Assembly: GCA_025517465.1 (NCBI GenBank)
Contig: JAOPKE010000002.1
Span: 124,001-188,000, forward strand
Direction of reading: 5' to 3'
DNA: 64,000 nt
Origin: Halobacteria archaeon HArc-gm2
Lineage (GTDB): Archaea > Halobacteriota > Halobacteria > Halobacteriales > Haloarculaceae
Below are positions 1 to 64,000 of this stretch, piece by piece. Below the pieces are notes generated by a model, which did no database searches, had not been told where the DNA came from, and saw nothing but the letters and a program-made list of their open reading frames with translations. The first letter of the stretch is position 1. Each line of letters opens with the position of its first letter. The translations under genes were made by a program, and so were the position numbers.

Positions 1-2
1 GC

Positions 3-1838
3 CGCGACCCCCGCTGGGGCCGTACCGAGGAGACCTTCGGCGAGGACGAGTATCTCGTCGCCGAGATGGCCAGCGCGTACGTCCGCGGACTCCAGGGCGA
101 GGACCCCACCGAGGGCATCTCCGCGACGGTCAAGCACTTCGCCGGCCACGCCGTCGGCGAGGGCGCCAAGAACCGCTCGTCGGTCCAGATCGGCGAGCGC
201 GAACTCCGCGAGGTCCACCTCTTCCCGTTCGAGGCGGCCATCCGCGAGACCGGCGCCGAGTCGGTGATGAACGCCTACCACGACATCGACGGCGTCCCCT
301 GCGCGAAGGACCGCTCGCTCCTGACGGGCATCCTGCGCGAGGAGTGGGGCTTCGACGGCACCGTCGTCTCGGACTACTTCAGCGTCCGCTACCTCGACGA
401 CGAGCACGGCGTCGCCGCCGACCACTACGAGGCCGGTATCCAGGCCCTCGAGGCCGGCATGGACGTCGAACTCCCACAGGTCGCCGCCTACGACAAGCTG
501 GTCGACGCCGTCGAGAACGGCGACCTGGCCGAGGAGACGGTCGACGTCGCCGCCCGGCGCGTCCTCCGCCAGAAGGTCGAGAAGGGGGTCATCGACGACC
601 CCTTCGTCGACGTCGATTCGGTCTCCGAGGAGTTCGGCCCCGACGCCGACCGCGACTACGCCCGCAAGCTCGGTCGCGAGTCCGTCACGCTCCTGAAGAA
701 CGCCGACGACCTGCTCCCGCTCGTGGGCGAGGAGTCCGTCGCCGTCGTCGGCCCGAAGGCCGACTCTCCGGAGGGCCAACTGGGAGACTACGCTTACGCG
801 GCCCACTACCCCGAGCGCGACGCGAATCGCGAGGTCGTGACGCCGCTCGACGCGCTCGAAGAGCGCCTGGGCGACCAGGTCACCTACGCCGAGGGCTGTA
901 CGACGACCGGCCCCGCGACGGAGGGCTTCGAGGACGCCGTCGCCGCGGCGGAGGATTCGGACGTCGCCGTCGCCTTCGTCGGCACCCGCTCGGCCATCGC
1001 CTTCAGCGACCCCGAGGCCGACATGGTCGAACAGCCCGACGTCCCGACCAGCGGCGAGGGCGCGGACGTCACCGACCTCCAGCTCCCCGGCGTCCAGCAG
1101 GAACTCGTCGAGGAACTCCACGACACGGACACGCCACTCGTCGTCGTCCAGGTCACCGGCAAACCCCACGCCATCGAGTGGATCGACGACAACGTCCCCG
1201 CAATCGTCCAGGCCTGGCTCCCCGGCGAGGAGGGCGGCCACGGCATCGCCGACGTCCTCCTGGGCGACCACAACCCGAGCGGTCGACTCCCGCTCTCGGT
1301 GCCCAAGAACGTCGGTCAGCTCCCGGTTTACTACAGCCGCAAGCCCAACAGCCGGAACGAGAACCACGTCTACACGGACGAGGACCCGCTCTACCCGTTC
1401 GGCCACGGGCTGAGCTACACCGACTTCGAGTACGGCGAGGTTTCACTCTCCGAGACCGAGGTCGGCCCCGCCGACACCGTCACCGCCAGCGTCACCGTCG
1501 AGAACACCGGTGACGTGGCCGGCCACGAGGTCGTCCAGCTCTACACCCACCAGGACAACCCGAGCCTGGCCCGCCCGGTCCAGAAACTCCGCGGCTTCGA
1601 GCGCGTCCACCTCGAACCCGGCGAGTCCGCGACCGTGAGCATCACGCTCTCGACGACGCAACTCGCCTTCCACGACACGGACATGGATCTCGTCGTCGAA
1701 CCCGACACCTACGAGGTCCGCGTCGGCGGTTCCGCCGCCGACATCCAGTCGACCGCGACCTTCGACGTCGTCGGCGAGCGCTACGAGGTCCCCACCAGCG
1801 GCCGTGCGTACTTCAGCGAGTCCAGCGTCGAGGAATAG
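3..1838 (+). CDS. Glycoside hydrolase family 3 beta-glucosidase (5' end outside window)
   Basis: Hydrolyses beta-linked glucosides or related oligosaccharides from the non-reducing end. The frame is open from base 3, where it reads RDPRWGRTEETFGED, the typical GH3 substrate-pocket motif, so the true start lies left of the window; 611 residues are visible. The likely catalytic nucleophile is the Asp of VVSDYF (codon 372-374). The second (alpha/beta sandwich) domain follows, with LPGVQQELVEEL and WLPGEEGGHGIADVLLG, and the C-terminus is a fibronectin-III-like domain (ENTGDVAGHEVVQLY). The ATG at 66 is internal to the TIM-barrel domain and is not the start. Exact substrate cannot be read from sequence. 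Confidence 0.93.
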   Translation, partial: RDPRWGRTEETFGEDEYLVAEMASAYVRGLQGEDPTEGISATVKHFAGHAVGEGAKNRSSVQIGERELREVHLFPFEAAIRETGAESVMNAYHDIDGVPCAKDRSLLTGILREEWGFDGTVVSDYFSVRYLDDEHGVAADHYEAGIQALEAGMDVELPQVAAYDKLVDAVENGDLAEETVDVAARRVLRQKVEKGVIDDPFVDVDSVSEEFGPDADRDYARKLGRESVTLLKNADDLLPLVGEESVAVVGPKADSPEGQLGDYAYAAHYPERDANREVVTPLDALEERLGDQVTYAEGCTTTGPATEGFEDAVAAAEDSDVAVAFVGTRSAIAFSDPEADMVEQPDVPTSGEGADVTDLQLPGVQQELVEELHDTDTPLVVVQVTGKPHAIEWIDDNVPAIVQAWLPGEEGGHGIADVLLGDHNPSGRLPLSVPKNVGQLPVYYSRKPNSRNENHVYTDEDPLYPFGHGLSYTDFEYGEVSLSETEVGPADTVTASVTVENTGDVAGHEVVQLYTHQDNPSLARPVQKLRGFERVHLEPGESATVSITLSTTQLAFHDTDMDLVVEPDTYEVRVGGSAADIQSTATFDVVGERYEVPTSGRAYFSESSVEE

Positions 1839-2085
1839 CGACCATCACACGGTTGATTTCTTTCTTTGCGAGACGAACAGCGACAGCCACCGCTCGATAA
1901 CGACTTCGGCAACCACCGTGGGTGGGGCATCGAAAGGGGCCGACCGCTCGTCGAGCGAGAACCACCAAGCACGGCCGCAGGCCGCGCGCAGGTGCGTTCG
2001 GAGCCGACGAGCGGGAGGGGGCTTTCGGGGCTGTTAGTCACTATCCGTCAGTTTATTAGCTGATTCAATCAACTCAAAGCGCTCC

Positions 2086-2724
2086 CTACACTCCCTCGAC
2101 CAGTCGTTCGAACTGTTCGGGCGGAATCGCCCCGCGAGCACTGTATTCGCCGTAGACGAAGGTCGGGATGCCCGTCACGCCGGCGTCCTGGGCGGCGTCG
2201 AAGCGCTCGCGCAGACGCTCGTCCCACTCGCTGGTGAGCGCCGAATCGACGACGTCCTCGTCCAGGTCGACGTCGACGGCGATCTCCCGAAGCACGTCCG
2301 GGTCGCCGATGTCGCGGCCGTCCTGCCAGTGGGCGTCGAAGAGTCGCTCGTGGAGGCGCAGGAACGCCTCCTCACCTACCTCCTCCCTGACGTACAGCGC
2401 CACCTGCTGGGCGTTCCAGGAGTCGACCTCCATGGAGGCGTCGACGTTCATCTCCACGTCGTACTCCTCCTTCAGCTTGCGGACGTTCTCGCGGGCCTTT
2501 TCGAAGTACTCGTCGTCCTTCCCGTCGTCGACGTCGCTGTCGATGCTCCCGTCGGGGTTGCGCTTGTACCCCCGCAAATCGTAGAGGTGCCACTGGACTT
2601 CCGGCGGGTCCTCTTTCGATTCGAGGTACTGTTCCATCGCCGCCTTGCCGAGGTAGCAGAATGGACAGACGTAGTCCGAGAAGACGATCAACTCGTTTTC
2701 CTGGGTCTGTGTGCTCATGCTCAA
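2086..2724 (-). CDS. DsbA/FrnE-like thiol oxidoreductase
   Basis: A 212-residue DsbA-family protein of the FrnE type, probably cytoplasmic because no signal peptide is visible. The redox motif CPFC is at residues 20-23 just after the first beta strand (VFSDYVCPFC), and the cis-Pro loop TGIPTFVYG lies near the C-terminus, as in DsbA-like folds with an inserted helical domain. Length matches the FrnE family. It probably handles disulfide or organic-thiol exchange; the partner is unknown. An alternative start is the Met two residues in. Another thioredoxin-fold gene follows about 400 bases away, but a hairpin-rich spacer separates them, so they are probably not one operon. Confidence 0.85.
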   Translation of the reverse strand: MSMSTQTQENELIVFSDYVCPFCYLGKAAMEQYLESKEDPPEVQWHLYDLRGYKRNPDGSIDSDVDDGKDDEYFEKARENVRKLKEEYDVEMNVDASMEVDSWNAQQVALYVREEVGEEAFLRLHERLFDAHWQDGRDIGDPDVLREIAVDVDLDEDVVDSALTSEWDERLRERFDAAQDAGVTGIPTFVYGEYSARGAIPPEQFERLVEGV

Positions 2725-3121
2725 CGCTTTGGACTGGGGCCTGAAAAGTCTGGAGTGACGTGAGGGTAACCGGGATGGTGAGAAATGGGGATGGCTTGCT
2801 ACTGCACTGCAGAGTCAGCTAACGAGAACAACTTGAAAGCCCCCTCCCGCTCGGGTCGGGAGCACCGACGGACTCACTCCGTTCGTCCGTCGAGGTCACA
2901 CTCGCTTTGCTCGCGTGACTCTCGCTTCGCTCCTCGGCCTGGCGGCCTGCGGTGCTTGCGTCGCCTGCCTTCCCCGAGCGGAAGGTCGGCTCCGCCGACC
3001 TTCTATAACCTGGCGGCTTCGCCGCCAGGCGGTCGGCCCCTTTCAGTCCCGCCCGGTGGTCTCTTCGCCTCGCCGGAACACGCCGGATGGTCTCTTCGCC
3101 TTCAAACCTCTGTGGTCGCTC
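2725..3121. other. Gene-free spacer rich in short perfect hairpins
   Basis: No convincing gene lies here. The spacer holds a chain of short GC-rich hairpins: 2844-2862, 2867-2891 (GACGGAC arms), 2898-2919, 2981-3003 (10-bp perfect stem, 3-nt loop) and 3009-3029 (9-bp perfect stem, TTC loop). It ends with two copies of GGTCTCTTCGCCT near 3056-3105. Short reading frames crossing it are by-products of the high G+C. Confidence 0.7.
2835..3050 (+). repeat. Half copy of the long-inverted-repeat element family
   Basis: Starts with GAAAGCCCCC and ends with CCCCTTTCAGTCC, and between them keeps in the same order CGCTCCTCG, TGCGGTGCTTGC and CTTCCCCGA. This is the order of the left arm of the elements at 36657-37479 and 45567-46066. 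No matching right arm (ACTGAAAGGG ... GCCGAGGGCTTTC) is seen here, so it looks like a solo left arm. The relationship comes from reading by eye, without a computed alignment. Confidence 0.5.
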
Positions 3122-3454
3122 CTATTCCCCGACGAACGCGAGCAGGTCGTCGGCCGGGACGAACCCGTCCTCTCTGGTGTCGACGAGGTCGCCGTCCTCG
3201 AAGTAGAGGAGTTTGGGGACCGAGCGGACGTCGTACTCCTCGACCAGCGGCGGGTCGTTGCGGGGGTTCATCGTCACGACGGCGACGTCGGCGCTCCGGG
3301 CGACGCCGCTCAGGACGGGCTCCATCGACTGACAGATGCCACACCCGTCGGTATAGAACTCCACGAGGACGCGGTCGTGGTTCGCGACGAAGTCGTCGAG
3401 TTCGGTCTGCGAGTCGAGCGGGACCGGGCGGTCTGGTGCCGTCTGTGTGGTCAC
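3122..3454 (-). CDS. Thioredoxin family protein
   Basis: A single thioredoxin domain of 110 residues, cytoplasmic. The active site is FYTDGCGICQSMEP with redox cysteines at 38 and 41 (CGIC instead of the standard CGPC), and the cis-proline loop is SVPKLLYF near residue 80. It would reduce disulfides of partner proteins or act as an oxidoreductase. The CGIC variant suggests a redox potential different from classical thioredoxin (inference). It lies upstream of the DUF7847-like membrane protein gene in opposite-side spacing of 36 bases (that gene ends at 3491), so the two minus-strand genes may be cotranscribed. Confidence 0.88.
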   Translation of the reverse strand: MTTQTAPDRPVPLDSQTELDDFVANHDRVLVEFYTDGCGICQSMEPVLSGVARSADVAVVTMNPRNDPPLVEEYDVRSVPKLLYFEDGDLVDTREDGFVPADDLLAFVGE

Positions 3455-3490
3455 GAAAAAAGGTACGGGACGAAGCGGGGTAAGGCTGTC

Positions 3491-4267
3491 TCAGGCCGGC
3501 GTGGACGGCGCGTCGACAGTGGTCGACTCGCCGCCGAACTCCTCGGACTCCTCGCGGAGGAGGTCGAAGGCGCTCGCGAGAACGCCGAGGCTGTACAGCG
3601 AGACCGGCGCGATGACGACGATCTGAACGACGTTGAGGATCCCCTGGTTGAGGCCGGCGAGGGTCGCGACCAGCGCGCCGATGCCGAGGATGGTGCCGAC
3701 CGCGAAGCCGATTCCCACCATCACCGCACCGAGCGCGAACAGGGCGAACCGGTCCCCCTCGGTGAGCTTCCAGCTCCGGCGCATCGCCGTCACGAAGTTA
3801 TTGCCCTCGACGGCGACGTACACTGGCCAGAACGCCAGTACGACCATCAGGAAGATGCCGGGGACGAAGAGCAGCACCCAGCCGATGGTCACCCCGATAC
3901 TGTAAACGAGTCCGCCGATCAGGAGGTTCACGAGGGCTAACGTGACGCCGCCAGTGAGGTGTTCGCTCCGGATCGAGTGGCGTTCGTCCGCGACGAACGT
4001 CCGAATCGCGACGACGTACAGGTACGTCGTCAGCAGGAAGGACATGAGGAGGGCGGCGGCCGCGGCGCCGACAGGGAGGTCGACGGCCGGCGAGAGCGTA
4101 CTTGCTGCCTCGGGCGCGGTCTCCGCCAGGTACGCCTTCATCGTGCTGTTCATCGCCACGAGGTAGACCACGTTGACGACGAGGTATGCGATCAGCAGCA
4201 CCGCCCCGGCGCGGTTGGCGACCCTGCTAAATCCGTCTTTGAGCGCTGTGCCTATCGGGAGGGACAT
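3491..4267 (-). CDS. Multispanning membrane protein (DUF7847-like)
   Basis: A 258-residue integral membrane protein with about six hydrophobic segments, a short cytoplasmic N-terminus ([21 protein letters not shown]) and a charged, acidic C-tail. The pattern resembles haloarchaeal membrane proteins annotated DUF7847; function unknown. The frame is open for 1250 codons upstream across the antisense strand of mutS, but the ATG at 4267 is the natural start: it is followed at once by family-like sequence, and the upstream part has no hydrophobic or domain character. It is divergent from mutS, with 144 bases between the two starts. Confidence 0.75.
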
Positions 4268-4378
4268 TGTACTATGGTGTCTATCGAGACGGGGTTTGTA
4301 CCTTTTCCCGATTCTCCGAGTCAGAAACTCGGCCGCACCCGGGCGTTGGACCGACGGACGTCCCCGACCGAGCCCAAA

Positions 4379-4388
4379 GGGTATTTGA
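4379..4388 (+). promoter_or_regulatory. Probable TATA box of mutS
   Basis: GGGTATTTGA lies 24-33 nt before the ATG at 4412. At this distance the transcript would begin within a few bases of the start codon, as in other leaderless haloarchaeal genes. Confidence 0.45.
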
Positions 4389-4411
4389 CCGACGGCCGCC
4401 CCAACCGAACC

Positions 4412-7126
4412 ATGGACGCGGCGCTGGGGCCACCCGAGAAGATGGCCGAGAACGCCGACGAGTTGACGCCGATGATGAGCCAGTACTTCGAGCTCTGCGA
4501 GCGATACGACGACTCGCTCGTACTCTTTCAGGTCGGCGATTTCTACGAGGCCTTCGAGGCCGCAGCGGAGAAGGTCGCGCGCCTGTGCGAGATCACCCTC
4601 ACCAAGCGGGAGGACTCGACGGGCCAGTACGCGATGGCGGGCATCCCAATCGACAACGCCGAGAGCTACGTCGAGACGCTGCTCGACGCGGGCTACCGGG
4701 TCGCCGTCGCCGACCAGGTCGAGGACCCCGACGAGGTGTCGGGCGTGGTCGAACGGGCTGTCACCCGAATTATCACACCTGGGACGCTGACCGAGGACGC
4801 GCTGCTGCGCTCGCCCGACAACAACTACGTCGCGGCGCTGACGACGGACTCCAGAAGATTCGGTCTCGCCCTGCTGGACGTCTCGACGGGCGACTTCTAC
4901 GCGACGAGCGCGGGAGACGTCGATTCGATCGCCGACGAGGTGGGCAGGTTCGCCCCGGCGGAGGCCATCGTCGGGCCGACCGCGGACGGGAGCGTCGACC
5001 ACGACGCGGTGTTCGGGCCGGCGTGTATGGTGACGCCCTACGACGAGGCAGTCTTCGAGCGCGACGCGGCGGGCGAGCGCGTTGGGTCGTACTTCGGCAA
5101 CCCAGACTCGCTGTTGGCCGACGACGTCGAGGTCCGGGCCTGCGGCGCGCTGCTGGCGTACGCGGAGTACACCCGCGGCGGCCAGAGCGGGACGGCCGAC
5201 GAGATCGCCGCGACGGCGACCGAACACGGCCGGCTCGACTACCTCAACCACCTCACGCGGTACGACCCGCGCGAGTACATGCTGCTCGACGCCGTCGCGC
5301 TCGACAGTCTGGAACTGTTCGAGCGCCGTTCGGTCCGGGGCCACGAGGGCCGCACGCTCGTGGACACGCTCGACGAGACCGCCTGTGCGCTCGGACGGCG
5401 ACAGCTCAACGACTGGATCCGCCGGCCGCTGCTCGACGAGGAACGCATCGAGAGCCGCCACGCCGCCGTCGAAGAACTCGTCGGCGACGTTCAGACCCGC
5501 GAGCGACTCCACGACCTGCTGACCGACGTGTACGACCTCGAACGCCTGATATCCAGAGTCTCTCGCGGTCGGGCGAACGCCCGCGACCTCCGCTCGCTGG
5601 CGGCGACGCTGGCCGTCGTCCCGGAGGTGAAGGAAGCCATCGCCGATGCCGAGAGCGACCTGCTCGCGGACCTCCACGAGACGCTGGACCCGCTCACCGA
5701 GGTTCGCGAGGAGATAGAGAGTGCTATCCGCGAGGACCCGCCCCAGGAGGTGACGGAGGGGGACGTCGTCAAGCCCGGCTACGACGAGACGCTGGACGAC
5801 CTGCGCGAGACCGAACGCTCCGGCAAGCAGTGGATCGCGGACCTCCAGGCCGACGAGCGCGAGCGCACCGGCATCGAGTCGCTGAAGGTCGACCACCACG
5901 CCGTCCACGGCTACTACATCGAAGTGACCGACGCGAACGTAGACCTGGTGCCGGAGGACTACCAGCGCCGCCAGACGCTGAAGAACGCCGAGCGGTACGT
6001 CACGCCGGAACTCAAAGACAGGGAAGACGAGATATTCCGGGCCGAACAGCGGGCCGACGACCGCGAGTACGAAATCTTCCGCCAGGTCAGGGACGACGTC
6101 GCCGCCGAGTCCGAGCGCGTTCAGGCCCTCGCGGACCGATTGGCCACGCTGGACGTCCTGGTAGCGTTCGGCGAGGTCGCCGCGAACCACGATTACTGCC
6201 GCCCGGAGATGGGCGGCGAGGCCATCGACGTCGAGGGCGGGCGCCACCCCGTCGTCGAGCGGACCGAGGACTCGTTCGTCCCCAACGACGCCCGCTTCAC
6301 CCCCGAGGACCGCTTCGCCGTCATCACGGGGCCGAACATGAGCGGGAAGTCGACGTACATGCGCCAGGTCGCGCTGACCTGCGTGCTCGCCCAGGCCGGG
6401 AGTTTCGTCCCCGCCAGGTCGGCCGAACTCCCCGTCGTCGACCGGGTGTTCACCCGCGTCGGCGCCAGCGACGACATCGCCGGCGGGCGCTCGACGTTCA
6501 TGATCGAGATGACCGAACTCGCCGACATCCTCTCGGGCGCGACCGAGGACTCCCTGATCCTGCTGGACGAAGTCGGTCGTGGCACCTCGACGGCCGACGG
6601 CCTGGCCATCGCCCGCGCCGTCACCGAGCACGTCCACGACGAGATCGGCGCTTACACGCTCTTCGCGACCCACCACCACGAACTGACTGCGGCGGCCGAC
6701 GACCTGGCGGGCGTGTTCACGCTCCACTTCGAGACGCGCCAGGTCGACGGCGACGTCGTCTTCGAGCACCGGGTGGCTCCGGGCGCTGCGGCGGCCTCCT
6801 ACGGAGTGGAGGTGGCGAAGATGGCCGGCATCCCCGACGCCGTCGTCGACCGCTCGCGGACGCTGCTGGACGACGAGCGCGCCAGCGAGTCCGGTTCCGA
6901 CGCCGACACGGCCGGCGGCGACCCCGCGACGAACGGACACGGCGTGGACGCGAACGGCGAGAGCGCCGACCACGGAGTCGAGGACGAACCGGACGACGAG
7001 TCTCCGGCCGCGCCGACGGACGACGGCGGTCTCTCCGAAGCGCTTCGGGCCCTCGACGTCGCGACGATGACGCCGCTGGAGGCGATGAACGCGCTCGCCG
7101 AACTCAAGGACCGGGTCGACGACTGA
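4412..7126 (+). CDS. mutS: DNA mismatch repair protein MutS
   Basis: A 904-residue MutS1-type protein that binds mismatches and uses ATP to signal repair. The N-terminal mismatch-binding domain has [11 protein letters not shown] and [12 protein letters not shown] (Phe-x-Glu type intercalating motif). Connector, lever and clamp domains follow. The ATPase domain carries Walker [10 protein letters not shown], Walker [14 protein letters not shown] and the helix-turn-helix dimer motif (FATHHHEL onwards). The tail after about residue 820 is an acidic linker, then a short helical C-terminus ([21 protein letters not shown]), usual in MutS. Start at 4412 is chosen because a TATA box sits just upstream and the protein aligns from there; ATG 4442 is an alternative. 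No mutL is adjacent; nucS is convergent 19 bases downstream. Confidence 0.96.
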
Positions 7127-7145
7127 GAAACTACTTGGAGATTGT

Positions 7146-7886
7146 TTAGTCGGCCGTCGGTTCGAGCGCGACGAACTCCATCCCCTTCTCGGCGAGGAGT
7201 TCGCGCGCCCGGTCGGTGATAGAAGGCGCGACGAGAATCCCACGGATAGCGGCGTCGTCGTGCAGGTCGCGCTCGAGCGCGCCGACGTAGCGGTCGACCT
7301 GGCCGACGGCGTCCGGGCCGACCCGGCGGCGCTTCAGTTCGACGACGACGGTCCGGCCGTCCGCGTCCTCGCCGTAGATGTCGACAGCGCCCGCCGGCGT
7401 GTTCCGTTCCGTCGACAGCGGCGTGAACTCGGGTTCGACCAGGTCGGGGTCGTCGAGGATGCGCTGGCGGAGGTCCTCCTCGGTGCCTGTGAGCGAGAGG
7501 TCGGTCGGGTCGGTGACGTCGAAGCTCGCGGCGTGGGTCACTTCCTCGAAGGTGACGGTCAGTTCCTCCTCCGGCGTAGGACGCTCGCTGCGAACGACGA
7601 CGTGTCCCTCGTCGATCGCCACCTCGTGGTCGCAGCCCGGCGGCTGCCAGTTCACGGGCTGTTGGCCCTCGTCGGTGTGGACCAGCGCGGAGCCGTCGGG
7701 CTTCAGCATGACGTGGCGGTCGCCTGGTCCGAGCGTACTGACCGCGCGGCCCTCGTAGTCGACGGTGCAGCGGCCGAACAGCGTCACCATCGCTCCCCGA
7801 TCGAACCCGTGCTGGGCGAGGGCCTGGGCCTCCTCCGGGGTCGGGTGCGTGATGGACTGGACCGGCGTCCCGTCGGCGGTCGTCAC
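7146..7886 (-). CDS. nucS: Endonuclease NucS/EndoMS
   Basis: A 246-residue NucS family nuclease. Members cut branched DNA or, as EndoMS, make double-strand cuts at mismatches. The N-terminal dimerisation/DNA-binding half has FGRCTVDYEGRAVSTLGPGDRHVMLKPDGS. The C-terminal RecB-like nuclease half has the catalytic pattern AGAVDIYGED (Asp) followed by VVVELKRRRVG (Glu-x-Lys). Length matches the family. It is convergent with mutS and follows a small DUF6735-like gene by 12 bases on the same strand, so it may be transcribed with that gene. The extreme C-terminus (FVALEPTAD) is short; a PCNA-binding tail like that of some homologues is not obvious. Confidence 0.94.
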   Translation of the reverse strand: MTTADGTPVQSITHPTPEEAQALAQHGFDRGAMVTLFGRCTVDYEGRAVSTLGPGDRHVMLKPDGSALVHTDEGQQPVNWQPPGCDHEVAIDEGHVVVRSERPTPEEELTVTFEEVTHAASFDVTDPTDLSLTGTEEDLRQRILDDPDLVEPEFTPLSTERNTPAGAVDIYGEDADGRTVVVELKRRRVGPDAVGQVDRYVGALERDLHDDAAIRGILVAPSITDRARELLAEKGMEFVALEPTAD

Positions 7887-7898
7887 ACGACAGGATAG

Positions 7899-8450
7899 TC
7901 ACCCGTCGCGTAAAAAGGACGCGTCGTCCGGCGAGTACAGCGTTCCCTGCACCGACAGCGCCCGGCGGAGCGTCGCCCGCGCCGACTCCGGAGTGAGCGT
8001 CCCGTCGGCGACGGCCCCCGAGAGCCGGGACTTCGTCTCGACGTACCAGCCCCGGAGCGTCTCGGGGTCGTCGTCGGGGTCGACCAGCACCAGTTCCTCC
8101 CCGACCCCCATCGGGTCGAGCCAACAGACGAGGTAGGTCGTCGTCTCGAAAGCCGGCGAGACGACGACTAGCGACTCGTAGCTCACGTCGACAGCGTCGA
8201 CCACGTCGGCGGCGGTCACTCCGACCGTGAGCGGTCGGGGGTCGACGCGCGTCGTGATCGGTGGCTCGTACCCGTTCCGTCGCTCGACGCCGAGGTCGGT
8301 CGCAACGTCGTCCGTGCCGGAGTGAGGAGCGGAGCCGCCCAGCGGCGACGTCGGGCCGATGGCGGCAGAGAGGTTCTCGCCCCAGTGGGCGTACCGGAGG
8401 GTGAACGTCCCGTCTGGCTGGCGGTAGGCGACGAGTGCACGGTGGCCCAT
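7899..8450 (-). CDS. DUF6735-like haloarchaeal protein
   Basis: A 183-residue protein beginning MGHRALVAYRQPDGTFTLRYAHWGENLS, an opening I recognise from haloarchaeal proteins annotated DUF6735. No signal peptide or membrane segment is visible; the sequence is acidic and the function is unknown. It sits between a methyltransferase gene upstream and nucS 12 bases downstream, on the same strand. Cotranscription with nucS is likely from the spacing, but a functional link is only an inference. Confidence 0.72.
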   Translation of the reverse strand: MGHRALVAYRQPDGTFTLRYAHWGENLSAAIGPTSPLGGSAPHSGTDDVATDLGVERRNGYEPPITTRVDPRPLTVGVTAADVVDAVDVSYESLVVVSPAFETTTYLVCWLDPMGVGEELVLVDPDDDPETLRGWYVETKSRLSGAVADGTLTPESARATLRRALSVQGTLYSPDDASFLRDG

Positions 8451-8509
8451 CGGTGGGCGTCGCTGGCCCCCTCATCCGCCAAAAAGGTCGGCACGGATCC
8501 CCGGCGTCG

Positions 8510-9277
8510 TCACGCGGGCGACGGCTTCAGGAACCGGAGACAGCAGAAGTTCGGCGGTCCCTCGTGGAACCGACGTGCCCGCTCGGGCTCCGCCTTCCGA
8601 AAGGCGTCGGCGATCTCCGGTTCGACGACCCGTTCGACTAGCAGCCCAGCGTCCGTCGGCGGGCCGAACACGGCCGCGAGGGGGCGTCGGTAGAAGGGAA
8701 CCGTGAACGCCTCGTCCTCGTCGCCCCAGTCTCGGTCGACCCGCTCTACCTCGGCGTAGGCGGCGTCGGTCGCGAGGACCTGGTCCCGGGCGTCGTATTC
8801 CGCGTCGACGTAGTCCCTGATGGGGTGGCTGGTGGAGACGACGACCCGGCCGCCGGGGTTCAGCACGCGGTGGAACGCGGTGAAGACGGCGTCCCAGTCG
8901 CGCACGTGTTCGAGCGCGAGCTGGCAGAGCACGAGGTCGAACGCCCGGTCGTCCAGGAACGCCAGCCCCTCGGTGAGGTCCGCCTGCCGAACCTGGACGC
9001 CGGGGTCGTCCGCGAACCGGTCCAGCGCACGCTCGACCATCTCGGCGCTCGCGTCGACGCCGACCACCGTCGCGCCTGCCTCGCGGAGCCGCTCGGTGTA
9101 GAACCCGTCGCCGCAGGCGGCGTCGAGCACGCGTGTCCCGTCGAGGTCCGGCAGGAGCGACCTGACTGCGGGCCACTCGTAGTGTTCCCTGATGGCGGCA
9201 CCGGTAATCTCCTCGTAGCCCGCGGCGAGGTCGTCGTAGGCCTCCCGCGAAACCGGGCCGTCGGTCTCTCGCTCCAT
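8510..9277 (-). CDS. Class I SAM-dependent methyltransferase
   Basis: A 255-residue Rossmann-fold methyltransferase. SAM-binding motif I is VLDAACGDGFYTERL (around residue 50-65), motif II is VVGVDASAEMVERAL, and motif IV is FDLVLCQLALEHVRDW; the strand GGRVVVSTSHP follows. The family includes UbiE/BioC-type enzymes, and the substrate cannot be named. The start gives MERETDGPVSREAYDDLAAGYEEI, a normal N-terminus for the family. A 59-base gap separates it from the DUF6735-like gene downstream. Confidence 0.85.
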   Translation of the reverse strand: MERETDGPVSREAYDDLAAGYEEITGAAIREHYEWPAVRSLLPDLDGTRVLDAACGDGFYTERLREAGATVVGVDASAEMVERALDRFADDPGVQVRQADLTEGLAFLDDRAFDLVLCQLALEHVRDWDAVFTAFHRVLNPGGRVVVSTSHPIRDYVDAEYDARDQVLATDAAYAEVERVDRDWGDEDEAFTVPFYRRPLAAVFGPPTDAGLLVERVVEPEIADAFRKAEPERARRFHEGPPNFCCLRFLKPSPA

Positions 9278-9325
9278 AGCCCCACGTGTCGACCGAGCGA
9301 CCGATATATCTTCCCGTGGCTGACC

Positions 9326-10084
9326 CTACCGACTGTTCCGGACCGAACTGACGGTCGCCGCCGTCTCGTTCGCCCCGCCCTCGCGCTCGGGTCGTTCGGG
9401 GAGCGTATCGTAGGACCCGTCGTCGTCGCCGTCCCGCCAGTGGCCGGCGACGAACTCGCCGTCGTAGGTGACGACGACGGTGTACTCGTCGGGCTGGGCG
9501 ATCTGGATCGTCGCGTTGTACATGACCTCGGGGTGGCACGTCGACCCGGTCTCGGTCGGCGTGGTAGTGACCTCGGTCGGAGATGCGGTCTCGTTGGCTC
9601 CCGTCCGGTTACCGTCCGTCTCGTTGGCCGCCGTCGCCGTGGCGGTCGGTTCTGTCGTCGACTGATTCACGTCGGTTTCGTTCGTCGCAGTTCCGTTCAC
9701 CGGCGTCGCGGTCGGGGTGGCGGTCTCGGGCGTCGACGTCTCGGTCCGCGTCGCTTCTGGCGTCTCCGACGTTATCTCGAGGAGATACCGCTGGGGACCG
9801 AACTCCTCGAAGGAGGCCGAAACTGTCGTGTCGTTGCTGGCGACCGGGAGCGACCGGTTGAGGACGAGCGCTTCGCCGCCGCTGATGTCCTCTCTGACTG
9901 CGGACCCGCTCGTCGTGTTCGGGTCGCCACAGTACACGTCGGTGGTCTCGAACGAGGCCAGCGTCGCGCCGCCGATGCCCTCGGAGTCGCCCCCGAAGGC
10001 GGCCGGGAAGGAGAGCGCGAGGGCGACGGCGGCGCCGACCAGCACGAGGCCGAGGAACAGCACGAGGACGTGGTCGCTGTCCAT
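9326..10084 (-). CDS. Membrane-anchored, Thr-rich extracytoplasmic protein
   Basis: A 252-residue protein of unknown function. It begins MDSDHVLVLFLGLVLVGAAVALALSF, a signal anchor or uncleaved signal peptide, and continues with a Thr/Ser/Glu/Asn-rich low-complexity stretch (about residues 115-180) carrying several Asn-x-Ser/Thr sequons, so it probably faces outside and may be glycosylated. The ATG at 10084 is chosen over the longer frame to 10333 because the extra part is Arg/Ser-rich non-family sequence. It is divergent from the aminopeptidase gene, with 97 bases between the starts. Confidence 0.65.
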   Translation of the reverse strand: MDSDHVLVLFLGLVLVGAAVALALSFPAAFGGDSEGIGGATLASFETTDVYCGDPNTTSGSAVREDISGGEALVLNRSLPVASNDTTVSASFEEFGPQRYLLEITSETPEATRTETSTPETATPTATPVNGTATNETDVNQSTTEPTATATAANETDGNRTGANETASPTEVTTTPTETGSTCHPEVMYNATIQIAQPDEYTVVVTYDGEFVAGHWRDGDDDGSYDTLPERPEREGGANETAATVSSVRNSR

Positions 10085-10181
10085 GTTCGCTAGCAGGCCG
10101 CGCGCCGGATAAGTACACGCACCGTACTGGGAGACGGGGTAGTGACGCTGGGGTTTTGACGCCGGCGGCCGACGTCGTCGT

Positions 10182-11291
10182 ATGGACGAGCGAATCAGGG
10201 AACACGCCGAGGTACTGGTCGACTGGAGCGCCCGCGTCGACCCGGGTGACGACGTCGTCCTCGCAGTTGACGAGGGCGCCCACGACCTGGCCGTCGCCGT
10301 GGCCGAGCGACTGGGCGACCGTGGTGCGAACATGCTGGCTACGTACAGTTCCAGCGAGGTAACCCGCGCATACCTCCGGGCCCACGACGGCGAGTTCGAG
10401 TCCGACCCGGACTACGAGCGAGCGCTCTACGAGCGGGCGGACGTCGTCCTCGCGCTCAAGGGGACGAACAACACCGCCGGCGCGGCCGACGTGCCCGCAG
10501 AGCGTCGGCAGGCCTTCTCACGCGCCCGCCAGGGGATCCGCGAGGCCCGCCTGGACACCGACTGGGTGTCGACCCAGCACCCGACCAGGGCGATGGCCCA
10601 GCAGGCCGGGATGAGCTACGAGGCCTACAGCGAGTTCGTCTACGACGCCACCCTGCGGGACTGGGCGTCCCTGGCCGACGAGATGGCCCGGCTCAAAGAC
10701 GTCCTCGACGAGGGGAGCGAGGTCCGCATCGTCAGCGACGACCCGAACGGCGCCACCGACCTCTCGATGTCCATCGAGGACCGGACCGCGGTCAACTCCG
10801 CCGCGTCGGTGGCCTACGACTCCCACAACCTCCCCTCGGGCGAGGTGTTCACCGCACCGCACGCCACCGAGGGTGAGGTGACCTTCGACGTCCCGATGAC
10901 GGTCAACGGCTCCCAGGTCCGGGACGTCCGCCTCGTCTTCGAGGACGGGGTAGTCACCGACTACGAGGCCGCCCGCGGGGAGTCTGTCATCGGGGACGTG
11001 CTCGACACCGACGACGGCGCGAAACGCCTGGGCGAACTCGGCGTCGGGATGAACCGCGGCATCGACTGCATCACGGACAACATCCTCTTCGACGAGAAGA
11101 TGGGCGGGACGGTTCACCTCGCGCTCGGTCGCGCCTACGACGCCTGCCTCCCCGAGGGCGAGGGCGGCAACGACAGCGCCGTCCACGTCGACCTGATCAC
11201 CGACCTGCGAGAGGAGGGGCGCCTGCTCGTGGACGACGACCCGGTCCTGGTCGATGGACTGTTCCGGTGGGAAGACGGGTTCGAGTCGTGA
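10182..11291 (+). CDS. M29-type aminopeptidase
   Basis: A 369-residue metallo-aminopeptidase of the thermophilic M29 (AmpS/PepS) family, which removes N-terminal residues from peptides in the cytoplasm. Metal-ligand regions are recognisable: NLPSGEVFTAPHATEGEV (first Glu), FDEKMGGTVHLALG (Glu and His) and HVDLITDLREEG (His/Asp near the end). Length is normal for the family. It has no signal peptide. It is followed after 44 bases by a dUTPase-like gene on the same strand. Confidence 0.88.
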   Translation: MDERIREHAEVLVDWSARVDPGDDVVLAVDEGAHDLAVAVAERLGDRGANMLATYSSSEVTRAYLRAHDGEFESDPDYERALYERADVVLALKGTNNTAGAADVPAERRQAFSRARQGIREARLDTDWVSTQHPTRAMAQQAGMSYEAYSEFVYDATLRDWASLADEMARLKDVLDEGSEVRIVSDDPNGATDLSMSIEDRTAVNSAASVAYDSHNLPSGEVFTAPHATEGEVTFDVPMTVNGSQVRDVRLVFEDGVVTDYEAARGESVIGDVLDTDDGAKRLGELGVGMNRGIDCITDNILFDEKMGGTVHLALGRAYDACLPEGEGGNDSAVHVDLITDLREEGRLLVDDDPVLVDGLFRWEDGFES

Positions 11292-11335
11292 GCGACGGCT
11301 TTGCTTTTTTCAGGAGTCCGCGTGACGTCCCATCC

Positions 11336-11749
11336 ATGTACGAGCAGTACGTCGAAGATATCGTTCACGAGGAGACCCAGGCCGGGGAGGACGGATTCGA
11401 CCTCACCGTCGCAGCGGTCCACGAGATCGTCGAACCCGGCCGCGTCGACTTCGGTGGCGGGGAACTGGAACCGGCCGAAACGACTCCCCACGCTAGCGAG
11501 AAACGGAATCTCGACGACGACTACGAGTGGTGGACGCTGCGCGAGGGTCAGTACCTCGTCGAGTACAACGAGTCGCTGACCGGCGAAACGACGGTCACCA
11601 TCAAGCCCCGCACGGAACTGCTCGAACGCGGCGTCTCCCACCCGACACTTCAGGTTGACGAGTTACCGCGCATCCCGATTTCGGTGGGCGGCGCCGGCAT
11701 CAGGATCAAGGAGAACGCACGCGTGAGTACCATCGTCGACGCCGAGTGA
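11336..11749 (+). CDS. dUTPase/dCTP deaminase-like protein
   Basis: A 137-residue protein with the beta-rich layout of the dUTPase/dCTP deaminase superfamily. [12 protein letters not shown] corresponds to the phosphate-binding RSSL.R.GV motif, and [16 protein letters not shown] to the late glycine motif. Haloarchaeal homologues are usually annotated deoxyuridine 5'-triphosphate nucleotidohydrolase, which would hydrolyse dUTP to dUMP and keep uracil out of DNA. The classical Tyr/Asp catalytic motif (motif 3) is not clear to me, so activity is uncertain. ATG 11336 is preferred over the in-frame codon at 11267, which lies inside the upstream gene. Confidence 0.7.
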
Positions 11750-11793
11750 GAGGGTATCACCCGGGGAGGAATCTGCGCCCGGGTTCGACGGGC

Positions 11794-11800
11794 TTTTTAT
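11794..11800 (+). promoter_or_regulatory. Probable TATA box of rps6e
   Basis: TTTTTAT, 23-29 nt before the ATG of the S6e gene, predicts a leaderless transcript. Strong T-rich TATA boxes are common before ribosomal protein genes in haloarchaea. Confidence 0.5.
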
Positions 11801-11822
11801 CTGCCGACGATTCCACACGTCT

Positions 11823-12212
11823 ATGGCAGAATTTACGGTCGCGGTCGCCGACCCCGAGAGCGGCCAGACGCACCAGCTAGACGTGGACGGACAGGACGCC
11901 AACCGGTTCATCGGCAAGGACATCGGCGAGGACGTCGACGGCGGATCGGTCGGCCTGGCCGGCTACACCCTGGAGATTTCCGGCGGCTCCGACGACGCGG
12001 GTCGACCGATGCGCGGCGACGTCCGCGGTTCGGACCTCAAGTCCATCCTCACCGACGGCGGCGTCGGCTTCAACCCCGAGCGCGACGGCGAGCGCAAGCG
12101 CATCACCGTCCGCGGCCGCGAGGTCAGCGACGCGACGGCCCAGATCAACGCCCGCATCTCCGCCCGCGGCGACGAGTCCGTTGAGGACCTCCTCGGCGGC
12201 GACGACGAGTAA
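11823..12212 (+). CDS. rps6e: 30S ribosomal protein S6e
   Basis: A component of the small ribosomal subunit, found in archaea and eukaryotes. The 129-residue protein has the S6e core ([57 protein letters not shown]). Archaeal S6e is this short because it lacks the eukaryotic C-terminal extension. The tail DLLGGDDE is acidic, as in halophiles. The GTG of the next gene begins 1 base after the stop, so the two are almost surely cotranscribed. Confidence 0.95.
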
Positions 12213-12213
12213 C

Positions 12214-12642
12214 GTGGCCGACCGCCTGCCGAGCGACCACGACGCCGTCGAGACCCACCGCGCGACGGTCTCGCAGGTCGGTCGAATGGGTCGCCCGCAG
12301 GTCGCGGTCCCCGATTCCGTCGCGGTCGACGAGGGCGAGGTTTTTCGCGTCGTCCTGGACGGCGAAGAGTACCACGGCCGCGTGGAGACGACCCTCGACG
12401 GCGACCGGGTGATCCGCCGCGCCGCAGACAACGCCCGCCTCGTCCGCGAGGGCGAGGGCGAGAACCGCCTCGCCGAGTGGTTCGACGACGTCGACGTCGC
12501 TTTCGGCGACTCGGTCCACTTCGACGTCGTCACCGCCGGCCAGAAGTACGGCCTCCGGTCGCCCGGCAACCGCGTCGTCTACGCGGCGACGGACGGACCG
12601 GACTCGTCGCTGGCTGACATCGCGCGCAGCCTCGAGGAGTAG
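12214..12642 (+). CDS. DUF7112-like haloarchaeal protein
   Basis: A 142-residue hypothetical protein that starts at GTG, 1 base after the S6e stop. From there it reads MADRLPSDHDAVETHRATVSQVGR, an opening similar to haloarchaeal proteins annotated DUF7112. The longer frame from 12181 would overlap S6e and is rejected. It looks like a small soluble beta-rich protein (RPQVAVPDSVAVDEGEVFRVVLDGEEYHGRVET), with no membrane segment. Function is unknown. Coupling to S6e hints at a ribosome- or translation-linked role, which is inference only. Confidence 0.72.
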   Translation: MADRLPSDHDAVETHRATVSQVGRMGRPQVAVPDSVAVDEGEVFRVVLDGEEYHGRVETTLDGDRVIRRAADNARLVREGEGENRLAEWFDDVDVAFGDSVHFDVVTAGQKYGLRSPGNRVVYAATDGPDSSLADIARSLEE

Positions 12643-12735
12643 CGGCCCGTTATCGCCGTCGAATCACGTTCTCTCGTTTGATACTCGCACGAAACGCTCA
12701 AGATTACCGCTGCTGTAGCTGATTCCATCGCCAGG

Positions 12736-13614
12736 ATGTCGGAGTCCATCATCGCTGATTTCGTCGGCAAATTCAACGCCGAGGTGCTGACGCGCGCCGA
12801 ACCCGTCAAGGGACGCGTCCTCCTCAGCCAGAAGCGACTGGTTCTCGCGGCCAAGGAAGACGACAAGCTGACGATTCCGCTCTCCAGCATCTTCGACGTC
12901 GCCGTCGGCCACATCCCGCCGGATCTGGGCGACTTCTTCGACTCGACTGTCACCGTCGCCTTCGAGCGCGGCAACGCCCGCCACGTCGCCGTCGTCGAGG
13001 CCGACGACGACAAGATTTCCAAGTTCTCGACGGTGCTGTTCAAGGCCATCCTCAACGGCACCGAGACGACGGTCAAGGAACGCGCTCGCGTCGGTGGGCG
13101 CGTCACCAACGACGAGTACACCACCGCCAAGCTGTTCCTCAAGCCCGGAACCGTCGAGTTCCGCAAACCGGACGGCTCCTTCGAGGTGTCACTGAAGACG
13201 GTCACGGACTTCCAGCGCTCCACCCGCGAAATCGCGGGCTCGAACCGACCGGCGCTCAACTTCCGGCACATGAAAGACGGCACCGCCATCACCACCGAGG
13301 CCGCCATGGCCTCGCCCCGGAAGATGTCCATCCTCGGCCGATTCCTCCGGCTGGAGTACAGCGACCTCATGCAGGAGATCCAGGACGTCGAACTCACCTC
13401 GGACAAGACGGAGATCCTCGTCGCCATGTACTCGACCGGCGACCTCGACGGGATGCCCCTGGCCAACATCGTCAGCGCCGAGGCCTCCGAAGTGACCATG
13501 CTCCTCCAGGACATGGAGGACGAGGGGCTCCTCCAGGACTCCGCCGACGGCCCGACGCTCACGCCCACTGGTGAGGTCGTGGCCAGCCGGCACCTGGAGG
13601 ATGTGAACGACTAA
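12736..13614 (+). CDS. cheF2: Taxis protein CheF2
   Basis: A 292-residue CheF (DUF439) protein. In Halobacterium salinarum, CheF proteins bind CheY and the archaellum switch proteins, and so pass the chemotaxis signal to the motor. The N-terminal half is beta-rich (VLLSQKRLVLAAKEDDKLTIPLSSIFDVAVG), and the C-terminal part is a winged-helix-like region (SDKTEILVAMYSTGDLDGMPLANIV). It is distant from the main arl operon but lies at the edge of the same island. I call it CheF2 because the paralogue at 14838 sits beside the HEAT gene, the position of CheF1 in Halobacterium. The gene faces the methyltransferase at 13782 across a hairpin-rich gap. Confidence 0.88.
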   Translation: MSESIIADFVGKFNAEVLTRAEPVKGRVLLSQKRLVLAAKEDDKLTIPLSSIFDVAVGHIPPDLGDFFDSTVTVAFERGNARHVAVVEADDDKISKFSTVLFKAILNGTETTVKERARVGGRVTNDEYTTAKLFLKPGTVEFRKPDGSFEVSLKTVTDFQRSTREIAGSNRPALNFRHMKDGTAITTEAAMASPRKMSILGRFLRLEYSDLMQEIQDVELTSDKTEILVAMYSTGDLDGMPLANIVSAEASEVTMLLQDMEDEGLLQDSADGPTLTPTGEVVASRHLEDVND

Positions 13615-13637
13615 ACTTTTCTGCGTCGGGTTTCCTC

Positions 13638-13759
13638 GCGAGCCTTCGGCTCGCTGCGGGAACCACTCCTTGAAAACTTTAGTTTCAAAAGGGCCGGACG
13701 TCTCGCTCACTTCGTTCGCTCGCGTCCGGTAGAAACCGCGCTCGCTTCGCTCGCGCGGT
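13638..13759. terminator. Three TTCG-loop hairpins between convergent genes
   Basis: Three stems with TTC/TTCG centres lie in the gap between cheF2 and the convergent methyltransferase gene: 13638-13654 (GCGAGCC/GGCTCGC), 13694-13729 (CCGGACG/CGTCCGG) and 13735-13759 (ACCGCGC/GCGCGGT). A small AT-rich stem (TGAAA/TTTCA) lies near 13670-13688. They could end or insulate transcription from both sides; function is inferred from position. Confidence 0.4.
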
Positions 13760-13781
13760 ATGCTTGATGCTGACCGCACGC

Positions 13782-14537
13782 TCAAGGTGACTTCTGCATG
13801 GTCCATACCTGTACTGAGTCGCTGTCTTCGATCGGTTCGCCGTCGAAGCCACCGGCCACGTCCCACGAGTCGAAGGGAGAGAGACGGGCGAGCAATTCGA
13901 ATTCGCGCTTTGGGAGTAACGTTAGCTGGAGCCGTTCCTCGAACACCAGTTCGTCGTCCCGGTGGAGTTCGTTCTCGACGGAGAACCGCTGTTCGACCTC
14001 GTCGGTGATCTGGGTCCGCGTCCGGAACGTGTGTGGGTCACCCTCGTATTCGACGTCGTGGATCTGCCACTCGCCGTATTCCTCGCAGATGAGGTCGAAA
14101 TCTGGGACGAAAACGTCGAAGACGAACTGACCGCCGGGGGAGAGGGCTTCGTAGACAGATGTGAGGGCGCCGAGCTGGTCGTCGACGGTGAGGAGGTGCT
14201 GTACGCTGTTGAACGGGCAGTAGATCAGGTCGTACTCCCGGTCGACGGCGAAGTCGGCCATGTCGGCCTGCCAGACCGACGGGTCGAGCCCCTCGTCGTC
14301 CGCTTTCTCGCGGAGGACTTCGAGGACGTCCTCCGAGAGGTCGATGCCGTCGACGTCGATTCCAGCCCGGAGCAGTTCCAGGTAGACCCGGCCGGTGCCA
14401 CAGGCGAGTTCGAGTACCGGGCCGTCGACGGATTTCGCTCGGTCGCGGTAGAACGCTGCGTCGTCGCGGTCGAAGACTGAAACCTGCTGGTCGTAGAACT
14501 GCGCCGCGTCGCCCCGATAGGTGTCGTTGTCAGCCAT
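13782..14537 (-). CDS. Class I SAM-dependent methyltransferase in the motility island
   Basis: A 251-residue methyltransferase with motif I VLELACGTGRVYLELLRAGIDVDGIDLS, motif II around EDVLEVLREK, and motif IV YDLIYCPFNSVQHLL. The second half is beta-rich (FDVFVPDFDLICEEYGEW), as in small-molecule or peptide methyltransferases of the YcgJ/Tam type. Substrate is unknown. Start MADNDTYRGDAAQFYDQQ at 14537 is chosen over the 17-residue longer frame, whose extra sequence is not family-like. It lies between the two cheF genes, which may be chance. Confidence 0.82.
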   Translation of the reverse strand: MADNDTYRGDAAQFYDQQVSVFDRDDAAFYRDRAKSVDGPVLELACGTGRVYLELLRAGIDVDGIDLSEDVLEVLREKADDEGLDPSVWQADMADFAVDREYDLIYCPFNSVQHLLTVDDQLGALTSVYEALSPGGQFVFDVFVPDFDLICEEYGEWQIHDVEYEGDPHTFRTRTQITDEVEQRFSVENELHRDDELVFEERLQLTLLPKREFELLARLSPFDSWDVAGGFDGEPIEDSDSVQVWTMQKSP

Positions 14538-14642
14538 AGCAGGGACGTCGGGGACTGCACGAAAAGCGTTTCTCCACGCGTGACACACTTGGACACACTG
14601 CAGTGGGGCCGGTTCCGGGACCGGCCTTCCGCGGATGAGTCG

Positions 14643-14651
14643 TTATTTATA
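14643..14651 (+). promoter_or_regulatory. TATA box of the small membrane protein gene
   Basis: TTATTTATA ends 26 nt before the GTG at 14677, the usual haloarchaeal distance for a leaderless transcript. This site decides the start of the small gene downstream. Confidence 0.5.
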
Positions 14652-14676
14652 CCTGGGTAGTGCGATCGAAATTATC

Positions 14677-14835
14677 GTGTCCGAAACACAGTTCGACCAG
14701 CTCCGTCGGATCCAGTTCCTGCTCGTGGTCCTGATAACGCTGGTCGCCATAGAACTGGCCGGTCCCGTTCTGGGCCTCGCGACGACGGCGTTCGTCGTCC
14801 TGCTGCTCGCGGTGGATCCGGTGTTTACCACGTAA
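14677..14835 (+). CDS. Small membrane protein, 52 residues
   Basis: Starting at the GTG, the protein reads MSETQFDQLRRIQFLLVVLIT, then two hydrophobic stretches (LLVVLITLVAIELAGPVLGL and ATTAFVVLLLAVDPVF) split by a Gly/Pro turn, so it is a helical hairpin in the membrane. The in-frame ATG at 14635 lies before the TATA box and is unlikely to be used. The gene is convergent with cheF1, ending 2 bases before it. Function is unknown; the position inside the taxis island is the only clue. Confidence 0.5.
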   Translation: MSETQFDQLRRIQFLLVVLITLVAIELAGPVLGLATTAFVVLLLAVDPVFTT

Positions 14836-14837
14836 CA

Positions 14838-15701
14838 TTACTGGTCGGCCATCGCGTCGCTCGCGACGGACCGGCCGCGGGCCTCTAGCTGGACCTCTTT
14901 CCGGACGCGGACGTCTTCGAGGATGTCGTATTCGATGAGGCGCTGGAAGGTCTCTTCGACCTGGTCGACGTCCATGCCGACGAAGGAGGGGATCTGGAAC
15001 GGTGAGACGCCGGAGTACAGCGCCATCAACACCTCGTTCTCGGCCTGGGAGAGGTCGACGTCGGTCTGGTTGGCGACCTCGCCGCGGCGGACGAACGATT
15101 CGAGGACGGCGACGGTCTGGCCGCCGCCGGAGACGTGGGTCTCGACGCTGGTGCCGTCGATGGTGTGTTCGACCTCGACAGTCCGTCGCTTCTTCCCGCG
15201 GACGGTCTTCTCGGCCCGCTCGACGGTCCCGACGTCGTCGACCAGCAGTTCGACGAACGTGCCGTTCGCGAGCGCCAGGTTCACCGTGGCGTCCTCGGTC
15301 GACAGTCGCCCTTTCTCCCACGACGTGTCCTGGACGACGCCCCCCTTGACGGCGGGGTGTTTGACGAGAACGACGGACTGGTCGAGTAACGCGCTGTAGA
15401 GTTTCTTCTCGAACGAGTCAACATCCTGGGGTGCGATCAGGGTGACGTTCGACCCGACCTGCAGGGAGAGGTAGCCCGACACCTTGGCGATGGCCTCGTT
15501 CACGTTCGTGCCGGACTTGACGCCGCTGACCTTCGAGAGCGCGATGGTGCGCTTGCCCTCGTTGCTCACGAGGACGAGCCGTTTGTTCGAGAGGATGAGC
15601 CGGCCGTTCACCCAGTCGACCTCGTTGCGCTTGCGGCCGTCGACGACGACCTGGACGAACTTCCCCGTGGAGTCGGCGAGTTTCTGTTCGCCGTCGCTCA
15701 T
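14838..15701 (-). CDS. cheF1: Taxis protein CheF1
   Basis: A 287-residue CheF (DUF439) adaptor, the last gene of the cheB-cheA-cheR-HEAT-cheF1 operon. In Halobacterium the CheF next to the HEAT-repeat gene is essential for taxis and binds CheY and ArlCE. The N-terminal beta-rich domain has GRLILSNKRLVLVSNEGKRT, paralleling the CheF2 sequence LLSQKRLVLAAKEDDK. The C-terminal winged-helix part is VLMALYSGVSPFQIPSFVGM. Its start overlaps the end of the HEAT gene by 4 bases, which suggests translational coupling. Confidence 0.9.
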   Translation of the reverse strand: MSDGEQKLADSTGKFVQVVVDGRKRNEVDWVNGRLILSNKRLVLVSNEGKRTIALSKVSGVKSGTNVNEAIAKVSGYLSLQVGSNVTLIAPQDVDSFEKKLYSALLDQSVVLVKHPAVKGGVVQDTSWEKGRLSTEDATVNLALANGTFVELLVDDVGTVERAEKTVRGKKRRTVEVEHTIDGTSVETHVSGGGQTVAVLESFVRRGEVANQTDVDLSQAENEVLMALYSGVSPFQIPSFVGMDVDQVEETFQRLIEYDILEDVRVRKEVQLEARGRSVASDAMADQ

Positions 15702-16924
15702 CGGCGACCACCGAGTTTGGAGATGGCGGAGAACGCCCGTTTCCGGATGGTCTCGTGGTCGGTGTCGTCGATGATGGCGTCGAGCGCCTCGCGGGAGCGC
15801 TCGCCGCCGACCTTCCCGAGCGTGAAGATGGCCTGGGCGCGCACCTCCGGGTCCCGGTCCCCGTCTTTGACGATGTCCAGCAGCGGATCCTCGACCTTCT
15901 CACCGCCGAGTTCGGCGAGGCTCGTCGCGGCGAACTGCCGGAGCATCTGGTCGTCCTCGCCCAGTGCCGTCACGAGGGCGTCGATGACGCGCCGTCGCTC
16001 CTCCTCGCCGGTGACGCGGCCGAGCAACCACGCGGTGTTGCGCCGCTGGGCGCCCTGGGTGCTCTCCTCTAAAATCTCGACCAGTGGGACGACGACGCTG
16101 GCGTCGTCGGTCTGGGAGAGCTTCTCGACGACGGTCTCGCGGATGTCGTGACTCCGCTCGGTCGGGACGTTCGACAGCAGTTCGACCAGCGAGTACACCG
16201 CAGTCCGGCGGACCGTCGGGGAGTCGTCGGTCAGTGCGGCCACCAGATAGTCCACGGGGCGGTCGTTCTCGAAGCTCCCGAACCCGCCGACGGCGATCTG
16301 GCGGACCCGGTCGTTGTCGTCCTGGTACAGGGGGAGCAGCGCCTGGAGGGCCTGGCGGTTGCCGATGCTTCCCAGCGCGTCGGCGGCTTCCCGCCGGACC
16401 TCGGCCGACCGGTCGGTCAGGAGGCCTTCGAGGGGACTCGTCGCCCGCGGATCGGCTATCTTGCCACAGGCGCGGGCGGCGCGGGCGCGGACCCGTGGGT
16501 CGGGGTCGTCGAAGCAGTCGGTCAGCTTGCCGACGGCCTCGCCCTGTTCGAGCTGGCCGAGCGCGTTCGCCGCGGCCATCCGGAGTTCCGGCACGTCGGC
16601 GCCGAGGGCCTTCACGAACGCCTTGGCTTTCACCCACTCGGCGCCGTCCCGGTCGAGGTCGACGCCGGCCACGTCGCCGATGAGCTGTTCGATGGCGTCG
16701 CCGCCGAGTTCGTCGAGCGAGTCGACCGCCTTCGCGGCGACGTCGTCGTTCTCGTCCTGGGCCGCCCGGACGAGCGCGTTGACGACGTCTCGACGGTCGT
16801 CGTGGTCGGGGAAGTTCCGCAGGAGTTCCGCGCCCCGGGCGCGCACCCGGTCGTTGTCACTCTCGCGGATCACTCGGATGAGTTCCTGGACGTCCCCGGT
16901 CCGTTCGAGTTCGTAGAGACTCAT
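15698..16924 (-). CDS. HEAT-repeat taxis protein
   Basis: A 408-residue all-helical protein of consecutive PBS-lyase-type HEAT repeats, for example DPDPRVRARAARACGKIADP, DRSAEVRREAADALGSIGN and DRDPEVRAQAIFTLGKVGG. Such proteins are scaffolds. A HEAT-repeat protein at this same position in Halobacterium salinarum (OE2401F) was found in the CheY/CheF interaction network. It overlaps cheR by 4 bases upstream and cheF1 by 4 bases downstream, so all three are translated as a coupled set. No enzyme motif is visible. Confidence 0.87.
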   Translation of the reverse strand: MSLYELERTGDVQELIRVIRESDNDRVRARGAELLRNFPDHDDRRDVVNALVRAAQDENDDVAAKAVDSLDELGGDAIEQLIGDVAGVDLDRDGAEWVKAKAFVKALGADVPELRMAAANALGQLEQGEAVGKLTDCFDDPDPRVRARAARACGKIADPRATSPLEGLLTDRSAEVRREAADALGSIGNRQALQALLPLYQDDNDRVRQIAVGGFGSFENDRPVDYLVAALTDDSPTVRRTAVYSLVELLSNVPTERSHDIRETVVEKLSQTDDASVVVPLVEILEESTQGAQRRNTAWLLGRVTGEEERRRVIDALVTALGEDDQMLRQFAATSLAELGGEKVEDPLLDIVKDGDRDPEVRAQAIFTLGKVGGERSREALDAIIDDTDHETIRKRAFSAISKLGGRR

Positions 16925-17730
16925 GTTTTCCGGTAGATCCGGTGCTGTTTGTCCACCGCCTCGAAGGAGTCGCGGCAGGCCGCCGGCAACGTCTCGGTCA
17001 TGCCGATCATGAGGTAGCCCCCCTCGCGCAGCGAGTCGCGGATGGTCTCGAAGATGGGGACCTTGAACTCCGAATCGATGTAGATCAGGAGGTTCCGGCA
17101 GAACACCAGGTCGAAGTCCCGCTTGGGCTCGCCGCGGATGAGGTCGTGCTGTTCGAACTCGACCATCCGCCTGACCGGCCGGCGGACGGTGAAGGAGTCC
17201 TCGTCCCGGTCGATGTACTTGGCGTAGTCGTCCAGCGGTTCGAGTTCCTCTTCGATGTCCGTCGTCTTCGACGTCTCGTAGGTGGCGGCCCGCGCCTCCC
17301 GCAAGATGTCGGCGTTGATGTCCGTGCCGAGGATAGAGATCCGACTGGCGTCGACCTGGGGGTCGTCCAGCGCGAGCATCGCCGCGGAGTACGGCTCGCG
17401 GCCGTCGGCCGCGGGGGCACTCCAGAGCCGCACGTTCCGATGCTCGTCCGTGAGCTCTCGCAACACCGGCCGAAGGTGTTCCCAGGCGTCCGGGTTCCGG
17501 AAGAAACCGGTGACGTTGATCGACAGCGAGTCCAGGAGCTCCTCGTGTTCGCCATCGTCGCGTTCGAGCAGGCGCTGGTAGGTCGCGTAGGAGTCGCTGT
17601 TCGTCCGGCGCATCCGGGCGGTGATCCGCCGGTCGAGATACGCGTCGTTGTAGAAGTCCGACTGGAACTCGAGTTCGGACTCGATGTAGCCCAGTAGCTT
17701 CCGGAAGTCGCGGCCCTCTCCCTTGCTCAT
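16921..17730 (-). CDS. cheR: Chemotaxis protein methyltransferase CheR
   Basis: Methylates glutamates on transducer proteins, using SAM, to adapt the response. The 269-residue protein has the N-terminal helical domain (YLDRRITARMRRTNSDSYATYQRLL), the family motif SLSINVTGFFRNPDAWEHL, and CRNLLIYID in the catalytic domain. SAM-binding motif I is unusual: it reads WSAPAADGREPYSAAML where CheR normally has a Gly-Cys-(Ser/Ala)-Thr-Gly-x-Glu-Pro sequence. The rest is intact. Start and stop overlap the neighbouring cheA and HEAT genes by 4 bases each. Confidence 0.92.
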   Translation of the reverse strand: MSKGEGRDFRKLLGYIESELEFQSDFYNDAYLDRRITARMRRTNSDSYATYQRLLERDDGEHEELLDSLSINVTGFFRNPDAWEHLRPVLRELTDEHRNVRLWSAPAADGREPYSAAMLALDDPQVDASRISILGTDINADILREARAATYETSKTTDIEEELEPLDDYAKYIDRDEDSFTVRRPVRRMVEFEQHDLIRGEPKRDFDLVFCRNLLIYIDSEFKVPIFETIRDSLREGGYLMIGMTETLPAACRDSFEAVDKQHRIYRKT

Positions 17731-19730
17731 AGCGTCACCACGTCGAGTATGTGGACGATGTTTCCGTCGCCCAGCACCGCGGTCCCGGAGAGGCCGGCCG
17801 TGCCGCTGAGAATCCCTTCGAGGGGCTTGACGACGACCTCCTCCTGACTGTTGACCGAGTCACAGTGGAGGGCGACCTGGCGCTCGGACTCCCGGACCCG
17901 GACGAGCATCCCGTCCCCGTTCTTCGTCTCGCCGGGGACGTCGAACGTCTCGCCGAGCTGGATGATCGGGTATATCTCGTCGTTGTGTTTGATGACCTCG
18001 CGGCCGTTGACCTGCTTGACGTCGTTCGACCGGGTGATCTCGTCGACGTTCTTCAGCGGGATGCCGTACTCCTCGTCGCCGACCTGGACGAACAGTACCT
18101 TCACGATGGCCATCGTCACGGGGAGCCGGAGCGACACTGTGGTCCCTTCGCCCTGCGTCGAGTCGACGCTGACCGAGCCGTCGAGCTGCGTGACGGTGTC
18201 GTGGACGACGTCCATCCCGACGCCGCGCCCGCTCGTGTCGGTGATTTCGTCGGCCGTCGAGAACCCGGGGTGGAACACCAGGTCGTAGATGGCCGAGTCG
18301 CTCATCGTCTCCAGTTCGTCCGCCGACCGGACCCCCTTCTCTATTGCCTTCGCCTCGATGGCCTCGACGTCGAGGCCCGCGCCGTCGTCGGCCACCTCGA
18401 TGATGACGTGGTCGCGCTCGCGCGAGGCTCGCAACTCGATCTGGCCGGTCCGTGGCTTGCCCTTCTGTTCGCGCTCCTCGGGCGACTCGATCCCGTGGTC
18501 GACCGAGTTCCGCAGGATGTGCATCAGTGGGTCGGAGATCTCGGTGAGGATCGTCCGGTCGAGTTCGATGTCCTCGCCCTCGATGGTGAACTCGATCTCC
18601 TTGTCGAGTTCCCGCGAGAGGTCCCGGACCAGCCGCGGGAACTTTCCGACGACCTTCTTCAGCGGGATGAGCCGCATGTCCATCACCGTATTCTGGAGGT
18701 TCGCGGTGATCTTGTCGAGTTCGTTGAGGTTCTCGCCGGCGGCCCCGAGATCGTCCTCGTCGATGGCCCGCCGGAGCTTGATCCGGCTCGTCACGAGCTG
18801 TTCGACCAGCCCGTGGAGGTCGTCGAGCTGGTCGACGTCCACGCGGACGGACTTGATCTCGTCGACCTTGTGGTCGGTCGCCGCGTCGGCGTCGGCGGTT
18901 CCGGAGTCACCGTCGGGGGTCCCGGACTGCTGGGCCGAGACGTCGTCGGTGACGTCAGCCACGTCGAAGGATTCGATCTTCCCGACGTCGTCGAGGACTG
19001 CGGTAGCGGTGTCCGCGTCGTCGGCCGCGACGAAGCAGGCGAACTCGTCGTCGAACTCGCCGTTTTCGACGGCTTCTCGATCGGGCGAACAGGCCAGAAT
19101 TTCGAGTGAGTCTTCGATCCCTTCGAGCGCGAGCATCGAGTCGACGCCGGCCATGTCCGAGTCGCCGATGTCGACGGTCGCCCGGACGACCCGACCGTCG
19201 ACGGTGTCGGGGTCGATCGCCGGCTTCGCGGCGGCGTCGACGGCGTCGTCGGGCGACCCCGGTGACCCCGACGACGCCTCGCCCGTTTCGGCCGCCTCGC
19301 CACCGTCCGCGTCGTCGCCGGTCGCGCCGTCGTCTCCCTCGACCGCCTCGACGCCATCCTCGAGGACGGTACGGAGTTCCGCGACGATCGGATCCGTGTC
19401 GACGTCGGCCTCGCCCTCGTCCTCGATGCCGGAGACGATGGCCTCGATCTTGTCGACGCCGGCGAATATCAGGTCCATCACGTCGGGCGTGACGTCCATC
19501 TCGCCCTGGCGCATCTCGTCGAGCAGATCCTCGATGGCGTGAGCCAGGTTGGCCGCGTCGTCGAAGCCCATCGCCCCGAAGTTCCCCTTCAGGGTGTGAG
19601 CCCGCCGGAAGATGTCCTCCATCGCCTCGGTGTCCGACGGATCGGACTCGAGGTCGAGCAGGGAGTTGTTCAACGCCGTGATCGCTTCTTCACTCTCGCG
19701 GATAAACGCGTCTAGATACTGGTCGTCCAT
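17727..19730 (-). CDS. cheA: Chemotaxis histidine kinase CheA
   Basis: The central signalling kinase, which phosphorylates itself and then CheY and CheB. The 667-residue protein has an HPt domain with phospho-His45 in RRAHTLKGNFGAMG, an Asp/Gly-rich linker, a P2-like region (about 165-270), the dimerisation helices (LHGLVEQLVTSRIKLRRAI), the ATPase with N-box HILRNSVDHGIESPEER, G1 VADDGAGLD and G2 GRGVGMDVV, and the C-terminal CheW-like regulatory domain (VLFVQVGDEEYGIPLKNVDEI). All key motifs are intact. It starts 2 bases after the cheB stop and overlaps cheR by 4 bases. Confidence 0.96.
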   Translation of the reverse strand: MDDQYLDAFIRESEEAITALNNSLLDLESDPSDTEAMEDIFRRAHTLKGNFGAMGFDDAANLAHAIEDLLDEMRQGEMDVTPDVMDLIFAGVDKIEAIVSGIEDEGEADVDTDPIVAELRTVLEDGVEAVEGDDGATGDDADGGEAAETGEASSGSPGSPDDAVDAAAKPAIDPDTVDGRVVRATVDIGDSDMAGVDSMLALEGIEDSLEILACSPDREAVENGEFDDEFACFVAADDADTATAVLDDVGKIESFDVADVTDDVSAQQSGTPDGDSGTADADAATDHKVDEIKSVRVDVDQLDDLHGLVEQLVTSRIKLRRAIDEDDLGAAGENLNELDKITANLQNTVMDMRLIPLKKVVGKFPRLVRDLSRELDKEIEFTIEGEDIELDRTILTEISDPLMHILRNSVDHGIESPEEREQKGKPRTGQIELRASRERDHVIIEVADDGAGLDVEAIEAKAIEKGVRSADELETMSDSAIYDLVFHPGFSTADEITDTSGRGVGMDVVHDTVTQLDGSVSVDSTQGEGTTVSLRLPVTMAIVKVLFVQVGDEEYGIPLKNVDEITRSNDVKQVNGREVIKHNDEIYPIIQLGETFDVPGETKNGDGMLVRVRESERQVALHCDSVNSQEEVVVKPLEGILSGTAGLSGTAVLGDGNIVHILDVVTL

Positions 19731-19732
19731 GG

Positions 19733-20794
19733 TCAGGTTACCTCCCGCGTGATCGCGTCGACGACGCCCGCGGAGACGTCTCCGATGGGCAGGACGCTGT
19801 CGACACAGCCCGTCTCGACGGCCCGTTTCGGCATGCCGTAGACGGCGGACGTGGCCTCGTCCTGGGCCATCGTGTGCCCGCCGACCTCTTTGATCCGACA
19901 GATCCCGTCGGCGCCGTCCTCGCCCATGCCGGTGAGGATCACGCCGACGAGCACGTCGTCGACCGTCGCCGCCGCCGTCTCCATCGTCACGTCGACGGCC
20001 GGCCGGACGCTGTTGACCGGCGGGTCGTCGGTGAGTTTGACGCGAAGCCGGCCGTTCCGGTAGTTCTTCACGCGCATGTGGCTGTCACCGGCCGCGACGA
20101 GCGCCTCGCCGCCGCCGATCCGGGCCCCGTCGGTCGCTTCGCGGACGTCGTACGCGCTCCGGGCGTCGATGCGCTCTGCGAACCGCCCGGTGAACCCCTC
20201 GGGCATGTGCTGGACGACGAGGACCCGCAGGTCGGCCTCCAGCGGCAGTTCCGAGAGCACGCGCTCGACCATCTTCGGTCCACCCGTCGAGGATCCGATG
20301 ATCAGCGTCGGGTCGGCCGCGTACGACGCGGCGGGGCCGGTCTCGGCGCGCGACCTGGAATCGTCCTCGTGGCTCCGGGCGACGTCGACCTGGGCGACCG
20401 TCGTCACGATCTCGACGAGCTGGTCTTTCAGGCGCGACATCTCCATCGACACCTCGCCGCCGGGCTTGGTGAAGAAGTCCACCGCGCCCTTGTCGAGAGC
20501 CTCGAACGTCACGTCGGCGTTCTCGTCGGTGTGTGCCGACAGCATCACGACCGGCGTCGGGTAGTCGCCCATGATCTGCTCGACCGCCTCGATACCGTTC
20601 ATCTCCGGCATCTCGACGTCCATCGTGACGACGTCGGGCCGGTGGTCCCTGACGGCGTCGACGGCCTCCCGGCCGTTGCGGGCCTCCGCGACGACCTCGA
20701 GACCGCCCGTCTCGAGGATGTCCGAGATGACGCTCCGCATGAAGTGGGAGTCGTCCGCGACGACGACGCTGGTTCGACCACCGGTCATCGTCAC
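19733..20794 (-). CDS. cheB: Chemotaxis response regulator/methylesterase CheB
   Basis: Removes methyl groups from, or deamidates, transducers after phosphorylation by CheA. The 353-residue protein has a receiver domain (VVVADDSHFMRS, phospho-Asp in VVTMDVEMPEMNG, Lys in DFFTKPGG), a linker, and the esterase domain with catalytic Ser in IIGSSTGGP, His in VVQHMPEGFTGRF and Asp in LTGMGEDGADG. It is first in the operon. The Met two codons in (MTGGRTSV) is an equally plausible start. The gene is divergent from cheW, and the roughly 180 bases between them must hold both promoters. Confidence 0.95.
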   Translation of the reverse strand: MTMTGGRTSVVVADDSHFMRSVISDILETGGLEVVAEARNGREAVDAVRDHRPDVVTMDVEMPEMNGIEAVEQIMGDYPTPVVMLSAHTDENADVTFEALDKGAVDFFTKPGGEVSMEMSRLKDQLVEIVTTVAQVDVARSHEDDSRSRAETGPAASYAADPTLIIGSSTGGPKMVERVLSELPLEADLRVLVVQHMPEGFTGRFAERIDARSAYDVREATDGARIGGGEALVAAGDSHMRVKNYRNGRLRVKLTDDPPVNSVRPAVDVTMETAAATVDDVLVGVILTGMGEDGADGICRIKEVGGHTMAQDEATSAVYGMPKRAVETGCVDSVLPIGDVSAGVVDAITREVT

Positions 20795-20974
20795 CGGCGA
20801 CCCCCAGTGAGCACGGTCAACCGGACGGTCCTGGACGGGTGCATTCGTACACCGAAGTCGGTCGGGGAACCGAAATAAAGACTCCGCCTACGTAATCAAC
20901 TTTGATAGTCCGGAAGGCATCTTTAAGTCTCGTTGCGGGTTCCTCTCTGTACGTAATCGAGCGGTCAGGATACT

Positions 20975-21400
20975 ATGTCAGGAACGAAGGGCCAGGTGCT
21001 CGAATTCGAACTGGGCGAGGAAACGTACTGCGTCAGCATCGACTACGTCACCGAGATCGTCGACGTCGGCGACCTGACGCAGGTACCGAACGCTCCGAAA
21101 CACGTAGAGGGCGTGATGGATCTGCGCGGACGGACGACGTCCATCGTCAACCCGAAGACCATCTTCGACATCGACGGGGACGGCGCCGAGCGGCGCGTGG
21201 TCGTCTTCGACCCGGCCATCGTCGCCGACCAGTCGGCCGCCGGCTGGCTCGTCGACGAGGTGCATCAGGTCGTTCAGGTCGACCCCGAAAACGTCGACGC
21301 CTCGCCGGGCGAGGGCAGCGGCGGATCGATACGCGGCGTCGTCAAGCGGGACGACGGCTTCGTCATCTGGGTCGACCCCGCGGCGGTTCACGCCGCCTGA
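20975..21400 (+). CDS. cheW: Chemotaxis adaptor CheW
   Basis: Couples transducers to CheA. The 141-residue protein is a single CheW domain: QVLEFELGEETYCVSIDYVTEIV, then VPNAPKHVEGVMDLRGRTTSIVNPKTIF and GWLVDEVHQVVQVDPENV, matching the typical beta-barrel order. It begins MSGTKGQ. A T-rich TATA-like stretch (CTTTAAG near 20920) lies about 50 nt upstream, so this gene probably has a short leader. It is divergent from cheB and 126 bases before the RAD55-like gene. Confidence 0.93.
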   Translation: MSGTKGQVLEFELGEETYCVSIDYVTEIVDVGDLTQVPNAPKHVEGVMDLRGRTTSIVNPKTIFDIDGDGAERRVVVFDPAIVADQSAAGWLVDEVHQVVQVDPENVDASPGEGSGGSIRGVVKRDDGFVIWVDPAAVHAA

Positions 21401-21526
21401 TCGACGGATTCCCCCGCTACGCCCGCGAACGCGCGACTCACCGCGTCCGACTATGAACAAGACTTTTTAACTCACCCGACACACCTCTACGCAATCCCCC
21501 AGTTACGCGCTGCTACCGATTCAACT

Positions 21527-22252
21527 ATGATAGAGCTCACAAAGACCGGCATCGACGGCCTCGACGAAATTCTCAACGGCGGCATCGTGAAGAACTCGAC
21601 GACCCTGGTCAGCGGGAATCCGGGTGCCGGGAAGTCGATCCTCGGTCTCCAGTTCATCTACAACGGCGTCGACCAGTTCGACGAGAAGGGCATCTACCTC
21701 TCGTTCGAGGAAAACGAGAAAGACCTGCGTGAGGCTGCCGAATCCATCGGCTTCGACAAGTGGCCAGACTACGTCGAGAGCGGCGACATCAAGGTCTACG
21801 ACAAGCAGGTCTTGCTCCGTGAGAACGACTTCTCCTCCTCCCTGGAACTCCTTCTCGACGACCTGGAAGACGACGAGTACGACCGCCTCGTCCTCGACTC
21901 GCTGGCGATGTTCGAGCTGTTCTTCGAGAGCGAGCGGGAGAAGCGTACCTACCTGCTGAAGTTCACCGACATCCTCCGGGAGAACGAGCTGACGACGCTG
22001 ATGACCAACGAACAGGGCGCCGTCTTCCCCGACACCGAGATCGGCCTGGAGAACTATCTCACCGACGGCAACATCTACCTCATCCAGACGCCGACGGACT
22101 CGGGCGTCAACCGATACCTCTGGGTTGCGAAGATGCGCAAGCAGAACATCGAGACGGACATCTACCCGATGGAGATCGACTGGGGCGGCATCAACGTCCA
22201 CGAAAACGCGAGCGCCTTCTCCATGATGGGTGAAGGCGACTCCCCGATATAG
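21527..22252 (+). CDS. RAD55/KaiC-like ATPase in the taxis island
   Basis: A 241-residue single-domain RecA-fold ATPase of the KaiC/RAD55 group, related in fold to ArlH. It starts MIELTKTGIDGLDEILNGGI; Walker A is GNPGAGKS, the catalytic Glu stretch is YLSFEENEKDL, and the Walker-B-like strand is DRLVLDSLAMFELFF. It lacks the second domain of bacterial KaiC. Homologues are found beside che genes in other haloarchaea, but I know of no firm function. A TTTTTAAC TATA-like stretch near 21464 lies about 60 nt upstream. Role in regulating taxis or archaellum assembly is inferred only from position. Confidence 0.82.
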   Translation: MIELTKTGIDGLDEILNGGIVKNSTTLVSGNPGAGKSILGLQFIYNGVDQFDEKGIYLSFEENEKDLREAAESIGFDKWPDYVESGDIKVYDKQVLLRENDFSSSLELLLDDLEDDEYDRLVLDSLAMFELFFESEREKRTYLLKFTDILRENELTTLMTNEQGAVFPDTEIGLENYLTDGNIYLIQTPTDSGVNRYLWVAKMRKQNIETDIYPMEIDWGGINVHENASAFSMMGEGDSPI

Positions 22253-22370
22253 AGTCCCTAACCGGTTATTATCTGGGAAAACGGGACGTATCAGCCTCCT
22301 TCCCTGGCCCTGGTAAGGACTCGCGCCGAAGCGGCCATCCCCCAGTATCGGGCGGTATCACCGGCGATAG

Positions 22371-22380
22371 CTTTATAGTA
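22371..22380 (+). promoter_or_regulatory. TATA box of the winged-helix regulator gene
   Basis: CTTTATAGTA, 26-35 nt before the ATG at 22406. It predicts a transcript with almost no leader. Confidence 0.5.
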
Positions 22381-22405
22381 GACTGAATATATCATTTGAT
22401 AACCG

Positions 22406-22741
22406 ATGGCTTCAGTGGATATTTTGCAAACGCTCGGGAACAAATACAGTGCCGAGATTCTCGACGCCACGGACGAGCCAGCCTCCGCCCAGGAACTCAG
22501 CGACGAACTCGGCATTCCGATCGCCACGTGTTACCGACGTATCGACGAGCTCACGGAACACGACCTCCTGGAACTGCACGACAACATTCTCTCGGACGAC
22601 CGCCGGCGGATCAAGGTGTACCGACGAAACGTCGAGGAGGTCCGCGTCGACTTCGACGAGGAACTGACGGTCCACATCGAGGAACGGACGGAAGTGACGA
22701 ACAAGCTCGACGAGGCCTGGCGGACTCTCTCCGAGAGCTAA
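22406..22741 (+). CDS. Winged helix-turn-helix transcription factor
   Basis: An 111-residue ArsR-like DNA-binding protein. The winged helix reads VDILQTLGNKYSAEILDATD, SAQELSDELGIPIATCYRRIDELTEHDLL, then the wing NILSDDRRRIKVYRRN, and ends in a probable dimerisation helix (HIEERTEVTNKLDEAWRTL). Its place just upstream of the small membrane protein and archaellin genes makes it a candidate regulator of archaellum expression, comparable in position though not shown to be equal to EarA of methanococci. It may instead work with the membrane protein at 23024. Confidence 0.82.
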   Translation: MASVDILQTLGNKYSAEILDATDEPASAQELSDELGIPIATCYRRIDELTEHDLLELHDNILSDDRRRIKVYRRNVEEVRVDFDEELTVHIEERTEVTNKLDEAWRTLSES

Positions 22742-22990
22742 GTAGCCGGTCACGGCACCCGTGTCGGACGCTTCGGGTAGGCTGGCACTCTCCAGGATCT
22801 CCACCTCGTACCGCTTCCCTCTCATCTACCCCTTGTTCTACCCCTTATCCCCCTTCTCACGCGCACACGCGCGAACTACAGTAGATCTCAATCGCGTCGG
22901 CCAGGTCGTCCCACCTGTGCCGGGTGAGTTCTCGACCCGCCCGAACGAAACCCCGTTTCCGATTATCACGTAGGATATTTTCGAGGGTGG

Positions 22991-22998
22991 ATTTAATA
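22991..22998 (+). promoter_or_regulatory. TATA box of the DUF7521-like gene
   Basis: ATTTAATA, 26-33 nt before the ATG at 23024, the same spacing as other leaderless genes here. The spacer before it (22742-22990) holds no gene; it includes a C/T-rich tract at about 22810-22860 that may end transcription of the regulator gene. Confidence 0.45.
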
Positions 22999-23023
22999 CT
23001 GGTAGTTCGAAACCAACTATTCA

Positions 23024-23305
23024 ATGCCGATGATAGAAACGCTCTACGCGATATCCACGCTCGTCTTCGTCGTGGCGGGCCTCACGATGGTGGGGATGGC
23101 GATGCGGGCCTACGTCCAGACGTCTCGCCGCGCGATGTTGCACCTCTCGCTGGGCTTCTCACTGGCCGTCGCCGGGGCGGCCGCGACCATGATCAGTGCG
23201 TTCATCACCGACTTCGACGGGGCCCGATCCCTGCTGTTCGTCAACAGCGGGCTCACGACCTTCGGGTACCTCTTCGTGATGTACAGTCTCGTCACGTACG
23301 ATTGA
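23024..23305 (+). CDS. Small three-helix membrane protein (DUF7521-like)
   Basis: A 93-residue protein with three hydrophobic segments (TLYAISTLVFVVAGLTMVGM, LSLGFSLAVAGAAATMIS, LLFVNSGLTTFGYLFVMYSL) separated by short polar loops. It resembles haloarchaeal proteins annotated DUF7521, which are often found next to small winged-helix regulators, as here. Function is unknown. A sensor or anti-regulator role for the pair is possible but not shown by the sequence. Confidence 0.7.
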   Translation: MPMIETLYAISTLVFVVAGLTMVGMAMRAYVQTSRRAMLHLSLGFSLAVAGAAATMISAFITDFDGARSLLFVNSGLTTFGYLFVMYSLVTYD

Positions 23306-23498
23306 CTCTCGCCGACCGAACCGTCCCGACCTGGCACAGCCAGACAACCCGCTCCCTTCTCAGATATCGATCTTCGGAACGGCAGAACCAGCCAATTCGA
23401 GATGGTTGGTTGAGGTGCTCTATTGTCCGTTATCGCTCGCTGATCCAAAGTTGGATACCACCACTATGTGTTATCATCCTCAATAACTGGCCAGATAC

Positions 23499-23510
23499 CC
23501 TTATTAGGGG
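23499..23510 (+). promoter_or_regulatory. Probable TATA box of the archaellin gene
   Basis: The TATA-like stretch CCTTATTAGGGG lies about 65-75 nt before the archaellin ATG at 23573, which would leave a leader of roughly 40 nt, longer than for most genes here. The surrounding 23306-23572 spacer is AT-richer than average and holds no gene. Confidence 0.4.
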
Positions 23511-23572
23511 AAAGTAGAGAGTTGATAGCAGAGTCCGGACGGCATCGCGCCCCGGACGCATACGAGATAACC

Positions 23573-24199
23573 ATGTTCGAGAAAATCGCAAACAACGAAG
23601 ACCGAGGTCAGGTCGGTATCGGCACCCTTATCGTGTTCATCGCGATGGTGCTGGTCGCCGCGATCGCCGCGGGCGTCCTCATCAATACCGCCGGCTTCCT
23701 CCAGAGTAGCGCAGAAGAAACAGGCCAGCAGTCAAGTTCACAGGTCACTGACCGGCTGCAGGTCGTGAGTACGGTCGGTACTGTTGATGCTGCTGGTAGC
23801 GAGCCAGTTCTCAATCAGGTCACCGTTACCGTCAAGCGTGCTCCTGGTGCCGATAACGTCGACTTAGAAACGACGATCGCCCAGTGGGTCGACGAGTCAG
23901 CAACGGCTGATCTAACGTACAAAGGTGCGGCAAACAGCACGAGTTTCAACACCGGTGTGTTCCAGGACGACGACAGTTCCATTACCGATAGTAACGTGCT
24001 TAATGATCCGGCGGACCGTGCCACTTTGACGTTTAACGCAGCAGACATCTCTGCTGAGGAAGATGGCACGACTCAAAATGTCGGAATCAGCGAAGGTGAA
24101 ACGGTCACCATCAAGCTCAACACGCAGTCCGGTGGTACGACGACTGTCACGATCACCGCACCCGAGACGCTCTCCGGCAAGTCCACGGTCGCGCTGTAA
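23573..24199 (+). CDS. arlA: Archaellin (archaellum filament protein)
   Basis: The filament subunit of the archaellum, exported through the membrane and polymerised. The 208-residue protein has the class III signal [12 protein letters not shown] followed by [20 protein letters not shown], with prepilin peptidase cleavage expected after Arg-Gly. The hydrophobic helix [11 protein letters not shown] continues the filament core. The outer domain is Thr/Asn/Gln-rich with an Asn-Ser-Thr sequon (AANSTSF), so N-glycosylation is possible. It is monocistronic, with a T-rich stretch (TTTTCCGTTTTTTC) near 24210 that fits an archaeal terminator. It is the only archaellin gene in the window. Confidence 0.94.
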
Positions 24200-24204
24200 A
24201 CTGT

Positions 24205-24230
24205 CGACGCAGCTTTTCCGTTTTTTCACG
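24205..24230 (+). terminator. T-rich terminator after archaellin
   Basis: GCTTTTCCGTTTTTTCAC lies 10-30 bases after the archaellin stop. Runs of T on the coding strand end transcription in archaea, and a strong terminator fits a very highly expressed single gene. Confidence 0.45.
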
Positions 24231-24273
24231 TCACCCGAGAGTGCCAGCCGTAGCACGCTCGAACGGGCGACGG

Positions 24274-24280
24274 AATTATA
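24274..24280 (+). promoter_or_regulatory. TATA box of the DUF7500-like gene
   Basis: AATTATA, 25-31 nt before the ATG at 24305; predicts leaderless transcription. Confidence 0.45.
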
Positions 24281-24304
24281 GCGGTGTATCACACACGGTA
24301 AGGC

Positions 24305-24865
24305 ATGGCATCAGGGGAGGACAAACCGAACCCGGAGGATGGCCGCATCCTCTCCCCCGAAGAGCTCGACATCGACGACGACGAGCACGTCGAGCAGATC
24401 GACGACGGCCGGTACGTCGTCTCCCCGAACGTCCGGACCGATTCGACGGCGTCGGTCTCCCAGTCCGACCAGTCGCCCGAGCGGTCGCGAGAACAGCCCC
24501 GGGCAGAGCCGCAGTTCACCGACACCTCGGTCCACCAGTGGCTCCACGAGAACCTCGAGGACACCAACTCGCAGTACGGCTTCGACGTCACGGCGAAATT
24601 CGACGGGACGGTGAGCCAGCAGCAGATGGTCTCGAACGACATCGTCACCGTCTTCGAGAGCCTGATGCTGTGGTACGCGCGCCAGATCGACGCCGACACG
24701 CCGGTCGAGGAGGTACTCGGCATCCTCCTCAGCGAGTCCAACGTCCCCGTCACGTATCCGCCCTCGAGTATCCAGACGCTCGTCCAGACCGAGGGGCTCT
24801 CGCCGGACGACTCCATCGCCGACCTCCTCGCGGCAGTCGGGGAGGACGGCGGTGTTCAACGCTGA
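24305..24865 (+). CDS. DUF7500-like haloarchaeal protein
   Basis: A 186-residue acidic soluble protein. The N-terminus (ILSPEELDIDDDEHVEQIDDGRYVVSP) matches the opening I know from proteins annotated DUF7500. A Ser/Gln/Glu-rich linker follows (about 45-75), then a helical C-terminal domain (SVHQWLHENLEDTNSQYGFDVTAKFDG and later VFESLMLWYARQI). Function is unknown. Its steady place near che/arl genes suggests a motility role; this is inference. Confidence 0.68.
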   Translation: MASGEDKPNPEDGRILSPEELDIDDDEHVEQIDDGRYVVSPNVRTDSTASVSQSDQSPERSREQPRAEPQFTDTSVHQWLHENLEDTNSQYGFDVTAKFDGTVSQQQMVSNDIVTVFESLMLWYARQIDADTPVEEVLGILLSESNVPVTYPPSSIQTLVQTEGLSPDDSIADLLAAVGEDGGVQR

Positions 24866-24913
24866 GAATTGGGGCCGAACCTTTTAGCGCGTCTCCGGGT
24901 ACCCTCTGACAAG

Positions 24914-25417
24914 ATGGCGAGTTTGCGGAGCCTGGAGTGGGGCGTGGTCGGAGTTATCCTCCTGACGCTCGTCGCGTCGAGCGCCGGGCTCGGGAGCGAC
25001 GGCGTGGCCACCGTCACTACGGCCGGGACGACGTCGGCCGTCGTGGGCGACGGGACGGCGGAAGTTTCGGTAGTTTCGCTACCCAGCGAGCGTCTGCGAA
25101 TCGACGACGGCCGGTTCGGCACGGGTGTACAGTACCTCCGGATCCCCGACATTCGTATTCGCGTCAACGGCGTCGACGGCGACCCCAGACTCGTCTACCG
25201 GGTCGAGGTGCCGGCGCTGGACGTCGACGAGGCGGCGACGAAATCACTCACTAACCGGGACGGCCAGACGGTCACGGTCCGGGGGGTCGACCAGGCGTTC
25301 GACCCCGACGACGTTGCGGCGGACCGCTACGACGCGAGGGTCACGGTCCGGGTCCAGAGCTTCGAGGTCGACGAGACGGTCGTCTCGGTGAACGAGAGCG
25401 TGGCGGTGGGGCGATGA
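24914..25417 (+). CDS. Membrane-anchored extracytoplasmic protein
   Basis: A 167-residue protein that starts MASLRSLEWGVVGVILLTLVA, a signal anchor, and continues as a beta-rich domain of unknown family (VVSLPSERLRIDDGRFGTG, VTVRVQSFEVDETVVSVNESV). ATG 24914 is used because the in-frame codon at 24869 lies before the TATA-like CCTTTTAG (24889-24898). It ends 22 bases before the large membrane protein gene, the two separated by a 26-bp tandem repeat, so they very likely form an operon. Confidence 0.62.
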   Translation: MASLRSLEWGVVGVILLTLVASSAGLGSDGVATVTTAGTTSAVVGDGTAEVSVVSLPSERLRIDDGRFGTGVQYLRIPDIRIRVNGVDGDPRLVYRVEVPALDVDEAATKSLTNRDGQTVTVRGVDQAFDPDDVAADRYDARVTVRVQSFEVDETVVSVNESVAVGR

Positions 25418-25451
25418 TCGACGTCGTGGCGGTGGCACGATGACCGACGTC
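25400..25451 (+). repeat. 26-bp tandem duplication at a gene junction
   Basis: Two copies of a 26-bp unit (25400-25425 and 25426-25451, three differences) followed by a partial third. The first copy carries the stop of the upstream gene, and the second carries the ATG of the downstream gene. The first copy also has an ATG (25414) that opens a frame of nine codons ending at the TGA overlapping the real start. Confidence 0.7.
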
Positions 25452-27506
25452 GTGGCGGCAGTCGACCGCTATCTCGCGGGCGAGCGCGACTGGCGCTCGT
25501 TCGCACACGTCGTCGGTCGCGTCGCCTTCGGCGACCGGACCGGGCTGGCGCTCTGGCTCGGGATGGTCGTCGCCCTCGGGCTCACCTGGCGGGTCGGCTT
25601 CTTCATCTCGGACTCCTATGCCATCGCGAACGCCCTGCTCAACGTCGCCGACGGTCGCCTGGCGATCACGGAGATCCAGTACTCGCTGACGCTCGGCTCC
25701 CAGCCCGGTTTACACGAGTCAGGCGGTCGGCTCTACGGCCGGAACTACGGCCAGGTGTTCCTGGCGCTGCCAGTGGTCTGGGGGCTCCAGGCCGCCACGG
25801 TGCTGGCACCGCTGCACCTCGCCCTGGCCGCCGCCTGGAGTCTCTCCCTCCTGGCGCTCGCTCGCCAGGTCGCGACGCTTCTCGACAGGTCGTGGGTCCG
25901 TGTGGTCGGTGTCGGCGTCGCCATCGCGGCGTTCGCCGTGAACGCGCTCTCACCCACGCCGCTGCACCCGGACCTGCTCCACCTGGTCGCGCTTCAGCTG
26001 AGCACGCTGCTCGCTGCCGCGTTCGGTGGCGTCCTGTTCTATCGACTCGTCGGGGTGTTCCACCACCGGCGCGTGGCCGTCGCCGCCGGCGTCGCCGTGG
26101 TCCTGGCGTTCCCGATCGGCTTCTGGGCGTCGATACCCAAGCGCCACGTCCTGGTCGCGACGCTGCTGATCGGGTCGGTGTTCTGTTTCGCCCGGAGTCG
26201 GCAGGCGAGTGGCCGGCGAGCCTACGTCGCCCTCGCGGGCGCGTACGTGTTCGTCTCGCTGGTCGCCTGGGTCCACGCGTTCGAGGGTCTGTTCGCACTG
26301 GCGGCCCTCGGAACCGTCGACCTGCTCACCGGCGGTATCAGGGACCGGAAGCGACTCGCCGTCATCGTCTGCGGACTGATCGTGGGCCTCGCGCCGATGT
26401 TTCTGACCAACCTCCTCATCGCGGGGAACCCGCTCGAACCGCCGCGGATGCTGCCGAACCAGGGGTCGGGCGGCGTCGAGCTGGCGCCGTCGGGCGAGGT
26501 GCTCTCCACCGGTAGTGGGGGTGGCGCATCGGGTGGTGGCAGCGGTGATTTGCTGGGCTCAGGTGGCGAAGGTGGGGGGAGTGAGGCAGGGGGCAGTAGT
26601 GGCTCCGGCGACGGCGCCGGGTCAGGCGGTGGTGGCGACAGTTCGGGCGGCGATGGCGGGAACCCACTCAGCGTTCTCGCCCCGCTGCTCGCGCCGTTGC
26701 TCGGCCCCTTCCAGGGCGCCGTCGACAACATCGGTTTCATCCTCGGATTCGTCGTGTTGACGGTCGAATCCGGCCTCGCGGTCCTGTCGGAACCGGACCG
26801 CCTCTGGCACGTCTTCGGTCGAAGCGGTCGGATCCCCGGACTTAGGCACTGGATAAACCACCACGAGATGATCGACCTCACGGTCCTCGAGAGCGCGCCC
26901 CTCCTCGGTGGCCTCCTCGCGCTCCCCGCGGTGGTCTATCGGTCCGTCGTGGACCGGTCCCGGGAACGCAGGATTCCGCTGCCCTGGACGCTCTCGCCGC
27001 GCCGGCAGACGGACCTGCTCGTCGTCGCGCTCGGCGTGTTACTGACGGTCATCTACCTGTCCCGGTTGCCGCTCTACTCGATGATAACGGTCCGGTACAT
27101 CGTCTACGCGCTGCCGTTCGGGCTGTACGGCGTCGTCAGGCTTCCGCCGGTCCACGAAGCGGTGACCCAGGCGCCGAAACGGGTCGGTGGGACGTACGTG
27201 GTGACGGTCGTCGGCGGCACCGCGGTGATCGTGGCGGTCCTCGCGTTCCTGGACGTCGCCGTCGGTGAAGCGATGCAATTCCACGCGCTCGTAGACCTGG
27301 GGGCAGCTGGTCTCCTCGCGCTGACGGTAGGCGGTCGGGCACTCGTGCCGGAGCGGGTTCAGAGCGGGTGGGTAGCGACTGTCCTGGGCGTCACCGCAGG
27401 CGCGACGACGGCCTTCCTCTTCCTGGCGGGGGTCGAGTACTTCCAGTACGGCCCGTACGCGCTCGGCATCGCCCGGGAACTGTCGGCAGCGGTCCCGCTG
27501 TTCTGA
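25440..27506 (+). CDS. Large multispanning membrane protein with Gly/Ser-rich insert
   Basis: A 688-residue protein with about twelve predicted membrane helices and no family I can name with certainty. The first loop (FFISDSYAIANALLNVADGRLAI and GRLYGRNYGQVFLALP) has the acidic-residue layout seen in GT-C-type glycosyltransferases, which use lipid-linked sugars; this is a suggestion. Between helices, about residues 350-410 are almost only Gly, Ser and acidic residues, a long flexible segment probably facing outside. It follows a small anchored protein in the same operon and lies between archaellin and cheY, so a role in archaellin glycosylation or export is possible but unproven. Confidence 0.7.
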   Translation: MTDVVAAVDRYLAGERDWRSFAHVVGRVAFGDRTGLALWLGMVVALGLTWRVGFFISDSYAIANALLNVADGRLAITEIQYSLTLGSQPGLHESGGRLYGRNYGQVFLALPVVWGLQAATVLAPLHLALAAAWSLSLLALARQVATLLDRSWVRVVGVGVAIAAFAVNALSPTPLHPDLLHLVALQLSTLLAAAFGGVLFYRLVGVFHHRRVAVAAGVAVVLAFPIGFWASIPKRHVLVATLLIGSVFCFARSRQASGRRAYVALAGAYVFVSLVAWVHAFEGLFALAALGTVDLLTGGIRDRKRLAVIVCGLIVGLAPMFLTNLLIAGNPLEPPRMLPNQGSGGVELAPSGEVLSTGSGGGASGGGSGDLLGSGGEGGGSEAGGSSGSGDGAGSGGGGDSSGGDGGNPLSVLAPLLAPLLGPFQGAVDNIGFILGFVVLTVESGLAVLSEPDRLWHVFGRSGRIPGLRHWINHHEMIDLTVLESAPLLGGLLALPAVVYRSVVDRSRERRIPLPWTLSPRRQTDLLVVALGVLLTVIYLSRLPLYSMITVRYIVYALPFGLYGVVRLPPVHEAVTQAPKRVGGTYVVTVVGGTAVIVAVLAFLDVAVGEAMQFHALVDLGAAGLLALTVGGRALVPERVQSGWVATVLGVTAGATTAFLFLAGVEYFQYGPYALGIARELSAAVPLF

Positions 27507-27574
27507 GTGGGCCTGGTGCCGCCGGTTCGACGGCGCCGTCGATCGAATATCAGCACCGATAATTTAGAGGAAGA

Positions 27575-27580
27575 GTTTAT
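27575..27580 (+). promoter_or_regulatory. TATA box of cheY
   Basis: GTTTAT (within AAGAGTTTATCTGG) lies 34-39 nt before the ATG at 27614 and 25-30 nt before an in-frame GTG at 27605. The second distance equals that of leaderless genes in this region, so the GTG may be the true start. Confidence 0.45.
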
Positions 27581-27613
27581 CTGGATGATCACGGTATCCG
27601 ATTAGTGATAGGC

Positions 27614-27973
27614 ATGCCAGAGGTACTGATCGCGGACGATTCGGAGTTTATGCGCAATCTCCTCCGGGAGATTCTCGAAGAGGACCACACCATCGTCGGA
27701 GAGGTCGAGAACGGCGTCGAGGCCGTCGAGGTGTACAAAGAACAGGCCCCGGACCTCGTGATGATGGACATCGTGATGCCCATCCGTGACGGCATCGAGG
27801 CCACCGACGACATCAAGAGTTCCAACCCAGACGCCAACGTCATCATGTGCACGAGCGTCGGGCAGGAAGAGAAGATGAAAGAGGCGGTCCGGGCCGGCGC
27901 CGACGGCTACATCACCAAGCCCTTCCAGAAACCCAGCGTGATCGAGGCCATCGAGGACGTCGTCCCTTCGTGA
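27614..27973 (+). CDS. cheY: Chemotaxis response regulator CheY
   Basis: A single receiver domain that carries the signal from CheA to the archaellum switch. From ATG 27614 it has 119 residues: acidic pocket in VLIADDSEFMRNLL, phospho-Asp in DLVMMDIVMPIRDG, Thr/Ser in VIMCTSVGQ, and Lys in GYITKPFQKPS. An in-frame GTG at 27605 would add three residues and fits the TATA spacing better, so the start is uncertain by 9 bases. The gene is 1 base from cheC and forms an operon with cheC and cheD, putting CheY beside its own phosphatase. Confidence 0.95.
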   Translation: MPEVLIADDSEFMRNLLREILEEDHTIVGEVENGVEAVEVYKEQAPDLVMMDIVMPIRDGIEATDDIKSSNPDANVIMCTSVGQEEKMKEAVRAGADGYITKPFQKPSVIEAIEDVVPS

Positions 27974-27974
27974 G

Positions 27975-29189
27975 ATGAGAGTCGACATTCAATCGCTGGG
28001 GACGTTCAACCAGCTCGCACACGAGGGGGCCACGCAGGCGACCGAGTCGCTGTCGCAGTTGACCGGCATCGACGCCGTCGTGGACATCACGAAGATCACG
28101 CTGATGAGCCGCGCCGACGTCGGCGAGGAACTGGGAGACGACGAGTTCGTCGGCGTCCAGTTCGACTTCGACGGCGCGCTGCAGGGCCAGACGGTGCTGG
28201 TGTTCGAGTCCGGTTCGGTCGGGACGCTGATCGAGGCACTCGTTCCCGGCGGCGCCGACGGCGAGATGGCCAGGAGCGGCGTCGCGGAGATCGGCAACAT
28301 CATGATGAGTGGGTTCATCGACGGCTGGGCCGACTACCTGGAGGCGACCATCGACCACAGTCCGCCCCAGTACATCGAACGGACTGGTGCCGACGTCCTC
28401 CCCGAGCCTCCCGCGAACGAGGAGGACGAACAGATCTTCGTGTTCAAATCGTCCATCGAGTGGGTCGGGGAGTCGGTGAGCTTCTACATCTACATGTTGC
28501 CGGAGTACGACCCGCTGGCGGGCCTGATGAGCGAACTCGGTGACCCTGGCCAAGACGCAATCCCCGTGGACAAGCTCGAAGTGTTCAACGACATGACCAC
28601 GCAGGGAACGGAGAAGGCCGCCCAGAACGTGGAGATGATGACCGGCATCGAAACGACGGCGGAGGTCACCCAGATCAGCTTCGCGGCCATCGAGGACGTC
28701 CCCAAACAGATCGGGACGGAGACGTACGTCGGTACGGTCGTCGAGTTCACTGGGACCCCAAGCGGCTACCTCATGGTGCTGTTCGACGAGGTGTCGGCGC
28801 GGAACGTCGCCGACGCGCTCATGCCGACCGACGCCGAGGGGACGGAACTCACCGAAGCACACAAGTCGGCCATCGAAGAACTAGGAAACATCATGACCAG
28901 TGGGTTCGTCGACGGCTGGGCCAACGTCCTCCAGACGTCAGTCGAACACACGCCCCCGGAACTGGTCCACGACATGGGTCGGGCCATCGTCGACCCGCTC
29001 GCGGCCCAGGTCGGCCAGCACCAGGAGCACGCGTTCATCATCGAGTCGACGATGAAGACCGACGAGATCGAGTTCCAGAGCGAGATCCACGCGCTCCCGA
29101 ACGAGGCCGAACTGCGGGCTGCCCTTGAGGCCCTCGACGTCGACCGCGCAGACGAGACCGAGGCGGACGCCGAACAGCTCTTCAAATAA
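27975..29189 (+). CDS. cheC: CheC-type CheY-P phosphatase with two CheC domains
   Basis: Speeds loss of phosphate from CheY-P. The 404-residue protein contains two CheC domains in tandem (about 1-190 and 195-390). Both keep the full active-site pattern Ser-x3-Glu-x2-Asn-x22-Pro: SGVAEIGN in the first and SAIEELGN in the second, each followed 23 residues later by Pro (IDHSPP and VEHTPP). Each domain would normally hold two such half-sites; here one clear site per domain is visible. It overlaps the cheD start by 1 base (stop TAA shares its A with ATG). Confidence 0.9.
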   Translation: MRVDIQSLGTFNQLAHEGATQATESLSQLTGIDAVVDITKITLMSRADVGEELGDDEFVGVQFDFDGALQGQTVLVFESGSVGTLIEALVPGGADGEMARSGVAEIGNIMMSGFIDGWADYLEATIDHSPPQYIERTGADVLPEPPANEEDEQIFVFKSSIEWVGESVSFYIYMLPEYDPLAGLMSELGDPGQDAIPVDKLEVFNDMTTQGTEKAAQNVEMMTGIETTAEVTQISFAAIEDVPKQIGTETYVGTVVEFTGTPSGYLMVLFDEVSARNVADALMPTDAEGTELTEAHKSAIEELGNIMTSGFVDGWANVLQTSVEHTPPELVHDMGRAIVDPLAAQVGQHQEHAFIIESTMKTDEIEFQSEIHALPNEAELRAALEALDVDRADETEADAEQLFK

Positions 29190-29707
29190 TGAAGGTATAC
29201 GACGGGAGTACCACCGGTGGCAGCACCGAGATGCCGACCGAGCAGAAGAAGGTCGGCATCGCGGAGTTCGAGGTGACCACCAGCGGGGCCGTCCTCACCA
29301 CCAGCGGGCTCGGCTCGTGTATCGGCGTCGCGCTGTACGACGGGACGGCCGAGGTCGCCGGGCTCGTCCACGTCATGTTGCCGACTGCGGAGAACACCGA
29401 CGGGAACCGGGCGAAGTTCGCCGACACGGGCATCGAGGTACTCGTCGAGGCGATGGAGGACCGCGGCGCCGACCGCCGTCGCATCACGGCGAAGGTCGCT
29501 GGCGGAAGCGACATGCTCGACTTCTCGGAGAACGGCTCCTCCATCGGGTCCCGGAACCTCGACAGCGTCCGGGAGACGCTCGCGACGTTCTCGATCCCGA
29601 TCGAGGGCGAGGACGTCGGCGGCGACCACGGCCGCTCGCTCAAGCTCGAAGCGGCCACGGGCGACCTGGTCGTCAAGAGCGCGAGCCAGGACTCGACCAA
29701 GTTGTAG
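29189..29707 (+). CDS. cheD: Chemoreceptor glutamine deamidase CheD
   Basis: Deamidates glutamines on transducers and, in other organisms, forms a complex with CheC that stimulates its phosphatase activity. The 172-residue protein has the catalytic Cys in TTSGLGSCIGVALYD, the catalytic His in GLVHVMLP, and the Thr/Ser region NGSSIGSRNLDSVRETL. The first about 25 residues (Gly/Ser/Thr) are an extra flexible tail compared with typical CheD. It is translationally coupled to cheC by the 1-base overlap and ends the cheY-cheC-cheD operon. Confidence 0.92.
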   Translation: MKVYDGSTTGGSTEMPTEQKKVGIAEFEVTTSGAVLTTSGLGSCIGVALYDGTAEVAGLVHVMLPTAENTDGNRAKFADTGIEVLVEAMEDRGADRRRITAKVAGGSDMLDFSENGSSIGSRNLDSVRETLATFSIPIEGEDVGGDHGRSLKLEAATGDLVVKSASQDSTKL

Positions 29708-29964
29708 CCCGTGCGAATACGGCCAGGCGACTGCACGTCACAGCTGTACCGCTCCTGCATATTCTGTCGGACGTGGCGACTGTCGACACTGCCGCGTTTC
29801 TCGCTGCGATTCGGCCCGTCTGGGAGTTCGGAGCGGCCGGAAGCTGTCCGTCTGCCGCCCGTCAGACGTGTCAGGGGTAATTGATGAATATCTGGGAAGC
29901 ATGTTATCAGGATTGATACGACGGCCGGAATGTTGAAGGGTAGGAGGTAGCATTGTACTGGATA

Positions 29965-31473
29965 ATGAGTAGTACCGCGATTGTCCCGGCACTACAGGTG
30001 GCTGTCCCCGGGGGGACCGCTATCGCGCCCGCCATTATCATCTTGCTCACGAGCGGGCTCGTCGGGATGAGTATCAAGAACATGTTCGACTCCATCCTCT
30101 CCGACGAGGACGACGGCGACGCTGCCGGCGGGGACGAGATGGCCGACGGCGGTGGGCTGATGGCCGAGGACGGCGACGACGACTTCGGCGACCTCGGCGG
30201 CCTCGGCGGCGACGAGGGTGGAGACGACCTGGACGGCTTCGGCGGCGACGAGTTCGGTGACATGGACGACGCGGCCGGCGCGGACACCGACGAACTCGAA
30301 CACCGCCTCGACGAACTGGAGAACGAGGTCGGGTCGCTGTCCTCGACGGTCAGCACGGTCCGGACGGAGAACGAGCAGATCAGCGAGTCCGTCGACGAAG
30401 TCCAGGAGAACGTGCGCAAACTGCTGGACATCTACGAGATGGTCACCCGGGGCGTGAACCCCTTCGCCGACGACATCGAGGCCGGGATGGGCGGCGGCAT
30501 GGGCGGCGAGAGCTCCTTCGGCCTCTTCGACGACGACGACGGCGGGAGCGAGGAGGAGGACATCGACGACGGCATCGCTAACGCCGACGCCGAGGGCTTC
30601 TTCGACGAGGACCTGGTCGAGGACGACGCCGACGCCGGCGACAGCGTCGACGACATGTTCGGCGACGACGGCGGCGACGACGCCTTCGAGGACGACGGCG
30701 GCACCTTCGACGAGGGGTTCGAGGACGACTTCGACGACGAAGACGACCTCGACGGCGGGGACGGCGGTGGCGACGGCGGGAAGTCGTTCCAGGAGCTCAA
30801 GGACGAGTACGACTCCGGCGACGCCGAGTGGGCAGACGGCGAAGCCCCCGACGACGAGGGTGACGACGACTTCGACGATGGCCTCGAGGGCGACGAGCTG
30901 TTCGAAGACGACGACTTCGAGGACCAGAGCGACGACGACGTCGACGGCCTGGAAGGCGACGAACTGTTCGAGGAGGAGGAGTTCGACGACGTCGTCGACG
31001 ACGAACCGGCGGCGGAAACGGTGGATGAATCGTCGTCGGCACAGGAGAGCACGCCGGAACAGCCGGTCGAGCCCGCCGAGGAGCCGGAGCCCGAGTCGGC
31101 CGAAGCGGAGACTCCGGGGGACTCGGCCGCCACGGACGGCGGGAAGCCGTACCTCGCCACGCTGCCGTCGGGCTTCGCCAGCGACCTCATCGTGGTCGAG
31201 TGGCTGGAGTTCCTGCTCCAGCAGGCCGGCCACCGCGAGGCCGCCCGCGCCATCGACTACTACGAGACCATCGACTGGATCAACGAGGACGTCGCGGACG
31301 ACCTGCAGGAAGTCCTGCGCGGCTTCGACGACGTGGGCGGTGGCGACGGCGGCCTGACCATCGACCACCACACGCGCAGTCTCCAGTACATCAGCCAGCT
31401 TGACGACGACAGCGGCCAGGCGGTCGCCCTGTCGAAACTCGTGGGTGGAGGTGCCGATGGGCTTCAGCGTTAG
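29965..31473 (+). CDS. arlCE: Archaellum switch protein ArlCE (fused FlaC/FlaE)
   Basis: The cytoplasmic motor component that receives the CheY/CheF signal. The 502-residue protein starts MSSTAIVPALQVAVPGGTAI with a hydrophobic stretch, then a coiled-coil part (DELEHRLDELENEVGSLSSTVSTV, DEVQENVRKLLDIYEMV) typical of ArlC. A very acidic, low-complexity Asp/Glu/Gly region covers about residues 180-380. The C-terminal FlaD/E domain is PYLATLPSGFASDLIVVEWLEFLLQ and IDYYETIDWINEDVADDLQE. The acidic linker is longer than I expect for this protein. A good Shine-Dalgarno AGGAGGT lies at 29942-29948. It overlaps arlF by 17 bases. Confidence 0.9.
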   Translation: MSSTAIVPALQVAVPGGTAIAPAIIILLTSGLVGMSIKNMFDSILSDEDDGDAAGGDEMADGGGLMAEDGDDDFGDLGGLGGDEGGDDLDGFGGDEFGDMDDAAGADTDELEHRLDELENEVGSLSSTVSTVRTENEQISESVDEVQENVRKLLDIYEMVTRGVNPFADDIEAGMGGGMGGESSFGLFDDDDGGSEEEDIDDGIANADAEGFFDEDLVEDDADAGDSVDDMFGDDGGDDAFEDDGGTFDEGFEDDFDDEDDLDGGDGGGDGGKSFQELKDEYDSGDAEWADGEAPDDEGDDDFDDGLEGDELFEDDDFEDQSDDDVDGLEGDELFEEEEFDDVVDDEPAAETVDESSSAQESTPEQPVEPAEEPEPESAEAETPGDSAATDGGKPYLATLPSGFASDLIVVEWLEFLLQQAGHREAARAIDYYETIDWINEDVADDLQEVLRGFDDVGGGDGGLTIDHHTRSLQYISQLDDDSGQAVALSKLVGGGADGLQR

Positions 31474-31897
31474 CGGCTCGGCGGCGATCATCTTCGCGGC
31501 GATGTTCGTCGGCTTCGGCATGTTCCACTCGGCCACCGTCAACGGCTTCGAGACGGTCTCGGACGCCCAGGAAGACCGGACCGACCGGACGCTGGTCCAG
31601 CAGAACACGGAGATCGAGATCTGGTCGGCGACCTGGGACGGCGGGGCCGGCGAGCTCACGGTCCGCGCGAACAACACCGGGTCGACCGAACTGGCGGTCG
31701 ACGACGTCGATCTGCTGGCGGACAACGCCTACGTCAGCGGGTACGCCACGTCGGTCGACGGGGACGGTGCGACGAACCTCTGGCTCCCCCAGGAGACCCT
31801 GGCGATCACCGTAACCAGCCTCGACAGCGACCCGGGCCGGGTGAAGCTGGTCACCGGGCCCGGCGTGTCCGCGACGCGGTCCACGGAGGTGGCCTGA
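31457..31897 (+). CDS. arlF: Archaellum protein ArlF
   Basis: A membrane-anchored, type IV pilin-like stator component that binds the S-layer in the pseudoperiplasm in related archaea. The 146-residue protein has an N-terminal hydrophobic helix (GSAAIIFAAMFVGFGMF) and an outer beta-sandwich (IEIWSATWDGGAGELTVRANNTGSTELAVDDV) with an Asn-Asn-Thr sequon. The start is ATG 31457, inside the end of arlCE; the longer frame from 31400 runs into arlCE and is not used. arlG begins 1 base after the stop. Confidence 0.9.
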   Translation: MGFSVSGSAAIIFAAMFVGFGMFHSATVNGFETVSDAQEDRTDRTLVQQNTEIEIWSATWDGGAGELTVRANNTGSTELAVDDVDLLADNAYVSGYATSVDGDGATNLWLPQETLAITVTSLDSDPGRVKLVTGPGVSATRSTEVA

Positions 31898-31898
31898 C

Positions 31899-32348
31899 GT
31901 GGCGAGCGTCTCCGCCTCGCACCTGATCCTGTTCATCGCGAGCATGGTCATCGCCGCCAGCGTCGCCGGCGTGTTCACCGACACGGTCGGGCGACTCGGC
32001 CAGGCGATATCCGACCAGGGGCTGGACGTCTCGGAGAACGTCCGGACCGACGTCGAGATCATCTCCGACGCCGGCAGCGACGCCGTCTACGACAGCGCGA
32101 CCGGCAACATCACGCTCCACGTGAAAAACACCGGTTCGGAGACGTTACCGGCGCGGGCCGACCGGATCGACCTGTTCGTCGACGGTGTCTTCGAGACGGA
32201 CGCCGAGGCAACGCTGCTCGAGGACGGCGTCCGGTGGCGCCCCGGTGGCGTGGTTCGACTCGACATCGACCACCCGCTCGACAGCGGCGACCACCGGGTC
32301 AAGCTGATCGTCAACGCGGACGAGGAGGTGTTTAAATTCCGAACATGA
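31899..32348 (+). CDS. arlG: Archaellum protein ArlG
   Basis: A pilin-like partner of ArlF; the two form the archaellum stator. The 149-residue protein begins at GTG ([21 protein letters not shown]), a hydrophobic helix like that of ArlF, then an outer beta-sandwich ([34 protein letters not shown]). It is 1 base after arlF and overlaps arlH by 4 bases. There is no signal peptide cleavage site of the class III type, as expected for ArlG. Confidence 0.9.
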
Positions 32349-33106
32349 GTGTCGCACGCAACGATCTGTTCTCGCTCGGACTGGACGAGCACGACCGACT
32401 GAACGCCGAACTCGGCGGCGGCATCCCGCCGGGGAGCATCATCCTCGTCGAGGGTGACTACGGGGCCGGGAAGTCCGCTATCAGCCAGCGGTTCGCCTAC
32501 GGCCTCTGCGAGGAGGGCAACGACGTCACCATGCTCTCGACGGAGCTGACCGTCGGGAGCTTCCTCGACCAGATGCACTCGCTGTCCTACGACGTCGTCG
32601 ACCACGTCCTCAACGAGAACCTGCTCTTCCTCCACGCCGACATCGGCGACGGGAACACGTTCTCGGGCAACGAGGAAGAGGGCGAACGGAAGCAACTGCT
32701 CAAGCGGCTGATGGAGGCGAAGGTGATGTGGGAGTCGGACGTTATCATCGTGGACACGTTCGACTCCATCCTCCGGAACGACCCCAAGTTCGAGGCGCTC
32801 GTGCGCCAGAACGACGAGCGCCAGGCGGCCCTGGAGATCATCTCCTTTTTCAGGGACATCATCTCGCGGGGCAAGTGCGTGATGCTGACCGTCGACCCGT
32901 CGACGCTGGCCGAAGAGGCCATCGGGCCGTTCCGGGCCATCGCCGACGTCTTCCTCGAACTGGAGATGGTGGAGGTGGGCAACGACGTTCGCCGGCAGAT
33001 CAGCGTCAAGCGCTTCGCCGGCATGGGCGAACAGGTCGGAGACAGCGTCGGGTACTCCGTTCGCTCGGGGACCGGCATCGTCATCGAATCACGGAGTGTG
33101 GCCTGA
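32345..33106 (+). CDS. arlH: Archaellum motor regulator ArlH
   Basis: A KaiC-like RecA-fold protein that binds ATP and controls ArlI in the archaellum motor. The 253-residue protein has [22 protein letters not shown] (Walker A GDYGAGKS), the catalytic region [16 protein letters not shown], and the Walker B strand [11 protein letters not shown]. Length and motifs match ArlH; the RAD55-like gene at 21527 is a separate relative. It overlaps arlG by 4 bases and shares its last base with the arlI start codon. Confidence 0.93.
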
Positions 33107-34779
33107 TGACGGACCACGGTCGTCCGAAACCGTCGGACGAACTGCGGCAGGTGGCCGCGCGGCGCCCGCACCTGCGTGACCACCTCAAGAAGTTCAAACA
33201 GATCACCGGCGAGTTCCCCAAGTACATCGAGGAGGCCGACAGCAAGTACGAGTCCCACCGGCCGAACGTCCTCTATCCGGTCGGTGGCCCGATCTACTGC
33301 CACATCTACGGCGACCTGGGCCAGGAGATGAAGTACTACGCCATCGAGCCGGAGCTGGACCAGGACGAACAGGTCGTCTTCCAGAAGGTCCGCAACAAGC
33401 TCCTGGAGAAGTCGGTGACGAAGGCGGCCCCCCAGAGCGAGGCCGAGTACGACGACCGCATCGAGGAACTGCTTCAGGACTCGACGAAAGTCCGCGACGA
33501 GAGCGGCAACAGCGGCGTCCTCACCCGGATGGCCAACCTGGGCGCCGTCGGCAAGGTGGAGGTCGACGAGCGAACCTACGAGAACATCCTCTACCGGCTC
33601 AACCGTGACATCGTCGGCCTCGGCCCGCTCGAACCGGTGATGCGCGACCCGGCGAACGAGGACATCCACGTCATCGGGCGCCAGGAGTGCCACGTCGACC
33701 ACGAGGTGTACGGGATGCTCGAGACCACCGTCGAGTGGCCCAGCGACCAGGCCTTCGACCAGTGGCTCCGGAACATGGGCGAACGCATCGGCGACCCCGT
33801 CTCCGACTCCGACCCCATCGTCGACTCGACCTTACCTGATGGATCGCGTCTGAGCCTGATCTACTCCGACGACGTCTCGCTGAAGGGTCCCTCGCTCACC
33901 ATCCGCCAGGGCGTCGAGACCCCCCTATCCATCTTCCAGATCACGAAGTGGATGACGCTCTCGCCGGAGCTGTCGGCGTACCTCTGGCTCTGTCTGGAGA
34001 ACGAACAGACGGTGTTCGTCGTCGGGGAGACGGCCTCGGGGAAGACGACGACGCTGAACTCCATCATGTCGTTCATCCCGCAGGACTCCAAGATATACAC
34101 CGCGGAGGACACCGCCGAGGTGCTGCCGCCGCACAACACCTGGCAGCAACTGCTGACCCGGGAGGGAGAGGACGAGGGGACCAGCGTCGACATGTTCGAC
34201 CTGGTCGCCGCCGCACTCCGGTCCCGTCCCGACTACATCATCGTGGGTGAGGTCCGTGGCGAGGAGGGTCGCATGGCGTTCCAGGCGGCCCAGACCGGCC
34301 ACCCGGTCATGCTGACCTTCCACGCGAGCGACATCGTCTCGATGATCCAGCGCTTCACGGGTGAACCGATCAACGTCCCCGAGACGTTCATGGACGTCGC
34401 CGACGTCGCGCTGTTCCAGAACCGTGTCAAGCAGGGCGACCAGGTCCTGCGGCGCGTCACCTCGGTCCAGGAGATCGAGGGCTACTCGAAGGAGATGGAC
34501 GGGGTCGTCACCCGGCAGGCGTTCTACTGGGACCCCGTCGAGGACGAGATCGTCTTCCAGGGGATGAACAACTCCTTCGTCCTCGAAGAGCAGATCGCGA
34601 CGCTGCTGGGCTACGAGGACACGCGGGACATCTACAACGAGTTGCAGTTCCGCGCCAACATCATCGAGCGGGCCATCCAGGAGAACATCCTGGGCTACCA
34701 CGAGGTGAACGAGCTGATCGAGAACTTCCAGCGGGACGGCGTCGAGGGCCTCCCGTTCACCATCGCCAGACCCGACTGA
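33106..34779 (+). CDS. arlI: Archaellum ATPase ArlI
   Basis: The hexameric ATPase that powers archaellum assembly and rotation, a member of the type II/IV secretion ATPase superfamily. The 557-residue protein has a helical N-terminal domain (ELRQVAARRPHLRDHLKKF), then Walker A VGETASGKTTTLNSI, an Asp-box region, Walker B YIIVGEVRGEE and the His box QTGHPVMLTFHASD. The start is ATG 33106, overlapping the arlH stop (ATGA). The following arlJ begins 2 bases after its stop. Confidence 0.95.
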   Translation: MTDHGRPKPSDELRQVAARRPHLRDHLKKFKQITGEFPKYIEEADSKYESHRPNVLYPVGGPIYCHIYGDLGQEMKYYAIEPELDQDEQVVFQKVRNKLLEKSVTKAAPQSEAEYDDRIEELLQDSTKVRDESGNSGVLTRMANLGAVGKVEVDERTYENILYRLNRDIVGLGPLEPVMRDPANEDIHVIGRQECHVDHEVYGMLETTVEWPSDQAFDQWLRNMGERIGDPVSDSDPIVDSTLPDGSRLSLIYSDDVSLKGPSLTIRQGVETPLSIFQITKWMTLSPELSAYLWLCLENEQTVFVVGETASGKTTTLNSIMSFIPQDSKIYTAEDTAEVLPPHNTWQQLLTREGEDEGTSVDMFDLVAAALRSRPDYIIVGEVRGEEGRMAFQAAQTGHPVMLTFHASDIVSMIQRFTGEPINVPETFMDVADVALFQNRVKQGDQVLRRVTSVQEIEGYSKEMDGVVTRQAFYWDPVEDEIVFQGMNNSFVLEEQIATLLGYEDTRDIYNELQFRANIIERAIQENILGYHEVNELIENFQRDGVEGLPFTIARPD

Positions 34780-34781
34780 CG

Positions 34782-36530
34782 ATGGCGTCGAGCCAGGCCG
34801 AGAACAGACTCCCGACGACGATCACCGAGACGATAGCCTCGCTCGTCGACTCCTACGGGAAGATGCACATCCCCCTGGAGCGATATCTCTTCTTCATCCT
34901 GCTCCCTTCCGGGGTGTTCTTCGTCCTCTCGGTGGTCGTCGCCGTCCTGGTCGATCTGCCGATGATGATCCGGCTCCCCATCCCCTTGCTGGGATTCCTG
35001 GCGATGGGGACCGCCGTCATATACCCGAAGATACTGCTCTCACAGCGGCGCCAGCAGCTGAACGACCGGTTCCACCTCATGGTGACCCACATGACGGTGC
35101 TGGCGACGACGAAGATCGACCGGATGGAGGTGTTCCGCACGCTCGCCCGCGAGGAGGAGTACGGTGAACTCGCCAACGAGATGCACCGCATCGTCGAACT
35201 GGTCGACACCTGGAACCAGAGCCTCGACGACGCCTGCCGCCGCCGCGCCAAGGAGGTCCCCTCCGACGCGGTCTCTGACTTCCTCGACCGCCTCGCCTAC
35301 ACCCTCGGCGCCGGCCAGTCGCTGGAGGACTACCTCATCGGCGAGCAAGAGCAGATCATCCAGAACTACTCGACGGTGTACGAGGGGACCATGGACAACC
35401 TGGAGGTGATGAAGGACCTGTACCTGTCGATGGTCCTCTCGATGACGTTCGCGCTCGTGTTCGCCGTCGTCCTCCCCGTCCTGACGGGGACGAACCCGAC
35501 GATGACCGTCAGCGCCGTCATCGTGATGTACATCTTCGTCCAGTCGGGCTTCTACCTCGCCATCCGGTCGATGGCACCCTACGACCCGCTGTGGTTCCAC
35601 CCCGAGAAGTACCCCTCGCCCGCCCAGGAGCGTATCGACAAGGCCACCTACGTCGGTCTGGGACTGAGTGCCGTCCTCGCGTTCGTCTCCATCGGCGGGA
35701 TGTTCGGCGTCTCGCCGCTGACGCTGGAGCACCTCTTCTTCTTCATGGACGACGTCCCCATCCCACTCCATCCGGTCGTCCCCATCACGCCGCTGTTGAT
35801 CCCCGGCATCGTCGTCCGCCAGGAGGAACAGCGGATCAAGGGCCGCGACGACGAGTTCCCGAGCTTCATCCGCGCCCTCGGCGCGACGGAGGGCGCCAAG
35901 CAGTCGACGACGTCGAAGGTACTGAAGTCGCTCCGGAAGAAGGACTTCGGCCCGCTGACGGAGAACCTCGACCACCTCTACAAGCGACTCAACATGCGGA
36001 TCGAGCCCGAAGGTGCGTGGCGGTACTTCACCGCCGACTGTCGGTCATACCTCATCCAGACGTTCTCGGAGATGTACCTCGTCGGGCGCTCGATGGGTGG
36101 CTCGCCCAAGATGCTCGGCGAACTCATCGCCGAGAACATGAGCGAGGTCCAGCAACTCCGCAAGCAGCGCCAGCAGGCGACGGTCCAGCTCGTCGGGCTC
36201 CTCTACGGTATCACCGCCGCCTCGACGTTCGCCTTTTTCATCGGCCTCCAGGTCGTCAACATCCTCTCGGAGATGACGCTGGGCCTCGACTCCACTGCCA
36301 ACTTCGACGCCGGGTCGCTCATCCACACCGAGGTGTACAACATCCCCCTCATCGAGTTCCTGCTGGTCGTCATCATCATGTTCGGCGCGATGCTCTCGGC
36401 CCTGATGATCCGGACCGTCGACGGCGGCCACAAGCTCAACACCTACATCCACTTCGTCCTGCTGGCCTGGATCGGCGCCGTCATCTCGATCATGACGAAG
36501 TTGCTCGTCACCCAGTTCCTCGCGATCTGA
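34782..36530 (+). CDS. arlJ: Archaellum membrane platform ArlJ
   Basis: The only integral membrane protein of the motor core, related to the type II secretion F protein (TadC/PilC type). The 582-residue protein has about nine hydrophobic helices and two cytoplasmic T2SSF-like domains: RFHLMVTHMTVLATTKIDRMEVFRTLARE with LDRLAYTLGAGQSLEDYL, and DDEFPSFIRALGATEGAKQST with SEMYLVGRSMGGSPKMLGE. It ends the arl operon. The element with long inverted repeats starts about 130 bases after the stop. Confidence 0.94.
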   Translation: MASSQAENRLPTTITETIASLVDSYGKMHIPLERYLFFILLPSGVFFVLSVVVAVLVDLPMMIRLPIPLLGFLAMGTAVIYPKILLSQRRQQLNDRFHLMVTHMTVLATTKIDRMEVFRTLAREEEYGELANEMHRIVELVDTWNQSLDDACRRRAKEVPSDAVSDFLDRLAYTLGAGQSLEDYLIGEQEQIIQNYSTVYEGTMDNLEVMKDLYLSMVLSMTFALVFAVVLPVLTGTNPTMTVSAVIVMYIFVQSGFYLAIRSMAPYDPLWFHPEKYPSPAQERIDKATYVGLGLSAVLAFVSIGGMFGVSPLTLEHLFFFMDDVPIPLHPVVPITPLLIPGIVVRQEEQRIKGRDDEFPSFIRALGATEGAKQSTTSKVLKSLRKKDFGPLTENLDHLYKRLNMRIEPEGAWRYFTADCRSYLIQTFSEMYLVGRSMGGSPKMLGELIAENMSEVQQLRKQRQQATVQLVGLLYGITAASTFAFFIGLQVVNILSEMTLGLDSTANFDAGSLIHTEVYNIPLIEFLLVVIIMFGAMLSALMIRTVDGGHKLNTYIHFVLLAWIGAVISIMTKLLVTQFLAI

Positions 36531-37001
36531 GCTTCGAGTGCCGCTGGCCGTCTCGTTTCCGGGACTTCGTGCCGATCTGTTTGCTCGGTACCTGTGTGCA
36601 GGGAACAGTGGATCTACGGGATCCGAATTTAGAAGAAACGGACACAGCAAGAACCAGAAAGCCCTCGGCGTGCTCGGCTCGCGCGACTCGCTGCGCTCCT
36701 CGTGGTTCGAGAGAGCTTCGCTCTCTCGTCATCACGAAAGGCGCGAAGCGCCTTTCGAACGACTTCGCTGCGGTGCTTGCTTCGTCGGGCTTCCCCGATC
36801 CCGCCTCGCCCTTTCAGTCCACCGTCAGAGCAAGCTCTGACGAGCCCTGCCTCGCTACGCTCGGCAGGACCCCAGGCCAGCACAGCACCGCAGCCCTGCC
36901 CTCCCCCTTCCACGCGAGCGAAGCGAGTGTGGGCTCGAAAGACGAGGTGTGCCGAGTCTTTCGGTGGGTCGCGCGATGAAACGCGCTCCCGGCCGAGTGG
37001 T

Positions 37002-37111
37002 GCGGTCAGGAAGCGTGTCGCGCCGCGAGGGTGGCGCGTCAGCGCCACCTCACTGCGCGGTCAGGAAGCGTGTCGCGCCGCGAGGGTGGCGCGTCAGCGC
37101 CACCTCACTGC
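37002..37111 (+). repeat. Exact tandem duplication of a 55-bp unit (first)
   Basis: Copies 37002-37056 and 37057-37111 are identical. Each unit includes a GGTGGCGC/GCGCCACC hairpin with loop GTCA and the sequence AAGCGTGTCGCGCCGC, which also occurs once in element copy B. Confidence 0.85.
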
Positions 37112-37206
37112 GAACGGCGCCAGCCGTGAGCAAGGCGCGACCGGGGAGGAGTGGTGGAGCTAATCGCGAGCGCGTGCCGGAGGCCGCGCGAGTAAGGCTG
37201 GTCCTG

Positions 37207-37316
37207 GTGTCCTGGCGAGCGAAGCGAGCCAGGGCTCAGGAGAGCTTGCTCTCCTGGTGGAGTGTCCTGGCGAGCGAAGCGAGCCAGGGCTCAGGAGAGC
37301 TTGCTCTCCTGGTGGA
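37207..37316 (+). repeat. Exact tandem duplication of a 55-bp unit (second)
   Basis: Copies 37207-37261 and 37262-37316 are identical and unrelated in sequence to the first 55-bp unit. Each unit contains two hairpins: CCTGGC with GCCAGG around GAGCGAAGCGA, and AGGAGAGC/GCTCTCCT with loop TT. Confidence 0.85.
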
Positions 37317-37604
37317 ATGAAAGGGCGAGGCACGGTGAACGAAGCACGGACCCACAAGCACCGTGGTTCGAGAGAGCGAAGCTCTCTCGTCATCACGAAA
37401 GGCGCGCAGCGCCTTTCGAACGACAGTGCAACGAGGAGCGCAGTGCGGTCCGCGCGAGTTCAGCGTGCCGAGGGCTTTCGACGTGTTTGACGTCGCGTTC
37501 ACACCGGAACCATCGACTCCACCGATCGCTCACCACACGTACTACACTGGTCGTACCCGAACACTCGAAGAAAATAGCGCGCGACGAAGGACTCGATTCC
37601 CTGG

Positions 37605-37835
37605 TCACCGGCGCTGTGCCTCTGCCGCCCGGTCTCTCGCGGTCGGGTCGTTGCCCATCCAGAGCGCGATGGCGCCGATGCCGGCGAGAATGGCGAGGGC
37701 GGCCGTCAGCCCGACGGTGAGCGGCCACTCCAGGGCCGCCATCGATTCACCGATGGCCAGCAGCCCCAGGACGATGAATCCGAGGAGCGAGAACCAGCCG
37801 AACCAGCCGATGTGGTTGTCAGTGTTCGTGGACAT
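37605..37835 (-). CDS. Small membrane protein, 76 residues
   Basis: Two hydrophobic segments (GWFGWFSLLGFIVLGLLAI and LTVGLTAALAILAGIGAIALWMG) joined by SMAALEWP, with a charged C-tail (DPTARDRAAEAQRR). The start at 37835 (MSTNTDNHIG) is preferred over 37865 because a TATA-like ATATATGG overlaps the longer start. Family and function are unknown; the low-complexity helical hairpin is typical of small haloarchaeal membrane proteins. Confidence 0.6.
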   Translation of the reverse strand: MSTNTDNHIGWFGWFSLLGFIVLGLLAIGESMAALEWPLTVGLTAALAILAGIGAIALWMGNDPTARDRAAEAQRR

Positions 37836-37955
37836 TGCGGGTGGCAGTTGGGGCTCCGTGACCATATATTGTCGGATATCTAACTATTGGGTTGCTGTCC
37901 GGCGTTCACTGGCGCGATGGCGGCGTCTTATCGAACTCGATCGGCGTGCAGTTGA

Positions 37956-38312
37956 TCACCACGGTCCGCCGTTGTCGTCACGTCCGGGACTCTCCGACGA
38001 CCGACGAACCGATTCGAGAACGACCCCTGCCTCGAACTCACCGCGTTCGGCCGCTTTCGCTCGACGGATATCGTCGAGTTCGGTCGACGACGAGCCGTAC
38101 GCCGCGGCGAGCGCGTCGACCACCGCCAGCACGTCCGCCAGTTCTACGACGTCGCCGCTCTCGTGGAACTCCGCGACCTCCTCGTCGAGTTTGTCGTGGA
38201 GACGCTCGCGGTACTCCTCGCCCTCGACGACGTGGGTCATCGGCTCGTCGCCGTCGGTCCTGATCACCTCGGGAATATCGTCGCGAACGAGCTTGTCGTA
38301 CGTCTCGCGCAT
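37956..38312 (-). CDS. MazG-like nucleotide pyrophosphohydrolase
   Basis: A 118-residue all-alpha protein of the MazG/PRA-PH superfamily: MRETYDKLVRDDIPEVI opening, then the metal-binding helices LDEEVAEFHESGDVVELADVLAVVDALAA (Glu-x2-Glu and Glu-x2-Asp pattern). Such proteins cleave nucleoside triphosphates to monophosphate and pyrophosphate and may clean up damaged nucleotides; some homologues are annotated phosphoribosyl-ATP pyrophosphohydrolase, but histidine synthesis is not indicated here. The start is Met at 38312; 17 residues upstream in frame are not family-like. It is divergent from the LEA2 gene. Confidence 0.78.
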   Translation of the reverse strand: MRETYDKLVRDDIPEVIRTDGDEPMTHVVEGEEYRERLHDKLDEEVAEFHESGDVVELADVLAVVDALAAAYGSSSTELDDIRRAKAAERGEFEAGVVLESVRRSSESPGRDDNGGPW

Positions 38313-38403
38313 ACGGGTCGGTCGACGCCCCGCCACATCTGTCGTTCGGTCGACTGTTTCCAAGCCGCAAGGCTAAGGCCCGCTCGCGGGAGACACCTCT
38401 CTC

Positions 38404-39642
38404 ATGGCACTTGGACGGTTCGCCGCGATGCTGCTGGGCAGCAAACTTCGCGTCGTCGCGGTGGGCATCGGACTGCTCGTCGCCGTCGGCGCGGCCGGCG
38501 CGGCCACGGGGATTCTCGGGGCGCCGAGCGTCGCCGGCATCGAGAACCACTTCGGCGACGTGAACGAGACGACCACCGACGTCCACACCGACATCGTCGT
38601 GGACAACCCCAACCCCGTCGGCGTGCAACTCGGCGGGACGACCGTCGACTACGCCGTCGAGATGAACGGCATCACGATGGCCACTGGCACCAAGGCGGGC
38701 GTCGGCGTCGAGACGGGCAACTCCACCGTCGACGTCACCTCGCGCCTCCACAACGACCGGATCCCGGCGTGGTGGGTCAGCCACCTCCAGAACGGGGAGT
38801 CGACGGCGCTGACCGTCGACGCCGACGTCCATTCCTCGATGGTCGGCCAGTCCTTCGGCGCGCCCTCCGTCGAGCGCGAGATAGAGACTGACATCAGTTC
38901 GTCGTTCGACTCCACGGAGACCCAGCCTATCGACGCGAACCAGCCCCTCGTGAGCGACCCGGTCCTCTACCTCAACGAGACCGAGGGCGAGTGGGGCGAG
39001 GTGACCGAGGAGGAGACGCCCATCGTGATGGCCTTCACCCTCTACAACCCGAAGGACTACCCCATCAGCGCCTCCGCCATCGGCTACGACGTCACGATGA
39101 ACGACCTCGCCGTCGGCGAGGGGTCGACCGACAGCGCGGTCACCATTCCGCCGGGCGAGACGCGGACCATCGAGGCGACGACGGTCATCGACAACGGCCT
39201 CCTCGACGAGTGGTGGGTCTCCCACCTCGAACGGAACCAGGTCACCGACCTGGAGATCCAGTTCTACGCCCGTTTCGACCTCTCGGCGGCCGGCGCCGGT
39301 GATATCCGCGTCCCTCTCGACAGCGTGACCCACGAGATCGAGACCGACATGTTCGGCAACAAGGACGAGTATCCGACCGGCAGTGCCGAGAACGCCAGCG
39401 CCAGTGACGGCGACGACTCCAGCGACGCCGATGGCGACGAGTCAACGCCGACGCCGACGAACGACGACTCGACGGCGACCGACGACGGCGACATCCTCTC
39501 CGGCGGTGACGACGAGACCGAACCCGGATCCGGGTCGCCGACGTCGACGGCGACGGAGACGCCGACCGAGACGGACACCGCGACTGGGACCGACGACGGT
39601 GGCGACGGCGACGACGGCGGGATTCTCGACGTCACGCTCTGA
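38404..39642 (+). CDS. LEA type 2 (WHy) domain protein
   Basis: A 412-residue membrane-anchored protein with N-terminal helix LRVVAVGIGLLVAVGAAGAATG. Two tandem LEA2/WHy-like repeats follow: VVDNPNPVGVQLGGTTVDYAVEMNG in the first and FTLYNPKDYPISASAIGYDVTMND in the second, both with a WWVSHL motif. The C-terminal about 80 residues are Asp/Ser/Thr-rich low-complexity sequence and end on a short hydrophobic stretch (GGILDVTL). LEA2 proteins stabilise cell components under water or salt stress, but the role in haloarchaea is unknown. The domain most likely faces outside. Confidence 0.75.
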   Translation: MALGRFAAMLLGSKLRVVAVGIGLLVAVGAAGAATGILGAPSVAGIENHFGDVNETTTDVHTDIVVDNPNPVGVQLGGTTVDYAVEMNGITMATGTKAGVGVETGNSTVDVTSRLHNDRIPAWWVSHLQNGESTALTVDADVHSSMVGQSFGAPSVEREIETDISSSFDSTETQPIDANQPLVSDPVLYLNETEGEWGEVTEEETPIVMAFTLYNPKDYPISASAIGYDVTMNDLAVGEGSTDSAVTIPPGETRTIEATTVIDNGLLDEWWVSHLERNQVTDLEIQFYARFDLSAAGAGDIRVPLDSVTHEIETDMFGNKDEYPTGSAENASASDGDDSSDADGDESTPTPTNDDSTATDDGDILSGGDDETEPGSGSPTSTATETPTETDTATGTDDGGDGDDGGILDVTL

Positions 39643-39733
39643 CCGGTCCACTCGACACCCTCCGACCAGCCTCCCGTCGCACGCGCCCGCCCGAGTCGCG
39701 AAACTTTTCACCGCGTCCGTGTTTCTCTCCGGT

Positions 39734-40168
39734 ATGAGCAAACGCGAGGAGTTTCTCGCCGGCGAGCGCGTCGAGGACATCGCCTTCTTCCTCCACGAGG
39801 ATAGCGTCGGGAACGTCGACGCCCTCTCGGAGTACGCCGAACAGGTCGGAGACGGCCTGGTCCTCGTGCTGGACGGCGACCAGGGCCGCAGCGCCTTCCA
39901 GTCGGCGACCGGGCTGGACCCGATGGCGCTGGCCAAGCGGGCGATGGGCACCGACGGCGAGATCGATCGCGATCTGACCGGCGGCGTCTGTCCGAACGCC
40001 GACGGGGAGTCCGACGACGACCACGTCGCCAAGTTCGTCTTCGCCTTCGCCGAGGAACAGAACGAGGAGGTCGGCGGTATCTACGAGCGAGGCGACGTCG
40101 TCCACTCGTACGCGGTGTGTACCTGCGGCGAGGCCTACTCGGAGAAGTGGGTCGTCGGCGAGGAGTGA
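39734..40168 (+). CDS. DUF5807-like haloarchaeal protein
   Basis: A 144-residue soluble acidic protein matching haloarchaeal DUF5807 proteins: MSKREEFLAGERVEDIAFFLHEDSVGN opening, DGLVLVLDGDQGRSAFQSATGLDPM, and C-terminal VVHSYAVCTCGEAYSEKWVVG with a Cys-x-Cys pair that might bind metal. The start is set at 39734 because the long upstream part is not family-like. Function is unknown. It is followed by the convergent cetZ gene about 100 bases away. Confidence 0.78.
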   Translation: MSKREEFLAGERVEDIAFFLHEDSVGNVDALSEYAEQVGDGLVLVLDGDQGRSAFQSATGLDPMALAKRAMGTDGEIDRDLTGGVCPNADGESDDDHVAKFVFAFAEEQNEEVGGIYERGDVVHSYAVCTCGEAYSEKWVVGEE

Positions 40169-40269
40169 GGGTTCGAGGAGGGGCTGGGTGCGGTGGGGTC
40201 GGAGGAGAGCAGCGTCGGCGAGGGAGAGGGCCGGACCGACCGCGTCAGGGGGACCAGGCGGCGGAGCGC

Positions 40270-41472
40270 TCAGAACAGCGACGTGAGTTCTTCGGCGCCG
40301 TCGTGGACGAGTTTCTGGAGGTTGTCCTCGCGCCGTGCGTCGCGCTGTGCGATGTTGTCCTGTGCCTCGATGGCGACTTGCTGGAGTTCCTTGAACCGGG
40401 GGACGTTGTGGACGCCAGAGAGTAACACCAGGCTCGCCACGCTACCCGACGACGGGAGGGGGTAGTCGCCGCCGCGGACCTCCATCGACCCGGTCTCTTC
40501 TTCGAGCCACTGGCGGCCCCGCTCGATGCCCTTCCGGTCGAGGTGCTCCGTCGGACCGCCGACGACGACGAGGGACTTCTCCGCGCCCTGTATATCGCAG
40601 GGGAGCGTGAGCCGACCGAGCGCGGCCTTGCGGACCAGCGCAGTGATGCGGTTGGTCGTGTTGGCGCTGTCGAGGCCGTCGCCCGTGCCGCTCCTCCCGT
40701 CGCCGCGACCGCGATTCCCGCCCACGCGCGACAGGAATCCTCCGTCGCCCGACCGGTCGACGTCCTCGGCGGCGTAGCCAACCGTCGAGACGCCGCCGCT
40801 CGAGAGGGTGTTGATAATCTCTGAGGAGTCGACGACGCTCTCGGCGACTTCGGCGTTGCCGTCGACCTCGCCCGCCGCGAACAGCATCCCGAAGCGGGTG
40901 GCTATCTCCTCGTTTATCGCCTCGAAGCCGTCGCGCATCGACTCGCCCGTCGTCCGCCAGGCGTCGTTGTCGAACACGAGGAGGTTGTCCACCTCGCGAA
41001 CGAACGTCTGGAACGAACGCGCGGCGTTGAGGGTGTAGATGCCACCCTCGTCTCGTCCGGGCAGGATACCCAGGCCGTACACCGGTTCGGTGTAGATGTG
41101 CTTGAGATGCTTGGCCAGCACCGGCGCGCCGCCGCTGCCAGTGCCACCGCCCAGGCCGGCCACGACGAGGAACGCGTCCACCTCGTGGACCGGAATATCG
41201 TCGAGGGCGCTCTGTATCTCGTCGATGTCCGCCTCGGCGATCTCGGCGCCGAGTTCGTTGTCCGCGCCGACGCCGTGGCCCTTCACGCGCGACTGCCCGA
41301 TCAGGACCCGGCTGTCCTCGGGGACGTGCTCCAGCCCCTGGAGGTCGACCGACGCGGTGTTGACCGCGACGGGGTCTGTGAAGACGTCCACCCCCGTTCG
41401 CTGCTCGTACTCGACGAATCGGTCGACGATCTTTCCGCCTGCCTGCCCGAAGCCGATGAGTGCCAGTTTCAT
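40270..41472 (-). CDS. cetZ: CetZ tubulin-like protein
   Basis: A 400-residue GTP-binding cytoskeletal protein of the CetZ group (tubulin/FtsZ superfamily), which in Haloferax controls rod-cell development and swimming. The nucleotide-binding T1 region is LALIGFGQAGGKIVDRF, and the tubulin signature is LGGGTGSGGAPV. The C-terminal domain (TLPCDIQGAEKSLVVVGGP, LVLLSGVHNVPRF) lacks the FtsZ-type C-tail. A low-complexity Gly/Arg/Asp stretch (GGNRGRGDGRSGTGDG) lies in the loop before the C-terminal half. The start MKLALIGF at 41472 is clear. Confidence 0.93.
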   Translation of the reverse strand: MKLALIGFGQAGGKIVDRFVEYEQRTGVDVFTDPVAVNTASVDLQGLEHVPEDSRVLIGQSRVKGHGVGADNELGAEIAEADIDEIQSALDDIPVHEVDAFLVVAGLGGGTGSGGAPVLAKHLKHIYTEPVYGLGILPGRDEGGIYTLNAARSFQTFVREVDNLLVFDNDAWRTTGESMRDGFEAINEEIATRFGMLFAAGEVDGNAEVAESVVDSSEIINTLSSGGVSTVGYAAEDVDRSGDGGFLSRVGGNRGRGDGRSGTGDGLDSANTTNRITALVRKAALGRLTLPCDIQGAEKSLVVVGGPTEHLDRKGIERGRQWLEEETGSMEVRGGDYPLPSSGSVASLVLLSGVHNVPRFKELQQVAIEAQDNIAQRDARREDNLQKLVHDGAEELTSLF

Positions 41473-41713
41473 GGTTGGAAGGTCCGGGGGTGCGTTCGCG
41501 CTCGACCCCTCGTCGTCGTGGTGAGGAATCCCATCTCACCGGCGACTGCCCCCGCGTCACTCCGTCCAACACGCTGGATGTCCCTTGTTATTCTGTCACT
41601 TACCACCTCCCCACCAGAATCGTTCCGGACTGCATACGGTACCAGAATCGCAAGAAAGCAGGCGGATCTACGCTGAACGTCGCCGCCACCTCCGCTCTGC
41701 CGGACCGCTGGGG

Positions 41714-42166
41714 TCACTCGTCTCGCAAGTCGCGCACGAACCCGGTCTTCGCCTCGCGGTCGAAGCCGCAGCTCTCGTAGAACTGTAACTTCCACTCCGC
41801 CTCCGTTCCGGTCAGCAGCATGACCTTGTAACAGTCGCGCGCCTCGGCACGGTCGACGGCCGCCTCGACGCACAGTTTACCGAATCCCTCACCCCGGAAC
41901 TCCTCGTGGGTCACCACGTTCTCGATAACGGCGAACGGCCTCGCGTTCCGGGTTAGATTCGGCGTTACCGAAAGCACGCACGACGAGACCAGCCGGTCGT
42001 CGTGTTCGACGACGACGACGTCGAGCGAGTCGTCGGCCAGCATCTCCTCCCACTGACCCCACAACGCCTCGTCCCGGGCGAGGACCGGATCCTCGGGATT
42101 GAGCATCTGGTACAGTTCCAGGAGGTCGTCCAGTTCGTCCGATCGAATCGTCCTGGCAGCGGCCAT
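41714..42166 (-). CDS. GNAT-family N-acetyltransferase
   Basis: A 150-residue acetyltransferase with the acetyl-CoA motif VIENVVTHEEFRGEGFGKLCVEAAV (the Arg-x-x-Gly-x-Gly/Ala pattern appears as RGEGFG) and the C-terminal FYESCGFDREAKTGF. Members transfer acetyl groups to amines of small molecules or proteins; the substrate is unknown. Start MAAARTIRSDELDDLLELY at 42166 is chosen; six residues upstream in frame are optional. It lies between cetZ and the lipase gene on the same strand but with gaps over 200 bases. Confidence 0.85.
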   Translation of the reverse strand: MAAARTIRSDELDDLLELYQMLNPEDPVLARDEALWGQWEEMLADDSLDVVVVEHDDRLVSSCVLSVTPNLTRNARPFAVIENVVTHEEFRGEGFGKLCVEAAVDRAEARDCYKVMLLTGTEAEWKLQFYESCGFDREAKTGFVRDLRDE

Positions 42167-42464
42167 CGTGGTCAGTGCCCTCACGGTGCTCCACCGCGAT
42201 TAAGACGGTTGTGATATCCTACTGTCGCGAGCGATCACCGGCACCCCACCCGGCACCGCTCGCCGTCGACGCGTGCGCCGTTTTGCGTGCCGGGCAACGA
42301 GAATCGCTACGCCCCCCGCCCCCGATCGGGGCCGGTCTCGTGGTGCGAACCAGTCGCACAGCGGTATCGACGATCGGGGCGACGAGTCCGGGACGACGAC
42401 GTCATCCCGCGGTTCGGTAGCGAACCCGACGTCTTCGCCGGCGGACCAGTCGGACGAACCGGCG

Positions 42465-43661
42465 CTATGGCGCCGGCGCCCGCTCGGTCACGCTGTTGCC
42501 CGCCTCGTCGGTGACGGTCAGTTCGACGGTGTCTTTCCACCAGGAGAACGTGTCGAGTTCGTGGCGGCCCTCGGCCGTTGAGCCCGAGACGTCGCTGGCG
42601 GCGCTGTCGAGCGTCCGGCCCGAGTAGCTGAGGAGCGTGGATTCGACCGTCGCGAGGTCACCACCCTCGACCGAGACGGTCCACTCGACGTCGGGGTCGT
42701 TGCCGAATCTCTCCTCCGAAACGTCGAACGTGTCGATGATGGGCTCGGTGTCCGTGGGCGGTTCGGAAGGCGTCTCGCTCGACGACCCGGTCTCTGTCTC
42801 CGTCGGTGACGTCGTTTCGGTCGCCGTCTCCGTGGACGTCCCGCCGTTCCCCCTGTCGACCCCGGAGACGTAGTTGTCGACGATCGCCTGCACGCACCCG
42901 CTGCTCGTCTTGTAGGTCGTGTGACCCGACACAGAATCGCTCACGTCCACGTCGGCGTAGTTCGACGGCAGCGCTCCCGACGAACAGCTCGCAGGCCCGC
43001 CGCCGAGGCGGGCGATACCGTCGTTCGTCGAGTAGTAGTTCCCGACGGACTTCGCAGCAGCGTCGATGGCGTCGTGGTACTCCGACCCGTCGCAGGGTGC
43101 GTCCGAGGCCACGTACGATCCGATCGAGTCGGCGTTGGCGACAGTGAATCGGCCGTCCGCGCCGGCCAGGAACTCGAACGTGACGATGCCCCCCATCGAG
43201 TGCCCCAGGACCCGGATCGTCGTTTTGGGATTCTCCTCCAGGTACGCGGCCATCCAGTCGGCGAAGACGCCGCCCTGGTCGCGAGCGTTCGACAGCGCGC
43301 CGAATGGTCCCCCGCTGTCGTCCCAGGTCACCGCCGTGACCGTCTCTGTGTTGCCGGCCTCACGCAGGGTTCCCTGTAGTCGCCGGGCCTCGCTGACACT
43401 GAGCGACGAGGCCGAGTAGCCGTGGACGTTGAAAACGACCTCGTCCTCTCCCTGTGGCGCGTCCGTTACCGGTGGCACGCCGTCCCGCAGGTCCAGTTCG
43501 CGTATCTCGTCGGTGTCGGCGGCCCCCGGACTCGTCACTGCGTTGAGTCCGACAGCGCCGACGACGCTCGCCCCGGCGGTTTTGAGCAGATCCCGCCGCG
43601 AACGCCCGTCTGACGATTCCCCGTTCTCCCCGTCCCCGTCAGAACATCGGTTCGGTGTCAT
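42465..43661 (-). CDS. Tat-exported lipase-like alpha/beta hydrolase
   Basis: A 398-residue secreted enzyme. It carries a twin-arginine signal (SRRDLLKTAGASVVGAVGL), then an alpha/beta hydrolase core with VFNVHGYSAS, the nucleophile elbow TIRVLGHSMGGIVTFEF, and Asp/His region later. After about residue 270 comes a Thr/Ser/Glu linker (STETATETTSPTETET), then an Ig-like C-terminal domain (EVEWTVSVEGG, YSGRTLDSAASDV) of about 100 residues. It probably acts on esters outside the cell; substrate unknown. The AT-rich 5' region (TTATAATTAT, 43711-43728) contains the likely promoter. Confidence 0.82.
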   Translation of the reverse strand: MTPNRCSDGDGENGESSDGRSRRDLLKTAGASVVGAVGLNAVTSPGAADTDEIRELDLRDGVPPVTDAPQGEDEVVFNVHGYSASSLSVSEARRLQGTLREAGNTETVTAVTWDDSGGPFGALSNARDQGGVFADWMAAYLEENPKTTIRVLGHSMGGIVTFEFLAGADGRFTVANADSIGSYVASDAPCDGSEYHDAIDAAAKSVGNYYSTNDGIARLGGGPASCSSGALPSNYADVDVSDSVSGHTTYKTSSGCVQAIVDNYVSGVDRGNGGTSTETATETTSPTETETGSSSETPSEPPTDTEPIIDTFDVSEERFGNDPDVEWTVSVEGGDLATVESTLLSYSGRTLDSAASDVSGSTAEGRHELDTFSWWKDTVELTVTDEAGNSVTERAPAP

Positions 43662-43877
43662 GTGTTCTCGACCGCTCTTCGGAGCGGTACGTTCCGTCGT
43701 TTACGGGTGTTTATAATTATTATTTCATCGCTAACGACGTTCATTAAATTGGGGATCGGCCCGGGCCAGCGCCGCCGCCCCACGACGTCACACGCAGGAC
43801 GCTCGCTGGTTACCGCTCGGTGTCGACGTCTTCGTCTGGCTCGCGGTTTTCACCGCTCGCCTTTTCGAGGGCTCGTT

Positions 43878-44957
43878 TCACTCGCCCTCGCTATCCTCGG
43901 GTTCGAGCCGAAGGAAGGCGTCGACTATCGCCTGTTTCGCCACTGCACCACGGGTCGACCAGTGGTGGGCGTAGTCCAGCATGTCGTCGTAGATGTCGGG
44001 CTTGCAGCCGGCGGCGCGCGGGTGGCCGCCGCCGTTGACCTGTCCGGCGACTTCGTGGGCGCGCTCGAAGTTCTCCGTCCCGCGGATGGAGGCGGAGCCG
44101 GCGGGCTTGACGATGACGGCGGCGTCGGCGCCCTGCTCGCGGAGCGCCTCGGCGACCTCGTTCTGGGAGCAGCGGCCGTAGGTGACGCCGACGGTCCACT
44201 CGCCGACGTCGCGGAGTTCGGCGCGCTGGACGGCCTTCTCGATGAGGGCTTCCTTCTCGACGCGCTTCTCGGCGAGGAACTCGTGGATCTCCTCGGAGAG
44301 GTCCGGACCGTGTTCGAGGACGGCCTCGATGTACTCCTCGGGTTCGGACCAGTACGAGAGGTCGGCCAGGTCGTCGCTGCGCTCGTCTTCGCGGATCCAC
44401 AGGTCGTGGTCTCGGGTGACGGCGGCGAGTTCGGCGAACTGCTCGCTGAAGTCGTGGTCCAGTTCGGCGAGCACGACATCGGCGGTGCACACCTCGTCGG
44501 AGTCGCCGACGACGCGCTCGACGCCCTGGTCGTCGACGAAGTCGGCCAGTTCGGGGTCCCACTGGTGGTGGTCGTACCAGCGCACGTCCTCGACGCGCTC
44601 GACTAGGTCCGGCAGCGCTGCGACGTCGTACTCGCTGTCGGGGCACAGATCGCAGACCACGACCGTCGCGTCGGGTTCGGCGTACTCGGCGGCCCACTCC
44701 AGGCTCTCCTCGATCTCGTGTGGCCCGGCGGGGACGAGTTGTCCCTCGCCGAATGCCTCGCGCACCAGCGCGACGCAGGCCAGGCCGTCCGAATCGGGGT
44801 CGGCGATGACCACGACGCCCGCGTCGGTCAGGGACTCCGCCGCTTCGCGTTCCGCTTCCTCTTCCTCGACCGAGTCGGGCGTGAAAAAGCCCGCGCCGGG
44901 GAGGATCGACTTCCGCTCGATAGAGAGCCGCTCGTCGTCGATGAGCCAGTCGTCCAT
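43878..44957 (-). CDS. DHH-family phosphoesterase
   Basis: A 359-residue DHH/DHHA1 protein, related to RecJ-like exonucleases and oligoribonuclease-type phosphodiesterases. It has ADPDSDGLACVAL, VVVCDLCPD, YDHHQWD (motif Asp-His-His) and, in the C-terminal DHHA1 domain, NGGGHPRAAGC. These ligate two Mn(II) ions. It would hydrolyse short oligonucleotides, cyclic dinucleotides or inorganic polyphosphates; which is not clear. There is no signal peptide, so it acts in the cytoplasm. Its stop is about 215 bases from the lipase start. Confidence 0.86.
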   Translation of the reverse strand: MDDWLIDDERLSIERKSILPGAGFFTPDSVEEEEAEREAAESLTDAGVVVIADPDSDGLACVALVREAFGEGQLVPAGPHEIEESLEWAAEYAEPDATVVVCDLCPDSEYDVAALPDLVERVEDVRWYDHHQWDPELADFVDDQGVERVVGDSDEVCTADVVLAELDHDFSEQFAELAAVTRDHDLWIREDERSDDLADLSYWSEPEEYIEAVLEHGPDLSEEIHEFLAEKRVEKEALIEKAVQRAELRDVGEWTVGVTYGRCSQNEVAEALREQGADAAVIVKPAGSASIRGTENFERAHEVAGQVNGGGHPRAAGCKPDIYDDMLDYAHHWSTRGAVAKQAIVDAFLRLEPEDSEGE

Positions 44958-45018
44958 ACGCCGACGAACGGCGCGGTGGCAATGAAGGCTCGGAATGACG
45001 GTCGATGCGGGAGACTCC

Positions 45019-45474
45019 TCACTCCTCTGCGGCGGCGCCCTCCAGCTGCCGAACGGTCATCACAGGCGGGCCGGACCGCCGGACGACGCCCTCGGCGACG
45101 CTCCCCAGCAAAAATCCGTGGTCGTCGTGGCGCCCGCGCGTGCCCGTGACGATAACGTCGGCGTCCTGGTCGGTGGCGTACTGGCAGATCTCGTCGACGG
45201 GGTCGCCCTCGCGGACCGCCGTGACGACGTCGCCCTTCTCGGCCGTCTCGTCTGCCGTCTCGCGGACGAACGTCAGCGCCCGCCCGCCCGCGGTCGCGAG
45301 CGCCCGCTCGAGGTCGTCCCTGACCTCGTCGGGCGAGGCCGCCACCTCGCCCGCGTCGACGACGTAGAGGGCGTGGACCGACGCGTCGAACCGCTCGGCC
45401 AGGTCCAGGGCCGCCTCCACGGCCCGCTTGGCGCTGGCCGACCCGTCCGTCGCGATGAGTACCGTCTCGAACAT
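45019..45474 (-). CDS. Universal stress protein
   Basis: A 151-residue single-domain UspA protein with the ATP-binding pattern GTRGRHDDHGFLLGSVAEGVVRRSGPPV (Gly-x2-Gly-x9-Gly-Ser type) and VLIATDGSASAKRAVEAALDLAE at the N-terminus. The start is set at 45474 (MFETVLIATDGS); the frame is open further upstream but lies in non-family sequence. The family supports stress survival; the target is unknown. Element copy B begins about 90 bases upstream. Confidence 0.88.
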   Translation of the reverse strand: MFETVLIATDGSASAKRAVEAALDLAERFDASVHALYVVDAGEVAASPDEVRDDLERALATAGGRALTFVRETADETAEKGDVVTAVREGDPVDEICQYATDQDADVIVTGTRGRHDDHGFLLGSVAEGVVRRSGPPVMTVRQLEGAAAEE

Positions 45475-46152
45475 GCTGGTGGGTTGCGCGGGACCCGGCT
45501 TAAACTCCCGGGAGAAGGTTCGGGAGGTGTTGGTGGTGATTGCGTCGACGTAAGCGCCAGGACGTCGAAAATCCTCGGCGCTCTCTGGAGTCGGCAACAA
45601 TACCGCAAACACTCCGAAAGCCCTCGGCGTGCTCCGGTCCCGCGGACCTCCTGCGCTCCTCGCTCCGCTCCGGTGCTTGAAGGTCCGGGGTTCCCGGAGC
45701 CCACCTCGCCCTTTCAGTCCTCCAGGTACCGCACCGCAGGCCTGCCCTCCCCCTGGTCGCGAGAGCCTCGCTTTCGCTCGGCTACTCGCTCCCGGCCAAC
45801 CGCCGCGCGGTTGCGGAAGGAAGCGTGTCGCGCCGCCAGGCGCGACCGGGGAGGGGTGGGGGACTCAATCGCGAGCGCGTTTCATCGCGCGAGCCATGCT
45901 GACCCTGGTGGACTGAAAGGGCGAGGCTCGGTGAACGAAGCACGGACCCACAAGCACCGCAGTGCAACGAGGAGCGCAGTGTGGTCCGCGTGAGTTCAGC
46001 GCGCCGAGGGCTTTCTTCGTGTTTGCGGTGTCGACAACGATAGCTAGGAGCGCGCCGAGGGCTTTCTGGTTGTCGTCGGTCTTCGTTCCGGCTACAGAAA
46101 TCGTTCGGGACTCTTCTCGAAACGCGCCTCCAGACAACCGACTTGGTCTCTT
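45475..46152. other. Gene-free spacer holding element copy B
   Basis: No gene is supported in 678 bases. The long-inverted-repeat element fills most of it. Bases 46067-46152 are the upstream/downstream edge of the neighbouring gene and show nothing recognisable. Confidence 0.7.
45567..46066. repeat. Long-inverted-repeat element, copy B
   Basis: Collinear inverted blocks, left and right: outer GAAAATCCTCGGCGCTCTC 45567-45585 with GAGCGCGCCGAGGGCTTTC 46048-46066; CCGCAAACAC 45603-45612 with GTGTTTGCGG 46019-46028; GAAAGCCCTCGGCG 45616-45629 with CGCCGAGGGCTTTC 46002-46015; CTGCGCTCCTCG 45651-45662 with CGAGGAGCGCAG 45968-45979; CGGTGCTTG 45671-45679 with CAAGCACCG 45951-45959; CCTCGCCCTTTCAGTCC 45704-45720 with GGACTGAAAGGGCGAGG 45910-45926 (17 bp perfect). 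The core is 400 bp. The interior shares AAGCGTGTCGCGCCGC, GGCGCGACCGGGGAGG and ATCGCGAGCGCGT with copy A. No protein is evident. Confidence 0.8.
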
Positions 46153-46536
46153 TCACACGAATGGAACGCCGACGACGCCCCAGTCGCCCAGCAGCGGGGC
46201 GAGGAAGAACCGGGCGACGAGCACCGCGACCCAGGCGACGAAGGCGATTGCGGCTGCCTCCACCCAGTCGGTGTCGTACTGGACGGCGATGACGGTGAGG
46301 TAGACGGCCAGTCCCAGGAGGGTCCCGAGGATACCGCCGATGTGGAAGGGAATCCAGCCGACGACGAGCGTCGCGAGGAGCCAGCCGAGCGCGCCGAACA
46401 CCGCCGTCCACACGGCGGTCCGGAAGTCGCCCTTGCCGACGACGAGCTGGGCGGCGACGTAGATGGCCAGCCCGCCGACGAGCAGGCCGACGACGAACGT
46501 CACTATCGAGCCGAGTACTGTCGCGATGATCTCCAT
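46153..46536 (-). CDS. Four-helix membrane protein, 127 residues
   Basis: Consists of four hydrophobic stretches (VLGSIVTFVVGLLVGGLAIYV, AVWTAVFGALGWLLATLVVG, IPFHIGGILGTLLGLAVYLTV, VEAAAIAFVAWVAVLVARFFL) with short loops. Each of the loops has few charged residues. It resembles small haloarchaeal membrane proteins of unknown function; a reliable family name is not possible. Divergent in position from nothing nearby; the AEC transporter gene ends 90 bases away on the same strand. Confidence 0.65.
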   Translation of the reverse strand: MEIIATVLGSIVTFVVGLLVGGLAIYVAAQLVVGKGDFRTAVWTAVFGALGWLLATLVVGWIPFHIGGILGTLLGLAVYLTVIAVQYDTDWVEAAAIAFVAWVAVLVARFFLAPLLGDWGVVGVPFV

Positions 46537-46626
46537 GTAGATACGTGCGAGGTCCAGTCATACGAATCTATGGACTGGCGGGAAACAGGAGGTCGGGACA
46601 CCGGGGAAGCGCCGCGAAGCGGCAGG

Positions 46627-47535
46627 TCACACCAGCAACTGGAGGGCGACGCCGAGCGTGCCGACGGAGACGACGGTGGTCGCGAAGACGGCGACGGAGG
46701 CGAACTCTGCGTCGCCGCCGAGTTCGCTCGCGTAGATGAACGTCGAGACGGCGGTGGGGGCGCCGAACATGACGACCGCGGCGTTGCGGGTGAGCGGGTC
46801 CGCCCCGAGCGCCGAGAAGGCGACGAAGGCGAAGACGGGCATCAGGAACACCTTGAGGCCGACGACGCCGCCCAGCGCCTGCCAGTCCGAGTCGGGCATC
46901 CGCATCTCCAGGGCCGAGCCGACGAGGACGAGCGCGAGTGGGAGAGCCAGGTCGGACAGCAAGCCCAGCCCGGTCTGTGCCGCTTCGGGCACCGACAGCG
47001 AGTAGATGGAGGCGACCAGGCCGATCGCGAGCGCGATCAGGACGGGGTTCGTCGCGAGGCTCCGGAGTTCGCTGCGCAGGGAGGCCTCCGCGTCGTTCAT
47101 CGAGACGAGCAGGAGGACGGTGAGGGGAACCTGCGTCAGCGCGCCGATGCCGAGGATGATGCTCCCCCGGCCCGCCGCGGCGGTGCCGAGCGTGACGGCC
47201 ACGAGCGGCAGCCCGAGGAAGCCGAAGTTGCTGTGGTAGGACTGCACCATCGCGACGCTCCGGGTCGAGCGCGGGTCGGTCCGGCGGTGGACGAGCCAGC
47301 TGGCCCCGACGACGGCGAACAGGACGACCCACAGCCCCGCCAGCAGTTCCGGCGACAGCAGCGTTCCCAGCGGCTGGTCGTACGTCGAGAGGAAGATCAG
47401 CGCCGGGAGCGTCACGTAGAACGCGAAGGCGTTGAGCTGATCCCGCCGGGTCGCCTCCAGCAGCCCGACGTGGCGTGCACCCAGGCCGACGGCCAGCAGC
47501 GAGAGCATGTAGAGCAGGCGCACGCCCAGATCCAT
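46627..47535 (-). CDS. AEC-family transporter (auxin efflux carrier type)
   Basis: A 302-residue secondary transporter with about ten helices in two inverted repeats, for example YMLSLLAVGLGARHVGLL, VLFAVVGASWLVHRR and VGLKVFLMPVFAFVAFSALG. The Asn/Pro-containing crossover motifs YHSNFGFLGLPL and MFGAPTAVSTFIY are in the expected places. Archaeal relatives are thought to export organic acids or similar compounds. The start MDLGVRLLYMLSLLAVGLG at 47535 is the natural one; the frame continues upstream as a long antisense artefact. Confidence 0.85.
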   Translation of the reverse strand: MDLGVRLLYMLSLLAVGLGARHVGLLEATRRDQLNAFAFYVTLPALIFLSTYDQPLGTLLSPELLAGLWVVLFAVVGASWLVHRRTDPRSTRSVAMVQSYHSNFGFLGLPLVAVTLGTAAAGRGSIILGIGALTQVPLTVLLLVSMNDAEASLRSELRSLATNPVLIALAIGLVASIYSLSVPEAAQTGLGLLSDLALPLALVLVGSALEMRMPDSDWQALGGVVGLKVFLMPVFAFVAFSALGADPLTRNAAVVMFGAPTAVSTFIYASELGGDAEFASVAVFATTVVSVGTLGVALQLLV

Positions 47536-47652
47536 ACACCCCAATCTGGGAGTTCCGGTCTTGTCCCTTGCCCTTCCGGCCGGATCCGGTCGGCCAGTTG
47601 AGGAGTTCCCGCCGCCCACCCGTTTTTCCCGCTCGCGGCCGTACTGGCGCGT

Positions 47653-47862
47653 ATGCCCGTTCGACGCGACCGCGACGACGCCGTCGCCGACCAGCTCGAA
47701 CGCGTCGCCGGCGCCGTCCGCGACGGCGAGGCGACCATCTACGGCTACGACGTCGAGTACGACCCCGTCCCCTACGAGTCGGGCTCGATTTCGTATCCCG
47801 GCGGCTGGCTCGAGTTCCGGATCGAACACGACGACGAGGACCAGATCCGCGACGAGGAGTGA
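47653..47862 (+). CDS. Small acidic protein, 69 residues
   Basis: A short protein of unknown family: basic opening MPVRRDRDDAVADQLERVAGAVRDGEATIYGY followed by YDPVPYESGSISYPGGWLEFRIEHDDEDQIRDEE. A helix and a short beta hairpin are likely. It sits between a divergent AEC transporter gene and thiE, 66 bases before the latter. No function can be given. Confidence 0.55.
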   Translation: MPVRRDRDDAVADQLERVAGAVRDGEATIYGYDVEYDPVPYESGSISYPGGWLEFRIEHDDEDQIRDEE

Positions 47863-47928
47863 ACCTCTCCGTTCCGGGTCGAGTGCTCGAAGCGCAAGAG
47901 TGAGAACCCGGCCCGCCGACCCCCCGCT

Positions 47929-48573
47929 ATGGTCGACTGGTCCGTCTACCTCGTCACCGAACGGCGCGCCTCCACCGGCCGCTCGACGCCCGAAATCGTC
48001 GCCAGTGCGCTGGACGGCGGCGCCGGCGTCGTCCAGCTCCGCGACAAGGCCCTCCCGGTCCGCGACCGACTCGCCGTCGGCCGCGACGTCCGAGCACTCA
48101 CCCGCGAGGCGGGCGTCCCCCTGATCGTCAACGACCGCGTGGACCTGGCACAGGCCATCGACGCCGACGGCGTCCACCTCGGCGACGACGACCTGCCCGT
48201 CGAGGTCGCCCGGGAGATTCTGGGCGAGGGCGCGATCATCGGTCGCTCGGCGTCCTTCGTCGAGGACGCCATCGCCGCCGAGGGCACCGGCGCGGACTAC
48301 CTCGGCGTCGGGTCCGTCTACGCCACCGGGTCGAAAGACGACGTCCCCGACGACGAGTACGCCGTCGGCCCGGAGCGCGTGCGCGCCATCGCCGACGCCG
48401 TCTCGATTCCCGTGGTCGGCATCGGCGGGATAACCGCCGATAACGCCGGCGAGGTCGCGGCCGCCGGCGCCGACGGCGTGGCCGTCATCTCGGCGATAAC
48501 GAAGGCCGAGGACCCCGAAGCGGCGACGGAGGCGTTGCGAGACGCCGTCGAAGGCGGGCGCCCCTCGGAGTAG
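47929..48573 (+). CDS. thiE: Thiamine-phosphate synthase
   Basis: Joins HMP-pyrophosphate and thiazole phosphate to make thiamine phosphate. The 214-residue TIM-barrel protein has VVQLRDKALPVRDRL, VNDRVDLAQAIDADGVHLG, IIGRSASF, DYLGVGSVYATGSKDD, and the Gly-rich phosphate site VVGIGGITADNAGEVAAAGADGVAVISAI. Length is normal for ThiE. In many archaea thiE is fused or near other thi genes; none is seen here. Confidence 0.94.
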   Translation: MVDWSVYLVTERRASTGRSTPEIVASALDGGAGVVQLRDKALPVRDRLAVGRDVRALTREAGVPLIVNDRVDLAQAIDADGVHLGDDDLPVEVAREILGEGAIIGRSASFVEDAIAAEGTGADYLGVGSVYATGSKDDVPDDEYAVGPERVRAIADAVSIPVVGIGGITADNAGEVAAAGADGVAVISAITKAEDPEAATEALRDAVEGGRPSE

Positions 48574-48607
48574 CTTCGGACGGCGTCCAGTAGCGGCCGG
48601 CCGGGAT

Positions 48608-48742
48608 TAACTACGAGCCCGCGAATCACCCGGCTAGTGAGATTCCGGCCCGCAGATCTAACTTCTACCGTCTCCAACTCGACTACAGTTAACCGAACGC
48701 CGAAACGGTTAACTAACGGGCCGTCCAGCGGACTCGTAGTTA
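48608..48742. promoter_or_regulatory. Nested inverted repeats upstream of the Fic gene
   Basis: Outer pair: TAACTACGAG at 48608-48617 and CTCGTAGTTA at 48733-48742, the second ending just before the ATG at 48744. Inner pair: GTTAACCG at 48688-48695 and CGGTTAAC at 48706-48713, 10 bases apart. Both look like operator half-sites; together they could allow looping or cooperative binding. The Fic protein ends in a winged helix that could bind here, which is inference. Confidence 0.5.
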
Positions 48743-48743
48743 G

Positions 48744-49886
48744 ATGGACCCCGCGGACTTCACCAACGGCCCCGGCCGCATCGACGACTACGAGGGTCTG
48801 CCCTGCTACACGCCGGCGAGCCTGCCGCCGGATCTCGAGTACACCGAGGACCTGCTCGCCGTCTACGGCGACGCCCAGTACGCGCTGGGCAGGCTGGCCA
48901 CTCTCGCTCGCGACATCGACAATCCGAACCTGCTGATCGCCCCCTTCGTCCACCGCGAGGCGGCGATGAGTTCGCAGGTCGAGGGGACGAACGTCACCAT
49001 CTCGGACATCTACCAGCACGAGGTGGGCGCCGAGCCCAGCCGGTCGGCGGCGGAACTCGACGACGTCCGCGAGGCGTACAACTACGTCGACGCGGTGACC
49101 CAGGGGTTCGACCGCCTGGACGACGGGGGATCCATCGAGGTGGACCTGGTCTGCGACCTCCACGAGACGCTGATGGGCTCGGTCCGCGGCGGCGAGGAGC
49201 GACCCGGCGAACTACGGGAGGTCCCGGTCTACATCGGCGCCCGCGACGGGACGCCGGAGGACGCCAACTTCATCCCGGCCAACCCCGACCTGGTTTCCCT
49301 CCTCCTGGATCAGCTGTTCGCCTACGTCGGCCGGGGGGAGTACCCGCCGCTGATCGACGTGGCGCTGACCCACTACCAGTTCGAGACCATCCACCCGTTC
49401 CGCGACGGCAACGGCCGGATGGGACGCCTGCTCATCATGCTCCAGCTGTACGACTCGGGCCTGCTGCCGGGCCCCTACCTCTACCTGAGCGCCTACTTCA
49501 AGCGCTTCGGCGACCAGTACCGCGAGAAACTGCTGGCGGTGAGCCAGGAGGGGGCCTGGGAGGACTGGATCACCTTCGTCCTCGACGCCATCGCCGAGCA
49601 GGCCATCGACGGCTACGACTGCGGCATCGAACTGACCGAGTTGCGAGAGGAGTATCGCGAGCAGTTCCCGAGTTCCCCGACGGCGCGGGCGCTCGTCGAC
49701 TACTGCTTCGAGCAGCCGTACCTCACTGGCCCCCGCGCCGTCGAGGCCACGGGGCGGTCGAAACCGGCCGTCTACGACGCCATCGAGAAGCTGGAGTCGG
49801 CCGGCATCGTCGAGGAGACGACCGGCAAGCAGCGCAACAAGGTGTACGAGTCGCCCGAGATACTGGCCGTGGTGCAGTCGTCCTGA
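48744..49886 (+). CDS. Fic-family AMP-transferase with winged-helix C-terminus
   Basis: A 380-residue Fic protein. The N-terminal Fic_N region contains AAMSSQVEGTNVT, in which Ser-x3-Glu-Gly fits the inhibitory helix motif of self-inhibited class II Fic enzymes. The active-site motif is HPFRDGNGRMGR with catalytic His. After the Fic core, the C-terminal about 80 residues form a winged helix (ALVDYCFEQPYLTGPRAVEATGRSKPAVYDAIEKL). Fic proteins move AMP onto a target Tyr/Ser/Thr; the target is unknown. No antitoxin gene is adjacent, as expected for a class II protein. Confidence 0.9.
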   Translation: MDPADFTNGPGRIDDYEGLPCYTPASLPPDLEYTEDLLAVYGDAQYALGRLATLARDIDNPNLLIAPFVHREAAMSSQVEGTNVTISDIYQHEVGAEPSRSAAELDDVREAYNYVDAVTQGFDRLDDGGSIEVDLVCDLHETLMGSVRGGEERPGELREVPVYIGARDGTPEDANFIPANPDLVSLLLDQLFAYVGRGEYPPLIDVALTHYQFETIHPFRDGNGRMGRLLIMLQLYDSGLLPGPYLYLSAYFKRFGDQYREKLLAVSQEGAWEDWITFVLDAIAEQAIDGYDCGIELTELREEYREQFPSSPTARALVDYCFEQPYLTGPRAVEATGRSKPAVYDAIEKLESAGIVEETTGKQRNKVYESPEILAVVQSS

Positions 49887-49905
49887 GCGGCGGCGACGCG
49901 CCCGT

Positions 49906-50862
49906 TCAGATGGCGGCCAGCCGCTTCTCCAGTTCGTCTTCCAGCCACTCGGCGAGCGCCGCGGCCGACTCGTCCGCGTGGTCGGCCCAGTTTTCGAAGA
50001 AGCCCGAAATCGTGAGCAGGTTGACGGCCTCGTAGACCGGACGGCGTCGCTCGAACCCGTCCGGGAGTCCGCTCGCCCGCTCGCGATACCCGTCGTGGAA
50101 CGCGTCGAGGATCCGGTCCGAAGCGTCGGCCCGGGGGTGGTCGAACTGCTGGCTGCGCGCGCGGACGAGTTCCCGCGTCGGGTCGCCGACGTAGGCGATC
50201 TCCCAGTCGAGGAGGCCGAGATCTCCCTCGTCGCGGACGACGTTCGGCTGGGCCGGGTCGCCGTGGAGGAGCGCGGCCGGCGCGCCGTCGAGCAGGTCGC
50301 GGTTCGCTGCGACGGCCGCTGCCACCTCGTCGAAGTGGTGGTCGAAGCGCTCGGAGATGGCGAGGTCGCGCATCAGTTCGATCCTGTCGAGGAGGACGTC
50401 GGGCCACGGCGCGGTCTCGAGGTCGAGGCCGTCGGCGTCACCGCCCACAACATGACCGTGACCGCCGACCGGGACCGCGTGGAGGTCCGCCAGCGTCTCG
50501 CCGACCGTCCGGGCCAGACGCTCCCGCTCGTCGGGGGTCGCGTCGGCCCAGGCGAACGCGAGATTTCGCCCGGTGAGCGGGCTGGTCACGAGGGAGGGGA
50601 CTGCGGCGTCGGGGTCGGCGGCGACCACGTCGGGAACGCGCACCTCGGAACTCGCACCCAGGAAGGAGATCACTGCGCGCTCACGGGCGATCCGTGACCC
50701 GTCGCCGTCGACGGCGACCTTGCAGAACACCGTCTCGCCGTCGGCGAACTGGACCTCGACGGTCTCGTTCGTCTCGTTCCACGACGGGCCCGTCTCACCC
50801 GTCTCGGCGACCGTCCTGTCGGGGAAGGCGTCGTCGAGCGCGGCGTCGCTAAACTCGCCCAT
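49906..50862 (-). CDS. Aminoglycoside phosphotransferase-like kinase
   Basis: A 318-residue small-molecule kinase of the APH/choline kinase group. The Brenner-type catalytic motif is LLHGDPAQPNVV and the metal-binding motif LGLLDWEIAYVGDP; the N-terminal lobe has VEVQFADGETVFCKV. Substrate is probably a sugar, amino alcohol or similar; true antibiotic resistance cannot be claimed. It is convergent with the Fic gene, with 19 bases between the stops. Confidence 0.83.
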   Translation of the reverse strand: MGEFSDAALDDAFPDRTVAETGETGPSWNETNETVEVQFADGETVFCKVAVDGDGSRIARERAVISFLGASSEVRVPDVVAADPDAAVPSLVTSPLTGRNLAFAWADATPDERERLARTVGETLADLHAVPVGGHGHVVGGDADGLDLETAPWPDVLLDRIELMRDLAISERFDHHFDEVAAAVAANRDLLDGAPAALLHGDPAQPNVVRDEGDLGLLDWEIAYVGDPTRELVRARSQQFDHPRADASDRILDAFHDGYRERASGLPDGFERRRPVYEAVNLLTISGFFENWADHADESAAALAEWLEDELEKRLAAI

Positions 50863-50926
50863 GGGCGTCTCTCGAAAACGAATGAGTTGGTTCTTGGGGT
50901 GGCCTGCTAGATCGTCCCACGGTACG

Positions 50927-51534
50927 TCAGGGGAGTACCGACTGGGCTTCGAGCGTGACTGTCACGTCGGGAGCGAAGTCGGTCCAGTCGCCGCTCTCAG
51001 GGTCCGTACCGGGCGCGGCGTACCGCAGGATCCGTTCCTCGAACTTTCCCCGAACCCGGTAGCTCCCGGTCCGGGACAGGCCGTCACCGTGGAGGACGTA
51101 GGGCTCGGTGACCGAGTCGCCGGCAGCGATCGGGCGGACGAGCGGTTCCTGGGAGACGCTCATCCCGCTGGGTTTCACGTCGACGCGGTCGGTCTCGCCG
51201 TACCGGTCTGAGAGGAGGCGAGCGTCTACCGGTCCGTGTTCCGTCTCCGTTTCGACGGCCAGGACGCCGAGCGGCCAGACGCCGGTGTTCAGGACGGCGA
51301 CGGCGTCGTCGCCCTCGTTCCGGAGCGTGAACGACAGGGTAGCGGGACTATCGACGGTGATCGACGGGCGCTCGACGGCGACGTCCAGCGAGAGTGGGTG
51401 GTCCGCCGGCGACGCGCCCGAGGCGCCGGTCACCCGGTACTCCGTCTCACCACCGATACAGCCGGCGAGCCCCGCGAGCGCGCCGGCGGCGCCGGCGAGG
51501 TACGTACGACGCCGTATCGCCGTTCGTTCTTCCA

Positions 51535-51535
<1 letters not shown>
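50927..51535 (-). CDS. Tat lipoprotein of the ABC exporter operon
   Basis: A 202-residue lipoprotein with signal IRRRTYLAGAAGALAGLAGC, where the twin-arginine-like start and the Cys after Leu-Ala-Gly make it a Tat-exported lipoprotein. The rest is beta-rich, Ig-like (AVERPSITVDSPATLSFTLRNEGDDAVAVL, WPLGVLAVETETEHGPVDARL), without an enzyme motif. The start overlaps the stop of the ABC ATPase gene by 1 base, so it is translated with it. It may be a partner of the exporter; no substrate is indicated. Confidence 0.8.
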
Positions 51536-52325
<790 letters not shown>

Positions 52326-52329
<4 letters not shown>

Positions 52330-53252
52330 GCGAGGTCACCCCGTTCGAAGCGGTAGCGAGCGAGCCAGAGCGGGACCACCAGCCACGCCAGCAGCACGAC
52401 GACTCCGCCGACCTCGTGGAGGGAGAGCGGGACCGACGCCCCAGCGAACGCAGTCTCGACCGCGTAGCCGTTGACACTCTGTCCAGGCGCGAGCTTGATC
52501 GCGAGGATGGTGAACGACTCGCCCGCGTTCCCCGCTCCCAGGATCCAGTTCGTCACCGTCCGGTAGGCCCGGTCCGGCGAGAGCCGGAGGAGGCCGAACA
52601 GCAGGGCGTCCGCTGGCGGGTCGTAGGGGTTGACGGCGCGCCCGGTCAGGGACGAGTACGCCGCGACGGCGAGCTGTGACCACAGCAGGACGAACGCCAG
52701 GAAGTAACCGACGACGGCACCGCTGGCGCGGACGGTGCTCGTCGTCACCGCCGAGACGGCCGTCGCGATGGCCACGAGGACGGCGAGGTAGAGGGACGTC
52801 GCCAGCAGGACGCCGAGGAACGCGAGCGGCGAGAACAGCCCGTAGCGGAACGCGCCAACGACGCCCAGCAGGACCGTCGCGACTGTCACCGGGAGGACGA
52901 AGCCCGCGGTCCGGCCGACCGTCTTGGCGACGAGGACGTCGGTCCTGGTGAGGGGCAACCCGAGGGCGAACTTCAGGCTGCCCGACGTTCGCTCGCCGAC
53001 GACCGACCCGTAGCTCAGGACGAGTACGCCCAGCGGGACGAGCGTCGTGACGCCGACCTGGACGAACCCGGCGCTCATCGACGGGCCGAGGAGCTCCCAG
53101 CCCGAGTACGTCGGTCGCCAGCCGAAGACGAACACGAAGACGGCGAGGAGCCAGGTGCCTTTCGAGGTGAGGACGGTGCGCGCCTCCTTGCGCGCGAGCG
53201 GGAACCAGCGGGGGAGGGACGAAAGCGGGAGGGCGGCGAGCGAGCGGGACAT
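52326..53252 (-). CDS. ABC transporter permease
   Basis: A 308-residue permease with about six helices, including TSKGTWLLAVFVFVFGW, LVPLGVLVLSYGSVVGERTSGSLK and GVVVLLAWLVVPLWLARYRFERGDL, of the ABC-2 type. It works with the ATPase it overlaps. The start MSRSLAALPLSSLPRW at 53252 is used; the longer frame to 53423 overlaps the spacer with the TetR-like operator. The substrate is not known. Confidence 0.85.
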
Positions 53253-53421
53253 GGACGGCGGTGCGGAGGTAATGAAAATAGATTTACCGATCGGGGTCGC
53301 GTACGAAACCTCCCGTCTGATGCACGACGTTCGTGGCGGACGTCGCCGCGACGGGGCCGGCGCCCCGAGCGCCCGGTTCGGGCGTCGCCGCGGCCGAACG
53401 GGTTTCCAAGCTGTTATGTAC

Positions 53422-53439
53422 ACTGACTCGATAGTCAGT
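53422..53439. promoter_or_regulatory. Perfect-arm palindrome before the ABC exporter gene
   Basis: ACTGACT CGAT AGTCAGT (7-bp perfect arms, 4-nt centre) ends 4 bases before the ATG at 53444, overlapping the expected transcription start. This is the usual form of a TetR-family operator. A TATA-like TTATGTA lies at 53414-53420. No TetR gene is in the neighbourhood, so any regulator is encoded elsewhere. Confidence 0.5.
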
Positions 53440-53443
53440 CCCC

Positions 53444-55378
53444 ATGGCTGCCGACGAGGAGACGCCGTTCGACCGGTACCGCCAGCGCATCGACAGACCG
53501 CTGGTCCGGCTCTTCAGAGAGTACGGGCTCGAACGAAAGCGCTGGTTGATCGTCGGCCTGCTCGCCAACCTCGTCGCCCAGGCCGCGTCGCTGCTCCCGC
53601 CGGTGGTGCTCGGCGCGGCCATCGACGCCGTGTTCGGCGAGAGCGACACGGCCTACCAGCTCCCGCTCGTGCCGACGTCGTTGCTCCCCCAGCAGGAGGT
53701 CGAGCAGTTCTGGTTCTCAGCGATCCTCATCGCCGGCGCCTTCCTGACGACGGCCGTCTTCACCTGGATCTACGGCGTCGTGGCCAACTTCTTCGCCCAC
53801 GGCGTGATGCACAACGTCCGCTCGGACAGCTTCGAGAAGATGATCCGGCTGGACGCCGCGTTCTTCGACGACAAGCAGACCGGCGAGGTGATGTCCATCC
53901 TCTCGAACGACGCCTCGAACCTCGAACTGTTCCTCGACGACGCGCTGATGAACGGCGTCCGACTGGTCGTGATGGTGTTCGGTATCGCCGCCATCCTCTT
54001 CCTGCTGAATCCCCAGCTCGCCGTGGTCACGCTCCTCGGGCTCCCGCTGATGGTCGCCTTCACCTGGTGGTTCATGCGCGTCATCGAGCCCCGGTACGAG
54101 GACCGACAGTCCGCCGTGGCGACGTTCAACACCCGCATCGAGAACGGGATCAGCGGCGTCGAACTCGCGAAGGCCACCTCCAGCGAGGAGTACGAGTCCG
54201 GTCGCGTCCGGGACGCCTCGCGGGGCGTCTTCGAGTCCATCATGGAGGTGCTGAAACTCGCGTACTTCTACCGGCCCGGGATGGAACTGCTCGCCGGCCT
54301 CTCCTTCGCCATCACCTTCGTCGTCGGGGGCTACTGGCTGCTCGCCGACGGATTTGGTCCCTTCACGAGCGAACTCAGCGTCGGGGTCTTCATCACGTTC
54401 GTCTTCATGACCCAGCGGTTCGTCTCGCCCCTGGCCGAAGTCTCCAGCATCGTCGACCAGGTCCAGAACGCCCGGGTCTCGGCCTCCCGCGTGTTCGGCC
54501 TGTACGATATTCCAGTGCGGATCGAGGACGCCGAGGACGCGGTCCCGCTCGACAATCCCGAGGGTCACGTCGAGTACGAGGACGTCTCCTTCGCCTACCC
54601 GGACTTCCTGGCCCGCGCCGAGGGCGAGGACGAACGGGGAAAGAGCCCAGCAGCCGACGGAGGCGCCGTCCTCGAATCGACCGGTGACGAGGCGGAGTAC
54701 GTCATCGAGGACGTCTCCGTCGAGGCCCAGCCCGGCGAGACGGTCGCCTTCGTCGGCTCGACAGGCGCCGGGAAGTCGACGCTCTGTCGCCTGCTGCTGC
54801 GCCTCTACGACCTCAACGAGGGCGCAGTGCGCGTCGACGGAACGGACGTCCGCGACCTGGAACTGGCGAGTCTGCGGACCCACGTGGGATACGTCTCCCA
54901 GGACGCCTTCCTCTTCGACGGCACCATCGGCGACAACATCCGCTACGGCCGCTTCGATGCGAGCATGGACGACGTGCGCGACGCCGCTCGCGCCGCGGAG
55001 GCCCACGAGTTCATCTCCGAACTTCCCGACGGCTACGACACCCGCGTGGGCGAGCGCGGCGTGAAGCTCTCTGGCGGGCAGCGCCAGCGCATCGCCATCG
55101 CCCGCGTCGTCCTGCAGGATCCCGCGATCCTCGTCCTCGACGAGGCGACCAGCGACGTCGACACCGACACCGAACAGCGAATCCAGTCGTCGCTCGACGC
55201 ACTCACCGAGGACCGGACCACGTTCGTCGTCGCCCACCGCCTCTCCACGGTCGTCGGGGCCGACCAGATCGTCGTCCTCGAAGACGGCCAGGTCGTCGAG
55301 CGCGGCGCCCACGAGGAACTCGTCGACAGCGGTGGACGGTACTCCGAGCTCTGGGGCGCTCAGACGGGCAGCGTCTGA
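53444..55378 (+). CDS. Multidrug-type ABC exporter, fused membrane and ATPase domains
   Basis: A 644-residue half-transporter. The membrane half has six helices (WLIVGLLANLVAQAASLLPPVVLG, AILIAGAFLTTAVFTWIYGVVANF, VITITFVVGGYWLLADG). The ATPase half has Walker A GSTGAGKST, signature LSGGQRQR and Walker B ILVLDEATSDVD. A short acidic insert (EGEDERGKSPAADGGAV) lies between the ATP-binding core strands, right before PGETVAFV. It exports small hydrophobic compounds or lipids in the family; the substrate here is unknown. The operator-like palindrome just upstream suggests drug-induced expression. Confidence 0.92.
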   Translation: MAADEETPFDRYRQRIDRPLVRLFREYGLERKRWLIVGLLANLVAQAASLLPPVVLGAAIDAVFGESDTAYQLPLVPTSLLPQQEVEQFWFSAILIAGAFLTTAVFTWIYGVVANFFAHGVMHNVRSDSFEKMIRLDAAFFDDKQTGEVMSILSNDASNLELFLDDALMNGVRLVVMVFGIAAILFLLNPQLAVVTLLGLPLMVAFTWWFMRVIEPRYEDRQSAVATFNTRIENGISGVELAKATSSEEYESGRVRDASRGVFESIMEVLKLAYFYRPGMELLAGLSFAITFVVGGYWLLADGFGPFTSELSVGVFITFVFMTQRFVSPLAEVSSIVDQVQNARVSASRVFGLYDIPVRIEDAEDAVPLDNPEGHVEYEDVSFAYPDFLARAEGEDERGKSPAADGGAVLESTGDEAEYVIEDVSVEAQPGETVAFVGSTGAGKSTLCRLLLRLYDLNEGAVRVDGTDVRDLELASLRTHVGYVSQDAFLFDGTIGDNIRYGRFDASMDDVRDAARAAEAHEFISELPDGYDTRVGERGVKLSGGQRQRIAIARVVLQDPAILVLDEATSDVDTDTEQRIQSSLDALTEDRTTFVVAHRLSTVVGADQIVVLEDGQVVERGAHEELVDSGGRYSELWGAQTGSV

Positions 55379-55474
55379 ACGGCGCACAGCATGGCGTCGC
55401 TGCTCGCCATCGCCGACGACGGGGCCAGCCGTGGCAGTGCGACGTTCCGGGCCGATAGTTTTCTCACCCGTCGA

Positions 55475-55488
55475 ACCGAACGTTCGGT
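55475..55488. promoter_or_regulatory. 14-nt perfect palindrome before the SDR gene
   Basis: ACCGAACGTTCGGT at 55475-55488, 2 bases before the ATG at 55491. It sits where a repressor would block the start of transcription. A TATA-like GATAGTTTT is about 25 nt upstream. No regulator gene is adjacent. Confidence 0.45.
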
Positions 55489-55490
55489 CG

Positions 55491-56453
55491 ATGAGTGACA
55501 AGTGGACGGCCGAGGACGTGCCCCGGATGGACGACGAGGTGGTCGTGGTCACCGGTGCGAACAGCGGTATCGGCTACGAGGCGACGCGGGTCTTCGCCGA
55601 CCGGGGAGCGACGGTCGTGATGGCCTGCCGGTCCGTCGACCGCGGCGAGCGAGCGGCCGGGGAGATACGGGCAGCCGTCCCCGACGCCGACCTGGACGTC
55701 CGCGAGTGCGATCTGGGCGACCTGTCCGCCGTCGCCGAGTTCACGGACGCGTTTACGGACGACTACGACGAATTACGCGTCCTCTGTAACAACGCCGGCG
55801 TCATGGCCATCCCCCGGTCGGAGACGGCCGACGGCTTCGAGACGCAGTTCGGCGTGAACCATCTCGGCCACTTCGCGCTGACGGGCCACCTGCTTTCCGC
55901 CCTCGCCGAGACGCCGGGCGAGTCCCGCGTCGTCACCCAGTCGAGCGGGGTACACGAGCGGGGGACCATCGACTTCGACGACCTCCAGGGCGAGCAGAGC
56001 TACGACAAGTGGACGGCCTACGCCCAGAGCAAGCTGGCGAACGTGCTGTTCGGCTACGAACTGGACGACCGACTCGGCGAGCACGGCGTCGACGGCGTCA
56101 CCAGCGTCGTCTGTCACCCGGGCTACGCCGACACCAACCTCCAGATCCGGACCGGCGAGGCGTCGGGGTCGACGCTCCAGCTCTGGGCGATGAAGGCCGC
56201 GAACGCGGTGTTCGGCCAGTCGGCCGAGATGGGCGCGCTGCCGATGCTGTTCGCCGCCACCGACGACGCGGTCATCGGCGGCGAGTACGTGGGGCCGGCC
56301 GGCCTGTTTAATATGCGCGGTCACCCGGGCTTCCAGGAGTCGAGTGAGGAGTCCTACGACCCGGCCGTCGCCGAACGGCTCTGGACCGTCTCGGAAGATC
56401 TGACCGGCGTCGCGTACGACTTCGACCGACTGTCTGCGACGGTGCGCGAGTGA
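55491..56453 (+). CDS. Short-chain dehydrogenase/reductase
   Basis: A 320-residue SDR oxidoreductase. It has the nucleotide-binding motif TGANSGIGYEA (Gly-x3-Gly-x-Gly), DVRECDLGDLSAV, NNAGVMAIP and the active-site pattern YAQSKLAN with Ser in VTQSSGVH. Length and motifs fit the retinol-dehydrogenase-like SDRs. Reduction or oxidation of a hydroxyl or carbonyl compound is expected; the substrate is unknown. It ends 4 bases from the convergent cupin gene. Confidence 0.9.
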   Translation: MSDKWTAEDVPRMDDEVVVVTGANSGIGYEATRVFADRGATVVMACRSVDRGERAAGEIRAAVPDADLDVRECDLGDLSAVAEFTDAFTDDYDELRVLCNNAGVMAIPRSETADGFETQFGVNHLGHFALTGHLLSALAETPGESRVVTQSSGVHERGTIDFDDLQGEQSYDKWTAYAQSKLANVLFGYELDDRLGEHGVDGVTSVVCHPGYADTNLQIRTGEASGSTLQLWAMKAANAVFGQSAEMGALPMLFAATDDAVIGGEYVGPAGLFNMRGHPGFQESSEESYDPAVAERLWTVSEDLTGVAYDFDRLSATVRE

Positions 56454-56457
56454 GTTC

Positions 56458-56763
56458 TCAGTAGTCCGGCGGGACGTAGATGTTCAGTGACTCGAACGGT
56501 TCGTCGCCGTCGGTCGCCAGTTCGTGCGTCTCGCCGGCCTCGATGACGACGAGATCGCCGGCACTGACCGAGACGGTTTCCCCCTCGACAATCGCCGTGG
56601 CCGCCCCAGAGACCGCGTAGAGCCACTGGTCGCTCTCCCGGTGGTAGTTGTCGGGCCCACCGGTCGACTGGCCGGGATCGAGCGTCATCACGGCCGCCTG
56701 GGCGTCGCTGGTCGTCAGCAGCACGTCGAACCAGTCGTCGGATTCGAGGGTCGTTCGTTTCAT
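56458..56763 (-). CDS. Single cupin-domain protein
   Basis: A 101-residue cupin with the two conserved motifs: VMTLDPGQSTGGPDNYHRESDQWLYAVSG (His metal ligand) and GDLVVIEAGETHELATDG. It folds as a small beta barrel that may hold a metal and bind a small ligand or sugar. There is no signal peptide. It is convergent with the SDR gene. Function is not determined by sequence. Confidence 0.85.
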   Translation of the reverse strand: MKRTTLESDDWFDVLLTTSDAQAAVMTLDPGQSTGGPDNYHRESDQWLYAVSGAATAIVEGETVSVSAGDLVVIEAGETHELATDGDEPFESLNIYVPPDY

Positions 56764-56888
56764 GCTGGTCGGTTCGTGCCGCGTCGGTCAAGGAATTTCG
56801 GGTCCCAGGCCCGACGGCGCGTCGGCGCCACCCGGCGACCGGACCAGTCCCGAATAATTGACGTACCCCGGCGGCGCAGTCACCGCCG

Positions 56889-57368
56889 ATGAACGAACGC
56901 GGCCACGTCGAAAACGCCGTCCTGTTGAGCGTCGGCATCGCGGTCATCCTCGAAGGGGAGCTGGCGCTGCCGACGGTCGAGGCGCTCCTCGCCGTCGGCG
57001 TTCCGGTCACGCTCGGTGCGCTGTTCCCCGACATCGACACCAGCTTCGGGACCCACCGCAAGACCTTCCACAACCTCGCGACGCTCGGGGCGTTCCTGGC
57101 CTTCCCCGTCGTCTTCGGCAACCTCCACTACGTCTGGATCGGCGTCGCGACCCACTACGTGCTGGACATGCTGGGCAACATCCGCGGGATGGCCCTGTTC
57201 TATCCCTACCCCGAGGAGTACGACATCCCGGTGGGCGTGGCCGTCTCCAGCAAGTGGTCGGACGCGGTCACCCTCGCGGTCACGGCGTTCGAACTGGCCG
57301 TCATCGCGGCCGTCGTCCACTACGACCTCCACCAGCCGGTGCTGGAGGCCGTCGCGCCGTACCTCTGA
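56889..57368 (+). CDS. Membrane-bound metal-dependent hydrolase (DUF457-like)
   Basis: A 159-residue integral membrane protein. It has PDIDTSFGTHRKTFHNLATLGAFLAF, whose Asp, His and Asp/His residues in and near helices correspond to the metal-binding pattern of the YbcI/YdjM family, and later THYVLDMLGNIRGMALFYPYP. It has four to five helices. Probably a membrane-embedded hydrolase of unknown substrate. It is transcribed away from the cupin gene and faces the substrate-binding protein gene that ends at 57494. Confidence 0.72.
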   Translation: MNERGHVENAVLLSVGIAVILEGELALPTVEALLAVGVPVTLGALFPDIDTSFGTHRKTFHNLATLGAFLAFPVVFGNLHYVWIGVATHYVLDMLGNIRGMALFYPYPEEYDIPVGVAVSSKWSDAVTLAVTAFELAVIAAVVHYDLHQPVLEAVAPYL

Positions 57369-57493
57369 GGAGTGGAGCGCCGTCACTGTTCGACGTCCTG
57401 CCCGTCGGAAAAGCGGCGTCCGTCGGCGGAAAAGCGGCGCCCGGTCGGCAGTGACCGGACTGGATCACGGCAGGTCGATGGGTCGGCGTCGAG

Positions 57494-58678
57494 TCAGAAC
57501 TCGCCGGTGACGATGTCCGCGACGCGCTGGCGGTCGAACAGTTCGCCGGAGAACGTGTCCGGGTAGAGGTTCTTTGCGAGCCGCTCGACGAGGAAGAGGT
57601 TGTGGATCGGGCCCTGGTAGACCGGTCCGCCCCTGAAGATGCGCCCCTCTTGGACCGCGGTGAGGCTCGCGCCGACGTCGTGGTTCTCGAAGTGGGCCAC
57701 GACCGTGTCCTGGAACTCCTGGGTGCTCTTGGCTTCGTGACCTTTCACGAGCAGGACCGGCGGGTCGACGTCGAGCAGGGTCTCGAAATCTATCTTCGTC
57801 CGATTGGTGGAGCTCAGCCCCTGGACTTCGGTGCCGACGAACGCGTCCTGGACGTTCAGGTCGCGGACGTGTTTCAGCGCCGTCCCGCTCGATTCGAGGC
57901 GGTTCGGTGCGAACTTCTCCGGTTCCTCGCCGGCCGCGTGGAGTATCGCAGCCTCCACCGCGTCGTCGCCCTCCGGTAGTTTGTCGGCGACGCGACCCCG
58001 GACGTACTCCTCGTGCAGGTCGGCGAACGCCTGGTACCGTTCCTGCTCCTGGAACACCTCGGCGACCGTCTCGAAGGCCTCGTACATCGTGTAGTAGCGA
58101 TAGTCGTGCCACTCGTCGGTCTGCCGGAAGATCAGGTTGCCGATGAACGGTGAGACCTCGTCGGCGATGTCGTCGACGTCGGACTGCTCCCAGCCCTTGA
58201 AGTTGTTCGACAGCCAGTTGGGGTCGACGACGTGGACGTCGGCGTCCATCGAGTAGAACAGCTCCTTGTCGATGCCGCCCTGGTACAGCGCCTGAAGCCC
58301 CTCTTTGTCGACGCTCACGCCGTCGAGTTCGTCGTACCACTTGGTGTGGAGCCGGGGTTTGTAGCCGACACTGAGCAGGCCCTCGGCCTGGCCGAGCGCG
58401 ATGCCCATGTCGGCGTACCCCTGACAGTAGGTGGCCCAGGTCTCGGGCACGGCCTCGAAGTCGACGGTGCCCACCGGTTTCATCGTCACCGAGTACCCGC
58501 TCTCGGTCGACGACGCGGTCTCGGCCGGCGTCCCGGTTGCCGTCTCGGATTCGACGTCGTTCTCGGTGGCCGCGCTACCTGTGTCGTCCTGGCTACAGCC
58601 GGCGAGTCCGCCGACGGCGGCGAGAGAGGCGCTCGTCCGTAGTACGTTCCGTCTTGTACGTCTGGTCTCTTCGCTCAT
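57494..58678 (-). CDS. Iron-type ABC substrate-binding lipoprotein (paralogue 1)
   Basis: A 394-residue solute receptor. Tat/lipobox signal RRNVLRTSASLAAVGGLAGC, a Thr/Ser/Glu linker to about residue 60, then a periplasmic-binding-protein fold shared with the two paralogues at 60904 and 62142 (SVTMKPVGTVDFEAVPETW, QGPIHNLFLVERLAKNLYPDTFSGELFDRQRVADIV). Tyr and Trp residues suited to bind a ferric chelate are abundant. It is transcribed separately, as the single gene of its unit, under the palindrome at 58683-58700, and faces the ATPase gene of the transporter. Substrate, probably an iron-siderophore or haem-like chelate, is inferred. Confidence 0.85.
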   Translation of the reverse strand: MSEETRRTRRNVLRTSASLAAVGGLAGCSQDDTGSAATENDVESETATGTPAETASSTESGYSVTMKPVGTVDFEAVPETWATYCQGYADMGIALGQAEGLLSVGYKPRLHTKWYDELDGVSVDKEGLQALYQGGIDKELFYSMDADVHVVDPNWLSNNFKGWEQSDVDDIADEVSPFIGNLIFRQTDEWHDYRYYTMYEAFETVAEVFQEQERYQAFADLHEEYVRGRVADKLPEGDDAVEAAILHAAGEEPEKFAPNRLESSGTALKHVRDLNVQDAFVGTEVQGLSSTNRTKIDFETLLDVDPPVLLVKGHEAKSTQEFQDTVVAHFENHDVGASLTAVQEGRIFRGGPVYQGPIHNLFLVERLAKNLYPDTFSGELFDRQRVADIVTGEF

Positions 58679-58682
58679 CGCG

Positions 58683-58700
58683 TTTTAGGCTTGCCTAAAA
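58683..58700. promoter_or_regulatory. DtxR-like palindrome, site 1
   Basis: TTTTAGGCTTGCCTAAAA, perfect except for the two central bases, 5 bases before the ATG of the substrate-binding gene on the minus strand. The TTAGG(C/T)-N-CCTAA core is the form bound by DtxR/IdeR/SirR-type metal regulators. Confidence 0.6.
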
Positions 58701-58767
58701 ATGTAAAGCGGCACCGATTCGCGCCGCGTCGGGGTCGTCGTCCCCGGTCGCCAGATCCCGCCGCTCG

Positions 58768-59634
58768 TCAGTTCCGGTCGTCCGGGAGCGCGCGTCGGGG
58801 CAGCACTTGCAACTCGGGCTCGTACTCCACCGTGGCCTCGACGCCGAAGACGTCGGCCAGCAGCTGTTCGGTGACGACGTCCCCCGGTGGCCCCCAGTCG
58901 TAGAGCTGGCCGTCCCGAAGCGCGATGAGGTAGTCGGCGAACCGGGCCGCCTGGGCGACGTCGTGGAGGACGACGGCGACGGTGACCTCGGTCCGCTCGT
59001 TGAGCTGGCGGACCGTCTCCAGGACCTTGAACTGGTTGTGGAGGTCGAGGAAGGTGGTGGGTTCGTCGAGCAACAGGACGTCTGTCTCCTGGGCCAGCAC
59101 CATCGCGATCCAGGCGAGCTGTTTCTGACCGCCGGAGAGCTGGCCGACCTCCGAGTTCCGGAGGTGTTCGACGCCGGCCATCTCCAGGGCGCGCTCGACG
59201 GCCTCGCGGTCCGCGTCGGTGACGCTCTCGAAGAATCCTCGGTGGGGATACCGGCCGTGGTAGGCCAGATCCTCGACGGTGATGGTCCCGGGCGACTCGT
59301 TCTTCTGGGAGAGGACGCCCAGCGCGCGGGCCAGCGCCTTGTCGCCGAAGGAGTCGACGCTCTCGCCCCAGAGCCTGACGTCGCCCTGGTCGGGCGCGAG
59401 GTGGTTCGAGAGCCCCTTCAGCAGCGTGCTCTTGCCGCTCCCGTTGGGCCCGACCAGGGCCGTTACGGCCCCCTCGGGGACGTCCAGCCGCGCGACGTCG
59501 ACGATGGTCTCGTCGGAGGAGGGGTAGCTCAACTGGAGTTCGTCGGCGACGACTGCGCTCTCGACGGCGACGTCGTTGGTGTCCGTGATCCGGTCGTGGT
59601 CGCTCTCGTGGGAGGCGTCTCGCTGTGCCATCAC
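58768..59634 (-). CDS. Iron-type ABC transporter ATP-binding protein
   Basis: A 288-residue ATPase of the FecE/BtuD type that drives uptake through the neighbouring permease. Walker A GPNGSGKSTLL, signature LSGGQKQL and Walker B VLLLDEPTTFLDLHNQ are intact. It overlaps the permease gene by 4 bases, so the two are coupled. There is only this one ATPase in the island for three substrate-binding proteins. A start Met one residue in (MAQRDAS) is equally plausible. Confidence 0.93.
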   Translation of the reverse strand: MMAQRDASHESDHDRITDTNDVAVESAVVADELQLSYPSSDETIVDVARLDVPEGAVTALVGPNGSGKSTLLKGLSNHLAPDQGDVRLWGESVDSFGDKALARALGVLSQKNESPGTITVEDLAYHGRYPHRGFFESVTDADREAVERALEMAGVEHLRNSEVGQLSGGQKQLAWIAMVLAQETDVLLLDEPTTFLDLHNQFKVLETVRQLNERTEVTVAVVLHDVAQAARFADYLIALRDGQLYDWGPPGDVVTEQLLADVFGVEATVEYEPELQVLPRRALPDDRN

Positions 59635-60785
59635 AGGTCACCCATGGACTCCTGTTTGCGCATCAGGTAGAGGAAGTACGGCCCGCCGACGACGCCGGTG
59701 ACGACGCCGACCGGGATCTGGACCGGACTCAGCGCCAGCCTGGCACCGACGTCCGCGACCACCAGCAGCGCGGGGCCGGCGAACACGCAGCCGATCACCA
59801 GCCGCCGGTAGTCGCTCCCGAGGACGATGCGGACGACGTGGGGGACGACGAGCCCGAAGAAACCGATGATGCCGGCGACGGCGATTGCGGTACTCGCGGC
59901 GAGGATGGCCACGCCAGAGAGCATGAAGCGGACGCGCTCGACGCGCATCCCGAGCGACTGGGCCGTGCGTTCGCCCAGCAAGAGCACGTTGAGCTGTCTC
60001 GCGCCGGCGACGGCCAGCAGGATGGCGATGGTCGCGGGGATGATGGCCAGGCGGACCTGCTCCCAGCCGGTGCCCGTGAGCGAGCCGGTGATCCAGGCCA
60101 GCGCGGACTGGACGACGCCGAGGTCGTCGGCGAAGAAGAACAGGCCGCGCTGGAGTGACTGGAACACCATGTTGACGATGACGCCCGCCAGCACGAGCCG
60201 CACGGGGCTGGTCCCGCCCTTCCAGGCGATGCCGTAGACGAGGAGGAAGGCGATGGTCCCGCCGAGCGCGGCCAGCAGCGGGAGCAGCGACGTCGTGTTG
60301 AACGTGAACGTGCCGAACAGGAGCGGAATCGCGACCGTCACGCTCGGGAAGACGACGAGCGTGAGCAGGACGGTCAGGCCGGCCCCCGAACTGACGCCGA
60401 GCACGTACGGGCTGGCGAGTTCGTTGCGCGTCACGGCCTGGAAGATGGCGCCCGAGACGGCCAGCGACGCGCCGACGATGGCGGCGACGAAGACGCGGGG
60501 GAGCCGGATGTTCCAGACGATCAGGCTCCGGCGGTTCATCTCGGGGAGTTCGGTCCCGAACATGAACGCCTCCCAGGCGTTCAGGTTGAAGACGACCTGC
60601 GGGTTGAACACGGCGCGCCAGGCCTGTTCGATGGTCATCGTGAACGCGCCGAAGCTGACCTGGATCAGCCCCGCGAAGACGGTGACGGCCGTGCACGCGA
60701 GACAGAAGAAGACGAGGTCGCCGGTGAGCCAGCCCCGGTCCTCGGCAGTCTCCGAGACCTGGGCGTCCGAATGGGCACTGGCCAT
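59631..60785 (-). CDS. FecCD-family ABC transporter permease
   Basis: A 384-residue permease with about ten helices: FFCLACTAVTVFAGLIQVSFG, VFVAAIVGASLAVSGAIFQAVTRNELASPYVLGVSSGAGLTVLL (with the family's substrate-path loop) and LIVWNIRLPRVF at the cytoplasmic EAA-like region. It transports iron chelates or vitamin B12 in the family. It forms a dimer with the ATPase it overlaps by 4 bases. The DtxR-like palindromes at 60793-60806 and 60849-60862 lie just upstream. Confidence 0.92.
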   Translation of the reverse strand: MASAHSDAQVSETAEDRGWLTGDLVFFCLACTAVTVFAGLIQVSFGAFTMTIEQAWRAVFNPQVVFNLNAWEAFMFGTELPEMNRRSLIVWNIRLPRVFVAAIVGASLAVSGAIFQAVTRNELASPYVLGVSSGAGLTVLLTLVVFPSVTVAIPLLFGTFTFNTTSLLPLLAALGGTIAFLLVYGIAWKGGTSPVRLVLAGVIVNMVFQSLQRGLFFFADDLGVVQSALAWITGSLTGTGWEQVRLAIIPATIAILLAVAGARQLNVLLLGERTAQSLGMRVERVRFMLSGVAILAASTAIAVAGIIGFFGLVVPHVVRIVLGSDYRRLVIGCVFAGPALLVVADVGARLALSPVQIPVGVVTGVVGGPYFLYLMRKQESMGDL

Positions 60786-60792
60786 ATTTGTT

Positions 60793-60806
60793 TTAGGTAG
60801 GCCTAA
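60793..60806. promoter_or_regulatory. DtxR-like palindrome, site 2
   Basis: TTAGGTAGGCCTAA, 8 bases before the start codon of the permease gene (on the minus strand). Arms are perfect except for one centre pair. It would block transcription of the permease/ATPase operon when metal is plentiful. Confidence 0.6.
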
Positions 60807-60848
60807 TACTCTTGTTAACAGTTTTGATCCGGGCCGGATCTCTTCCGA

Positions 60849-60862
60849 TTAGGCCTACCTAA
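60849..60862. promoter_or_regulatory. DtxR-like palindrome, site 3
   Basis: TTAGGCCTACCTAA in the middle of the divergent spacer between the permease gene (60785) and the second substrate-binding gene (60904). Together with sites 2 and 4 it gives three operators in 106 bases. Confidence 0.6.
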
Positions 60863-60884
60863 AAACCGGTAGCTCTTTAGTCCT

Positions 60885-60898
60885 TTAGGTGGGCCTAA
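60885..60898. promoter_or_regulatory. DtxR-like palindrome, site 4
   Basis: TTAGGTGGGCCTAA, 5 bases before the ATG at 60904. It covers an in-frame GTG (60889), which makes that codon an unlikely start. Confidence 0.6.
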
Positions 60899-60903
60899 AT
60901 CGT

Positions 60904-62139
60904 ATGCAAGACCAGACAGACAGCACCCGTCGACGGTTCCTGACCGGCGCGAGCGTCGCGCTCGGGACGGCCGTCGCCGGCTGCAGCCAGGGTGGTGTCA
61001 ACGATGCGTCGACGCCGACGGCGGACGACACCGCGAACGGCGAGACGACGACCGAGACCCCGACCGCCTCCCAGACGTCGACCGACGGTTCCTACACCGC
61101 GTCGCTGTCGCCGGCTGGCGAGGTCGCCTTCGACGCCGTCCCCGAGAACGTGTTCACCGTCTACCCGCAGTACCTCGACATGGCCGTCGCGCTCGGCCAC
61201 GGCGAGACAGTCAACTCGGTGTACGTCCCCGAGATGTCGGGGACGACGATGAACCACTACTACCACCACCTCGACGGCGTCTCCGTCGAGTGGGAAGGGT
61301 TGCGGGATCCGCTGGCCGACGGGCTTCCCAGAGAGCTCCTCTACGAACTCGATAGCGACGTTCACCTCGCCGACCCAGCGTGGGTGTCGACGCAGGATGG
61401 CTGGAGCCAGTCCGACGTCGACGAGGTCGACTCCCAGCTCGCCCCCTGGTTCGGCAACTTCTACAGCGGGACCAACGAGTCGCCGCCGAAGGGCTACGAC
61501 GACTACCAGTACTACACGCTGTGGGAACTGTTCGGGAACGTCGCCGACGTGTTCCAGGAGCGCGAACGGTACGAAGCCCTCGCGCAGGTCCACACCGACC
61601 TCGTCTCGACGATTCAGGCCGATCTGCCGCCCGAGGAGGAGCGGCCCACCGCCGTCCGGGTGACGCTCTCGGGCGACGGCGAGTCGTTCTGGACCTACCA
61701 CCTCAACAAGCCGGGGTACTGGCTGGCCGACACTCGCCCGCTGGGCGCCAGGGACGCCTTCGCCGAGGAGGACTGGAACGGGCTGTGGGGCACCGTCGAC
61801 TACGAGGCGATGCTGGAGGCCGACCCGGACGTCATCCTCCACCTCTGGGGGATGACGCCCAACTACAGCATGGCAGACACGCGCGAGACGCTCGAATCCA
61901 ACTCCGCGGGCCAGACGCTCAGCGCCGTCGAAAACGACCGTGTCTACCCGGCGGGGATGCGCTATCAGGGCCCGATCATGAACCTCTTCCAGATCGAGAT
62001 GGGCGCCAAACAGCTCTACCCCGACGTCTTCGGCGAGTGGCCCGACTACGAGGACGGCCAGCACTACCCCGAGATTCCCGAAGAGGAGCAGCTATTCGAC
62101 CGCCAGCGACTCGCGGACATCGTCAACGGAGACAACTGA
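60904..62139 (+). CDS. Iron-type ABC substrate-binding lipoprotein (paralogue 2)
   Basis: A 411-residue solute receptor with Tat/lipobox signal RRRFLTGASVALGTAVAGC, an acidic Thr-rich linker, and the same fold as the other two (SLSPAGEVAFDAVPENVF, RYQGPIMNLFQIEMGAKQLYPDVFGEWPDYE, LFDRQRLADIV). The start ATG 60904 is chosen because the GTG at 60889 lies inside an operator-like palindrome. It is transcribed divergently from the permease/ATPase genes and followed after 2 bases by the third paralogue. Likely substrate: an iron chelate (inference). Confidence 0.85.
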   Translation: MQDQTDSTRRRFLTGASVALGTAVAGCSQGGVNDASTPTADDTANGETTTETPTASQTSTDGSYTASLSPAGEVAFDAVPENVFTVYPQYLDMAVALGHGETVNSVYVPEMSGTTMNHYYHHLDGVSVEWEGLRDPLADGLPRELLYELDSDVHLADPAWVSTQDGWSQSDVDEVDSQLAPWFGNFYSGTNESPPKGYDDYQYYTLWELFGNVADVFQERERYEALAQVHTDLVSTIQADLPPEEERPTAVRVTLSGDGESFWTYHLNKPGYWLADTRPLGARDAFAEEDWNGLWGTVDYEAMLEADPDVILHLWGMTPNYSMADTRETLESNSAGQTLSAVENDRVYPAGMRYQGPIMNLFQIEMGAKQLYPDVFGEWPDYEDGQHYPEIPEEEQLFDRQRLADIVNGDN

Positions 62140-62141
62140 TC

Positions 62142-63380
62142 ATGACTGACGACGGCACCGACACGACCGGCGCACCGACGCGACGAGAGACGATCAAGTA
62201 CGGCGGGGCGATAGTCGCCGGCGGCCTGCTGGCCGGCTGTTCGGGCAGCGAGTCCGCGCCCGCGACCGACGACGCCTCGACGGCCACCGAGACGGGGACC
62301 CAGCGAGCGACCGAGACGGCGGCAGAAACGGACACCGAAGCCACTTCGTACTCGGTGACCATGTCGCCCGTGGGCGAGGTGACCTTCGAGTCGCCGCCCG
62401 AGACCGTCTTCACGCGGCTCACTCACCACGCCGACATGGCGTTCGCGCTCGGCCACGGGGACGACGTCACGGCGATGCACGCGCCGGACTACTACGACGG
62501 TCTCTGGAACCAGTACGTCGAACGGCTCCCCGGCGTCACGCTGGACTGGACCGGGCTGTACTCCTCCTGGAAACCGAGCAAAGAGAAGCTGTACCAACTC
62601 GACAGCGACCTCCACCTCGCCGACCCCGCGTGGATCACGCAGCAAGAGAGCTGGGACCGCGCGGACGTCGACGAGATCGCCGAGAACGTCTCCCCGTGGT
62701 TCGGCAACTCGCTCAGCGACATCCACCGCGAACCGACCGGCGAGTGGGCCGACGACTACGAGTACTACGGCCTCTGGGAGCAGTTCGAACTCGTCGCCGA
62801 AGTGTTCCGCGAGCGAGCGCGCTACGAGGAACTCGCCGCCGTGCGCGAGGAACTCCGCTCGACGATCGACGCCGACCTCCCGGCCGAGTCAGAGCGCCCG
62901 ACGGCGGTGATGATCGCCGCCGCCGACATCCAGGAGATCTACACGTACACGATGAACACGCCGGGGTTCCTGACGGCACACACCCGTCCGCTCGGGCCCC
63001 GGGACGCCTTCGACGGAAGCGTCGAGAGCAACTCCGTCGTCGACTTCGAGGCGCTCCTGGACGCGGACCCCGAGGTCATCCTCCACCTCGGCGGGATGGA
63101 ACCGAACACGAACATGGCCGACCGCCGCGTCGCCTTCGCGGAGGACCCGGTCGCGTCGGAGATCACCGCCGTGAAGAACGACCGCGTCTACGCGCAGGGC
63201 GCCCGCTACCAGGGACCGATTCTCAACCTCTTCCAGCTGGAGATGACGGCCAAACAGCTCTACCCCGACGTCTTCGGCGAGTGGCCGACCTACGAGAACG
63301 GTCCGTACCCGGAGATTCCCGAGGACGAGCAGCTGTTCGACCGCCAGCGAGTCGCCGACGCGATCAACGGCGAGTTCTGA
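62142..63380 (+). CDS. Iron-type ABC substrate-binding lipoprotein (paralogue 3)
   Basis: A 412-residue solute receptor, closest to paralogue 2. The Tat/lipobox signal is RRETIKYGGAIVAGGLLAGC, with a Thr/Glu linker and the family core MSPVGEVTFESPPETVF, YQGPILNLFQLEMTAKQLYPDVFGEWPTYE and QLFDRQRVADAINGEF. The start MTDDGTDTTG is 2 bases after the previous stop, so the two genes form an operon. It has no operator of its own. The three proteins may bind different chelates and share one permease and ATPase. Confidence 0.85.
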   Translation: MTDDGTDTTGAPTRRETIKYGGAIVAGGLLAGCSGSESAPATDDASTATETGTQRATETAAETDTEATSYSVTMSPVGEVTFESPPETVFTRLTHHADMAFALGHGDDVTAMHAPDYYDGLWNQYVERLPGVTLDWTGLYSSWKPSKEKLYQLDSDLHLADPAWITQQESWDRADVDEIAENVSPWFGNSLSDIHREPTGEWADDYEYYGLWEQFELVAEVFRERARYEELAAVREELRSTIDADLPAESERPTAVMIAAADIQEIYTYTMNTPGFLTAHTRPLGPRDAFDGSVESNSVVDFEALLDADPEVILHLGGMEPNTNMADRRVAFAEDPVASEITAVKNDRVYAQGARYQGPILNLFQLEMTAKQLYPDVFGEWPTYENGPYPEIPEDEQLFDRQRVADAINGEF

Positions 63381-63410
63381 AGGCGCTCGCTCGCGCTCCT
63401 GGCAGACCGT

Positions 63411-64000
63411 TCAGTCGTCGCCGGCGACCGCGGGCTCGACCGGCTCCGCAGCCGCCCAGGCCTCGCGGAACCGGTCTTCGAGCCGGTCGGCGAGGTCGTC
63501 GTCGCGCACCAGCACTGCCCCCAGCCGCTCGCCGTCGGTGAACGGCGTCGGGACACTCAGATACACCGCGTCGCGGTCGAGCACGTCGTACGTGAGGTTG
63601 ATCCCGGTCGTCGTTCGGACCGCGAAGTCGGGCGCGTCGGCGACGGCTCGCGCCAGCTGGTCGGTCGGCGTCCGGTCGATAAGTTCGGGCGTCGTCAACA
63701 GTTTCACCTCCAGGTCGGTCCGAACCAGGTCCGCGTAGGCCGCTATCTCGTCCCGGTAGGCCTCCAGCGACGCCTCCTGATACGGCGCGGCGACGACCGA
63801 CAGCAGCGACTCCTGGGCGGCGTCGAACTGCTCGCCCATCCCGGCGACGGCGTCCTCGCTCCCGATCGGGATCGACCAGAAGCGACTCTCGCTCGGGACC
63901 GCGGTCGAGAGTTCGGCGCTCACGTCTGCCGCGACCTGTTCGTACCTGGCCCGCTCCTCCCGGAGGGCGGCGCGTCGTTCGTCGAGGAGCCGGTCGACCG
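63411..64000 (-). CDS. TrmB-like transcription regulator (5' end outside window)
   Basis: The frame is open to the right edge. The visible part has an N-terminal coiled coil (VDRLLDERRAALREERARYEQV), then FWSIPIGSEDAVAGMGEQFDAAQESLLSVVA and YRDEIAAYADLVRTDLEVKLLTTPELIDRTP, as in the C-terminal ligand-binding part of TrmB-family regulators. The DNA-binding head would be off the right edge. It converges on paralogue 3, with 30 bases between the stops. A link to the iron island is possible, but TrmB proteins usually sense sugars, so this is uncertain. Confidence 0.6.
   Translation of the reverse strand, partial: VDRLLDERRAALREERARYEQVAADVSAELSTAVPSESRFWSIPIGSEDAVAGMGEQFDAAQESLLSVVAAPYQEASLEAYRDEIAAYADLVRTDLEVKLLTTPELIDRTPTDQLARAVADAPDFAVRTTTGINLTYDVLDRDAVYLSVPTPFTDGERLGAVLVRDDDLADRLEDRFREAWAAAEPVEPAVAGDD

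What the first reader, a model, noticed from the sequence alone, without database searches (positions are those of the whole stretch)
45567..46066. Non-coding element built from long imperfect inverted repeats (copy B)
Six blocks of left-arm sequence reappear in reverse complement in exact mirror order on the right arm, the longest a 17-bp perfect pair (45704-45720 with 45910-45926), and the outer ends are themselves repeated (45567-45585 / 45616-45634 on the left; 46003-46015 / 46048-46066 on the right). Short frames here are Arg/Ser-rich and unlike proteins. It is not an IS element: there is no transposase and no clear target duplication. It could be a MITE-like mobile repeat, a structured RNA or a recombination/replication structure. 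The core is 400 bp.
Basis: seen in the sequence. Interest (0 to 1): 0.72.

Follow-up and report, generated by a model that had tools for sequence, protein, structure and literature searches.

The report
Archaeal inverted-pair hairpin repeat family
The stretch is one of roughly a hundred scattered copies, in one salt-loving archaeon, of a non-coding DNA repeat made of two opposite-facing folded units; it has kept its fold across species while swapping sequence between copies, and no helper gene or job for it is known.

Summary
45616-46015 is a real, non-random palindrome and one copy of a large dispersed family. Its unit is a ~108-nt hairpin (GGWGGACTGAAAGGGCGAGG...CCGAGGGCTTTC). Two units face each other head to head around a conserved structured centre (45724-45906). 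As a single strand the copies fold into a perfect four-way junction; covariation is strong (237 double-changed cells against 73.5 in shuffles, 0/500). The own genome holds at least 147 units; all 46 close pairs are (-,+). The units occur across Halobacteriales as singlets and inverted pairs. Each unit prefers to fold on its own strand (G-U:A-C 47:0 right, 53:4 left). Copies are intergenic. Most positions are shared with a sister species, but some are empty, collapsed or reduced to one unit. Outer tails are recognisably orthologous; most cores are not, so cores are exchanged between copies. The unit is also the 3' end of a conserved non-coding region on haloarchaeal plasmids, beside an RPA-like gene. 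No transposase, clear target duplication, Rfam match or nearby Y1 transposase was found. Best reading: a REPIN-like, helper-dependent or conversion-spread repeat with unusually large units. A structured RNA is the main rival.

The parts
45567..45615 (.). left outer copy of the end motif (GAAAATCCTCGGCG...), a tandem repeat of the unit end
   Evidence: number of outer copies varies between elements at spacing 50-55 nt
45616..45625 (.). P1 left strand GAAAGCCCTC; pairs with 46006-46015
   Evidence: 8 of the 10 pairs invariant and 99.3% of cells paired in 30 copies
45616..45723 (-). left hairpin unit (sense on the minus strand)
   Evidence: model R1, 115.1 bits, E 4e-24; folds on the minus strand
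45704..45720 (.).
   Evidence: exact mirror of 45910-45926; helix 6 100% paired in 30 copies
45724..45906 (.). conserved structured central domain between the two unit heads
   Evidence: alignment of 30 copies with alternative hairpin alleles; strand preference ambiguous
45907..46015 (+). right hairpin unit (sense on the plus strand)
   Evidence: model R1, 114.5 bits, E 5.6e-24
45910..45926 (.). P2 right strand GGACTGAAAGGGCGAGG
46006..46015 (.). P1 right strand GAGGGCTTTC; outer edge of the unit
   Evidence: plasmid relatives lose similarity exactly here
46016..46066 (.). right outer copy of the end motif (51-nt spacing)
   Evidence: family D1 (45998-46029 and 46049-46080)
46067..46110 (.). 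probable remnant of the right outer tail; exact end of this copy not determined
   Evidence: only weak match to the tail model R2, 46057-46097, E 0.018

Best explanation
This is one copy of a dispersed, non-coding, transposase-free repeat family of haloarchaea. The building block is a ~108-nt unit that folds as a strand-specific hairpin. Here two units stand in inverted orientation, heads inward, around a structured centre, so either single strand can fold into a four-way junction. Shown: copy number, fixed orientation, covariation, strand-specific folding, intergenic placement, shared positions between sister species, presence/absence, and cores that no longer track position. Inferred: copies arise rarely by mobilisation in trans, with the folded unit (probably single-stranded DNA) as the recognised substrate, and afterwards are overwritten by gene conversion between dispersed copies, which swaps whole self-consistent hairpins. 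It works like a bacterial REPIN or BIME but is not shown to be one.
For: At least 40 full copies and at least 147 units in the own genome, 143 in sister genome G006. All 46 close neighbour pairs are (-,+), about 3.65 close pairs of any kind expected at random. Units as singlets and inverted doublets, some with only a 23-32-nt centre, in other genera. Covariation with 0/500 shuffles reaching any measure. Wobble asymmetry per unit. All contexts examined intergenic, convergent 20, divergent 27, tandem 32. Same flanks with element present in both species but empty, collapsed or single-unit sites as well. Tails rank first of 173 in 18 of 40 comparisons, cores rank first of 44 in only 5 of 20.
Against: No mobilising enzyme was identified. 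Junctions at empty sites are diverged and show no clean ends or target duplication. Most positions are old, so current movement is not shown. Exchange of cores could partly be fast in-place evolution, or independent insertion at hot spots.
Confidence: 0.55

Rival explanations
1. A family of structured non-coding RNAs: each unit is the 3' module of an RNA that ends at GAGGGCTTTC, expressed outward from the element, and related to a longer RNA gene on haloarchaeal plasmids.
For: Covariation; each unit folds far better on its sense strand (alifold about -32/-28 against -13/-10); on 19 plasmid loci conservation is high and stops abruptly at GAGGGCTTTC; 148 plasmid records match.
Against: No expression evidence; no Rfam match; single-stranded DNA hairpins would give the same covariation and wobble signal; the plasmid sequence shares only the unit, not the centre; ~100 copies with no preferred gene arrangement.
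Confidence: 0.3
2. A classical MITE of an IS transposon: outer tails are degenerate terminal inverted repeats (...GTACYGAYC at both ends) and a DDE transposase in trans moves it.
For: Two conserved tail types with a similar end motif on most copies; presence/absence between sister species.
Against: Tail model R2 found only copies or remnants of this element, none with a transposase gene among the stretches read; no target duplication visible; conservation lies in the hairpin units and centre, not mainly in the ends.
Confidence: 0.15
3. A DNA architectural or recombination element: extruded cruciforms or four-way junctions bind a host protein and organise or recombine the chromosome.
For: Perfect four-way junction with nearly invariant P1 and P2; two of the positional ortholog pairs align better with the core inverted (L019/L084, L036/L077), as expected of flipping by recombination between arms.
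Against: Copy number varies from none found to at least 147 between related genomes, so it is dispensable in the family; strand-specific wobble per unit is not expected of a double-stranded cruciform alone.
Confidence: 0.12

Closest known systems
REPINs / BIMEs (inverted pairs of REP sequences, thought to be moved by RAYT Y1 transposases; PMC3116915)
   Same: Extragenic, high copy, hairpin units, singlets and inverted doublets of fixed orientation, collapse to a single palindrome by loss of the middle, no transposase inside.
   Different: Units ~108 nt instead of ~20-60 bp, a ~180-nt structured centre with alternative hairpin alleles, archaeal host, tandem end-motif copies, no RAYT found next to units, and one genus member without any Y1_Tnp match still carries 19 units.
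Haloarchaeal MITEs and small mobile repeats (Haloquadratum MITE, SMR; Halobacterium MITEHsal; PMC3119063, PMC10264941)
   Same: Non-coding, transposase-less dispersed repeats in haloarchaea with end symmetry.
   Different: MITEs with a known parent have transposon-like terminal repeats and often target duplications; here the fold of the whole element is conserved and neither a parent nor a duplication was found.
PATEs (palindrome-associated transposable elements; PMC3119063)
   Same: Haloarchaeal, non-coding, palindromes, no target duplication.
   Different: PATEs have near-terminal palindromes related to IS605 ends and no terminal inverted repeats; here two large units are mirrored and no IS605 gene is associated.
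Conserved non-coding region beside RPA-like (OB-fold) genes on haloarchaeal plasmids
   Same: Ends in one unit homologous to R1 (68-78 bits), same GAGGGCTTTC edge.
   Different: Single unit, unrelated upstream part, usually a single locus, no mirrored partner.

Membership tests
REPIN / REP-RAYT | pairs of hairpin units in inverted orientation at characteristic spacing | tested here: met
   46 of 46 close pairs (-,+), most centres 162-242 nt
REPIN / REP-RAYT | a RAYT (Y1 transposase) with repeat units next to it in the genome | tested here: not met
   one Y1_Tnp in the own genome, no unit in its stretch L203; G004 has no Y1_Tnp match but 19 units
REPIN / REP-RAYT | unit size ~20-60 bp | tested here: not met
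   units 99-118 nt
MITE | no coding capacity, multi-copy | tested here: met
MITE | terminal inverted repeats related to a known or present transposon | tested here: inconclusive
   similar end motif on both tails; no transposon with these ends found, but only top-scoring matches were read
MITE | target-site duplication | tested here: inconclusive
   none visible at five empty sites, but junctions are diverged
PATE / IS605-derived | near-terminal palindromes shared with an IS605-type transposon | not tested
   no IS605 end collection was compared; the own genome's Y1_Tnp stretch L203 holds no unit
Known structured RNA family | match to an Rfam model over its gathering score | tested here: not met
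   best hit E 0.79, below gathering score, implausible family; none on plasmid relatives

The most novel reading that the evidence does not exclude
The units are the 3' modules of an unrecognised family of large haloarchaeal structured RNAs. The plasmid form, linked to an RPA-like single-strand-binding gene, is the ancestral gene, and the chromosomal form is a self-spreading, divergently expressed pair that diversifies by hairpin swapping.
Probability: 0.22. Interest if true: 0.85.

Novelty: new variant of a known kind. Interest (0 to 1): 0.6.

Why it matters
Dispersed hairpin repeats of the REPIN type are known mainly from bacteria with a dedicated transposase. An archaeal family found across the order, with units several times larger, at about a hundred sites in one genome, with strand-specific folding and no obvious helper, would be a new test case for how such sequences spread and are kept. 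The contrast of fixed positions, orthologous tails and scrambled cores makes gene conversion between dispersed copies directly measurable. The plasmid relative beside an RPA-like gene gives a concrete single-copy locus at which to test RNA against single-stranded DNA.

Tried and rejected
Chance or G+C artefact: rejected. Coding origin of the outer 51-nt repeats (a codon-like frame ALSGVG..TANNQK): set aside because spacings of 50, 54 and 55 nt break the frame. Known RNA: no Rfam match. Phage or virus origin: no phage hit, no viral contig hit to the unit pattern. TnpB guide-RNA end: no TnpB recognised beside the chromosomal loci inspected by gene call (families were not searched there); one plasmid neighbour (L190) is not shared by the others. 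Autonomous partner by tail model: only copies, collapsed copies and contig ends. Terminator between convergent genes: no convergent preference. Claiming in-place compensatory evolution from positional orthologs (89 compensatory changes against 5.1 expected): kept only as evidence that structure is maintained, because cores are exchanged and many changes are swaps of whole hairpins.

Full report
Observation. The 17-bp pair 45704-45720/45910-45926 is exact, and longer imperfect arms surround it. The core 45616-46015 folds far below shuffled sequence on either strand (z -12.9 and -11.4). It lies between two genes on the minus strand, uspA-like (45019-about 45474) and a membrane protein gene (46153-46536) (the names rest on reading the translations, not on a family search).

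It is a repeat. A search of the own genome (4.25 Mb, 18 contigs) gave at least 40 copies, most at 71-85% identity. Each copy matches the query in both orientations. Aligning them shows one anatomy: outer copies of a GAAAGCCCTC motif spaced 50-55 nt, then a core of mostly 380-460 nt running from GAAAGCCCTC to GAGGGCTTTC, with a mirror set of outer copies on the other side. Each arm is a unit of ~108 nt with the frame GGWGGACTGAAAGGGCGAGG...CCGAGGGCTTTC and a variable inner hairpin. Between the two unit heads is a conserved structured centre of 166-199 nt in most copies.

Structure. On that structure 96.9% of cells are paired, 40 pairs show changes on both sides and 237 cells are double-changed. 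Shuffles give 88.1%, 25.3 and 73.5, and none of 500 reach any observed value; sliding the partners by 1-3 columns destroys the signal. Cells count sequences, not events. Several hairpins exist as discrete alleles that recur in different combinations, so the number of independent changes is smaller than the cell count.

Strand. Read in its own sense, the unit has 47 G-U against 0 A-C cells in right units, 53 against 4 in left units and 18 against 1 in plasmid units. Consensus folding energy is about -32 and -28 in sense against -13 and -10 in antisense. On pairs predicted from both strands the left units still show 14 against 4 and the right units 10 against 0. The left arm therefore folds as a minus-strand molecule and the right arm as a plus-strand molecule. 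The centre shows no clear preference. The unit, not the palindrome as a whole, is thus the strand-specific folded entity. RNA and single-stranded DNA cannot be told apart here.

Number and arrangement. A covariance model of the unit (R1) finds 149 matches at E<=0.001 in the own genome and 147 at E<=1e-5 (150 candidates scored, so a lower bound), 143 in G006, and 19-47 in other members of the genus. In 37 genomes of the family 32 have matches, from 1 to at least 105 (105 scored); a DNA search of 293 genomes of the order found similarity in 134, in 53 of 87 genera. In the own genome all 46 neighbour pairs closer than 700 bp are (-,+), where about 3.65 close pairs of any orientation would be expected. 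Other genera show the same inverted pair, sometimes with only about 23-32 nt between the units (L072, L182, L185), and singlets. Halomarina halobia carries a full-length version, with outer GAAAGCCCTC copies and recognisable parts of the centre.

Genomic behaviour. All 79 contexts classified in two species are intergenic, without strong preference for gene arrangement (convergent 20, divergent 27, tandem 32). Comparison with sister genome G006 shows that most positions are shared, with flanks mostly 85-97% identical. The window's own copy is one of these (L106). Other sites differ: five lack the element in G006 (partners of L050, L040, L017, L049, L048), one keeps only a collapsed end (L138) and one has a single, different unit (L140). 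Outer tails at shared positions are recognisably orthologous (best of 173 in 18 of 40 tests). Cores mostly are not (best of 44 in 5 of 20, median rank 16). The central hairpin is no more alike between positional orthologs than between random copies (0.57 against 0.54, a script that stopped before its last module). I infer exchange of core sequence between dispersed copies, most simply gene conversion. Two ortholog pairs align better with the core inverted, as recombination between the arms would produce.

Ends and helper. Two tail types flank most copies and fade out at ...GTACYGAYC, about 72-88 nt outside the unit. In the window copy these tails are eroded. A tail model found copies, collapsed copies and contig ends, and no transposase-bearing element in the stretches read. 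No target duplication is visible, but the junctions are diverged. Y1 transposases are present in six of seven genus members; the one in the own genome has no unit in its stretch, and G004 has none yet carries 19 units.

Plasmid relative. The unit also occurs on haloarchaeal plasmids, mostly once or a few times per record: 40 records match the window element directly and 148 match the plasmid version. In most loci inspected it ends a conserved non-coding region beside a gene for an OB-fold, replication-factor-A-like protein; a few lack that gene in the stretch shown (for example). In 19 aligned loci conservation is high for about 330 nt and stops at GAGGGCTTTC. The window centre itself has no plasmid match. 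This makes a functional RNA a serious rival.

Comparison with known kinds. The closest working model is the REPIN (inverted pair of REP hairpins, PMC3116915, read), including the reported collapse to a single palindrome. Membership is not claimed: the unit is too large and no RAYT association was found. MITE membership is undecided on ends and target duplication. PATE membership (PMC3119063, read) was not tested against IS605 ends. No Rfam family matches. Literature searches in the held library found no description of this family; that library omits most subscription papers.

Limits.

Noticed in passing
Both units carry an inserted smaller double-hairpin (GTGGTTCGAGAGAGC...GCCTTTCGAACGAC), also seen inside units of L032 and L042; the centre has tandem duplications.
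   Followed up: partly
window 1924-2026 and 2807-3003: Diverged unit-like match (41.6 bits, E 2.2e-7) and weak unit and tail matches nearby; possibly a decayed element.
   Followed up: no
L168, L169, L171, L172, L173, L156, L046 (contig ends of the own genome): Several contigs end inside these elements; L169 and L172 start with the same 55 bases, so the repeat probably broke the assembly.
   Followed up: no
L010:3464-4113, L061, L062 and other plasmid loci: Conserved non-coding region between an RPA-like OB-fold gene and variable neighbours on plasmids, several typed with MPF_T genes; might be an RNA gene, a replication or transfer origin, or a single-strand promoter.
   Followed up: partly
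L199:3650-4320 (Halomarina halobia): Three outer GAAAGCCCTC motif copies on each side at spacing near 40-46 nt instead of 51.
   Followed up: no
L020, L026, L048: Internal tandem duplications of single hairpins of the centre, showing that hairpins behave as separate modules.
   Followed up: no
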